Source: a virus
Direction: 5' to 3' (one strand)
DNA length: 34,022 nt
Virus record (IMG/VR): IMGVR_UViG_3300000117_000113
Location: 1 to 34,022 of that record
Position 1 is the first letter of the stretch. Each line of letters begins with the position of its first letter. This document shows, piece by piece, positions 1 to 34,022 of the stretch. The notes below the pieces were generated by a model. It did not search any database. It saw only the letters and a list, made by a program, of their open reading frames with translations, and was not told the origin of the DNA. Made by a program: the position numbers and the translations under genes.

Positions 1-266
1 TTGATGTTATATTGTTTTAGTTGTGATTTGATCTGTCGTTCTACAATGTAGGTAGCTTCATTGTCAGGTAGTAAAAAATAAGAAGAAAACCACCAGTCAG
101 CTCCTCCTTGCGCTCTACCACGTTGTATGGCTGCTGCATTTTTACTACGCCCAATCTTTAAGGGCGCTCGATATAGTCGTATCTGTTGCCAACCTATATA
201 CACTCCAAATAAATCTTGAGTTGTTTTGAGGTTAAAATGACGATAGATATCATGTCCTGTAACCAT
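1..266 (-). CDS. GIY-YIG / T5orf172-like protein, 3' end outside window
   Basis: An open frame runs from an ATG at 266 through the left edge of the window, so about 88 N-terminal residues are visible and the end is missing. Residues around 25-50 carry a tyrosine-rich strand followed by LKIGRSKNAAAIQRGRAQGG. That resembles the 'KIGrT...R' core of the T5orf172/Mug113 branch of the GIY-YIG nuclease superfamily. It sits one base downstream of the membrane protein gene and is probably cotranscribed with it. No catalytic glutamate can be assigned because the C-terminus is cut off. The fold assignment is moderately supported and nuclease activity is only inferred. Confidence 0.5.
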   Translation of the reverse strand, partial: MVTGHDIYRHFNLKTTQDLFGVYIGWQQIRLYRAPLKIGRSKNAAAIQRGRAQGGADWWFSSYFLLPDNEATYIVERQIKSQLKQYNI

Positions 267-267
267 G

Positions 268-615
268 TTATACTCCTATGAGAACAATAATGTAATAAGT
301 AACAAAATGAAGTAGCTGGTCAACTGAATTTGTCCACCACCATAAACGAGATCGACTTTTAATGCTAAAAGCTGTATTAATACGATGCTTTCCCCAGTCT
401 ATATGCCAGTGTGCTAGATAATCAATAATAGCACAAGCTACTGCAAGGAGGGGGTCTACAAAGAATGCTGCAATGAGCAGAGTTGATATTCCGTGATGCA
501 GATAATGTATGTGTGCATTACTGATATATGCCTGCTTACGTAATCCAGAAAAGTGAGATTGTACGCCTAAGTCTACAATTGCATGTTTGAGAAGTAGTAT
601 AAAAAATAAGGTCAT
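268..615 (-). CDS. Small polytopic membrane protein, DUF3307-like
   Basis: The 115-residue protein is strongly hydrophobic, with three or four probable membrane segments (about 1-15, 42-66 and 93-114). Conserved-looking HxxxD and H residues occur in LKHAIVDLGVQ, HYLHHGIST, DYLAHWHIDWGK and DQLLHF. This histidine/aspartate pattern resembles DUF3307, a family of short membrane proteins of unknown function found in bacteria and phages. Its ATG overlaps the upstream stop codon in a TAATG junction, implying translational coupling. Function is unknown; the membrane location is well supported. Confidence 0.7.
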   Translation of the reverse strand: MTLFFILLLKHAIVDLGVQSHFSGLRKQAYISNAHIHYLHHGISTLLIAAFFVDPLLAVACAIIDYLAHWHIDWGKHRINTAFSIKSRSRLWWWTNSVDQLLHFVTYYIIVLIGV

Positions 616-827
616 TAAACGCTCTGTGGTACAGCGGGGTATATAGCTTTAATATTATTGACTAGGTCAAGATAAGCACAAAGTAACTCAAGAAGGAACT
701 CGTCGTTATGTATACAATAGAGTTCAAACGCAGCTTTACCGCTCATACCTTCATATTGAAAGTCTGCTACATTGTGCTGAATATAATACGCGTCTAGTGC
801 TGCACAGGCAGTTTTATTCTTAAACAT
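615..827 (-). CDS. Hypothetical phage protein (70 aa)
   Basis: I chose the ATG at 827 rather than the longer TTG-type start at 875, because the ATG overlaps the end of the preceding gene by only 8 bases, as is usual in this genome. The predicted protein begins MFKNKTACAALDAYY and is mildly acidic with several aromatic and cysteine residues. There is no signal peptide, membrane segment or recognisable motif. It lies between a possible HNH nuclease and a small membrane protein and is coupled to the latter by TAATG. I do not recognise the family. Confidence 0.6.
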   Translation of the reverse strand: MFKNKTACAALDAYYIQHNVADFQYEGMSGKAAFELYCIHNDEFLLELLCAYLDLVNNIKAIYPAVPQSV

Positions 828-1458
828 TGTCGTCAGCCAAATATTTAGGGTGGATACAAATCTCAATGTCTGCATCTGAATATCTTTTACTCGCTATCTC
901 CATATCCTCTGTGAAAGGTAGGAGTCGTTTATTTTCTGCTTGAGTAACTATCGTGACCTTAGAGTGTTGCCACATCCAATTGCGAGCCTTTTCTAGTGTC
1001 CAGCCTCTATCACGAATGCCTTTTTTAGGTATCATGATGGGGAACTGATGTTCTGCAGTGAAGTGTCGTTTTCTGCTAGCATCTCTCGACTCACACACCT
1101 GGCGATGAGTTGGCGGCTTTCCTGCACGATCCTCTTTGAGTACTTCAAATAGTTGTGCATACTCTTGAACTGCTCCCCTACTCCATTGTTTACACCATTG
1201 TATTAAACTAGAGGTGTTTGAATGAACTGCGGTAGTCTCACAAGATATAATGTCAGAAGCTCCACGCAAGCAACGATCTATAATATGATACTGATATTTA
1301 GGTAGTAATGGTGTTTTCACACAAGAATAGCCTAAGTCAATCCAGATGTTAGCTTGAGTTCTCCAGTCGTCAGGAGATAGGTAACTTGCAGGGTCAGGAT
1401 TATGCTTTAACCACTCAAGCCAACTTTTAGCCATATCATGTGGTTCATTAGAAGTCAT
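820..1458 (-). CDS. Hypothetical protein, possibly HNH-type nuclease
   Basis: A soluble 212-residue protein. The ATG at 1458 follows an AAAGGAAT ribosome binding site that lies inside the upstream coiled-coil gene. Near residues 130-180 there is a HFTAEHQFPI segment, then a tryptophan-rich helix, then VTIVTQAENKRLLP. This order (E-H near a proline, then an N-containing 'aEN' helix) is reminiscent of HNH endonucleases, but no full signature can be proven by eye. The N-terminal half has no recognisable domain. The adjacent GIY-YIG-like gene makes a nuclease reading plausible. The gene is confident; the function is weak. Confidence 0.6.
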   Translation of the reverse strand: MTSNEPHDMAKSWLEWLKHNPDPASYLSPDDWRTQANIWIDLGYSCVKTPLLPKYQYHIIDRCLRGASDIISCETTAVHSNTSSLIQWCKQWSRGAVQEYAQLFEVLKEDRAGKPPTHRQVCESRDASRKRHFTAEHQFPIMIPKKGIRDRGWTLEKARNWMWQHSKVTIVTQAENKRLLPFTEDMEIASKRYSDADIEICIHPKYLADDNV

Positions 1459-1612
1459 CTAAGATTCCTTTAATGCTTTCTTCTAATGCGACATTTTCTT
1501 CTTCAAGCTCTTCAATTTCTCGTTTAAGGTCGTCCATCTTAGCTTTACGAGCTTCCATGACTTCTTTTAACTCTTGAATAGTTTCTTGTAGTTTTTCTTG
1601 CAAATTATCCAT
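1448..1612 (-). CDS. Short coiled-coil protein (54 aa)
   Basis: This frame starts MDNLQEKLQETIQELKE and continues as almost uninterrupted heptads of Leu/Ile with Glu/Lys to the C-terminus ...ESIKGILDDF. The whole product is therefore predicted to be one charged coiled coil. It overlaps the next gene by 11 bases. Tiny coiled-coil proteins like this are frequent in T4-like marine phages. No function is known to me; oligomerisation or a chaperone-like role would be speculation. Confidence 0.6.
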   Translation of the reverse strand: MDNLQEKLQETIQELKEVMEARKAKMDDLKREIEELEEENVALEESIKGILDDF

Positions 1613-1619
1613 GCTTCAC

Positions 1620-1766
1620 CTACTTTCTTAGTTTATCAATGATAGTATTTTGAATTTCAATTTGTTTCTCAATTTCTACAAATCTATTTTCTAACTCATT
1701 AGTAGCCATGAAAGTTAGTATAAGTGCTGCTGCAGCTACGCCATAAAGTACAATGTTAGTTGCCAT
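1620..1766 (-). CDS. Single-pass membrane protein with coiled-coil tail (48 aa)
   Basis: The product starts MATNIVLYGVAAAALILTF, giving one N-terminal membrane helix (about 4-20). A Glu/Lys/Ile coiled-coil segment follows (about 23-48). A TAGGAGATTTTA ribosome binding site precedes the ATG, and a T4-late-like TATAAATA element lies 24 bases further up. It is the first gene after that promoter, followed by the 54-residue coiled-coil gene, and the two small proteins may interact. Unknown function. Confidence 0.6.
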   Translation of the reverse strand: MATNIVLYGVAAAALILTFMATNELENRFVEIEKQIEIQNTIIDKLRK

Positions 1767-1789
1767 TAAAATCTCCTATTTTTGATTGT

Positions 1790-1825
1790 TATTTATATAA
1801 TACACAAAAAATAACCATTTGATAA
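1790..1825 (-). promoter_or_regulatory. Promoter with T4-late-like TATAAATA
   Basis: Read on the minus strand, 1797-1790 is TATAAATA, the T4 late promoter consensus. Overlapping it, TTATCA (1825-1820), a 17-bp spacer and TATTAT (1802-1797) make a plausible but weaker sigma-70-type promoter. It sits in the gap between the 1845-2069 gene and the 48-residue membrane protein. Which reading is used cannot be decided from sequence. Confidence 0.5.
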
Positions 1826-1844
1826 GCACAAAGTAGGTTTGCTA

Positions 1845-2069
1845 TCACTTATCCATAATCTTTTTTAAGGCAAGTTCTTTACCTTCGATCTCTCGGATTT
1901 TTAATTCATAATTATACATAGAGTTGTGACCATCATACTTAGTTAGCGCATCACGAGCAGTATAGTCTTTCCAAAACACTTTCTGACCACTGGGATAAGT
2001 TACTTCATAAGTACGTAGCTTTTTATCCCAAGATTTAGGTGAACCATCAGTCATGTATGTTACTGTCAT
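1845..2069 (-). CDS. Hypothetical phage protein (74 aa)
   Basis: I start this gene at the ATG at 2069, which forms a TAATG junction with the preceding gene; the longer frame would need a TTG at 2084. The product (MTVTYMTDGSPKSWDKK...) is soluble, basic and rich in Tyr/Lys, with alternating short strands and a C-terminal helix ending KELALKKIMDK. There are no recognisable motifs. It is the middle of a run of three tightly coupled small genes (2451-1845). Confidence 0.6.
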   Translation of the reverse strand: MTVTYMTDGSPKSWDKKLRTYEVTYPSGQKVFWKDYTARDALTKYDGHNSMYNYELKIREIEGKELALKKIMDK

Positions 2070-2254
2070 TACTTTAATTTCCAAAGTATATATTCATCGC
2101 CATTTGACTTTAGAGTGATAGCTGGAACTCCTGATGGTGCTTGCTTACCGACATAAGTCCATTTGTATCCTTCTTTTACTTGCTGATTAGCAGTTTCTCT
2201 AAATTCTTGTGTGTCCATGCTGAACATACCTAGTGCTAATATAATAATTCCCAT
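2069..2254 (-). CDS. Small protein with hydrophobic N-terminus (61 aa)
   Basis: The ATG at 2254 overlaps the upstream stop (TAATG) and is preceded by AGGAAAAC. The protein begins MGIIILALGMFSMDTQEF, a short hydrophobic stretch that may be a signal peptide or membrane anchor. The rest is soluble and ends DEYILWKLK. No family was recognised. Secretion is an inference from the first dozen residues. Confidence 0.6.
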   Translation of the reverse strand: MGIIILALGMFSMDTQEFRETANQQVKEGYKWTYVGKQAPSGVPAITLKSNGDEYILWKLK

Positions 2255-2451
2255 TAGTTTTCCTTTCTTAAGTTAAGTTGTCGTAGTAATTCTTTATATT
2301 CTCTAATAACCATTAAACAATTAGGCATATCAGTTCGATAGTTAATCCAATGTGTTTTATGGTCATTATGTTGTGTATGATTATCAGCTGAGGCTAAATT
2401 ATCACTCACAGTTTTTTCTAAGTCGTTTAGTTTATCAATATCATAAAACAT
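2254..2451 (-). CDS. Hypothetical phage protein (65 aa)
   Basis: The ATG at 2451 follows a good GGAGAACATCA ribosome binding site. The product is hydrophilic and histidine/asparagine-rich in the middle (NHTQHNDHKTHW), with helical ends, and has no membrane segment. It is the first of three coupled genes reading down to 1845. The histidine cluster could bind metal, but nothing else supports that. Unknown function. Confidence 0.6.
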   Translation of the reverse strand: MFYDIDKLNDLEKTVSDNLASADNHTQHNDHKTHWINYRTDMPNCLMVIREYKELLRQLNLRKEN

Positions 2452-2463
2452 TGATGTTCTCCT

Positions 2464-2616
2464 TTAACTAACTTGTATAGCAACGTAAACTAACATAGCG
2501 AATATACCAATATTAATCATCATATTAATATAGTGTGGGTTCGGTGTCATATACTTTCTCCTTGGTTTGTGTTGATAAGTTGTGGTACGGGTGTATTCAA
2601 TTAATCTTCCTAACAT
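2464..2616 (-). CDS. Small membrane protein (50 aa, or 28 aa from an internal start)
   Basis: From the ATG at 2616, preceded by GGAGAGCAA, the frame gives MLGRLIEYTRTTTYQHKPRR followed by a membrane helix NMMINIGIFAMLVYVAIQV. A second in-frame ATG at 2550 has an even better AGGAGAAAGTAT site and would make a 28-residue membrane peptide beginning MTPNPHYIN. Two starts with good ribosome binding sites may mean two products, as in dual-start phage regulators. No homologue is recognised. Confidence 0.55.
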   Translation of the reverse strand: MLGRLIEYTRTTTYQHKPRRKYMTPNPHYINMMINIGIFAMLVYVAIQVS

Positions 2617-2625
2617 TTGCTCTCC

Positions 2626-3120
2626 TTAATCGTGCTCGCCTCCAGGGTCGTTTGCATCGAGTTCAATTCTTTTTCCGTTATAATATAGCGCTCTAGTTCT
2701 ACTTGGTGTATGATAACCTTTTTTTATAAAAAATATAGGATTTAAACTAGCTGTAGTAAAAGTAGAAACTGTAACAACTATAGCTGCTATTAGTATTGCA
2801 TGTGCAATAGCAGTAATGCCAAACATCCACATAGAACTAAAATACATAGAAAATGTGATACACCACATCCATGCCAACACTTGCATAACCAGGTGCCTAA
2901 CTTGCAAATCTGGGATATTCCGTAGTGGATTATGCTTACTATCCATAATAACATTCCACATATCATATGTCCATTCTCTCATTGAAAATACTCCTTTTTC
3001 GAATTTTACTTTATCAGGATAATTTGCATCCATAATATCTTTAAAGTCAATAGCGTCGTAAACACATCTGAATAACCTAACTATAGTTTTATCTTTCCAA
3101 TATGCAGATATTCTATGCAT
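2626..3120 (-). CDS. Membrane protein with two central helices
   Basis: A 164-residue protein preceded by AAGGAGAGAGAACTAA. Residues 1-75 are soluble and rich in Asp, Lys and aromatic residues. About 78-125 form two hydrophobic helices with many Met and Trp residues (MWCITFSMYF..., ITAIAHAILIAAIVVTV). The C-terminal 40 residues are basic and end DANDPGGEHD. It lies directly downstream of tRNA-Arg. I do not recognise the family; the membrane topology is the only secure statement. Confidence 0.65.
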   Translation of the reverse strand: MHRISAYWKDKTIVRLFRCVYDAIDFKDIMDANYPDKVKFEKGVFSMREWTYDMWNVIMDSKHNPLRNIPDLQVRHLVMQVLAWMWCITFSMYFSSMWMFGITAIAHAILIAAIVVTVSTFTTASLNPIFFIKKGYHTPSRTRALYYNGKRIELDANDPGGEHD

Positions 3121-3140
3121 TTAGTTCTCTCTCCTTAATT

Positions 3141-3217
3141 TGGTGATCTCGGCAGGATTCGAACCTGCAACCCTCGGTTTCGTAGACCGATACTCTGTCC
3201 AGTTGAGCTACGAGACC
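3141..3217 (-). tRNA. tRNA-Arg (anticodon ACG)
   Basis: The reverse complement folds as a complete 77-nt cloverleaf. It has acceptor GGTCTCG/CGAGATC with one G-U pair, a D arm starting GCTC, anticodon arm TCGGT-CTACGAA-ACCGA with anticodon ACG, and T arm GCAGG-TTCGAAT-CCTGC. The discriminator is A and the CCA end is encoded. An ACG anticodon reads CGN arginine codons once A34 is edited to inosine by host TadA. Its 5' end abuts the stop of the upstream glycine-zipper gene. Confidence 0.95.
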
Positions 3218-3624
3218 TACTTTGTAAATCTTACAGTATAACTTCTACCATCATAAGTAAAGGTTATAGTGCTGTGTGAGTAAATAGTTTCCATCTTTTT
3301 TTCATAATGAGTGTGCTTTGTACATTTTATGCCTTTATTAGCTTCAGCGTTTAATGCTCCGCCTAGTATAGCACCCAATGCTCCGCCCCCTTTTTCTCCA
3401 GGAATATTGTTACCAATCACTCCACCAACAATACCTCCTGTAATAAAATTCTCTAAATCTGTTTTACCGTTACCTTTTGTGCATACTTCATAATCTGTTG
3501 GTATCTTTACTATAACTGCTTTGTAATGATCACTAACTTTTGCAGAATGAGGTTGTGTTGCATTAGCAGTGCTCACAAAACAGGTTACGATTCCAATAGT
3601 TGTTAAACTAATTAATTTATTCAT
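3217..3624 (-). CDS. Secreted glycine-zipper protein
   Basis: I take the ATG at 3624, 7 bases after AAAGGAG, over the GTG two codons earlier. The 135-residue product has a signal peptide (MNKLISLTTIGIVTCF...TANA). It then has a Gly-rich double helix around residues 61-92 (ITGGIVGGVIGNN, GGGALGAILGGALNAE) typical of the glycine-zipper 2TM/17-kDa surface antigen-like family of outer-membrane-associated proteins. Two cysteines, VCTKG and IKCTK, flank the zipper. The C-terminus is beta-like (TITFTYDGRSYTVRFTK). A role in envelope interaction or lysis is inference. Confidence 0.75.
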   Translation of the reverse strand: MNKLISLTTIGIVTCFVSTANATQPHSAKVSDHYKAVIVKIPTDYEVCTKGNGKTDLENFITGGIVGGVIGNNIPGEKGGGALGAILGGALNAEANKGIKCTKHTHYEKKMETIYSHSTITFTYDGRSYTVRFTK

Positions 3625-3626
3625 CT

Positions 3627-3851
3627 TCACTCCTTTTCAGTCAATTTTGCTCTTTTTTTAGCCGTTGCCCTTTCAAGAGCCAATCGAGGGATATCTTGTG
3701 TTATCTCAAGAGTATTATTTTTCAATTCAGCAAGTAACTTTTTTACTTCAGATTCTCTTGTCCACACATGAACAACATAATCATTTAAATCTCTGAGTAA
3801 ATACCAATCATTTGGGTTATACTTGCTTGGTGTACATTTTATCGCATACAT
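3627..3851 (-). CDS. Small basic hypothetical protein (74 aa)
   Basis: The ATG at 3851 follows TTAGGAGGACAATTATA, a near-perfect ribosome binding site, so I prefer it to the TTG at 3878. The protein (MYAIKCTPSKYNPNDWYLL...) has an N-terminal strand-rich part containing a Trp/Tyr motif. A Lys/Arg/Glu helical tail ends RAKLTEKE. It lies between the two tRNA genes. No recognised family. Confidence 0.65.
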   Translation of the reverse strand: MYAIKCTPSKYNPNDWYLLRDLNDYVVHVWTRESEVKKLLAELKNNTLEITQDIPRLALERATAKKRAKLTEKE

Positions 3852-3872
3852 TATAATTGTCCTCCTAAAAAT

Positions 3873-3946
3873 TGGCAAGGGATGTAGGAGTCGAACCCAC
3901 GCTTACAGGGTTGGAGCCTGCCGTGCTACCATAACACTTATCCCCT
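3873..3946 (-). tRNA. tRNA-Trp (anticodon CCA)
   Basis: The reverse complement gives a 74-nt cloverleaf. The acceptor AGGGGAT pairs with ATCCCTT and the D arm is GTGTTATGGTAGCAC. The anticodon arm is GCAGG-CTCCAAC-CCTGT with anticodon CCA, and the T arm is GTGGG-TTCGACT-CCTAC. The discriminator G is normal for bacterial tRNA-Trp and the CCA tail is encoded. It supplies UGG decoding in a genome whose proteins are visibly rich in tryptophan. Confidence 0.93.
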
Positions 3947-3972
3947 TTATATTTAGTATCTAAGCCAATAGT

Positions 3973-4203
3973 TTATTCAAAGTCATGTTCATCTTCTATG
4001 TCAAAGTAGTATCTTAACATATCAATTCTATCATTAGCTGAAGCCAGCTTATCTAATTCAGAAATAACTGCTTCAGTAACATCACTATGCTCTCCAATAC
4101 CTGCTGGCATATTTTGATAAACTAAAATGTTAGTTTTATGTACTTCTACTTGACCTTTAGCTTGTAGTAAAGCTGCTTTGAGTATTTGATCTCCTATTTT
4201 CAT
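3973..4203 (-). CDS. Hypothetical phage protein (76 aa)
   Basis: Starts MKIGDQILKAALLQAKGQVE and overlaps the preceding gene by 4 bases (ATGA). It is mostly helical and acidic (IEDEHDFE at the end), with no membrane segment. Small proteins that look like this recur in T4-like marine phages, but their role is not known to me. It is the second gene of the unit started by the promoter at 4434-4462. Confidence 0.65.
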   Translation of the reverse strand: MKIGDQILKAALLQAKGQVEVHKTNILVYQNMPAGIGEHSDVTEAVISELDKLASANDRIDMLRYYFDIEDEHDFE

Positions 4204-4403
4204 TGACTAGATCCTTTTCTCTCATAACCTAAAGATAGTAACCATTTATTAAAATGATAATCAATCTCTTGAATACTAAGTTGAAGACCTTGAGAGTGAT
4301 CAAAAGAAAATTTGTAGTCAATCTCAGGTACTACGGAAGTTGCGTCTGTAGATTCCTGATTGTAGTCAGGTCTTATTGCAAAATTTATTTCGCCTTTAGT
4401 CAT
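4200..4403 (-). CDS. Hypothetical phage protein (67 aa)
   Basis: The ATG follows an AAAAGGAGAATTATT ribosome binding site and lies about 30 bases downstream of a good promoter. The product begins MTKGEINFAIRPDYNQES and ends KWLLSLGYERKGSSQ, acidic in the middle and helical toward the C-terminus. It has no membrane segment and no recognised domain. It is the first gene of a short unit with the 76-residue gene. Confidence 0.65.
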   Translation of the reverse strand: MTKGEINFAIRPDYNQESTDATSVVPEIDYKFSFDHSQGLQLSIQEIDYHFNKWLLSLGYERKGSSQ

Positions 4404-4433
4404 AATAATTCTCCTTTTAAAAATTTATAACTT

Positions 4434-4462
4434 ATAATACAATATTTTGGGGTATAATGCAA
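4434..4462 (-). promoter_or_regulatory. Sigma-70-type promoter TTGCAT-N17-TATTAT
   Basis: On the minus strand TTGCAT (4462-4457) is separated by exactly 17 bases from TATTAT (4439-4434). The expected start is near 4427, giving a leader of about 24 bases before the ATG at 4403. A hairpin lies just upstream. A T4-late-like TATAAATT is also present in the leader. Confidence 0.7.
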
Positions 4463-4465
4463 GAA

Positions 4466-4487
4466 GGGAGCTACAATCATAGCCCCC
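4466..4487 (-). terminator. Hairpin between transcription units
   Basis: On the minus strand GGGGGCTA (4487-4480), a 6-base loop and TAGCTCCC (4473-4466) form an 8-bp stem with one G-U pair. It follows the 14-codon frame and precedes the 4434-4462 promoter. There is no long T-run after it on the minus strand, so termination may be weak. On the plus strand a T-run does follow, so it could instead stop antisense transcription. Confidence 0.45.
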
Positions 4488-4497
4488 ATTCGCTTTT

Positions 4498-4542
4498 TTA
4501 TTTAGATAAGAAGTCGTTCTCATCTTCAGTATAAGGCCACAT
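4498..4542 (-). CDS. Candidate 14-aa microprotein
   Basis: An ATG seven bases after the stop of the 75-residue gene opens MWPYTEDENDFLSK and a stop, directly before a hairpin. The composition (Trp, Tyr, acidic residues) and the gap-filling position are gene-like, and a second short frame beginning MW follows another stop at 5411. There is no strong ribosome binding site. Whether it is translated cannot be settled here. Confidence 0.3.
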   Translation of the reverse strand: MWPYTEDENDFLSK

Positions 4543-4548
4543 CAGATA

Positions 4549-4776
4549 CTACTTCTTGTTGTCATAGTATTCTTCTATAGCTTGATCGTTCATTCTTTGT
4601 AGAAGCTGGTTAAACTCTTTTTGCTGATGAAAGCCTAAGTGGATTAACTCTCTAGCGACTCTTTGGTTTGCAGACATCTGCATTCCAAATCGTACTTTTC
4701 TAAAAAGATTGTTAAACATAGTTGCGATTTTTTCGCATGCACTGCAAGTAAATGCAGTTATAGACATAGTTGTCAT
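4549..4776 (-). CDS. Small basic protein, DUF1127-like C-terminal half
   Basis: Preceded by TTTAAGGAGAAATGAT. The 75-residue product has an N-terminal CSACEK pair of cysteines (about 11-14). Its basic amphipathic region, RFGMQMSANQRVARELIHLG, resembles the 'Rt.reL..L' helix of DUF1127-like small proteins. The tail ends IEEYYDNKK. The DUF1127 resemblance is by eye and weak. It follows hsp20 and may be cotranscribed with it. Confidence 0.6.
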   Translation of the reverse strand: MTTMSITAFTCSACEKIATMFNNLFRKVRFGMQMSANQRVARELIHLGFHQQKEFNQLLQRMNDQAIEEYYDNKK

Positions 4777-4820
4777 ATCATTTCTCCTTAAATTAAGTTT
4801 TATTTAAAGAGACACCAACA

Positions 4821-5237
4821 CTATTTGATAGATATTGCCTTCGGAAGTTTTTCCTGTGGAACAATTACTTCTAAGTTGACAGTCAATATACCATCGTTTA
4901 GGTCAGCTCCAACGACTTCTGTGTATTCGGAAAGTCTATATGATTTTGAGAACTTTCGGGTACTCAAACCACGATGTACGTAATCTTCTGCAGGTCTACG
5001 TTGTGCACGCTCTCCTCCAATTGTTAGTACATGATCTTTAATATCAACTTTCAAATCAGACTTTTTGAATCCTGCAACAGCAAGTTCAATTGTGTAAGTC
5101 TTCTCTCCAGTTTTAATTACGTTATGTGGTGGGTATCCGTCGTGTGCGTGTAAACGAATATTATTAAGTTCGTCAAATATATGGTCGAATCCAAGAAACG
5201 CACTTCTTGGAAAAGCGAATGTACTAGTTAAAGTCAT
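4821..5237 (-). CDS. hsp20: Small heat shock protein, Hsp20 / IbpA-like
   Basis: The 138-residue product has the alpha-crystallin domain from about residue 35 to 125. It begins PPHNVIKTGEKTYTIELAVA, includes the signature GFKKSDL and a GILTVNLE strand, and ends in a short tail. The N-terminal AFPRSAFLGFDHIFDEL resembles bacterial IbpA. Family members are ATP-independent holdases that keep unfolding proteins soluble. Hsp20 is a widely conserved gene of T4-like marine phages. It has its own promoter (5300-5328), a leader hairpin and an AGGAGAAAATA ribosome binding site. No odd features. Confidence 0.93.
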   Translation of the reverse strand: MTLTSTFAFPRSAFLGFDHIFDELNNIRLHAHDGYPPHNVIKTGEKTYTIELAVAGFKKSDLKVDIKDHVLTIGGERAQRRPAEDYVHRGLSTRKFSKSYRLSEYTEVVGADLNDGILTVNLEVIVPQEKLPKAISIK

Positions 5238-5268
5238 TATTTTCTCCTATTATTAAGCAAGTTTAATT

Positions 5269-5295
5269 ATGTAGACCTCTTTTGAGCATCTACAT
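5269..5295 (-). promoter_or_regulatory. Hairpin in the hsp20 leader
   Basis: On the minus strand ATGTAGA (5295-5289) and TCTACAT (5275-5269) form a perfect 7-bp stem, with a CTC-AAAA-GAG helix nested in the loop. It begins at or just after the expected start of the hsp20 transcript and ends about 30 bases before the ATG. It could stabilise the mRNA or modulate translation. Confidence 0.5.
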
Positions 5296-5299
5296 ATAT

Positions 5300-5328
5300 A
5301 GTATATTCAAAAATTAAGAGTTATGCAA
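5300..5328 (-). promoter_or_regulatory. Promoter of hsp20, TTGCAT-N17-TATACT
   Basis: TTGCAT (5328-5323), an exact 17-bp spacer and TATACT (5305-5300) on the minus strand. The -35 sequence and spacing match those of the promoters at 4434 and 9891. Transcription would start near 5293, at the leader hairpin. Confidence 0.72.
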
Positions 5329-5351
5329 GTATATTTTGAAAGAGTAGAGGA

Positions 5352-5411
5352 CTATACATCAGAATCTGTAAAGTCAGTAAACTCATTACACTGAAATCTG
5401 TTTTCCCACAT
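5352..5411 (-). CDS. Candidate 19-aa microprotein
   Basis: The ATG overlaps the SleB stop codon in a TAATG junction, the same coupling used by annotated neighbours. The frame reads MWENRFQCNEFTDFTDSDV then a stop. The acidic, aromatic composition and the MW start recall the 14-residue frame at 4498-4542. The junction is the main argument for translation, and there is no independent evidence. Confidence 0.4.
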   Translation of the reverse strand: MWENRFQCNEFTDFTDSDV

Positions 5412-5920
5412 TAATCATATCTATAAAAAATGTGATCATCAATAGTAGTAGTATGTCTAAATTGCTTTGCCCATTTAGGTGACACATAGTAAGCATGATA
5501 ATGTGTAGCACCAAAAGTATTATCAGTATATCTACCATTATATATTCCTCGTGCTAAATAAACTGCTACTTCCCAAACTTCACGATCATAGGCAGGTACT
5601 TTGTCAGATGTACCATCACAGTACCAACTAAACTGACATCTATTTCTTACAGGTACATCTTTATTGTGTTCAGTTTTCCACCACTTACTCATCTTAGCTT
5701 CGTATACAACTCCACAATACGTGTTAGGAAAAGTCTGTCGCTTGACTCTATTACGAGTTACCATTCCGACCCCTAGCATACCAGATACCGTTTGATTTCG
5801 AGCTTCCCAGTAAATATTAGTTGCCAAACAGGTAACTTCCTTGTGGAAGCTGCTTGCGTATGATGTCGGACTCACGACAATCATCGCCAAACTGAATTTC
5901 AATAACAGACACTTCTTCAT
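5411..5920 (-). CDS. Cell wall hydrolase, SleB family
   Basis: From the ATG at 5920 the 169-residue product has a signal peptide (MKKCLLLKFSLAMIVV...SYA). The SleB/Hydrolase_2 domain follows: CLATNIYWEARN with the likely catalytic Glu39, then GMVTRNRV, then CQFSWYCDG. The domain ends with FGATHYHAYYVSPKW. Family members are peptidoglycan hydrolases (spore-cortex type lytic enzymes), here probably exported to act in the periplasm during lysis or entry. The gene overlaps the cupin gene by 104 bases in another frame. Earlier in-frame starts would lengthen the overlap, and later ones would remove the signal peptide or the catalytic Glu. Confidence 0.85.
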   Translation of the reverse strand: MKKCLLLKFSLAMIVVSPTSYASSFHKEVTCLATNIYWEARNQTVSGMLGVGMVTRNRVKRQTFPNTYCGVVYEAKMSKWWKTEHNKDVPVRNRCQFSWYCDGTSDKVPAYDREVWEVAVYLARGIYNGRYTDNTFGATHYHAYYVSPKWAKQFRHTTTIDDHIFYRYD

Positions 5921-6197
5921 TAGTTTCGTTAGCCAAGCAATGCCACTGGTATCGTGAGATCCGATGAGTTTGCTTTTCGACTTTTGTATCTTTAAAAACA
6001 TTTTTTAATCCTTCCCTATCGTCACTATAGTAGATTGTAGCAGTTCCTTTTCTAACAAACCATACTTCACTTCTAAAATTATGTCTTTGCCAAGAAAGCT
6101 TAGTCTTTGGTTTGACAACTAACTCTTTAATCTTACAAGATTTATCGTATTCTGCTAATACGCTCCACCAACCCCAATCTCTAAATACTTTTTCCAT
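5817..6197 (-). CDS. ManC/phosphomannose isomerase type II-like cupin
   Basis: The 126-residue protein starts MEKVFRDWGWWSVLAEYD. It carries the cupin signature of the C-terminal domain of mannose-1-phosphate guanylyltransferase/mannose-6-phosphate isomerase: IKELVVKPKTKLSWQRH, then FRSEVWFVRKGTA, then WHCLANETNEEVSVIEIQFG. The stand-alone domain is typical of sugar-phosphate isomerase activity, though some metal ligands may be altered (RHNFRSEVW instead of QxHxxRxExW). It overlaps the pyruvyl transferase by 17 bases and SleB by 104. Context points to nucleotide-sugar metabolism. Confidence 0.85.
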   Translation of the reverse strand: MEKVFRDWGWWSVLAEYDKSCKIKELVVKPKTKLSWQRHNFRSEVWFVRKGTATIYYSDDREGLKNVFKDTKVEKQTHRISRYQWHCLANETNEEVSVIEIQFGDDCRESDIIRKQLPQGSYLFGN

Positions 6198-6939
6198 AAT
6201 ACTCAAATATCCTATTAAATTCTCTAGTATACTCACCAGATAAAACATCTTCTATATCATCAATCGAGTTTATAGGAGAAACTCCAGCGTTTAAATAAAT
6301 TCCTTCATTTTTATGTGTATTACCTGGTAATAATATAAATTCACACTCAGCTTTAATTGCTGCATATGCTTCGTGATGCCTTCCTGTAACTAATAGCTTT
6401 GCGTGTCTCAGCCTATTAACTATACTATTCCAGTCTTCTTTAAAAATGTTAATCTTAGGACATCCTAACTTAAATGATTCTACCTTACTATCAAAACGAT
6501 TGCCTTGATAAACATTTACAGGGGGATAGTCCTGAAAAGGAACATACGGTATAATACTTCTGTCTGGAACTATATCACTATCAATACCATGTCTATTTTT
6601 AAGCTCTTGTTGTGAAATAGTATCTCTTACTTGAATAAGGCTACATTTAGCTAGAACATCGTCATAATCATTTGTCATATCTTGCCAAACAGTATTGACT
6701 AATTGAACATCACACTTAGCTAAATAAGCGTCCTTTAGTGCTTGTAAAAACTTCAATGCAGTATTCCTATTATGGTGCATAGTACCCTCACCATTTAGAA
6801 TTACTGTAGAATAATCTGAAAAATTTACATTAATAGATCTATTAGTCGCAATACTGTGATCAAAAGTGAATGTTTCTATTACTTTTGCACAGCCATGATG
6901 GTAGTGAGTTGAATCATTTAAAAGTAATGTTTTACTCAT
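6181..6939 (-). CDS. Polysaccharide pyruvyl transferase family protein
   Basis: From the ATG at 6939 (252 residues). The order of motifs fits the PS_pyruv_trans family. NGEGTMHHN takes the place of the 'GGGxl' loop. VRDTISQQEL follows as the 'vRD..S...l' helix. Later comes LLVTGRHHEAYAAIKAECEF, as in the 'seRlH..i.A' acceptor region. Members add ketal pyruvate to exopolysaccharide sugars or act as GT-B fold glycosyltransferases. It overlaps the SWIM gene by 8 bases and the cupin by 17, so the three are one translational unit. The family call is by motif and the substrate is unknown. Confidence 0.75.
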   Translation of the reverse strand: MSKTLLLNDSTHYHHGCAKVIETFTFDHSIATNRSINVNFSDYSTVILNGEGTMHHNRNTALKFLQALKDAYLAKCDVQLVNTVWQDMTNDYDDVLAKCSLIQVRDTISQQELKNRHGIDSDIVPDRSIIPYVPFQDYPPVNVYQGNRFDSKVESFKLGCPKINIFKEDWNSIVNRLRHAKLLVTGRHHEAYAAIKAECEFILLPGNTHKNEGIYLNAGVSPINSIDDIEDVLSGEYTREFNRIFEYYGKSI

Positions 6940-7168
6940 TAATGAAAATATTCCCAATCATCTTAGCACTATCGTCAAAAACTGAACCTAACGGTTTACC
7001 AGCTTTTTCCCAAGCCTTTACTATTTTTACGTGTTTACAATTACGAGTCCAAGCAGGACAACCACATCCCCTGTGATTAAAGGTATATACATCGATAGGC
7101 TCCCTAGAGTCATCAAATTTTGTAACTTCATTAGACCATCTCCCTTGTCTTACTACATATTGTGCCAA
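6932..7168 (-). CDS. SWIM-type zinc finger protein (TTG start)
   Basis: The 78-residue protein contains CGCPAWTRNCKH (C35, C37, C44, H46), a CxCx6CxH motif that matches the SWIM zinc finger. SWIM domains bind DNA or proteins. The only convincing start is TTG at 7168, placed 5 bases after a perfect AGGAGG; no upstream ATG is in frame. A promoter lies just above at 7188-7216. It heads the unit with the pyruvyl transferase and cupin genes. A DNA-binding or regulatory role is inference. Confidence 0.75.
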   Translation of the reverse strand: MAQYVVRQGRWSNEVTKFDDSREPIDVYTFNHRGCGCPAWTRNCKHVKIVKAWEKAGKPLGSVFDDSAKMIGNIFINE

Positions 7169-7187
7169 ATTAACCTCCTAAAATAAT

Positions 7188-7216
7188 AATATAGCAAAAT
7201 AAAGACTATAAATCAA
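7188..7216 (-). promoter_or_regulatory. Sigma-70-type promoter TTGATT-N17-TATATT
   Basis: TTGATT (7216-7211), 17 bases, TATATT (7193-7188) on the minus strand, just upstream of the SWIM gene and overlapping the end of the SGNH-like gene. The predicted start lies about 13 bases before the TTG codon. Confidence 0.6.
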
Positions 7217-7968
7217 GGTAAAAGATTATTTGACTTTATATACTTGTGTAAATAATTAGCAAACCATTTAAGAGCTTCTTCATCATAATGTGAACCAAAC
7301 CCGCTAGCCATACTATGTTCTGAAATATTTTGATTATTGTTTCGGAGAAGTACGGTAAAACACTCATTAACGTCTTGTAAAAAAGGAAAATTCTTTTTAA
7401 AAACTAACCCAAGGTAACCTTTAAGCTCAGGGTCAGTAAAATCAAGAGGGCTGTGTGCTGCATTCCAAAAAAGATATTTAATTTTATACATAACAAAAAA
7501 GTTTTGTAACAACATAATATGATGTAGATAGTCCATCTGTCTTTTTACTTTTTCACCACAAACTACCCATGATTTATAGTAGGTATAAAACCTATGTGAA
7601 AATGCTTTTTTATAGGACTCGTCATTCCCAACTACTAAGGGTAACCAATTATTATCATAAAACGAAGCACCTTCCTCAATAGTATGTTCTTGAGGTAAGT
7701 ACAATTCATCTCTAAACATACCTGGCCATAATATTATAAAGAAATGCTCGTCAAGTTTCTTTTTTTGTTGAAACATATCTATAATGTAACGTATCGTAGT
7801 TCTAACTATTCTATGTGCAGACGCTCCTGAATCAGCTAAATTAGTATGCTCACAATTAAGTAAAGTGGCAAGATGCTTAGGCCAAGCCTTTTCATAACAG
7901 GCTCTTTCCATTGGGTATGTTAACTCAGCTCCACAAGTATGAGAGCAACCATTAGTAACTAATATCAT
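7213..7968 (-). CDS. SGNH/GDSL hydrolase-like protein
   Basis: The 251-residue protein opens with ILVTNGCSHTCGAEL, a block I-type GxS nucleophile loop of SGNH hydrolases, and has a SGASAHRI stretch at about 47-54. Near the C-terminus it has SHYDEEALKWFANYLH, resembling the 'D..H....n..G....a' block V, although the canonical D and H are not both certain. SGNH enzymes include carbohydrate O-acetyl esterases and are common among phage glycan-modifying genes. It overlaps the radical SAM gene by 17 bases. The fold is likely and the activity is inferred. Confidence 0.7.
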   Translation of the reverse strand: MILVTNGCSHTCGAELTYPMERACYEKAWPKHLATLLNCEHTNLADSGASAHRIVRTTIRYIIDMFQQKKKLDEHFFIILWPGMFRDELYLPQEHTIEEGASFYDNNWLPLVVGNDESYKKAFSHRFYTYYKSWVVCGEKVKRQMDYLHHIMLLQNFFVMYKIKYLFWNAAHSPLDFTDPELKGYLGLVFKKNFPFLQDVNECFTVLLRNNNQNISEHSMASGFGSHYDEEALKWFANYLHKYIKSNNLLP

Positions 7969-9031
7969 TATATTTCCTATATTGAGGAAAAACAGAGAAA
8001 AAATCTGTCTCTCTATACTTATCTAACATTTGGTTATAAGATATCATTTCTTTTAGGGGAGGTAAATCTTTTGAAATGTAATCGTCAAAAACTTTTAAAA
8101 GATTTGGGTATTCTTTATATAAGTAGTATAACTTTTCTTTATCTTCGGGTAATAATCTTTGAGGATTCAAAAATTCGGGCAAGAAACAAGGAGCGTATAT
8201 AACTTTTTTATCAAACTTTCTACTCAGTTTCTCAACGTAAGGAAGTGACCAAACACTGTAAATATTAACAACACAATTAATTCTATGAATATATTTTAAT
8301 GCTTTCATAAAATTAGTTAAAAAAGTTTTCATATTAAAACCCGTCCGTGAATACTCAACTGCTTCTCCCCAGCCATCACAACTAGCTTCTAAGTTAATTT
8401 TTTTAAATTTACTCCATAATGGAAATAAATCTTTATTTTTATAGGATAGTTTAGATAAATTTGTAGAGTAAGCTAAAGTTACGTCTTTAGCAACATTGTG
8501 ATTAATTAAATACATTAAAAACTTATAATTAGCATCGGTAATTAAAGGTTCTCCTCCTGATATATTAATAAACTTAAGATTCATTTTTCTTATTGCTTTC
8601 ACTATAAAAGGCAATAATCTTGGATCATAATCAAATACATCTTTTTGGGTAGAGAAACTTTCTCCAAAGAATTTATGTTTTCTGTTTTCGATTTCCCAAG
8701 TTGACGAGAATTTAGGATTACACATTCTACATTTAAAATTACAGACATTATTTAACCTTATATGAACTTGCCTGATACCCTTTTGGTTGTCGGCTATTCT
8801 ATGCGTTTTAAGGTTAACATCCTCTGCTTTCCAGCAGTATTCGCATTCAACGGGTCTTTCATTTTGATTTAGTTTTTGTTTCAGTTGCTCTAATGGTTGC
8901 CCTGAAAAATAATTTTCAATACCGTTTCCCATAAAAAATCTATTGGAAGGCATTACACAACACGGAGTTATGTTTCCATTTTCTTCTATATGTAATTCAT
9001 TGAAAGGTCTTGAACAAAAGTTATCTGACAA
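7952..9031 (-). CDS. Twitch-domain radical SAM protein
   Basis: The 359-residue protein starts with a cysteine module (FCSRPF C6, CC 24-25, CEYC C63/C66), which looks like an N-terminal 'twitch' auxiliary iron-sulfur module. The radical SAM CxxxCxxC loop CNFKCRMC (C97, C101, C104) follows, then ISGGEP at 157-162 and LEASCDGWGEAVEYSRTG. Radical SAM enzymes use SAM and a 4Fe-4S cluster to start radical chemistry. Twitch proteins are found in carbohydrate clusters and in marine phages with unknown substrates. A second copy of the family lies at 23677-24732. It sits between SGNH-like and SprT-like genes. Confidence 0.9.
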   Translation of the reverse strand: MSDNFCSRPFNELHIEENGNITPCCVMPSNRFFMGNGIENYFSGQPLEQLKQKLNQNERPVECEYCWKAEDVNLKTHRIADNQKGIRQVHIRLNNVCNFKCRMCNPKFSSTWEIENRKHKFFGESFSTQKDVFDYDPRLLPFIVKAIRKMNLKFINISGGEPLITDANYKFLMYLINHNVAKDVTLAYSTNLSKLSYKNKDLFPLWSKFKKINLEASCDGWGEAVEYSRTGFNMKTFLTNFMKALKYIHRINCVVNIYSVWSLPYVEKLSRKFDKKVIYAPCFLPEFLNPQRLLPEDKEKLYYLYKEYPNLLKVFDDYISKDLPPLKEMISYNQMLDKYRETDFFSVFPQYRKYNDISY

Positions 9032-9032
9032 T

Positions 9033-9578
9033 TTATCTCCAATTTAAAGCACTCTTGTCTTTAAGAGCATTAATTTCTTTATCATATAGTATTTTAAACT
9101 TATTTTGGTCTGGAAGGAAGGGGTTTAAGAATTTATTTCTTAGTCTACGATAAAAATTCTTAAAAGTAATACCATGCGGTTTGCACCTAAAATTATTAAT
9201 TTTATAAGAGTAGTATTGTAATGCGTGGGCAATTTCATGTAAAACAACTAATTGTAGTTTTTGGTATTTAAAGTTTGAGTAAATACCTCCAATCTCTTTA
9301 TCAGCATCAAAAGATTTATACTCATATACACGATAAATCTCAATTAAATCATCATCATCAAAAGGGCTTTTAGGAATCATATGAAACATAGCAATATTGA
9401 TACCAGGACCCGCCGTATAAATACCCCCACGAGAAGATCGTCTACGAGGATTCCAATCTAAGTTAATTTGTGATAAATTGAAATTTTTATATATCTCAGT
9501 TTGAATGTACTGCTCAACTTCTTTAATAAAGTCTTGTGTCCATTTATTAATACTTACTTGTTCTAGTAGTTTTGTCAT
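9033..9578 (-). CDS. SprT-like zinc metalloprotease
   Basis: The 181-residue protein has VVLHEIAHALQYY (HExxH at 114-118). A downstream KPHGITFKNFYRRLR carries a likely third zinc ligand, H135, the spacing seen in SprT/Spartan-type proteases. Two-histidine-plus-downstream-histidine metalloproteases of this class act on DNA-bound or chaperoned proteins. No C-terminal zinc ribbon is visible. The gene ends one base before the radical SAM start and overlaps the next gene by 4 bases (ATGA). The protease call is good; the target is unknown. Confidence 0.8.
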   Translation of the reverse strand: MTKLLEQVSINKWTQDFIKEVEQYIQTEIYKNFNLSQINLDWNPRRRSSRGGIYTAGPGINIAMFHMIPKSPFDDDDLIEIYRVYEYKSFDADKEIGGIYSNFKYQKLQLVVLHEIAHALQYYSYKINNFRCKPHGITFKNFYRRLRNKFLNPFLPDQNKFKILYDKEINALKDKSALNWR

Positions 9579-9871
9579 CTTCTTTTTCCTGTTGCTGCAT
9601 CTGATGCTTCATTTTTTGATAGTACAACTAAGTTACCTTTATTATAGGCTTGTCCAATAGTAATTCCACTACCAGAATAGGCTGATTGTTTACGAACAAA
9701 ACCATTACCAACTACATCGGATGTAGGGTGTTTACGTTCTATTTTATAAACGGGTGCTTTAGCACGATATTTAGGTTTATTTTTAAGTTGGTCGGGATGA
9801 ACACCTCTTGAACATAACCATTTATCGTGGTTTTCTTCAAGTGCTTTTTTAGATAATGTATATTTTCGCAT
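9575..9871 (-). CDS. Hypothetical basic phage protein (98 aa)
   Basis: Begins MRKYTLSKKALEENHDKWLC and is Lys/Arg-rich with a Ser/Gly-rich centre (GFVRKQSAYSGSGITIGQAY) and a basic C-terminus SDAATGKRR. No signal peptide or membrane segment. Preceded by an AATAGGAGATTATAT ribosome binding site and the promoter at 9891-9919, so it heads the unit containing the SprT-like, radical SAM and SGNH-like genes. I do not recognise a domain. Confidence 0.7.
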   Translation of the reverse strand: MRKYTLSKKALEENHDKWLCSRGVHPDQLKNKPKYRAKAPVYKIERKHPTSDVVGNGFVRKQSAYSGSGITIGQAYNKGNLVVLSKNEASDAATGKRR

Positions 9872-9890
9872 ATAATCTCCTATTTTGTTT

Positions 9891-9919
9891 ATATTAACAA
9901 ATAATTAGGATTTATGCAA
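9891..9919 (-). promoter_or_regulatory. Sigma-70-type promoter TTGCAT-N17-TAATAT
   Basis: TTGCAT (9919-9914), exactly 17 bases, TAATAT (9896-9891) on the minus strand. It lies in the gap after the glycosylase gene. A near-T4-late TATAAACA overlaps the -10. The -35 and spacing are the same as in the promoters at 4434 and 5300. Confidence 0.68.
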
Positions 9920-9920
9920 A

Positions 9921-10787
9921 CTAAGATTGGATAGACGGTGACCAAAAAGTTGTTCTTCCATCAGATAGTTTAGCTTTTTCAATAGGATTACCAAAGATAT
10001 CTTCCTTTTGGTTATAAACCATTACATGACCTCCTCTTGCTTCTTTAATCTCATTCGGAGTAGAAGCAAAACGAGTATATTGCCCCGCATTATTATATAA
10101 ATCTGAATAACTTCTTATAGTAGAGCCTCCATTATCATAAGCATTGCGTAGAACTTTACAGACAGAAAGGTATAGCTGTTCTAAATCATAGCTACTTAAA
10201 CTTTCCATCAGTCTAAATGGAGAAATCTTTGATAAAAATAGAGACTCCGATTTATATATATTACCAACACCCGATATCTGACTTTGCTCCATTAACCATT
10301 TTACAACCTGCCACTTAGGTTTCTTTTCTGCAATTTTACAAAAAGTATCAAAGGTGCACGGATTATTTAGCATATCAGGGCCAATAGAGTTAATTTTCTT
10401 CTCATGCTCTTTTTCATTAAATACAAATTTTACTGTACCAAAATTACGTTGATCGTTGTAATAAAGTGAAGAATCGTCATCAAAGTAAAAAGCAACACGG
10501 GTATGTTTTGAAGGTTGTAATTTAAAGTTGCCTGTCATGCCGAGAGTAGTATACATCCAACAAATTGGAAGTAGATCTCCAAATTCCCAATAAATAAACT
10601 TGCCTTTGTTAAAAACCCCCTTAACAGGTAAGTGCTGCTCTTCAAGTGCTATATAAAAATCCCCAAAGCCTATGGGCGATTTTTTAGTGTACCTACCAGA
10701 CACAAAGTTAATATTTACAAGTTGTTTGCCTCTAACTGCTCTATCAACTTGTTTAGCAGTACGAGTGCATTCTGGACCCTCAGGCAT
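9921..10787 (-). CDS. Fpg/Nei-family DNA glycosylase, zincless finger
   Basis: The 288-residue protein begins MPEGPE, giving the catalytic Pro2 and Glu3 of formamidopyrimidine/endonuclease VIII glycosylases. K63 in KGKFIYW matches the conserved lysine, and QISGVGNIYKSESLF (about 169-183) is the H2TH DNA-binding hairpin. At the C-terminus the usual four zinc cysteines are absent: DIFGNPIEK and GRTTFWSPSIQ replace the two Cys pairs while the DNA-binding Arg is kept. That is the zincless-finger pattern known from NEIL1 and some viral enzymes. It excises oxidised bases and nicks by beta/delta elimination. It overlaps the SET gene by 1 base. Confidence 0.92.
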   Translation of the reverse strand: MPEGPECTRTAKQVDRAVRGKQLVNINFVSGRYTKKSPIGFGDFYIALEEQHLPVKGVFNKGKFIYWEFGDLLPICWMYTTLGMTGNFKLQPSKHTRVAFYFDDDSSLYYNDQRNFGTVKFVFNEKEHEKKINSIGPDMLNNPCTFDTFCKIAEKKPKWQVVKWLMEQSQISGVGNIYKSESLFLSKISPFRLMESLSSYDLEQLYLSVCKVLRNAYDNGGSTIRSYSDLYNNAGQYTRFASTPNEIKEARGGHVMVYNQKEDIFGNPIEKAKLSDGRTTFWSPSIQS

Positions 10788-11107
10788 TAACTGTTCTCCA
10801 TACTAAAATCACCATATAAGGTATATTTTGCAGTGAGTTCTTCTCCTGCTATAATAGGCTTTGTTGTTTGCAAATAGCATACAGGTATCTGATGCCAAAA
10901 GCCTTTTGTATTAACACAATTAGGTTCTTCTGAATGATTGTAAAATGCGCCAAGTGCCGTTCTAATTGCACCGTGCGGAAAGTTTTTATTCATTACATGT
11001 ACAATACCTAATATAAGATTTGCTTCAAAATCTTTTGTAGCAAATAGCCCTAAACCTTGCACATTAGATTTCTTAATAGTTAATCCATCGGGTAAAGGTC
11101 TATACAT
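10787..11107 (-). CDS. SET-domain protein (106 aa)
   Basis: A minimal SET domain. QGLGLFATKDFEAN (18-30) is the N-terminal strand, NHSEEPNC (57-64) matches the SAM-binding NHS motif, and AGEELTAKYTLYGDF (87-101) matches the catalytic GEEL..Y motif. SET proteins methylate lysines; in phages their targets are unknown. It overlaps the upstream membrane-protein gene by 8 bases and the glycosylase by 1. A second SET protein is present at 21941-22333. Family call is confident; activity is inferred. Confidence 0.85.
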   Translation of the reverse strand: MYRPLPDGLTIKKSNVQGLGLFATKDFEANLILGIVHVMNKNFPHGAIRTALGAFYNHSEEPNCVNTKGFWHQIPVCYLQTTKPIIAGEELTAKYTLYGDFSMENS

Positions 11108-11321
11108 TACATTTTCTCCATATTTTGTGTAATAGAAAAAACCAAAAGCCGTTGATGGCTGGCTCGACTAAAGCAACTAAACCAGCCTCAAACACACTTG
11201 CTCCTGTCATCCAGTATACAACATTTAGTGCAATAATTACATGACCAATAGTATACACTAGGGCAAGAGCAAAACTATTTTCTTTGAAAACGCCTATGAA
11301 ACTCTTAGTTAACTCGGTCAT
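11100..11321 (-). CDS. DUF2061-like membrane protein (73 aa)
   Basis: I choose the ATG at 11321, which follows TAGGAAACGAAGA, rather than the longer frame from 11348. The product (MTELTKSFIGVFKENSFALA...) has two hydrophobic helices with ALVEPAINGFWFFLLHKIW near the end, matching the short DUF2061 membrane family ('...E...K...y..HE..W'). It overlaps the upstream gene by 17 bases. Function unknown. Confidence 0.7.
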   Translation of the reverse strand: MTELTKSFIGVFKENSFALALVYTIGHVIIALNVVYWMTGASVFEAGLVALVEPAINGFWFFLLHKIWRKCNV

Positions 11322-11601
11322 TTCTTCGTTTCCTACTATATAAGTCACTCATTTGACGAGGAGGACCCCAAACATTAAGAGCGTTTACCCTAATATAAGG
11401 TTTATTAGTCTCTTTTTTGTCGGGATTAGCGATGGTAAGCATGACATGCAAACCTCTTCTCCAAGCAGATACTTGATTGTTGATACGATCCATAGACTTA
11501 TTATAGTCTATTTTTAGACTTTTTAGAACAGAACGACTAACATTACGTCGCTCACCTTTAGATGTGTAGTTATTTCCTGAACTTCTTTTTCCTCTAGCCA
11601 T
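11305..11601 (-). CDS. Basic conserved-type phage protein (98 aa)
   Basis: The protein begins MARGKRSSGNNYTSKGERRN, is very rich in Arg, Lys and Asn, and ends SRKRRNDRVN. No catalytic motif or membrane segment is visible. It has an AAAGGAGAAGTTT ribosome binding site and directly follows the 11614-11655 promoter region. Its charge suggests nucleic-acid association, but that is only inference. Confidence 0.65.
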   Translation of the reverse strand: MARGKRSSGNNYTSKGERRNVSRSVLKSLKIDYNKSMDRINNQVSAWRRGLHVMLTIANPDKKETNKPYIRVNALNVWGPPRQMSDLYSRKRRNDRVN

Positions 11602-11613
11602 AAACTTCTCCTT

Positions 11614-11655
11614 TATTTATATGTATATATTACATAAAAATCAAGGAGTTAGCAA
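11614..11655 (-). promoter_or_regulatory. Promoter region: TTGCTA-N17-TAATAT plus TATAAATA
   Basis: On the minus strand TTGCTA (11655-11650), 17 bases, TAATAT (11632-11627) forms a sigma-70-type promoter. A second register, TTGATT-N17-TATAAA, overlaps it. A perfect T4-late TATAAATA lies at 11621-11614, just before the ribosome binding site of the 98-residue gene. This looks like a combined early/late control region. Confidence 0.6.
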
Positions 11656-11656
11656 C

Positions 11657-11857
11657 TTAAAGGATTATTTGAGAAGTAGATATTGTAGAGTTTTGTTTCA
11701 TTTCTAAGAAGGTAGATACGAAATCTTGTGGTTCAAATATGTTTTGACATTTCGGGCATTCTATCAAATCTATTGGTACAACTTTACCTTTTTGAAACCA
11801 GACTTCTTCAGGTCTATTACAAACTGGACAATTACTTCGGGCTCTGTAAACTTGCAT
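11657..11857 (-). CDS. Zinc-ribbon protein (66 aa)
   Basis: Two CxxC pairs, NCPVC (about 9-13) and ECPKC (about 33-37), separated by a Trp-containing linker, form a classic zinc ribbon. The tail EPQDFVSTFLEMKQNSTIS is not motif-bearing. It overlaps the lipase gene end by 26 bases. Such small ribbons are often nucleic-acid or protein adaptors; no specific role is visible. Confidence 0.7.
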   Translation of the reverse strand: MQVYRARSNCPVCNRPEEVWFQKGKVVPIDLIECPKCQNIFEPQDFVSTFLEMKQNSTISTSQIIL

Positions 11858-12587
11858 TAAAACTTTCGTTAGTAATTTTTTTATAATATGCCGCTATGTC
11901 ATGGTCTCTTAGACCATCAAAAGGTTGTTTATTCCACCACGCTGCTCTACGACCTCTTAGTCCGTCTTTAAAGCGTTGCCACCAAGTCATATTTCTAATA
12001 TTACCATAATGATTAATGTAGACTAATTTACCATGATGTCTATAAAACACTAAAGCTAATGGAATCTTAGTCACAATATCGTTATTATTAACAAAACGAT
12101 AATGAGTAATTTTATCATTATCCATTTCTTTAACAAAACTTTTATTACCGACTCTTGGTGAACCAAATGTAAATAAGTATTTAGCATCAATTCGGCTAGC
12201 AAATATAGTAGCTAACGCAGCTCCTAATGAATGTCCTGTGCATATTATTTTTAAACCAGTAGTTTCTAATCTATCTATCTGATCTATTATCTTATCATAT
12301 ACTTTATCTAACGCTTGTGCAAAACCAAAATGAACTAATCCTTTTTCACGGGAAGGTTTTCTCCAAACTTTAATATCTGACATAAGATCTGTCATTTGAT
12401 CTGGCTCTGTACCTCTAAAACATACAATTAATTCTTTATCTGTCTTAACTACTATAGCTTGAGTACCTTCAGTATCAAACCAATACCAGTCTTTCAATCC
12501 CATCTTAAGTAAGATTGTGTTTATTCTATCATAGTCATAATATACTATCTTTGATAACAATGCCATACGTACAGCAGTTTTAATCAT
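11832..12587 (-). CDS. Lipase class 3 family hydrolase
   Basis: I use the ATG at 12587, 5 bases after ACGGAGTTTAT, giving 251 residues. ELIVCFRGTE provides the oxyanion-side motif and GHSLGAALA (118-126) contains the nucleophile Ser120. NNNDIVTKIPL supplies the likely aspartate (D170), and the late DHDIAAYY the likely histidine. Class 3 lipases hydrolyse acylglycerols. No signal peptide is evident, so it may act inside the cell or at the membrane. Lipases of this class are known in marine T4-like phages. It overlaps the glycosyltransferase-like gene by 8 bases. Confidence 0.88.
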   Translation of the reverse strand: MIKTAVRMALLSKIVYYDYDRINTILLKMGLKDWYWFDTEGTQAIVVKTDKELIVCFRGTEPDQMTDLMSDIKVWRKPSREKGLVHFGFAQALDKVYDKIIDQIDRLETTGLKIICTGHSLGAALATIFASRIDAKYLFTFGSPRVGNKSFVKEMDNDKITHYRFVNNNDIVTKIPLALVFYRHHGKLVYINHYGNIRNMTWWQRFKDGLRGRRAAWWNKQPFDGLRDHDIAAYYKKITNESFNASLQSPK

Positions 12588-13758
12588 ATAAACTCCGTTC
12601 AATAATATAATTTTCAATTTTTTTATGTATTTGAAAATTCCATTTAGATTTCAACAAATGATTATAATTATAGTCTAAAATTTCTTGAGTTTCATCATAT
12701 ATTTTCTTGCAATCCGATATTGGTAGAGAAACAAGGTTGTGTAGCAATTTGAATATAGCGGTTACACGACTTTTTGTATTTAATTTTTCGTCGTAAGATT
12801 CATCAAAAATATGAGAGAAAGTTTTAAAACCAAGGTTACGTAAGTATTTTAAGGTATAAGGATTGCCAAAAACAACAAAAATATTTTTAGCAAAAATAGA
12901 TTTGAGTAGCTTTTCACTAACAAACAACGCATTATTGACAAAAGGCCAGCTTTCATTAACTAATTCAAAAAATACTTTACTACTCATCAAAGAGTGGAAA
13001 GTATAATTATCTCCATTCATCGCACATTTACTAGTAAATTCTTCGTCTAGTAAATGTTTTTTATAACCAAAGTTTATATAATTTAATCTCCGTGTAATAT
13101 GATCTGTTATAAAAGCTTTATCTTGTAATAGTAACTCATCATCACTTATGTTAAAAGGGTCCTCTTTTATTCTCTTATGGGAAACTAAACCGTATTTAAA
13201 TAAATCTTCCTCATGTAGTAAATGATTTAAAAAACGTCTTGGAAGAGTATCTTTACGAGATAAACTTAGAAAATGAGTTTGAATGTCCTTCTCAAAATAC
13301 AGTGTTTGCAGCCATGGCCTTTTTAATTTGATATTGTTTGTAACATCTAAGAAAAATCTATTATAGAAAAAGTATTTGAAAGAGAACTCAAAAGGCTTAT
13401 TTGAAGGATATTCATCGTACCCGACAGTCATAAGTTTTTTAAAAAGAGGCTCCGGTGTTGGAGTTAATAGTATTAGTTGCTTTAGAGATATATTGTGGTC
13501 TGTAAACAATTGAAGGATTTGTTGAAATGCTGGGCTATTAAAATTAGAAAGCGTATTCATGTAAGGATCAGAACTTAAGTCTAGTACAAAGAACCCTCCA
13601 GACGTTAAACAATTTACTACCTCTGTTAAATTAAAACATTTTGATAGAGTATGCTCACCTACATCATGCCACCAATAGATTTTTTTAGGAAACATGCGCG
13701 TGTCAAACGTAATGGCATCGTTACAAGGTAGTTCTTTATTGTAAGTTACGTTGTACAT
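12580..13758 (-). CDS. Glycosyltransferase-like protein A (GT10/exostosin-type C-terminus)
   Basis: A 392-residue protein closely related to the one at 16083-17246. Shared features are KIYWWHD and FFVLDLSSDP near the N-terminus and FLSLSRKDTLPRRF in the middle. Later comes FFELVNES...LFVSEKLLKSIFA, then LGFKTFSHIFDESYD and DYNYNHLLKSKWNF at the end. The E-S...TEK/SEK-x(n)-G arrangement resembles the nucleotide-sugar binding half of GT10 fucosyltransferases and exostosin-like enzymes. No signal peptide is visible, so it probably works in the cytoplasm. The donor sugar is unknown and the fold call is by motif only. Confidence 0.7.
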   Translation of the reverse strand: MYNVTYNKELPCNDAITFDTRMFPKKIYWWHDVGEHTLSKCFNLTEVVNCLTSGGFFVLDLSSDPYMNTLSNFNSPAFQQILQLFTDHNISLKQLILLTPTPEPLFKKLMTVGYDEYPSNKPFEFSFKYFFYNRFFLDVTNNIKLKRPWLQTLYFEKDIQTHFLSLSRKDTLPRRFLNHLLHEEDLFKYGLVSHKRIKEDPFNISDDELLLQDKAFITDHITRRLNYINFGYKKHLLDEEFTSKCAMNGDNYTFHSLMSSKVFFELVNESWPFVNNALFVSEKLLKSIFAKNIFVVFGNPYTLKYLRNLGFKTFSHIFDESYDEKLNTKSRVTAIFKLLHNLVSLPISDCKKIYDETQEILDYNYNHLLKSKWNFQIHKKIENYIIERSLYD

Positions 13759-14635
13759 ATTTTAGGGCTTTCTCTAAAAATTTAATAACATAGCCGTCAT
13801 GAATATCGTCAAAACGATTGTGTAAATGATCTGCATTTATTTTAGCGTTATCAAAAACTTTACGTAATGAGTATGAATAAAAGTTATCAGCAATATCTAA
13901 GACTTTAGAGAGTCTAGTGTAGTAATTTACCTCATTATCATAACTGTCATCTGGGCCAAAATCGGTAAATCCATAGTAAGTTTTAAGACAAGATAAAGTT
14001 TTATAATCTCCTAGTAAAAGCAGAGGAGTCTCGGAGGCGACACACTTATTAAATTTTTCAGTTATAAATATATGATAATCAGTAGCGGAAGTTTCACAAA
14101 CAATTTCAAATCCTGAGTATAGTTGTTTTTCATCAATTTGTTGTGCTAAAGATTGTAGTTTAACTATGTCTTTATCCAAGGATAATTTAGAGATTTCATG
14201 TTTTGATAAATCCTCAAAAAAACTAACGTACCCTTTAGAAAGTAGGTTAGAGTGGTTTTTCAAGCTGTCAAAATATTGCTGTCTGTGTAAGTGAGGTTTT
14301 CGGTTGAAAGAAACAAAAAAGTCTTCATATGTAATTTTACTTTTTACTTCCTGCGGTCTAAAACGTAACCAACCAAAAAAAGGAATCGTAGGACAAGGCA
14401 TATTTTCAATTACAGGTCCTACATAAATCACCCTGCCTTGATATTTCTTTATCCACTGGTATTTTTCTTCAAAATAATAAGGAGGATCTGCGACATCAAT
14501 AGCAAAAATTAAAGAATCATCTAAGAAATTAATTGTATTATCATATTGATTAAACCAAGTTAAATCAATAAATTTTACGTTATTAGGTACGTAATTACTA
14601 ATAAAGTTGACTACTTTTTTAGTAATCAACTTCAT
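13736..14635 (-). CDS. Glycosyltransferase-like protein B (shorter, diverged)
   Basis: From the ATG at 14635 the product is 299 residues; a start at 14695 would add 20. It shares the layout of proteins A and C: FFVSFNRKPHLHRQQYF in the middle, FEIVCETSATDYHIFITEKF, then PLLLLGDYKTLSCLKTYYGF and SYDNEVNYYTRL. The E...TEK...P...G order is the best match to GT10-like enzymes of the three. The N-terminal third differs from A and C. No strong ribosome binding site precedes either start, so translation may depend on coupling with the upstream gene. Substrate unknown. Confidence 0.68.
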   Translation of the reverse strand: MKLITKKVVNFISNYVPNNVKFIDLTWFNQYDNTINFLDDSLIFAIDVADPPYYFEEKYQWIKKYQGRVIYVGPVIENMPCPTIPFFGWLRFRPQEVKSKITYEDFFVSFNRKPHLHRQQYFDSLKNHSNLLSKGYVSFFEDLSKHEISKLSLDKDIVKLQSLAQQIDEKQLYSGFEIVCETSATDYHIFITEKFNKCVASETPLLLLGDYKTLSCLKTYYGFTDFGPDDSYDNEVNYYTRLSKVLDIADNFYSYSLRKVFDNAKINADHLHNRFDDIHDGYVIKFLEKALKYVQRNLQ

Positions 14636-14666
14636 TTCACAATCATCTGTAACTGTTGATAAAAAG

Positions 14667-14984
14667 TTACTTGATTTCTGTTGCGGACATAACATAACTT
14701 TTTGCGCTAATATTACTGTTAGAAGAAACTAAGGGGCTATCTCCTTGTTCATAAGAAGTAATTCGTTGCTGTATGTTAGCAGCTACATTAGCCTCAAATC
14801 TAGCTTCAACATTGAAATCTTCATCTTCAAAGTTAGCAGCCGCAAAAGAAACAGTTTGTATATTTCCATAGTTGGCTTCAGGCTTTCTTTGAACAAAAGC
14901 AGTTGCACCAATAAAGGTGTTGTTTATGTGATTTTGCATAACTGAGAGAACTGCAAAACTCGCATTTGAAAAAACGTTAGACAT
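14667..14984 (-). CDS. Hypothetical protein between carbohydrate genes (105 aa)
   Basis: Begins MSNVFSNASFAVLSVMQNHI and is rich in Ala, Asn, Ser and Phe, with short repeats of the type F-E-A/D-N (NFEDEDFNVEARFEANVAAN). No signal peptide, cysteines or catalytic motif. It overlaps the 2OG/LIC12192 fusion by 8 bases and lies inside the glycan cassette, so it may be a scaffold or acceptor. That is inference only; I do not recognise a family. Confidence 0.55.
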   Translation of the reverse strand: MSNVFSNASFAVLSVMQNHINNTFIGATAFVQRKPEANYGNIQTVSFAAANFEDEDFNVEARFEANVAANIQQRITSYEQGDSPLVSSNSNISAKSYVMSATEIK

Positions 14985-16086
14985 TTAATCTCCATTCTAA
15001 GTAAGATGAACCCCAGGTAAGGTATTTTTCTATTAAATTGATATCATCTTGATCATTAATTATAATATCTTCTTGAGCAAAATGCAACTGACAATTATTG
15101 GCTATTGCTGTTTCATAAATTTTTTGTCTGTCCTCCACATTATCGGGTAAACAGTAAATACTCAACATGACTATATTATCTATATTTTTAGTTAAAAATT
15201 GTAAATTAGGTTGATGATCTAAGTACTCATTTTCTTGATGATAATCATTGATAGTAATACTATGCTTATTTAAATACTTATCCATAAAACTTCTCTGGAG
15301 AATCATAGGTAGATGCTTTGAATATTGAGAGTTCCATCCTACGTAAGATATAAAAGTTTGTTTATTATCAATTTTATCTTTTGTTCTGTCTAATTTCCAA
15401 TCATAAGGAATCCTAAAATACTGTCCAGGATACTTACGACCATAATTTTCGCCTTCTATCATGATTCTTAAGTCCATACTAACACGAGTAATACCTGTGT
15501 CATTATTAACATTACCGTGTATAAGTTCTTGATTGAATAACCATGATTGCCCACGCTTAAGCTCTATATGAAAAGATTTAGATTCAGAATACTCATTTAA
15601 ATATTGTTGAGACCATTTTTCTTTGATACTACGTTTTGTGATATCAACACTCTCATCATAATCAAGCATATGCATAGAATTATTACCCCAACAGTTTGTA
15701 AAAGGAGTCCATATAGTACGCAAACCTGTGCCATTACCTACAAACACGCCTTGATGATAATTTAAAATCCTACCAGCTTTGACTTGATTTGGTATTACTA
15801 CTCTTAAAGTACCAAAACGTTGTATTAAAAAGTCTTTACCATCAACTAAAGGTACAATATTTTCTATTAGAAAATCATCTAACATTTCCATAAATTCAGG
15901 AGTTTCACAGCCGTCAGATACATATCTCTGTAAAGCTCCTAGCTTTACTGTTGGAACATGTAAATGTATAGTCTCAAGAGATGAAACGTCAGGGTACATA
16001 TCCTGAACCCTCTTGAGTGCCCATACTGGAAAATTATATTTTTCTAAATCATAGTTTAGAATATCATTATTAAAATTTTTAATCAT
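14977..16086 (-). CDS. 2OG-Fe(II) oxygenase fused to LIC12192-like domain
   Basis: The 369-residue protein has two parts. Residues 1-235 resemble the 2OG-Fe(II) oxygenases of 'sporadic carbohydrate clusters'. A histidine (H111 in LNYHQGVF) and a distal LIHGNVNN...RVSMDLR (H190, R201) fit the metal and 2OG ligands, although the HxD aspartate is replaced by Gly (HQG). Residues 243-360 (TFISYVGWNSQY..., LSIYCLPDNVEDRQKIYETA, CQLHFAQEDI) resemble the LIC12192 family, normally a separate protein in Leptospira-type sugar clusters. Neighbours are an epimerase and glycosyltransferase-like genes. It probably modifies a sugar; the step is unknown. Confidence 0.75.
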   Translation of the reverse strand: MIKNFNNDILNYDLEKYNFPVWALKRVQDMYPDVSSLETIHLHVPTVKLGALQRYVSDGCETPEFMEMLDDFLIENIVPLVDGKDFLIQRFGTLRVVIPNQVKAGRILNYHQGVFVGNGTGLRTIWTPFTNCWGNNSMHMLDYDESVDITKRSIKEKWSQQYLNEYSESKSFHIELKRGQSWLFNQELIHGNVNNDTGITRVSMDLRIMIEGENYGRKYPGQYFRIPYDWKLDRTKDKIDNKQTFISYVGWNSQYSKHLPMILQRSFMDKYLNKHSITINDYHQENEYLDHQPNLQFLTKNIDNIVMLSIYCLPDNVEDRQKIYETAIANNCQLHFAQEDIIINDQDDINLIEKYLTWGSSYLEWRLNV

Positions 16087-17246
16087 TTATTAGTATCCAT
16101 ATGTAGTTGTATATTTTGAAATAAGTTGAAATTCCAAGTATTACTTAAAAAATGATTGTAATTATATTCTACAATCTCATTCATTGCTTCAAGTTTTTTA
16201 TGTAAAGAGGTTACATCTAAAGAGCATAACTTTTTAACCTCATCAAAGATCATTAAAAATCTTTTATAAAATATTTCTTCATTATCATAACTCTCATCTA
16301 TAATATCAGAAAATGTTTTGAATCCCAAACTTTTTAATAGATTAATAGAACGGGGATTTCCCATTAACAGAAAAACACTTTTTGAAAGAATAGGTTTGAA
16401 AGTCTTCTCTGTAATACAGAGTTTATTATGTGCGACACACGTTTCAGCAACAATCTCAAAACACGTTTTAGAGCTGTATAATCTATGCAAGTCATACGAG
16501 TGAGTAGCTTCAGATTTATCGCTGGGGTCATCTAAAGTTTGTCTTAAAAACCCGTATTTAACAAAAGATTCAAAATTAAAGTTTTTTGTAGACTTAAAAA
16601 TAGTTCTTATTAAACTTAGCTTAGAAGAGGTTGAAAGTGCACTTTGCTCTTTAAATCGATTATGAGATATATAATTATCATCAACAAGATTATTTATGTG
16701 AAAAAAAGTATTCATTAACATTCTAGGTATAGAGTCTCTATATGACATAAATAAAAAGTGTTTAGTAGGTTTTAAATCGACTTTAGCACATAAATCAGAA
16801 TCTATATAACATTCTTTAGTATATTGGAATAGGTTATTATAGTGTATGTGCTTATAAGGTCTTGTAACCTTACTAGGTTTTACATAAACAGTATAGTTAT
16901 ATCCCGCTAGATCAAAAAATAAATTGTCAGGAGAAGGACTAAGAATAATTAGTCTATGCCAAGAAATTTTATATTTTTTAAAAAATCTAAATACTGTCTT
17001 TCTATAAAAGTTTTCTACATCTTTAATATTTATAGGGTCTTGTGAAAAATCAAGTATAAGATAAGCATCATTTAAAATCATATCTTCAGCAAATTTTTTA
17101 TAAAGATTTAGACTTTTCAATCGATCAAAGAAGTTCTCTTCACAGGAGTCGCTCCACCAATAGGTTATATTTGAAAAATCTAAATCATACTTACGGAGTA
17201 CTGAATGTCTATAAGGTACCTCATCAATTATGATTGGTTTTGCCAT
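16083..17246 (-). CDS. Glycosyltransferase-like protein C, paralogue of A
   Basis: A 387-residue protein sharing much of its length with protein A: ITYWWSDS, AYLILDFSQDP and RLIILSPSPDNLFF near the N-terminus, then FLFMSYRDSIPRMLMN. The C-terminal half has CFEIVAETCVA...LCITEKTFKPIL, FLLMGNPRS, LGFKTFSDIIDESYDNEE and EYNYNHFLSNTWNF. The FEIVAE...ITEK signature matches the nucleotide-binding region of GT10-type glycosyltransferases. It is coupled by ATGA to the 2OG fusion and overlaps the epimerase by 19 bases. Cytoplasmic, with unknown donor and acceptor. Confidence 0.72.
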   Translation of the reverse strand: MAKPIIIDEVPYRHSVLRKYDLDFSNITYWWSDSCEENFFDRLKSLNLYKKFAEDMILNDAYLILDFSQDPINIKDVENFYRKTVFRFFKKYKISWHRLIILSPSPDNLFFDLAGYNYTVYVKPSKVTRPYKHIHYNNLFQYTKECYIDSDLCAKVDLKPTKHFLFMSYRDSIPRMLMNTFFHINNLVDDNYISHNRFKEQSALSTSSKLSLIRTIFKSTKNFNFESFVKYGFLRQTLDDPSDKSEATHSYDLHRLYSSKTCFEIVAETCVAHNKLCITEKTFKPILSKSVFLLMGNPRSINLLKSLGFKTFSDIIDESYDNEEIFYKRFLMIFDEVKKLCSLDVTSLHKKLEAMNEIVEYNYNHFLSNTWNFNLFQNIQLHMDTNK

Positions 17247-18145
17247 AATTTAATTGTTTTATCAATTCCTTCGTCAAGATTTACTTTGTGCTGAAAACCA
17301 AAAAATTCTTTAGCTTTATCAGATTTTGAAGATAAATAATATATCTCACCAGGTCTTTCAGGTCTAGTATCCCAGTTTATTTTACCAGTCCAATTTAACT
17401 TTTTAGCTATTATGTCTGTTAAATCACTAATTCTAATAGGGTTATTAGGTCCACAACAGAACACTTTCCCTTCTGATGCTTTATCATAGTTATCAATCAT
17501 TAGTTCATAAAAATCTAATAAATCTTCGATGAATATAAAGTTTCTGTAAGGTTTTGAGTATCCAAGATTTATACTATCAGACTTGAGCATTTGGGATATA
17601 ATAGACTCCATAACAAAAAAAGTGTTATCCCAACGACCGTAACAATTAGTCTGTCTAATAGCAGCCCAAGGTAGTCCGTAAGAACGTGCAGCATATTCTA
17701 AATATTTTTCAACTGCTACTTTTGCAACAGCATAAGGAGCATTAGCGTTTTGAGGTGTTTGCTCATCAAAAGCATAATCCTTGGCCCAGTGAAGTGCTTT
17801 GCCATTCTTAACTAAATCAGATACTTCTTGCCAGCCATAAGTTTCCATTGTAGAAGCAAATAAGAATAATTTTAAGTTCTTAACTTTTCTACATGCTTCT
17901 ATGAGATTAACAGATCCAACGTAGTTAATAATAGAAAAATCTACATGTTCATAAAAGGAAGACTCAACTTCTGTTCTTGCGGCGAGATGAAGAACAATAT
18001 CAGGCTGTGCCATCGAGATTTCTTCATTCACTCTCTCGTATTCCTCAAGATTACTTACCATGTGAATTATTTCATGTTTGCCTGACAATCTCTCAGTTAG
18101 GTATTTACCTATAAAACCGGAGCTTCCAGTCATAAAAATTTTCAT
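17228..18145 (-). CDS. NAD-dependent nucleotide-sugar epimerase/dehydratase (SDR)
   Basis: The 305-residue protein has the Rossmann TGSSGFIG at 6-13 and the LHLAARTEV NAD-binding turn. Its extended-SDR catalytic set is ST98-99 and Y138-x3-K142 (PYAVAKVAVEKY). The motifs RPERPGE and YLSSKSDKA near the end are typical of UDP/GDP-sugar epimerases and dehydratases. Length fits the family. It would interconvert or deoxygenate a nucleotide sugar feeding the downstream glycosyltransferase-like genes. The GAGGATTCA ribosome binding site is good. Epimerase versus 4,6-dehydratase cannot be decided. Confidence 0.9.
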   Translation of the reverse strand: MKIFMTGSSGFIGKYLTERLSGKHEIIHMVSNLEEYERVNEEISMAQPDIVLHLAARTEVESSFYEHVDFSIINYVGSVNLIEACRKVKNLKLFLFASTMETYGWQEVSDLVKNGKALHWAKDYAFDEQTPQNANAPYAVAKVAVEKYLEYAARSYGLPWAAIRQTNCYGRWDNTFFVMESIISQMLKSDSINLGYSKPYRNFIFIEDLLDFYELMIDNYDKASEGKVFCCGPNNPIRISDLTDIIAKKLNWTGKINWDTRPERPGEIYYLSSKSDKAKEFFGFQHKVNLDEGIDKTIKLWQNQS

Positions 18146-18152
18146 TGAATCC

Positions 18153-18323
18153 TCAATAAGTTGGTATCATTGTTGAGTACTCTGTATTAATATACGAGTA
18201 ATTATAGATATTACTATAACAGAATTCGAACCATGAGTAAAGGTTTTTCCTGAATAGGCTCCCCTTGAAATTATATTTCGAGTACTCATTAGCTAAAGAT
18301 ATTAATTCTCTTTTTGTTTTTTT
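18153..18323 (-). other. Open frame without start codon, possible -1 frameshift extension
   Basis: Between 18323 and 18153 one frame stays open and reads like protein: TKRELISLANEYSKYNFKGS, then aromatic-rich sequence ending STMIPTY. It has no usable ATG, GTG or TTG start except near its very end. It lies in the -1 frame of the 50-residue gene 18302-18454, whose 3' end contains A-AAA-AAA-C at 18323-18316. A -1 slip there would join the two into about 100 residues. It could also be a gene broken by a homopolymer indel, or a decayed fragment. Confidence 0.35.
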
Positions 18324-18454
18324 AGTATCGCTGCTTGTAAAGCTGGTGGTAATTTCTTTTGTTTAGGTGTTAGACCTTTTCTTTGCATTTTACCGCCTTT
18401 ACCTAACTTATTGATATCTTCTTTTACACAGTTTCTCATGCCGTTCATTTTCAT
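18302..18454 (-). CDS. Tiny basic protein (50 aa), frame 0
   Basis: The ATG overlaps the upstream stop (TAATG). The product, MKMNGMRNCVKEDINKLGKG..., has a KGLTPKQKKLPPALQAAIL motif and ends KKQKEN, all strongly basic. This motif type recurs in small proteins of marine phages but I know no function. The end of the gene contains a run of seven A followed by C, where a -1 shift would extend the protein by about 50 residues. Confidence 0.6.
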   Translation of the reverse strand: MKMNGMRNCVKEDINKLGKGGKMQRKGLTPKQKKLPPALQAAILKKQKEN

Positions 18455-18624
18455 TAGCTTTTTCCTCTCTTACCTAGATCTTTCTTTTTGCCTTTATGAG
18501 GACCTGATTTTCTCGCAATCAATCCCCTTGCAACTAGTCTTGCTCTATTGGTAGAACCGATAGATTTTCCAGCTCGATGCTTTCGTAAAAGAGCTGATAT
18601 ATTAATTTTTGGTTTTTTTCTCAT
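18454..18624 (-). CDS. Tiny Lys/Arg-rich protein (56 aa)
   Basis: Reads MRKKPKINISALLRKHRAGK and continues with alternating Lys/Arg and small residues, ending DLGKRGKS. About a third of residues are basic. GGTGAAAC precedes the ATG and the gene overlaps the upstream one by 23 bases. Such ribosomal-protein-like tails suggest nucleic-acid binding or packaging, but no domain is recognised. Confidence 0.6.
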   Translation of the reverse strand: MRKKPKINISALLRKHRAGKSIGSTNRARLVARGLIARKSGPHKGKKKDLGKRGKS

Positions 18625-18832
18625 GTTTCACCAAACCTAATTTGCACTTCTCTCTAGTATTAAGTTGTGCATTAAATTTATTTCTAACTGGTTGGTTATC
18701 TTTACAATTTCTCATCATCATTGTAATAGCCGAATAACCATCTCCTACAAACATTAATTGATTACCCTTATATAATTTACCTTTTTTATTATTTGTTAAA
18801 TCTATAGTAAAGTCTTCATGTGTGAATGTCAT
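18602..18832 (-). CDS. Hypothetical protein (76 aa)
   Basis: I start at the ATG at 18832 (MTFTHEDFTIDLTNNKKGKL), because the longer frame to 18946 runs antiphase through the Cys-rich gene. The N-terminal half is strand-like (LYKGNQLMFVGDGYSAI). The C-terminal half is basic and ends GLVKHEKKTKN. The start overlaps the Cys-rich gene by 17 bases. No family recognised. Confidence 0.55.
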   Translation of the reverse strand: MTFTHEDFTIDLTNNKKGKLYKGNQLMFVGDGYSAITMMMRNCKDNQPVRNKFNAQLNTREKCKLGLVKHEKKTKN

Positions 18833-18965
18833 TTTTTTCTTCGTCACAATGACATGTATAACACACATCATTAACACATTCTTGACAACCACTTGAGTAA
18901 CAATGGCACCTATGTCCACAATATGTGCAGTGTCTTTCTTCACCAACGTTAGATTCGCCTATCAT
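18816..18965 (-). CDS. Cys-rich mini-protein (49 aa), probable zinc binder
   Basis: Preceded by AATAGGAGATGCT, the frame reads MIGESNVGEERHCTYCGHRC and then HCYSSGCQECVNDVCYTCHC before an acidic tail. It has nine cysteines (13, 16, 20, 22, 27, 30, 35, 38, 40) and four histidines in 49 residues, mostly as CxxC pairs. Two or more zinc sites, or an oxidised miniprotein, are plausible. It is too short for many gene callers. Unknown function. Confidence 0.65.
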   Translation of the reverse strand: MIGESNVGEERHCTYCGHRCHCYSSGCQECVNDVCYTCHCDEEKNDIHT

Positions 18966-18973
18966 AGCATCTC

Positions 18974-19342
18974 CTATTTTTTAATTGAATTTAAACTATC
19001 AACTACGTCGTCGATATTAGGTTCTTTTCCGTATGGATCATATATACACTTATAAGAGGATGGACAATCATCTTCATACATTAGAGTAAATGTCTTGTTC
19101 CCCCCTTTGTAAATGCAAGCTTGTCTACCTGTAATTCTTGAAGTGACTCTCTTCATTAATCTACAGGTAGTATATTTTTTCTTTTCTGCTATACCACTAT
19201 TTCTTTTCTGCTGATGTGTGTATGTTTTCTTTGTACCGTACTTCGGGTCTTTTGGTTCGTAAGTTTTACCACCAGCGTGTGCTACTATTGTTATAGCAAG
19301 AAGTATAAACAGAAATAGGAATACTCCTATTCCAGTTCTCAT
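18974..19342 (-). CDS. Secreted protein with a conserved-looking cysteine core (122 aa)
   Basis: Starts MRTGIGVFLFLFILLAITIV, a signal peptide or anchor probably cut after AHA. A Lys/Tyr-rich spacer follows. A four-cysteine domain comes next (TTCRLMKR, QACIYKGG, DDCPSSYKCIYD), likely two disulfides in the periplasm. The C-terminus is NIDDVVDSLNSIKK. It lies just upstream of the Cys-rich mini-protein. Family unknown; an envelope location is inferred from the leader. Confidence 0.65.
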   Translation of the reverse strand: MRTGIGVFLFLFILLAITIVAHAGGKTYEPKDPKYGTKKTYTHQQKRNSGIAEKKKYTTCRLMKRVTSRITGRQACIYKGGNKTFTLMYEDDCPSSYKCIYDPYGKEPNIDDVVDSLNSIKK

Positions 19343-19348
19343 TAAGCC

Positions 19349-19510
19349 TTATTCGCTTTTCCAAATAGAGTAAGCTCCATAAGCGATCGCTGCATAAGCA
19401 GCATATTTTGCAAAAACTCCTGCAAATAATATAATACAACCAACAGCTATAAGTGATGCACCGTTCCATGTTGTCATTTCTTTAATTCTATCTTTTACCC
19501 AATTAATCAT
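19349..19510 (-). CDS. Small membrane protein (53 aa)
   Basis: AAAGGAGAAAAAA precedes the ATG. The product begins MINWVKDRIKEMTTWNGASL, then a hydrophobic helix IAVGCIILFAGVFA, then an alanine/tyrosine-rich second helix ending YGAYSIWKSE. Two short membrane spans are likely. The start overlaps the upstream gene by 4 bases (ATGA). The longer same-strand frame at 19266-19469 is a shadow of this gene. Confidence 0.65.
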   Translation of the reverse strand: MINWVKDRIKEMTTWNGASLIAVGCIILFAGVFAKYAAYAAIAYGAYSIWKSE

Positions 19511-19812
19511 TTTTTTCTCCTTTGTTGTGTAATTTTCTTTTGAGTATTAATAAATCTTCTATAGACTGCAGCTGCTCCAACTTTACCCATTACTCGAGCT
19601 CTCTGCTCCATAGCAATAGCTGCTTGTGTTTTGTGAGCATGCGAGCGTCTAGAAGATTTAATTTTTCTAACACTAGCCTGTGCAATTGCAACAGTTTTAA
19701 ATCCTAATTTCTTAATCGTACCTTTTGGATTCTCATCAGTATATAAATCACTGTGTTTTTTACTATTGGCACGTTGTCCTTTTTTCCTTGGTATGCGAGG
19801 ATTTAACGACAT
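19507..19812 (-). CDS. Basic phage protein with SHAHK / YRRFIN motifs (101 aa)
   Basis: The protein begins MSLNPRIPRKKGQRANSKKH. It contains NPKGTIKKLGFKTVAIAQAS, then SSRRSHAHKTQAAIAMEQRA and AAAVYRRFIN, and ends QQRRKK. Proteins with GTIK-LGFK...Q-A-AM-QRA...VYR-FIN organisation occur in marine phages and, as I recall, in some giant viruses, with no assigned activity. Strongly basic and helical; nucleic-acid binding is a reasonable guess. Confidence 0.65.
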   Translation of the reverse strand: MSLNPRIPRKKGQRANSKKHSDLYTDENPKGTIKKLGFKTVAIAQASVRKIKSSRRSHAHKTQAAIAMEQRARVMGKVGAAAVYRRFINTQKKITQQRRKK

Positions 19813-19813
19813 A

Positions 19814-20095
19814 TTATTTCTTCTTCTTTCTTTTAGTAAAAGTTTTCACCATAGTAGGTTTACCTCCGGTGTTACCCGCAGAACGTTTTCTACTAACAGC
19901 ACTACGTCTTTCAGCTGCTGTCATTTTAAGAGCTGTTGCTCTCGGTACGCATTTAGGATACTTACCTCCACTTTTAGCAGATTTTCTACCACAGGGTTGA
20001 AATTTACCGTCTTTTTTAGGTGCGCCGATATTTACCCAATCACCTTTTGATCCTTTACCAAACCAAGCAGTAAGACCTCCTCTAGGTTTAGCCAT
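19814..20095 (-). CDS. Basic DUF6321-like phage protein (93 aa)
   Basis: Starts MAKPRGGLTAWFGKGSKGDW. It continues with VNIGAPKKDGKFQPCGRKSA, then GGKYPKCVPRATALKMTAAE, and a Lys/Arg tail ending RKKKK. The 'GLTAWFGKG..GDWV.IGAPKK.GK..PCGR' block is a recurrent family in marine phages that I associate with DUF6321, though the number is from memory. Two conserved cysteines could bind metal. It is coupled to the 52-residue gene by TAATG. Confidence 0.7.
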   Translation of the reverse strand: MAKPRGGLTAWFGKGSKGDWVNIGAPKKDGKFQPCGRKSAKSGGKYPKCVPRATALKMTAAERRSAVSRKRSAGNTGGKPTMVKTFTKRKKKK

Positions 20096-20253
20096 TATCT
20101 ATATCCTCCACCTCTAGATTTGTAAGTTTTAACTAACCATCCATTAGCGTATGCAGAGGGGTATACTTTAAATTTTCTTTTAGCCTCAGCTTTAACTTTT
20201 GCATAAAGAGTAGGGTTTGTAGGTTTTGGTCCTGATTTTTTCTTTATAGGCAT
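20095..20253 (-). CDS. Tiny basic protein with YPSAYANGWLVK motif (52 aa)
   Basis: AATGGAGATTTAA precedes the ATG. The product begins MPIKKKSGPKPTNPTLYAKV and contains KRKFKVYPSAYANGWLVKTY before ending RGGGYR. The 'KVKAEAKRKF.VYPSAYAN.WLVK.YK.RGG' pattern is widespread in marine phage genomes as a stand-alone small protein. Function unknown. It ends in the start of the 93-residue gene and belongs to the same basic-protein cluster. Confidence 0.68.
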   Translation of the reverse strand: MPIKKKSGPKPTNPTLYAKVKAEAKRKFKVYPSAYANGWLVKTYKSRGGGYR

Positions 20254-20264
20254 TTAAATCTCCA

Positions 20265-20930
20265 TTATTCTTTAGGGCTATCAGCAAAAACAGAAGCCCC
20301 TTTATTATCAAATTCTGTAAAATATGAATTGTCTGTTACAACGCCTCCTCTTCTATTTTCAACAGTATAAATTGTTTGATCAATGATATATCCAGGATTT
20401 TTAGTGATTGGATTAAAAACCCAGGCGTCATCATGCCAAATTATTCTATTATTAGGATAAGCGAAAAAATTTCCGTTGTCCATCTTAAAAACGTGAGCAC
20501 ACTTATGTTCTGGATCTTCAGAGAAATTAGTATCTAAGCTACCAGCTAAATTCTCCCATCCCCAATCTAGCGTAAACATATAAATTCCAGAGTGTTTACC
20601 CCCTTTGTAATCTATAAGTGAAGCTCGTAAACCAACTAACCTATTTCTTTTATTGACATCAATGTAATGACTAAAGCAATCCCAATACATGTGCATCTCT
20701 AGAGGCAAAACAGGCGCATCTTCTTTCCAACAAAAAGCATGAATAGGTCTTCGAGTCCAATTAACGCCATTTTCTAAAAACGCCTCAAACAAAGGAACGC
20801 GTTTTTGTAGGGAAGTAACAGAGTGAATATCACATGGAGTAAATTCTCCAAAACCTTTTGTATGGTTGTATAAATATTCATTTCTCATTAAACAACATAT
20901 TGTTGGAATACTATGATTAAGATAACTCAT
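20265..20930 (-). CDS. Hypothetical phage protein (221 aa)
   Basis: The protein (MSYLNHSIPTICCLMRNEYL...) is soluble and unusually rich in Trp, Tyr, Phe, His and Asn. It has several CC/C residues near the N-terminus and a beta-rich C-terminal half (FKMDNGNFFAYPNNRIIWHD). No signal peptide or catalytic motif can be named. It overlaps the ABM-domain gene by 14 bases. I do not recognise the family. Confidence 0.65.
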   Translation of the reverse strand: MSYLNHSIPTICCLMRNEYLYNHTKGFGEFTPCDIHSVTSLQKRVPLFEAFLENGVNWTRRPIHAFCWKEDAPVLPLEMHMYWDCFSHYIDVNKRNRLVGLRASLIDYKGGKHSGIYMFTLDWGWENLAGSLDTNFSEDPEHKCAHVFKMDNGNFFAYPNNRIIWHDDAWVFNPITKNPGYIIDQTIYTVENRRGGVVTDNSYFTEFDNKGASVFADSPKE

Positions 20931-21204
20931 CTATAGCCTCCACGTGTATTCCTTTTACCCAGTGATACCATTCTTTTTTCCTTCTTTTTATTTTTGCATG
21001 TAAAGGGTGATTAGCCCAATAATTAATAGATTCTTTGTCTTTCCAGCAAGATATAGTAATTTCAACGTCATCTATTTCTTGACTCTCGATAGACATAAAT
21101 CCAGGTAAAGTAGCTGCTAAGTCGCATAGCTCTTTATTTTTTTGTTTATATTCTTCATTAAGATTTTTTATTTTAGCTATGAAAAAAACTTTAATGTGAC
21201 TCAT
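20917..21204 (-). CDS. ABM-domain (antibiotic biosynthesis monooxygenase-like) protein
   Basis: The 95-residue protein fits the ferredoxin-like ABM fold. The N-terminal strand HIKVFFIAKI is followed by a helix, then LPGFMSIESQEI, VEITISCWKDKESINYWANH and a C-terminal YHWVKGIHVEAI strand. The 'PGf...es......i.i..Wkd.esi..W..hp.H' pattern is typical of small monooxygenase-like or heme-degrading dimers. Substrate unknown. It overlaps the 221-residue gene by 14 bases. Confidence 0.75.
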   Translation of the reverse strand: MSHIKVFFIAKIKNLNEEYKQKNKELCDLAATLPGFMSIESQEIDDVEITISCWKDKESINYWANHPLHAKIKRRKKEWYHWVKGIHVEAIDELS

Positions 21205-21210
21205 AAAGCA

Positions 21211-21957
21211 CTATTCCTTAAAATAATTTATCTGATGCTCATACAGCTCATCTATAGTTTTAATTTCGTCATCTTTTCTACACAAGTAGTTATATTTTTC
21301 AACGTCTGTAGACCACTCTCTACCTGTCCACCATTCGAATCCTTTTTTTAAAGACTTATATATGCCGTGATGATGATAACCAAGACCCGTATATAAATAA
21401 CGATTACCTGACTCTTTAGCAATGTCTATTTCTATCGCTCCAGATAACTTTCCGACAGATAACTCTGGTAAATTGTAATTCCACCAAAAAAACTCAGAGT
21501 AAACACTATTATTCCAAGTACTCATTTTAGTTATAGCTATTAACTTCTCTTCATAATAAAACTTTATAAAACGTTGGTTAACAGGATAGTTAAATATTAT
21601 GTCTATTTCGTCGTACGTTGCAATATCTGTGAATTTTTTATAGTTACAATAGTCAACATACAAAGCATATACTTCTTCATCATATCCATGTGAAGTACTT
21701 ATAGTCCAATTTACAGTAGTTTTTTGTAGTAAAAGTTTAGTCTTTCTACTATGAAAATGAATTTTAGTATCAATTCTAGTTTGCCTTGATTGATACCAGA
21801 GAATATCTTTATCTCTATTATACCAAATCCCGATAGGCGACCAACCATTTTCAAAAGCGTGATTCCACTCATTTTGATCGAACTCAGCGCTCACAACACT
21901 GAATAACAAATCACCATCTGTTTGGTGTCCAAAAATATTATCAAAGTATAATTTCAT
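21211..21957 (-). CDS. ATE/GNAT-fold acyl or aminoacyl transferase-like protein
   Basis: A 248-residue protein. The second half reads FIKFYYEEKLIAITKMSTWN, then SEFFWWNYNLPELSVGKLSG, AIEIDIAKESGNRYLYTGLG and YHHHGIYKSLKKGFEWW. This is reminiscent of the C-terminal acetyltransferase-like domain of arginyl/leucyl-tRNA-protein transferases ('l...D...r.lSlG...l..ei..a......yyYlGyyi....kM.YK..f'). If correct it would attach a group to proteins. The N-terminal half is not recognised. It overlaps the SET gene by 17 bases. Confidence 0.6.
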   Translation of the reverse strand: MKLYFDNIFGHQTDGDLLFSVVSAEFDQNEWNHAFENGWSPIGIWYNRDKDILWYQSRQTRIDTKIHFHSRKTKLLLQKTTVNWTISTSHGYDEEVYALYVDYCNYKKFTDIATYDEIDIIFNYPVNQRFIKFYYEEKLIAITKMSTWNNSVYSEFFWWNYNLPELSVGKLSGAIEIDIAKESGNRYLYTGLGYHHHGIYKSLKKGFEWWTGREWSTDVEKYNYLCRKDDEIKTIDELYEHQINYFKE

Positions 21958-22333
21958 CTTCTACGCTCGAATAGTCATAAACAATTTCAGTACCTACAGG
22001 TATAGGCATTAAAGTAACAAAGCTATCTAATTCATAATCATATTTAACATTTGGAAAAGTAGAATCATGATTTATAAAAAAACTAATATCAATAGATTGC
22101 ACTGGTATAGAGGGTAAGTAAATAAAGTTATCTTCCTGAACAAAAAAATCAAGATAATAGGTCTTTTCGGGTTCAGACAATTTGTCTAACGAACTTATAG
22201 GGGTTTTAGTATATAAACAGGTTGATTTAAATATAGTAAAATTTTTAGGTATCATTTTGATGGCAAAAACACCTACACCATGTATTTTAGAGGGTTGTAA
22301 TCTAACATAAACACTATCAACTGTAGTTTTCAT
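21941..22333 (-). CDS. SET-domain protein 2 (130 aa)
   Basis: HGVGVFAIKMIPKNF (18-32) is the N-terminal SET strand. FFINHDSTFPNVKYD (85-99) takes the place of the NHS..PN motif, and PVGTEIVYDYS (112-122) the 'GeEi..dY' catalytic motif. The order and spacing match SET lysine methyltransferases, with NHDS in place of NHS. The partner protein is unknown. Flanked by an ATE/GNAT-like gene and an unknown 128-residue gene, with overlaps of 17 bases on both sides. Confidence 0.75.
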   Translation of the reverse strand: MKTTVDSVYVRLQPSKIHGVGVFAIKMIPKNFTIFKSTCLYTKTPISSLDKLSEPEKTYYLDFFVQEDNFIYLPSIPVQSIDISFFINHDSTFPNVKYDYELDSFVTLMPIPVGTEIVYDYSSVEDEIIL

Positions 22334-22703
22334 TGGATAATACTTTTTTACAATTAACTATAGATTCAGAAGGTTCTGAATAATAAGACTCATAGTTTTT
22401 CTCATCAAAAAATTTATAAAATTTACTTATTTTATAATAGTAGTCTGGAAGGGAAGAGGTTGGGTACTCATAGTTTTCAAAGACGATTCCTAAACTGAAA
22501 TCCCAGGTGCTATTACCGTCATACAATACACAGTGCTTTGAAGTATCTATAATCCAAACTTTTTCTGTATACTTAGTAAAGTAGTAAGCAAGAATAGAGG
22601 TCATTATGGTGCAGCTAAAATTATGAACTTCGCGATCATTTCTTGACGTAAATAATAAGTAATATAACTCTTCAAATAATTTATCGTCAGGTCGAAGAAT
22701 CAT
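22317..22703 (-). CDS. Hypothetical protein (128 aa)
   Basis: A soluble acidic protein rich in Tyr and Phe, starting MILRPDDKLFEELYYLLFTS. A cysteine (HNFSCTIMTSIL, about residue 31), KHCVLYDG (about 56-63) and an aspartate in STWDFSL might form a papain/transglutaminase-like Cys-His-Asp set, but this is only a pattern guess. It overlaps the nitroreductase by 4 bases (ATGA) and the SET gene by 17. Confidence 0.6.
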   Translation of the reverse strand: MILRPDDKLFEELYYLLFTSRNDREVHNFSCTIMTSILAYYFTKYTEKVWIIDTSKHCVLYDGNSTWDFSLGIVFENYEYPTSSLPDYYYKISKFYKFFDEKNYESYYSEPSESIVNCKKVLSNENYS

Positions 22704-23416
22704 TTTACATAATATATTTTAATAGAATCTTTCTTTAAAGTTGGGAATTTAGTTTCCCAGCCATTATCTTTATGTTCATCTGTAGCAGCTAATTGATGCA
22801 TTCTTCTGTTAGTATTTTTATTTTTATAACCTACACCCATTAATAGTACAGGGTCAGAATCAAGATTTAATATCTCTTTAAGTTCTTCATACCCCATTAC
22901 ACAGGAACAACATCCTGTTTCTAAACCTATTAATGATGCGGTTAAATTTACATAGCCCGCAGCGATACCGATTGCGACATGGGCATCGTTGTTAGCTACT
23001 CTGGCAGACCCGAGATTTACCTTAGCTTCATCAACCTCTTTATGTCTACCTTTTACTAATTCTTTTTTTAAAGAAAAAATCAAAAGCATATTTGCAAGCA
23101 CTTGTGGATTAGATAGTGAATGATACTCGCCAGTTTCGTCATACTTATTAGTAGTAGTGTCATACACGGTTTTAATTACGTTTCTATTGACTATAACATG
23201 TAAATCATAGAAAGCTAAATTTTGTTTACTAGGGCATTGAGTAGCCGCGGTAATTATAGTTTTTACATCCTCAATAGGGATTTTCTTATCAAGATCATAG
23301 TTTCTTTGGGTATGTTGACTTGCGTGAATTGCTTTGATAATATTTTTATTTTCAAATGTCTCACGTGTCTCAACTGGAAAAATATAATCCTGAGCGTCTA
23401 GTTGTAATGCTTCCAT
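22700..23416 (-). CDS. Nitroreductase-family flavoprotein
   Basis: The 238-residue protein matches the FMN-dependent nitroreductase fold. NYDLDKKIPIEDVKTIITAA then TQCPSKQNLAFYDLHVI forms the FMN-binding N-terminal part. AHVAIGIAAGYVNLTASLIG and LETGCCSCVMG then form the central helix and cofactor loop. Family members reduce nitro groups, quinones or flavins with NAD(P)H, and some act in cofactor or natural-product synthesis. Its place next to SET, ATE-like and radical SAM genes is unusual. Overlaps its upstream neighbour by 1 base. Confidence 0.85.
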   Translation of the reverse strand: MEALQLDAQDYIFPVETRETFENKNIIKAIHASQHTQRNYDLDKKIPIEDVKTIITAATQCPSKQNLAFYDLHVIVNRNVIKTVYDTTTNKYDETGEYHSLSNPQVLANMLLIFSLKKELVKGRHKEVDEAKVNLGSARVANNDAHVAIGIAAGYVNLTASLIGLETGCCSCVMGYEELKEILNLDSDPVLLMGVGYKNKNTNRRMHQLAATDEHKDNGWETKFPTLKKDSIKIYYVK

Positions 23417-23637
23417 TAGTAACTCCTTCTGACTTTTCCTCGAAACGGTGTCTTATCGGCACACCATTCTTCAGGGTGCATATGACGGGGTCTTTTTCCT
23501 GCAGGTTTAGATACCATCCTGCCCATAGGGGTGTAAAAGGCACACCAATCTTGAGTCGGTCTTTTCTTAACCGAAGAACTCATTGATTCCCACATTTTTG
23601 TTCCATTAGATTTTTTTACAAATTTTCGTACAGCCAT
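23416..23637 (-). CDS. Basic Trp/Cys-containing phage protein (73 aa)
   Basis: I start at the ATG at 23637 (MAVRKFVKKSNGTKMWESM). It has no ribosome binding site, but a near-consensus promoter predicts transcription to begin on this very ATG. A later ATG (MWESM) has a GGA sequence before it and is an alternative. The protein has QDWCAFYTPMG, then HPEEWCADKTPFRG and a basic C-terminus. The repeated 'WCA' resembles other small marine-phage basic proteins. Function unknown. Confidence 0.6.
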   Translation of the reverse strand: MAVRKFVKKSNGTKMWESMSSSVKKRPTQDWCAFYTPMGRMVSKPAGKRPRHMHPEEWCADKTPFRGKVRRSY

Positions 23638-23643
23638 ATGAAT

Positions 23644-23671
23644 ATTATACATTTTTAAAGTAGGGTGTCAA
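23644..23671 (-). promoter_or_regulatory. Near-consensus sigma-70 promoter TTGACA-N16-TATAAT
   Basis: TTGACA (23671-23666), 16 bases, TATAAT (23649-23644) on the minus strand: both hexamers are perfect. The -10 is followed by six bases and then the ATG at 23637, so the start of transcription would coincide with the start codon. Confidence 0.8.
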
Positions 23672-23676
23672 AAAAA

Positions 23677-24732
23677 TTAAGAAAGATCAAAGTACAATTG
23701 AGGAATACTTACAGAAAAATTTTTATTCCAAAGTAAATCTAGTTTTTTTGTGTATGCTAAAAAGTGGTCAGTCTTATTCAAATACACATCACTATTTAAA
23801 ACGGAGAAGATAGCACTATCATAAAAAGATTTTTCTTTATAATAAGCTATCAACTTATCTCTTTGTTTTCTTGAAAGGTTCTCAATTCTTAAAAAATCAG
23901 GATCAGTTAAAAAATTATAATTTATAATAAGATTGTGAGTATCAGCGAATTTCTTTATATTAGGAGCATCATAGAGATTATAAAGTTGTAAGGTGACTGA
24001 TAAAAATTTTATATACTTTTTAGCTGAATGTAAATTTGAAACAAATTTATCATATAAAAAACCGTGCCTTATATACTCACCAACATCACCTACACCATCA
24101 AAACTAGCATACACATCTAATTTTTTAAATTTAGCAAAATAATCTAAAAAGTTTATGCCTTTATAAGATAAAGTTGAGAGGTTAGTAGTCAAAACTAAAT
24201 ATATATTCTCATATAAATTAAATTTATCAATCTGTTCTAAAAAATATATGAACTCTTTTGTAATTAAAGGCTCACCACCCATAACCCTAACATTCAAAAA
24301 ACTATCTTTACACTTATTGATTATCCAATCTACTTTATCATATGCTTCAATGGTTCGTGTCGGAGATAAACCTCTGATGTCACAAGCCTCTATATCTTTT
24401 GCCCAAGCAGAAGAGTCAGCAGGATTACACATTCTGCATTTAAAATTACATTTATTATTTATACTTATGGATATAGTTTTTAAACTTTTAGCACGAATAT
24501 TATCTAACTGTCTCAGAGATTTTACACCTGACTTCTCAGTCTCCCAGCAAGCAATACACGATGGGTGTTTTTTACCCTCTAAAAAATATTTTTTTAACTC
24601 TTTAAGCTCAGAAGAATGTGAATATTCATCCAAAGATCCAGTAAAATGTTCATAGTTTACACAACAAGGACCTACATTCCCAAAGTGTGAATATATCTCT
24701 GTCCACGGCTTAAAGCAAAAAGTTTTGTTCAT
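23677..24732 (-). CDS. Twitch-domain radical SAM protein 2
   Basis: A 351-residue relative of the protein at 7952-9031. It has the N-terminal cysteine module (TFCFKPW C6, CC 23-24, CIAC C59/C62) and radical SAM CNFKCRMC (C95, C99, C102). MGGEP follows at 151-155, then VYASFDGVGDVGEYIRHG. Beyond these motifs the two copies differ, so different substrates are likely. It is coupled by ATGA to a 63-residue gene upstream. The substrate is unknown; nearby nitroreductase, SET and ATE-like genes suggest post-translational or sugar modification. Confidence 0.9.
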   Translation of the reverse strand: MNKTFCFKPWTEIYSHFGNVGPCCVNYEHFTGSLDEYSHSSELKELKKYFLEGKKHPSCIACWETEKSGVKSLRQLDNIRAKSLKTISISINNKCNFKCRMCNPADSSAWAKDIEACDIRGLSPTRTIEAYDKVDWIINKCKDSFLNVRVMGGEPLITKEFIYFLEQIDKFNLYENIYLVLTTNLSTLSYKGINFLDYFAKFKKLDVYASFDGVGDVGEYIRHGFLYDKFVSNLHSAKKYIKFLSVTLQLYNLYDAPNIKKFADTHNLIINYNFLTDPDFLRIENLSRKQRDKLIAYYKEKSFYDSAIFSVLNSDVYLNKTDHFLAYTKKLDLLWNKNFSVSIPQLYFDLS

Positions 24733-24920
24733 GTTGTAGATAGAACTTCGATTTTCGTAGAATCTATGTAATCGTCTTTTAAAAAATCTCTAGTAATAGT
24801 CTCTTTTTTAACTCTGCCCTCATCATCTTTATAATAAGAGATAAATATTTGTTTTATAAATTGTTTATCTGAACTTTCATCATCATTTTGCATAGTGTTT
24901 AGTAACGGTCCTTCTTTCAT
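24729..24920 (-). CDS. Hypothetical acidic protein (63 aa)
   Basis: AGGATAAT precedes the ATG. The product, MKEGPLLNTMQNDDESSDKQ..., is acidic and Asp-rich. A basic central part reads FISYYKDDEGRVKKET and the end is IEVLSTT. No motif or membrane segment. It overlaps the radical SAM gene by 4 bases, so it could be a precursor or partner of that enzyme. There is no cysteine or leader-core pattern to support a peptide-substrate role. Confidence 0.55.
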   Translation of the reverse strand: MKEGPLLNTMQNDDESSDKQFIKQIFISYYKDDEGRVKKETITRDFLKDDYIDSTKIEVLSTT

Positions 24921-24926
24921 ATTATC

Positions 24927-26012
24927 CTACCATTCATTTGGAATCCTTTTTGCTTGTAATTGTTCTCCAGCAAAGTCAGCCTCTGCTTGTATATAATCGT
25001 AAAAGCCTTTAACAGCTACTTCTTTAAATTTAGCTTCAATATCAAAATCTGCATACTGTAACATTGGAACATGTCTACTCATATGCTCTTCATCCCAAAA
25101 CATTTCTGAGTGGGCGTTACACTTCATCCAATATGCTTGATTTTCTGGAGGGAAGGATTGTGAAGTATGGAAAAGCGGGCGTACTCCTTTCCAGCTTTTG
25201 ACGGCTTCTTTAAAAAGGTCTGACGTAGCTGTAATAGAGTCGACTTCTCGTACTTTTCTGTTGACTTGCTTTTCACCAATCTTGACTCGTTCTGTCTCAA
25301 CCATTCTATGACAGTCAAAGTGGTGTGTGTCGAGGGTGCAGCGGATAGGGACCCGTTGGGCAAGTTCAAGTGTGTGGACGATGTCATAGCCATTGGGTTT
25401 ATCTTCGTTTTCGACGGATAAACATTTTTGTGCATAGTCTGATAAATATTGGTAGTTAGCTGCGAATCGTTTGATGCCATCTTCATGTTTTCCTCCATAT
25501 AATCCTTGTAAGTGAATATTCATTGAAAAATCTTCTGCAGGTAGCCCCATCATACTGCCGTATAATGCATGATACTCTAAATCTTTAAGGGAGTTCTCGA
25601 CTACATTAGATTTATTAGAGGCTAACACAGTATATTGTCCTGGGTGAACACTTAATCTAATTTCATGTTTTTTAGCAAGCTCGCCTGCTTCAGAAAGTAT
25701 TTCAGAAATTTCACCCCATATTTCTGTATACCAAGGTTGTGTAAAATCAAGGGTATAACAAGGAAACAACTCTGAGGAAATGCGCCATGCTCTAAGATTT
25801 TTAGGTTGTGTAGGGAAGTGATCACGAATAACTGCTAATAACTGATTGCAATTATATAAGGCTTTAGTTTGAACGCGTTCTTTACCTCCCTCTTTGAGGG
25901 CATAAGTTTTGGTAGTAGTACCAAAGTTATATTTTTTTGCTTGATTTTTATCGTGAAACTGGCAACATTGAGCGATACGCCAGTCGTAAGAACTGTTGTT
26001 AAAATAATCCAT
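24927..26012 (-). CDS. uvsE: UV damage endonuclease (UVDE/UvsE)
   Basis: I choose the ATG at 26012, 5 bases after GGGAG, giving 361 residues instead of 365. The TIM-barrel UVDE pattern is clear: AWRISSELFPCYT, RLSVHPGQYTVLASNKSNVV, MNIHLQG, VENEDKPNG and TLDTHHFDCH. A Mn-binding Glu/His network matches family members. UVDE nicks 5' to cyclobutane dimers and 6-4 photoproducts, a light-independent repair route. Expressed from its own promoter at 26036-26064. Marine T4-like phages are known to carry this family. No truncation. Confidence 0.93.
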   Translation of the reverse strand: MDYFNNSSYDWRIAQCCQFHDKNQAKKYNFGTTTKTYALKEGGKERVQTKALYNCNQLLAVIRDHFPTQPKNLRAWRISSELFPCYTLDFTQPWYTEIWGEISEILSEAGELAKKHEIRLSVHPGQYTVLASNKSNVVENSLKDLEYHALYGSMMGLPAEDFSMNIHLQGLYGGKHEDGIKRFAANYQYLSDYAQKCLSVENEDKPNGYDIVHTLELAQRVPIRCTLDTHHFDCHRMVETERVKIGEKQVNRKVREVDSITATSDLFKEAVKSWKGVRPLFHTSQSFPPENQAYWMKCNAHSEMFWDEEHMSRHVPMLQYADFDIEAKFKEVAVKGFYDYIQAEADFAGEQLQAKRIPNEW

Positions 26013-26035
26013 TAAGTCTCCCATTAGTTATATAT

Positions 26036-26064
26036 ATTTTATATGTAATATAACTAACAAGCAA
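26036..26064 (-). promoter_or_regulatory. Promoter of the UVDE unit, TTGCTT-N17-TAAAAT
   Basis: TTGCTT (26064-26059), 17 bases, TAAAAT (26041-26036) on the minus strand, giving a leader of about 17 bases before the ATG at 26012. The same 17-bp spacing and TTGC start occur at the other promoters listed. Confidence 0.6.
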
Positions 26065-26067
26065 TGG

Positions 26068-26394
26068 TTATTTATTTTTACCGAAACTCTGTGCCCCGAA
26101 GAATGCAGCAACAATTGCGGCAACTGATACAAAATAAACTGACGCCATACTACCTAGTATCTTACTGGCTTCTACAAGTCCTAGCATTACTGCCAATACT
26201 ACTGCAAAAGGGTATAGTAACATACCTGCTAAAGCAAACCAAGCCATTTTACGTTGTGCATCTCTCATTGCGTCTGCATCTTCTAGCTCTTTGCGCTTAA
26301 ATTCCATATACATTTTGTGCTCTTCATTAGTAACTTTTCCGTCACCATTAGTATCTGCAGGATGAAAACCTGATGCTTTAATCTCTTCAGCCAT
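26068..26394 (-). CDS. EF-hand membrane protein (108 aa)
   Basis: The N-terminal ADTNGDGKVTNEEHKMY (13-29) is a canonical EF-hand calcium loop, D14-x-N16-x-D18-x-K20...E25. After a charged helix come two hydrophobic segments (about 50-72 and 80-102, AWFALAGMLLYPFAVVLAVM and YFVSVAAIVAAFFGA). A calcium-sensing membrane protein is implied, but no role is known. It is the last gene of the unit that starts with the spanin-like pair. Confidence 0.8.
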   Translation of the reverse strand: MAEEIKASGFHPADTNGDGKVTNEEHKMYMEFKRKELEDADAMRDAQRKMAWFALAGMLLYPFAVVLAVMLGLVEASKILGSMASVYFVSVAAIVAAFFGAQSFGKNK

Positions 26395-26403
26395 TTTTAT
26401 CTC

Positions 26404-26634
26404 CTAGAAGTCAATTTCTTGACCATTTTTTTCCCAAGTATTATAACGAGTTCTTATAATAGCTTTTTGTTTGTTAGTCAGTTTTTTTCCCTTCGAGTAC
26501 TCTAATACGAGACTCGATACTGTTGAGTCGTCTGGAGAGTTCGGGGAATTTAGCCATTCGTTTTTCTTCGTCTGTAATAACTTTGATTCCGTATCTTTTT
26601 GCTGCCCAAGTATAGAGCGAATCCATTTTAGCAT
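26404..26634 (-). CDS. Overlapping frame (76 aa), uncertain
   Basis: An ATG at 26634 with TAGGAG nine bases upstream opens MLKWIRSILGQQKDTESKLL and ends KKLTNKQKAIIRTRYNTWEK followed by NGQEIDF. Its N-terminal two thirds overlap the 84-residue gene in another frame; the last 24 codons do not. The C-terminal part is convincingly protein-like. It may be a separate overlapping gene, or the true C-terminus of the 84-residue protein reached by a shift at the seven-A run 26488-26482. Confidence 0.4.
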   Translation of the reverse strand: MLKWIRSILGQQKDTESKLLQTKKNEWLNSPNSPDDSTVSSLVLEYSKGKKLTNKQKAIIRTRYNTWEKNGQEIDF

Positions 26635-26728
26635 AAAACCATACTCCTAATCTTGTATCTCTGAACCAAGATTCTGTTGCAGAACCAACAATAGAGCCTG
26701 CTATTGCCTTTAATAGAAAAAACCACAT
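26474..26728 (-). CDS. Small phage protein with hydrophobic N-terminus (84 aa)
   Basis: From the ATG at 26728 the protein begins MWFFLLKAIAGSIVGSATES, a membrane-associated helix. A WFRDTRLGVWFYAKMDSL region follows, then a coiled-coil-like end (FPELSRRLNSIESRIRVLEG) and KKTD. Proteins of this layout occur in T4-like marine phages. GGATAG precedes the start. The stop falls inside the 76-residue frame, immediately after a run of seven A. Function unknown. Confidence 0.65.
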   Translation of the reverse strand: MWFFLLKAIAGSIVGSATESWFRDTRLGVWFYAKMDSLYTWAAKRYGIKVITDEEKRMAKFPELSRRLNSIESRIRVLEGKKTD

Positions 26729-26741
26729 TAATCTATCCAAT

Positions 26742-26948
26742 CTATTTAAATAATTTTCTCAAATTATTATCTTTTATGTCTCTTGAACCATCATATTTTT
26801 TAGGTGCAAGATGTCTTTGTTTTAATTCTTTAGCTTCTTTATTTTTTTGGAAAAGAAAATTATCAGTTTTATTGTATAAGTACATAATCCAAATGGCGTC
26901 TATGAATAGACATAAACATAATATAAAAGAAACATAAAATATTACCAT
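26742..26948 (-). CDS. Single-pass membrane protein (68 aa)
   Basis: Begins MVIFYVSFILCLCLFIDAIW, one N-terminal helix. A basic cytoplasmic tail follows, with many Lys/Arg and Asp residues (KELKQRHLAPKKYDGSRDIK) and the end NNLRKLFK. It overlaps the upstream gene by 7 bases. The ribosome binding site is weak. No recognised family. Confidence 0.6.
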   Translation of the reverse strand: MVIFYVSFILCLCLFIDAIWIMYLYNKTDNFLFQKNKEAKELKQRHLAPKKYDGSRDIKDNNLRKLFK

Positions 26949-27433
26949 TGTCTAGGGTGCCCAAATATATCAACTACTATCGTAAAACCTCCAACTAAAA
27001 GACCAATTACAGCACCTACTATAAGTATTAGACCTACTGCATTTAATACTTCTTGTCTTCTTTGCTCTTGGTCGTATATTGCTTTTTTTCTGTCTTTACG
27101 AATCTGTGCTTGTAATGTAATTATCTCATTCCAACTATTAGGACCATGAGTCATATTTACAAAATTCTTTAATTCTAGTTCCATCGCTTCAGCTTTTTTC
27201 TTAGCTGCAAAGATGTCCATTGCTTCTTGTTCGATACTTGAGCCTGCAAATATCTTCTTAAATAGGGGCGGTTTTTTATTCATTTTAGCTGCTTGGTCTA
27301 TGTCTGCCACGGCGCCCATCCAGCGGCCCATATCTCCATACATTGATTCTATATCTCTGCCGACTTCAAAACCTTTTTTAATGGTGTTGAATGCAGTAGT
27401 AGCCATCGCAATGGCACTGATTGGGTCAATCAT
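26942..27433 (-). CDS. Conserved-type phage protein with C-terminal membrane helix (163 aa)
   Basis: Starts MIDPISAIAMATTAFNTIKK, continues as charged helices (EQEAMDIFAAKKKAEAMELE), and ends with a hydrophobic segment VLNAVGLILIVGAVIGLLVG. A similar arrangement is seen in T4-like cyano- and pelagiphage proteins near lysis or structural genes. AAGGAGTTACA precedes the ATG. The C-terminal helix makes membrane attachment likely. Role unknown; perhaps part of the lysis unit. Confidence 0.7.
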   Translation of the reverse strand: MIDPISAIAMATTAFNTIKKGFEVGRDIESMYGDMGRWMGAVADIDQAAKMNKKPPLFKKIFAGSSIEQEAMDIFAAKKKAEAMELELKNFVNMTHGPNSWNEIITLQAQIRKDRKKAIYDQEQRRQEVLNAVGLILIVGAVIGLLVGGFTIVVDIFGHPRQW

Positions 27434-27458
27434 TGTAACTCCTTGGGGGATAATTACT

Positions 27459-27818
27459 TTATTTAACTGATTTTTCGTAATAAAGTATTATTTGTTTTTG
27501 TTGTTCTATATACCTTTTAATTTGTTCTAAGCTAATAGCTAAATTGCTAAAAGACTGAGGATCTAGTCCGTAAATAACGAAGTAACCTTTCTTTTCTTTC
27601 ATAGTTTTAATTACTTCATTAACATTTTTCTCAGTAATTACTGTCATATTCATATCTGCAAACGTTAACGGCTCAGGATGATCTACTATCATAATTGTAG
27701 GTTTTATAATCTTTGTCTCAGTAACCACTTTGGGTTCTGGCATAAAAGAACAATTACTTAGTAGAAGAACGAGTAGTAATGCTTTTGATAGTATCAAATA
27801 GCTTTTTAGCTTTCTCAT
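27459..27818 (-). CDS. Lipoprotein, possible outer-membrane spanin (o-spanin-like)
   Basis: The leader MRKLKSYLILSKALLLVLLL ends in LSNC, a lipobox with lipidated Cys23. The mature part has a Val/Thr/Lys stretch and then a mixed alpha/beta C-terminus (KKGYFVIYGLDPQSFSNLAI). The gene starts inside the 3' end of the inner-membrane gene and overlaps it by 65 bases, the layout of Rz/Rz1 spanins. If so it would bridge the envelope with its partner to disrupt the outer membrane at lysis. The length (119 aa) is larger than many Rz1 proteins. Confidence 0.65.
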   Translation of the reverse strand: MRKLKSYLILSKALLLVLLLSNCSFMPEPKVVTETKIIKPTIMIVDHPEPLTFADMNMTVITEKNVNEVIKTMKEKKGYFVIYGLDPQSFSNLAISLEQIKRYIEQQKQIILYYEKSVK

Positions 27819-28140
27819 TTATCGATCCTTCCACACGTTTTGGGTCAGCCATAGAGTTTTTAACTATGTCAGTTTTTGCTAATAGTCCTGCAATTTGTTT
27901 ATTTTGTTTATCGGCTTCGTTTAACTTTGCATTTAAATCTTTACTAAGATTTAATTGTTTAGTTAAGTTTTCTTTCATGGTTTTCATAGTTTCGTTCTGT
28001 GTCTGGATGACACCTTCTAACTTAGCTTGATTTCCTACAAGCGTAGTTATACGTGCCTGGGTATTTTTGAAATACCAAGCGAACCCAGCTGCCATCACAG
28101 CCATAACCATAAGTGAGCCTATAAACAGTTTCATTCCCAT
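27754..28140 (-). CDS. Inner-membrane coiled-coil protein, possible i-spanin
   Basis: Begins MGMKLFIGSLMVMAVMAAGF, one N-terminal membrane helix followed by a long periplasmic coiled coil (ITTLVGNQAKLEGVIQTQNE, MKENLTKQLNLSKDLNAKLN) and a basic end. This topology is that of Rz-like i-spanins, and the overlapping lipoprotein gene supports it. The start is unusual: a TATAAT promoter places transcription on the ATG at 28140, and the next ATG is only two codons away. No ribosome binding site is visible. Confidence 0.7.
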   Translation of the reverse strand: MGMKLFIGSLMVMAVMAAGFAWYFKNTQARITTLVGNQAKLEGVIQTQNETMKTMKENLTKQLNLSKDLNAKLNEADKQNKQIAGLLAKTDIVKNSMADPKRVEGSINEKAKKLFDTIKSITTRSSTK

Positions 28141-28146
28141 AAGTTA

Positions 28147-28175
28147 ATTATAATTTTTGAAAAGTGGTTTGGCAA
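28147..28175 (-). promoter_or_regulatory. Promoter TTGCCA-N17-TATAAT at the spanin unit
   Basis: TTGCCA (28175-28170), 17 bases, TATAAT (28152-28147) on the minus strand. Six bases separate the -10 from the ATG at 28140, so the predicted transcript starts at the start codon. It likely drives the downstream spanin and small-protein genes. Confidence 0.75.
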
Positions 28176-28177
28176 GG

Positions 28178-28645
28178 TTAAAATTTAGATAGCCACCTAG
28201 CTATGTGATGAACCCAAGGTAGTAACATTACTGCCATAAAGAGATTAGCACCGCTATGAGCCAAAGCTATTCTTAAAGTATCTCCTTTGGGCATGCCATC
28301 AGATACTAAAAAACCAGCTAACCAAATGGTGCCGGTTGTACCGATATTAGCCCCTAGTACAGCTGCTATTGCCGCGGGCAGAGGTATTGCTCCCGATGCT
28401 ACTAAAGCTATTATAGCAGTTGTAGAAAGAGATGAAGATTGCCATAATAACGTCATGACTATTCCACCTATAAACATATACATCGGATTACCTAAAAAGA
28501 AGTTTAAGTGTTCTAAGTTTCCCATGGATTTCATTCCACCTGAGAACATTTTAAGACCTATATAAAAAATTACAAGTCCGAAGAGTACCGTGATTACGGG
28601 ATTTCCTAATTCCATTTTACCTACCTTTTTAATTAATTCTTTCAT
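28178..28645 (-). CDS. Minimal Na/Pi cotransporter-family protein (155 aa)
   Basis: The protein has the family's conserved substrate-site repeat once: TLLWQSSSLSTTAIIALVAS (QSSS at 69-72) and VLGANIGTTGTIWLAGFLVS (GANIGTT at 98-104), among about four membrane helices. Full Na/Pi-II proteins are several hundred residues with two such inverted repeats; this is one half, so it would have to dimerise. GGAGAAAGTTA precedes the ATG and four Pho-box-like repeats lie upstream. A phosphate-uptake role during infection is inferred from family and context. Confidence 0.8.
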   Translation of the reverse strand: MKELIKKVGKMELGNPVITVLFGLVIFYIGLKMFSGGMKSMGNLEHLNFFLGNPMYMFIGGIVMTLLWQSSSLSTTAIIALVASGAIPLPAAIAAVLGANIGTTGTIWLAGFLVSDGMPKGDTLRIALAHSGANLFMAVMLLPWVHHIARWLSKF

Positions 28646-28662
28646 TAACTTTCTCCAAAAGT

Positions 28663-28684
28663 AAAAAGTAGGTCATTAACCTAC
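28663..28684 (-). terminator. Terminator-like hairpin before the transporter gene
   Basis: On the minus strand GTAGGT (28684-28679), a 5-base loop and ACCTAC (28673-28668) form a 6-bp stem followed by TTTTT (28667-28663). It can end transcription of the oxygenase gene upstream. If transcription starts at the Pho-linked TATAAT it forms the 5' end of the transporter mRNA and could attenuate it. Confidence 0.6.
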
Positions 28685-28685
28685 A

Positions 28686-28725
28686 TATTACAATTATATT
28701 ACACAAATGTTACAATTTTATTACA
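28686..28725 (-). promoter_or_regulatory. Four tandem Pho-box-like repeats with -10 TATAAT
   Basis: Reading the minus strand, TGTAATA, TGTAACA, TGTAATA and TGTAATA start at 28725, 28714, 28703 and 28692. The period is exactly 11 bp, as 7-bp repeats separated by 4-bp A/T-rich spacers, as in PhoB-binding Pho boxes (TGTCATA direct repeats, 7+4). A perfect TATAAT lies at 28698-28693, about 9 bases after the second repeat. The downstream gene encodes a phosphate cotransporter-family protein. Confidence 0.7.
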
Positions 28726-28735
28726 TTTTAAAAAT

Positions 28736-29593
28736 TTAATAACTCTGACTTAATCGCCACATTAAATATTCTTTACTCTCAATAGGTTCATATTTTGCAG
28801 GCTCATTAGTAAGATTTTCAACAATAGTGCCTGGAGTAGGATCTACAAAATGTGGCATACTGTACCTTGGAATATGTATATGGCTATTTACCACTCTGTG
28901 TTTTGTACTAACAAAATAATCGTTAGTCCAACGTTGTAGTAAGTCACCGATATTAACTACAACACCATTTTTTTCGTAAGGTACTGGGTGCCAAACACCG
29001 TTTAAATCTTGTACTTCTAATCCTGGTACATCATTAATCTGCCAAAGTAGAGTAACAGTTCCATAATCACTATGCTCACCTATTCTTAATTGTTTATCTT
29101 CTAAAGAGCCAGTATACGCTGGATAATGTATAACTCTTGTGGTATTATACGGTTTTAAATGTGAATTAACTAATACTGAATCTGTCTCTAATATAGTGTC
29201 AAACTTTTCTAAGATTTGTAGTGTAAGTCTATCTGCAATGTCAATAGTTTGTAATGCATTTGATTTAAATCCATTTATAGTAGGCCATAACTCATTAGGC
29301 ATTCTACTGTTATTATAATTAAAACTTTCTTTCATATCCTTTGGTGCATTAGGATCTACGTTTTCTGCACCCATAACTGAATAACCTAAGTTGTTTTTAG
29401 CTTGATATTTGTATTTATTTTTTTCTTCTAAATCTTGTTTAAAAAATTCTTTCATTAAATCAAACCACACATTCATAGTAGTTTGATCTTTAGAAGCTAA
29501 TGTGTTTTTAAATACAGCGAAGCCTACACTAGTGTAGGCTTCTTCTATATGCTTTAAATGATTGGTATCATTAAAGTCTATTATTGGTATCAT
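28736..29593 (-). CDS. Isopenicillin N synthase-like 2OG-Fe(II) oxygenase
   Basis: The 285-residue protein has the complete ligand set of the family. EHSDYGTVT gives H174/D176, STKHRV gives H232, and PRYSMPHF gives R243/S245 for 2-oxoglutarate. The N-terminal MIPIIDFND and FAVFKNTL strands and the MKESFNY loop fit DIOX_N/2OG-FeII_Oxy proteins. In alphaproteobacteria such oxygenases sit near BMP-type nucleoside transport genes, and here the BMP gene lies 2 bases upstream. Oxidation of a nucleobase or related small molecule is plausible but unproven. Confidence 0.88.
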   Translation of the reverse strand: MIPIIDFNDTNHLKHIEEAYTSVGFAVFKNTLASKDQTTMNVWFDLMKEFFKQDLEEKNKYKYQAKNNLGYSVMGAENVDPNAPKDMKESFNYNNSRMPNELWPTINGFKSNALQTIDIADRLTLQILEKFDTILETDSVLVNSHLKPYNTTRVIHYPAYTGSLEDKQLRIGEHSDYGTVTLLWQINDVPGLEVQDLNGVWHPVPYEKNGVVVNIGDLLQRWTNDYFVSTKHRVVNSHIHIPRYSMPHFVDPTPGTIVENLTNEPAKYEPIESKEYLMWRLSQSY

Positions 29594-29595
29594 TT

Positions 29596-30663
29596 TTATT
29601 TACCAGGCACTTTAGCGTCAATACCTTCAACATAGTACATCATACTATTAAGATGTGCATCACTAGCAATCTCTCCGTCTTTCAACTGAAGTTTACCTGT
29701 GTTGTCTTTGATAGGACCAGTAAAAGCAAAATACTTTCCATTGGTAATACCATCTTTAATCTTTTGTGCAAATGCTTTTACATCGTCTGGCATATTAGTA
29801 AATGGTGCCATCTGTACAACATCATCTTTCATGTGCCCAAAGTAATCACCACTCTTCCAAGTGCCGTCCATTACTGCTTGTACTTTTTCAATATAGTATG
29901 GTGACCAGTTGTCAATAGTTGCAGTCAACTGAGCTTTAGGAGCAAACTTATATTGGTTTGATGCTTGACCAAAACCTAGTACGCCTGCTTTTTCTGCAGT
30001 CTGCAATGGAGCAGGTGAATCAGTATGCTGAGCAACCATATCACAACCTTCTGCAATCATAACCTTAGCGGCTTGTGCTTCTTTACCTGGATCGTACCAT
30101 GTATTAACCCATACGATATCAATATCAACATCTGGATTAACCGACTTAGCACCTAAGTAATACGTGTTAATTTCACGAATAACTTCTGGAATTGGAAATG
30201 CACCAACGTAACAAATTTTGTTAGTCTTAGTCATCATACCTGCAATTACACCTTGTACGTGTCTGGCTTGGTATAATCTCAATCCATAACTTGCCATGTT
30301 ATCTGATTGCTTATAACCTGTAGCATGTTCAAATTTTACATTTGGAAATTCTTTTGCTACTTTAAGCATAGGCTCCATGTAACCAAAACTTGTTGCAAAT
30401 ATAATATCTGCTCCACCTTTGGCCATAGCTCTGATTGCACGTTCTGCGTCAGGTCCATACTTTACACTTTCAATGTAAGTGGTTTCAACTTTGTCTCCAA
30501 AATGCTTTTCAACATCTTGTCTTCCTATATCGTGTCTATAAGTCCATCCATGGTCGCCAGTTGGGCCAACATAAATAAATCCGACTTTTGTCTTATTTTC
30601 AGCATGTGCAACACTGAAAAACATAACTGATAGTGCAACTATCAATAGTTTTAGTAGTTTCAT
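29596..30663 (-). CDS. BMP-family periplasmic substrate-binding protein
   Basis: A 355-residue protein with a clear signal peptide (MKLLKLLIVALSVMFFSVAHA-type, cut before ENKT). The BMP/Med type I binding fold follows: VGFIYVGPTGDHGWTYRHDI, GGADIIFATSFGYMEPM, AHVQGVIAG-like helix and QHTDSPAPLQTAEKAG. Family members bind nucleosides or related compounds for ABC importers; no permease or ATPase gene is adjacent, so it would have to use the host's. Conserved through its full length. Probably acquired from the host and used as an auxiliary metabolic gene. Confidence 0.9.
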   Translation of the reverse strand: MKLLKLLIVALSVMFFSVAHAENKTKVGFIYVGPTGDHGWTYRHDIGRQDVEKHFGDKVETTYIESVKYGPDAERAIRAMAKGGADIIFATSFGYMEPMLKVAKEFPNVKFEHATGYKQSDNMASYGLRLYQARHVQGVIAGMMTKTNKICYVGAFPIPEVIREINTYYLGAKSVNPDVDIDIVWVNTWYDPGKEAQAAKVMIAEGCDMVAQHTDSPAPLQTAEKAGVLGFGQASNQYKFAPKAQLTATIDNWSPYYIEKVQAVMDGTWKSGDYFGHMKDDVVQMAPFTNMPDDVKAFAQKIKDGITNGKYFAFTGPIKDNTGKLQLKDGEIASDAHLNSMMYYVEGIDAKVPGK

Positions 30664-30718
30664 TAATTTTATCTTTCTAATAGAGGGTGTTCGTTAACTT
30701 ATGCATCACCCAAGTTAG

Positions 30719-30740
30719 TTAAAAAACCGATATATCGGTT
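30719..30740 (-). terminator. Rho-independent terminator after lysozyme
   Basis: On the minus strand AACCG (30740-30736), ATATAT loop and CGGTT (30729-30725) followed by TTTT (30724-30721). The stem starts at the lysozyme stop codon. It is followed by the gap that must hold the start of the BMP unit; no clear promoter was found in that gap. Confidence 0.7.
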
Positions 30741-31179
30741 ATACAGCTCTCATTCGATCAACTAATCTTTGAGCGCGTTTTGTTACTTGGCGATACCATC
30801 TGCTATCAACCATTTCGTCTGCGGCTGCGTTCCAATCTCTCGCATCCACACCTCTTTTCATACCTTTAAATTTAGATAATCTAGGTCTACCCATATTAAA
30901 CATCATATTTGCAATTATTCGTTTAGCTTCTTCAGGTAAATCATCAAAGTCAGAATAAAGTTTATGGCAGTCAGCTATAACTGTTTTAACATCTTCGTTA
31001 AAAACAGAGTCACATCTTTCCTTACTAACTTCTACTCCTACTTCCCAACCATGTTCAGGGTCAGACTCACGTACAAGATGTCCAATACCAAAAGTAGGCA
31101 ACCCAAGATGATCTAAGTATATTTTCTGAACATTTCCTTCATCATATTCAATTTCTTCTCTTAATTTATCTATATCCAT
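30739..31179 (-). CDS. T4-type lysozyme (GH24 endolysin)
   Basis: The 146-residue protein has YDEGNVQKIYLDHLGLPTFG, in which E14, D23 and T29 match the catalytic E11-D20-T26 of T4 lysozyme. IGHLVRESD and MMFNMGRPRLSKFKGM follow, and the C-terminal helix is WYRQVTKRAQRLVDRMRA. It cleaves the N-acetylmuramic acid-N-acetylglucosamine bond of peptidoglycan. No signal peptide, so export would need a holin or pinholin. Ends in a terminator. Length is close to T4 lysozyme (164). Confidence 0.93.
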   Translation of the reverse strand: MDIDKLREEIEYDEGNVQKIYLDHLGLPTFGIGHLVRESDPEHGWEVGVEVSKERCDSVFNEDVKTVIADCHKLYSDFDDLPEEAKRIIANMMFNMGRPRLSKFKGMKRGVDARDWNAAADEMVDSRWYRQVTKRAQRLVDRMRAV

Positions 31180-31188
31180 TGTTTCTCC

Positions 31189-31602
31189 TTATAAAAATGT
31201 ATATTTTACATTACCTCTAATTGTATCAAAATCAACCGAATAATCTTTTTCATTAAAGTTAAATCCTGCAAGATTGATATGCGTAAAACCTAAAAACTGT
31301 GCCAAAACAATGGCATTTAGGCCAGATGATAAACTTCCTGTATTATAAAAGTTCCTATAATCAAACACATAACACCGACTAAAGTCCTTGTAGTCACGAT
31401 ATTTTTGAGGTGTTGTAAATACAGGTTGTGTATTAAAACCATCTAGTTTCTTCTTTAGTATTTTATCTAATATAGGATCATCTTGTGCAAAAATAATGTT
31501 AGCATTAGGGTAATGTAGATTAGCACTTATATAGAAATTGTGCTTATTTGGTAATGCATTATATTTTGTACTTCCTGCTCCTATTATACAACATTCAGAC
31601 AT
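31189..31602 (-). CDS. DUF115-like sugar-transferase candidate (137 aa)
   Basis: From the ATG at 31602 (MSECCIIGAGSTKYNALPNK). GAGSTKYNA and the late SLSSGLNAIVLAQFLGFTHI then LAGFNF match the start and end of DUF115/CST-like proteins ('GaGpSl', 'SG..a..lA..lG...I.L.G.Df'), several of which are glycosyltransferases or motility-glycosylation enzymes. It is shorter than the full family, so it may be a single lobe. It overlaps the neighbouring gene by 8 bases. Function inferred. Confidence 0.6.
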   Translation of the reverse strand: MSECCIIGAGSTKYNALPNKHNFYISANLHYPNANIIFAQDDPILDKILKKKLDGFNTQPVFTTPQKYRDYKDFSRCYVFDYRNFYNTGSLSSGLNAIVLAQFLGFTHINLAGFNFNEKDYSVDFDTIRGNVKYTFL

Positions 31603-32305
31603 ACTTTTTCTTTTGATGAGCATTATTTTTATACCAATCTAGTCTCTCTGCTGTAATTTTTACACGCTCTTCTTTTTGTCTATCTAACTGTTCTTTCTCT
31701 GTCCAAGTATACTCAGCTTTCCACTCTTCTCGTTTAAAAGGAATTACTTGACAAATAGGAGTACCAGCAGGTATTAAATGCTTTTCATTATCGGGTTGTA
31801 GCGCTGTATGTATAAAAGGTATATTAACGTTATTGTAGTAAGTATCTGTATCTACTAAGCCCACTAAAGGAACTATAGGTATTTCTAGTCTATTTATGGG
31901 AGGTAAGAATAATGTTGAATACTCAGGTGGTGTTTCAATAATCCATGGACTCATGAATTTTATGATAGTATATCCCGACATCGGTGAGCCAGGAACTTGC
32001 CTTTGCGGATGAGTTTCTATAGGAGGCCAACGTTTACAATGTTCTTCATGTTTCTTATCTGGACAATATATTCTAACTTCTTTCTTTTCAGTCTGATATA
32101 ATATAATATCTATATGAGATAAAATAGTGTACCCAGCACTCATCGCATCAATAAACGGTACACATTTTTTTACTGTAAGATCGTCTTCATTTGTAGGTGG
32201 AATTTTCTTAAACCAATCAGGAATAAGTTTCTTAGAAGAAAGTGGAGGAAGTACAAGAGTATCTGGAAAGTCTTGTACCAGATGAAATTTTATTATATTT
32301 GTCAT
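31595..32305 (-). CDS. Hypothetical phage protein, DUF6065-like (236 aa)
   Basis: The protein (MTNIIKFHLVQDFPDTLVLP...) is soluble. Its LIPDWFKKIPP, TVKKCVPFIDAMSAGYTIL and AGTPICQVIPFKREEWK segments resemble a phage family I associate with DUF6065, a number given from memory. Many prolines and aromatics suggest a beta-rich fold. No catalytic residues can be named. No clear ribosome binding site precedes the ATG. It overlaps the DUF115-like gene by 8 bases. Confidence 0.6.
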   Translation of the reverse strand: MTNIIKFHLVQDFPDTLVLPPLSSKKLIPDWFKKIPPTNEDDLTVKKCVPFIDAMSAGYTILSHIDIILYQTEKKEVRIYCPDKKHEEHCKRWPPIETHPQRQVPGSPMSGYTIIKFMSPWIIETPPEYSTLFLPPINRLEIPIVPLVGLVDTDTYYNNVNIPFIHTALQPDNEKHLIPAGTPICQVIPFKREEWKAEYTWTEKEQLDRQKEERVKITAERLDWYKNNAHQKKKYV

Positions 32306-32352
32306 AGATTATTGCTTATGAAATAGTTAATTACCAGCCATAATAACTGGGA

Positions 32353-32694
32353 TCATCTTCTAACATACTTTTGTGATTTTGGCGGTTGTTTTGTGGAACC
32401 TTTCGGTCCTGCCCAATACACCTTATCAGACCAGTAAGCAGCGGACATAGGTCCTTTTGCGATATTTTTTGCGTGTCTTGCCTTGAAGCTCTTACGCGCC
32501 GCTGGGCTGTAGTTATGCCCCATAGAACTGTCTCCAAAATGGATAAGTTTAATTTTATCGCCTTTTTTTGCAAGTACCATACCCTTTTTCTCAGGTCGGT
32601 TAGATTGTCTCGGTTTGTTGAATCCTGCAAAAGTAGTACCCCTATATTTAATTTTTCCGCTAGGTAGTCTCTCTACCCCTGAGTATTTGCTCAT
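32353..32694 (-). CDS. Basic phage protein with GHNYSPAARKSFKARHAKNI motif (113 aa)
   Basis: The protein begins MSKYSGVERLPSGKIKYRGT and continues with GDKIKLIHFGDSSMGHNYSP. An ARKSFKARHAKNIAKGPMSA stretch follows, then YWSDKVYWAGPKGS and a Lys-rich tail. This block is widespread as a small stand-alone protein of marine phages and is also, as I recall, present in some large viruses. Function unknown; the basic, aromatic pattern suggests nucleic-acid interaction. The competing frames at 32331-32630 and on the plus strand are shadows. Confidence 0.7.
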   Translation of the reverse strand: MSKYSGVERLPSGKIKYRGTTFAGFNKPRQSNRPEKKGMVLAKKGDKIKLIHFGDSSMGHNYSPAARKSFKARHAKNIAKGPMSAAYWSDKVYWAGPKGSTKQPPKSQKYVRR

Positions 32695-32869
32695 CTTTGT
32701 ATCTCTTTTCTATCTCACAAACCACTTGCCATTGACGGTGTGTAAGTTGTGGAAATTTTTTCTGTGAAGTTATACAACCTAATATAAAAGATTTTTCAGC
32801 ATCGGTCAATGTGTGTTTTTCGAAAAATTCCAGCAGTGGTTTTTTAATTCTTCTTATCATCATTACCAT
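32660..32869 (-). CDS. Small helical hypothetical protein (69 aa)
   Basis: Begins MVMMIRRIKKPLLEFFEKHT and has LTDAEKSFILGCITSQKKFP and WQVVCEIEKRYKD, a helix-rich basic protein with two cysteines. No family can be named. The start overlaps the 42-residue gene by 26 bases and the stop overlaps the 113-residue gene by 35. No strong ribosome binding site; an internal ATG at 32860 is an alternative start. Confidence 0.6.
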   Translation of the reverse strand: MVMMIRRIKKPLLEFFEKHTLTDAEKSFILGCITSQKKFPQLTHRQWQVVCEIEKRYKDEQILRGRETT

Positions 32870-32972
32870 TCTTATAAATAAAGGGATCTTTTTTTAATAG
32901 TTCTTTCTTCTTTTTCTCAAATTCTTTATTGAATTTCCAAGTCTCATACCAATCATGCAACCATTGTATCAT
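32844..32972 (-). CDS. Tiny helical basic protein (42 aa)
   Basis: AAAGGAGTTAAATA precedes the ATG. The product is MIQWLHDWYETWKFNKEFEK, then KKKELLKKDPFIYKNGNDDK and KN. It forms one amphipathic, tryptophan-rich helix followed by a Lys/Asp tail. It overlaps the upstream gene end by 20 bases. No known function. Confidence 0.55.
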   Translation of the reverse strand: MIQWLHDWYETWKFNKEFEKKKKELLKKDPFIYKNGNDDKKN

Positions 32973-33465
32973 TATTTAACTCCTTTGTTGGGGACGTACA
33001 CAGTGTAATTCTATAATCATCACTCATATTTATAATTCTATGCTCAATTCCTGTTTGTAATGCATAGCTATAGCCTTTTTTATAAAAATATTTTTTATCA
33101 TCTTTAAACTCGATAAAGCTATCATCAATGTGTAAAGCCGTAATAAATGCTTTATTAAATCCTAGTTTATCCATATCAACATGCCAAGGTATCTGTTGTC
33201 GGGGTGCTAATACTGATATGTAAAGTGTTAGTATTTTTGAAATGAATTTCTTTTTTTGTAACATTTCTGACCATTTTACTATTTCAGGAAAATGTTTAAA
33301 CATAGGCGAGTAGCCTGTGTTACTAATTAAGTCAAAAGATTTCCAATGAGGAGACTCTGAATATCGATCAGTAAAAAGATGCTTACCTAATTTAAAAAAG
33401 TGTATTAATTTGTGAATATTAACACCTTCAAGAAGAGGTAGTTTTAGCTGCTTGCAGTTTGTCAA
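32953..33465 (-). CDS. Asp/Asn hydroxylase-like 2OG oxygenase (TTG start)
   Basis: The only well-placed start is TTG at 33465, 8 bases after AGGAG, giving 170 residues. ILTLYISVLAPRQQIPWHVD puts H95/D97 in place, and QTGIEHRIINMSDDYRITLC supplies H142 and R152, the ligand set of aspartyl/asparaginyl beta-hydroxylase-like dioxygenases. Substrate unknown. It overlaps the nuclease gene by 38 bases. This is one of three 2OG-type enzymes in the window. Confidence 0.72.
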   Translation of the reverse strand: MTNCKQLKLPLLEGVNIHKLIHFFKLGKHLFTDRYSESPHWKSFDLISNTGYSPMFKHFPEIVKWSEMLQKKKFISKILTLYISVLAPRQQIPWHVDMDKLGFNKAFITALHIDDSFIEFKDDKKYFYKKGYSYALQTGIEHRIINMSDDYRITLCTSPTKELNNDTMVA

Positions 33466-34022
33466 ACGTCATTCTCCTATTCTTTAAAAGTGGAAGATAA
33501 GGCACGGCGTCACGTTCAAAGATTTGGGGTTCTCCGCCATCGACTGTAATGAGCACTGCCATGTTTCTGATACCTGTACCGTACAGCTCGTTGTGAGCAA
33601 CAGCGTAAGCACAGCACTGAATAAAATAATCAGTAATTTGTTTAACATATTTTTTCTTCTTACTTGTTTTAAAATCAATTATAGTAGGTTTACCTTTCCA
33701 GATACCTACCATGTCAGTTCTACCAGCGTATTTGTATTTATTACTCCAAAGAACTTGTTCTTGTCCCCATACCTCTTCTACTCCTGATTCAGTCATTTTA
33801 ATTAAATCATGACTCATTTGTCTAACATCTAAAGTTTGAACCTTTAGTTCATCTGTAATAGATTCCCCATTAAAATGTCTCTCTGCAAATTCATGTACTA
33901 ATGTTCCTCTATCTGTAGCTTCTTTAGACACTCGTGCGGCTTCTTCTTCTCCTACCCGTTCTATCCATTTTTGGAGCCAGGTATTATCAGCTGTTTTTCC
34001 TAATATAGTAGTAATAGAAGGA
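33428..34022 (-). CDS. PD-(D/E)XK exonuclease, RecB/Cas4-like, 5' end outside window
   Basis: The frame stays open to the right edge, so about 197 residues of the C-terminal part are seen; an apparent start at 33931 (GTG) is internal. RVGEEEAARVSKEATDRGTL then VHEFAERHF is the N-terminal helix of the family. YAGRTDMVGIWKGKPTIIDF gives the D...DFK metal-binding core (IDFKTSK), and IQCCAYAVAHNELYG the late Q...Y helix. Such proteins degrade or process DNA ends in phage replication or recombination. The 4Fe-4S cysteines of Cas4 are not evident. Confidence 0.85.
   Translation of the reverse strand, partial: PSITTILGKTADNTWLQKWIERVGEEEAARVSKEATDRGTLVHEFAERHFNGESITDELKVQTLDVRQMSHDLIKMTESGVEEVWGQEQVLWSNKYKYAGRTDMVGIWKGKPTIIDFKTSKKKKYVKQITDYFIQCCAYAVAHNELYGTGIRNMAVLITVDGGEPQIFERDAVPYLPLLKNRRMTFDKLQAAKTTSS

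Follow-up and report, generated by a model that had tools for sequence, protein, structure and literature searches.

The 34,022-nucleotide stretch of viral DNA analysed here (hereafter, the window) raises a question of gene control: what is the role of a regular array of short repeats that lies directly upstream of a phage Na/Pi cotransporter gene? On the minus strand, from 28725 to 28686, four copies of the heptamer TGTAAYA occur without a mismatch, namely TGTAATA (repeat 1, 28719–28725), TGTAACA (repeat 2, 28708–28714) and TGTAATA twice more (repeat 3, 28697–28703; repeat 4, 28686–28692), and the 4-bp spacers AAAT, TTTG and TAAT give the array a period of 11 bp. It is the sole match to four TGTAAYA-N4 units in the window, even allowing three mismatches, and such a match was absent from all 100 dinucleotide shuffles. 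The array starts 10 bp past the stop codon of a 2OG-Fe(II) oxygenase gene; after the array come a hairpin, a Shine-Dalgarno sequence GGAG (28653–28656, minus strand) and the cotransporter ATG at 28645. The answer developed here is that the element is very likely a host-controlled phosphate-starvation promoter for the phage gene; the repeats, their spacing, the −10 and the genes are shown, and PhoB binding and phosphate dependence are inferred.

Within the array lies a −10 element, TATAAT (28693–28698, minus strand), 9 nt past repeat 2. An initial annotation, made from the sequence alone, had described four exact TGTAAYA repeats with an 11-bp period at 28725, 28714, 28703 and 28692, and a TATAAT 9 bases after the second repeat (28698–28693), and both claims held. 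Two details were absent from it. Repeat 3 shares its final two bases with the start of the −10, with repeat 4 abutting the −10 and covering the predicted start site, and there is no −35 hexamer: a TTGACA-like sequence was sought 16–18 bp from the −10 and is absent, the sequence there reading AATAAA, ATAAAA or TAAAAT. The array meets the criteria of a PhoB box, i.e., TGTNAYA-like 7-bp direct repeats, 4-bp spacers, nine nucleotides to the −10 and a replaced −35. The cyanobacterial Pho box has the consensus CTTA-N7-CTTA (PMC3037559), and no CTTA occurs on the minus strand of 28686–28725. Repeats 1 and 2 are very likely a conserved, putative activator site, for which there are no PhoB binding data.

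The gene behind the array (28178–28645, minus strand) encodes a 155-amino-acid protein that matches PF02690 (Na_Pi_cotrans) with an E-value of 3.6e-16 and 59.9 bits, the curated cut-off being 29.1. It aligns separately to both halves of SLC34A2 (9z60) and contains one repeat only, leaving the criterion of an SLC34-type two-repeat chain unmet; it is therefore a half-size protein that would need to dimerise, and its transport of phosphate is inferred. No relatives were found among phage isolates. PF02690 was also not found in the eight SAR116 genomes searched, and thus there is no host Na/Pi promoter for comparison. The neighbouring genes, all on the minus strand, are the 2OG-Fe(II) oxygenase gene (28736–29593, PF03171/PF14226), a BMP/PnrA-like ABC substrate-binding protein gene (29596–30663, PF02608), a phage lysozyme gene (30739–31179, PF00959) and, downstream, an Rz-like spanin gene (27754–28140, phrog_739). 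The BMP gene has 240 viral relatives and the 2OG gene 205, and in phages a 2OG gene is often next downstream of BMP.

Arrays of four TGTNAYA repeats are not diagnostic by themselves, and therefore the architecture was tested instead, the diagnostic unit being two repeats, N9 and a −10 rather than the four-repeat array. A scan of IMG/VR for four TGTNAYA repeats was uninformative as a Pho test, with mostly palindromic TGTTACA..TGTAACA arrays beside non-phosphate genes. These four-fold arrays, also of period 11 (L163–L281, e.g., L207:3939 and L235:9268), adjoin a 735-amino-acid ORF without a Pfam match and other phage genes.

The strict motif TGTMAYA-N4-TGTMAYA-N9-TATAAT was found at 62 loci in IMG/VR, and a spacing control with N6 replacing N4 between the repeats gave three, none of them near a phosphate gene. 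The 62 include near-duplicates, and the counts are of loci rather than independent events. Downstream of them are 54 ORFs, of which 17 are PBP_like_2 (PstS), by far the commonest identified cargo, eight are calcineurin-like phosphoesterases (L318, L319, L327, L340, L343, L345, L359 and L367), two are TonB receptors and a single one is a Na/Pi gene, that of L263, the twin of the window. Most of the rest are small or without assignment, and for roughly half of the 62 boxes the gene behind has no known phosphate role. Five of the phosphoesterases were compared and are 37–51% identical to a SAR116 gene adjoining a glycosyltransferase-like gene and the Pho operon; they may possibly correspond to the lipid-remodelling enzyme PlcP, the family being inferred. 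The phosphoesterase of L345 and the PstS of L317 have a 33-nt box promoter in common, and their leaders are almost identical. Small secreted or barrel-like ORFs of about 95–115 amino acids, of the AAPYLEYKYK type, also stand behind strict boxes (L315, L320, L339, L360, L361, L365, L366, L369, L370, L185 and L270), and one of the 54 ORFs matches PF24653 Phage_OMP; it is conceivable that the AAPYLEYKYK-type ORFs are phage porin-like proteins. A PiT-like identity is not claimed for the 330-amino-acid ORF behind the boxes of L356, L358 and L372, which has no Pfam match.

The strongest single argument for the Pho-box reading comes from the surroundings of the promoter, where the box and its flanks are kept while the phosphate-uptake gene is exchanged, a result that is shown. 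The window and L263 have the order lysozyme, BMP, 2OG, box, Na/Pi and spanin. In sister phages (L511/L333, L421/L342, L433/L354, L418/L362, L431/L336 and L474) the order is BMP, 2OG, an extra gene in some, box and PstS. Wherever the contig extends that far, the next gene is a spanin homologue, and several have a lysozyme homologue ahead of BMP. The window shares an identical (18/18) 18-nt core comprising repeats 1 and 2 with L511, L474, L421 and L029, of which L029 carries another Na/Pi gene in different surroundings. An ORF of about 285 amino acids (MTQLISPxKFT...), which we take to be truncated class II aminoacyl-tRNA synthetase or asparagine synthetase-like, lies between 2OG and the Pho box in L425 (4427–5287), L418, L433, L354 and L344. 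A conserved promoter with swapped cargo suggests that the selected trait is phosphate-gated uptake rather than one transporter.

The same architecture is present in bacterial genomes, and its recurrence before viral and host phosphate genes is likewise shown. A search of 58 SAR116-family genomes for TGTNAYA-N4-TGTNAYA-N9-TANNNT returned 11 sites, against four for a reversed control. Eight of these are pstS promoters of the form TGTAACAAAAATGTAATA-N9-TATATT, with repeats TGTAACA-AAAA-TGTAATA and the ATG about 60 bp downstream. The other three (L303, L304 and L305) are orthologous and precede a 121-amino-acid cupin-like gene, possibly a new member of the Pho regulon. In one SAR116 genome (G010), a box with N9 precedes phoB as well as pstS, and the strict motif occurs once in 385 alphaproteobacterial genomes, 62 bp before pstS. 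No three-repeat arrays were found in ten SAR116 and related genomes, and thus the host version of the box is not the four-repeat one. A search for the repeats upstream of host phosphate genes had been proposed as a check in the initial annotation; with the box and N9 at SAR116 pstS and phoB, plus 17 viral pstS genes, it was passed. The central proposal there, host PhoB acting through a box to switch on the phage Na/Pi gene, is thereby supported, binding and phosphate response remaining inferred. Its view of TGTAATA as a one-base variant of TGTCATA arising in an AT-rich host failed, as this is the regular form in AT-rich SAR116, and its suggestion of Pelagibacter as host is probably wrong, SAR116 being favoured by the 87% identity of the BMP protein.

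That the host belongs to SAR116 is likely, on strong but indirect evidence that is not proof, because the BMP protein of the window is 86–87% identical to that of SAR116 single-cell genomes, the PstS of sister phages is 66–77% identical to that of low-GC SAR116, and the Pelagibacter phage Mosig lacks the strict box. Compared with lineages outside low-GC SAR116, among them the other SAR116 group, sister PstS identity is 38–45%; the PstS of L355 is 79% identical to that of this other (not low-GC) group. Among the 80 best BMP loci, none carries a SAR11 name, and the phage GC content is 33% vs. 30–37% in BMP-bearing SAR116 loci. Among the five SAR116 genomes closest by BMP, three (G001, G003 and G004) have no PstC above the cut-off, and given this the true host strain may lack Pst. 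Neither a close phage isolate nor near DNA among isolates was found for the window.

A referee might ask whether viral Na/Pi genes in general are box-controlled. After dereplication, a box with at most two mismatches lies upstream of 6 of 41 viral Na/Pi genes vs. 4 of 342 other genes (p=1.6e-4, or p=9e-4 after dropping the twin of the window). A clear box is lacking upstream of the other 35, and therefore most viral Na/Pi genes do without this promoter; several (the L005 group) have plain sigma-70-like ones, and the Na/Pi genes that follow BMP and 2OG in L411, L513, L516 and L517 have no N9 box promoter. In the L002 group (L002, L010, L012, L014 and others), the Na/Pi gene comes directly after a small ORF ending in KRFNKSVTFKRRGR, which we take to be ribosomal protein S21-like. 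The sequence TTTAACA-AAAG-TGTAACA, which is frequent there upstream of Na/Pi, is a look-alike created by the codons of this ORF; it was rejected as a box, lying inside the C-terminus of the ORF with no −10 at N9.

Between the promoter and the gene is a 7-bp hairpin (28668–28684, minus strand) at the predicted mRNA 5′ end, found by folding and followed by five T residues at 28667–28663. By itself it is modest (−9.2 kcal/mol, z −1.9), and at this position sister phages carry hairpins that are stronger and differ in sequence. In phage pstS and Na/Pi promoters, the 45 nt past the −10 fold into hairpins (mean z −3.1), unlike SAR116 pstS leaders (z about 0), and one other alphaproteobacterium gave z −0.9. 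An Rfam search returned no match, and covariation of the stems is not claimed, as the MAFFT alignment of the leaders misaligns them. The hairpin might shield the mRNA 5′ end or be a weak terminator against read-through, both of which are inferred possibilities.

In the proposed mechanism, repeats 1 and 2 would form a PhoB box replacing the −35, followed 9 nt further on by a consensus −10. When an infected SAR116-type host is starved of phosphate, PhoR would phosphorylate PhoB, which would bind repeats 1 and 2 head to tail and contact RNA polymerase. Transcription would then start, giving a short mRNA with a 5′ hairpin that encodes the phage Na/Pi cotransporter, and the phage would boost phosphate uptake only when phosphate for DNA runs short. 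Repeats 3 and 4 do not fit a simple activator site, as they lie over the −10 and start site, where they are unexpected. Further PhoB may load there and damp or delay the promoter, or these repeats may be neutral; a damping role is a guess, no more than possible. Among the 62 viral box promoters, repeat 3 is present in eight and repeat 4 in five. L185 and L270 have the same four-repeat layout as the window, and most pstS sisters with the same island have neither repeat. PhoB is known to activate or repress depending on the position of its site, with activation needing strict spacing (PMC10294691).

Four alternatives can be set against this reading. The one that survives best accepts the mechanism and places the phage in another alphaproteobacterium (e.g., Pelagibacter or HIMB59). 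Auxiliary genes are able to cross host lines, and the closest cultured phage match of the exonuclease is in the Pelagibacter phage HTVC008M, at only 39%. It is unlikely given the SAR116 identities of BMP (87%) and sister PstS (66–77%), a GC content inside the range of the BMP-bearing SAR116 loci, and a pelagiphage, Mosig, with pstS and without the strict box. A second alternative, that the array is the site of a different OmpR/PhoB-family regulator or of a phage-encoded one rather than host PhoB, draws on the TGTNAYA-like arrays that adjoin unrelated genes in other viruses and on the roughly half of the 62 box promoters that precede genes of unknown role. It is very unlikely, as host pstS and phoB promoters share the repeats, spacer and N9, pstS is the commonest identified viral cargo, and a Pfam/PHROGs scan of the window proteins, which did not cover every ORF, showed no regulator gene. 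Less probable still is a genuine PhoB box whose four repeats, by extending across the −10 and start site, turn PhoB mainly into a repressor, with the gene off in starvation. The overlap of repeats 3 and 4 with the −10 and start site, the position-dependent dual role of PhoB (PMC10294691) and the layout of L185 and L270 speak for it; against it, the sisters keep repeats 1 and 2, N9 and the −10, mostly without repeats 3 and 4, which is an activator geometry, and shutting off a phosphate importer in starvation makes little sense. An ordinary early sigma-70 promoter with coincidental repeats, for which a perfect TATAAT, an AT-rich region and the sigma-70-like promoters of L005-group homologues can be cited, is all but excluded by the empty shuffles, the missing −35, the 62 vs. 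3 loci of the spacing control and the identical 18-nt box in the same slot in sister phages with pstS.

The reading as a host PhoB promoter has well-established precedents. In cyanophages, control of pstS and other genes by host PhoBR is established (PMC10976474), with examples in Synechococcus phage S-PM2d (PMC10976474) and in Prochlorococcus phage P-SSM2, the latter from Zeng and Chisholm 2012 as cited by PMC10976474 and PMC10987575. As there, a phosphate-acquisition gene of a phage stands behind a host-PhoB box, and the phage would read the alarm of its host. In contrast to the cyanophages, whose hosts are cyanobacteria and whose boxes are of the CTTA type or PyTTAAPyPyT/A, the present case has TGTNAYA repeats, an alphaproteobacterial host, a Na/Pi cotransporter and a syntenic swap of cargo. 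The promoter resembles the PhoB promoters of E. coli pstS (TGTCACC-N9-TATTTT) and SAR116 pstS in its 11-bp-period TGTNAYA direct repeats, N9 to the −10 and lack of a −35, but the extra repeats of E. coli pstS lie upstream of the activating pair whereas repeats 3 and 4 cover the −10 and start site, and the phage leader has a hairpin that the SAR116 pstS leader does not. A Na/Pi cotransporter gene is also present in marine phages of the HMO-2011 type, some of them phages of SAR116 and Roseobacter, where PF02690 was proposed as phosphate uptake only, and the bearing passages make no mention of a regulatory site (PMC9038755). The T4-like Pelagibacter phage Mosig EXVC030M (MT647606) similarly carries a phosphate-uptake gene, pstS, which adjoins, divergently, a UDP-diacylglucosamine hydrolase-like gene. 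No TGTNAYA-N4-TGTNAYA-N9 box was found in it within one to two mismatches. Upstream of its pstS (L532:1350–1366) is an 11-bp direct repeat, TGTTAAG-TTTT-TGTTAAA, which could be a SAR11-type variant box.

In the literature searched, which was limited, Pho boxes have not been reported for alphaproteobacterial phages, nor host-Pho control for phages of abundant heterotrophs. What is new here is very likely the extension of host-Pho control from cyanophages to alphaproteobacterial phages with exchangeable cargo, with PhoB binding and phosphate response inferred. A bolder reading, doubtful when taken jointly as a whole, is that a portable Pho promoter cassette (box, −10 and 5′ hairpin) is common to marine phages of alphaproteobacteria and stays in place while its cargo is exchanged among PstS, the Na/Pi cotransporter, a PlcP-like phosphoesterase and small barrel proteins, with repeats 3 and 4 in this lineage as a self-limiting PhoB gate. 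If host-Pho control is true, phages of SAR116, and probably of other alphaproteobacteria, would sense phosphate limitation via the host, and a short DNA pattern would suffice to find phosphate-gated genes in metagenomes, among them genes whose function is unknown. Related viruses with the same switch in the same place and a swapped uptake gene suggest that many ocean viruses read the phosphate alarm of their hosts.
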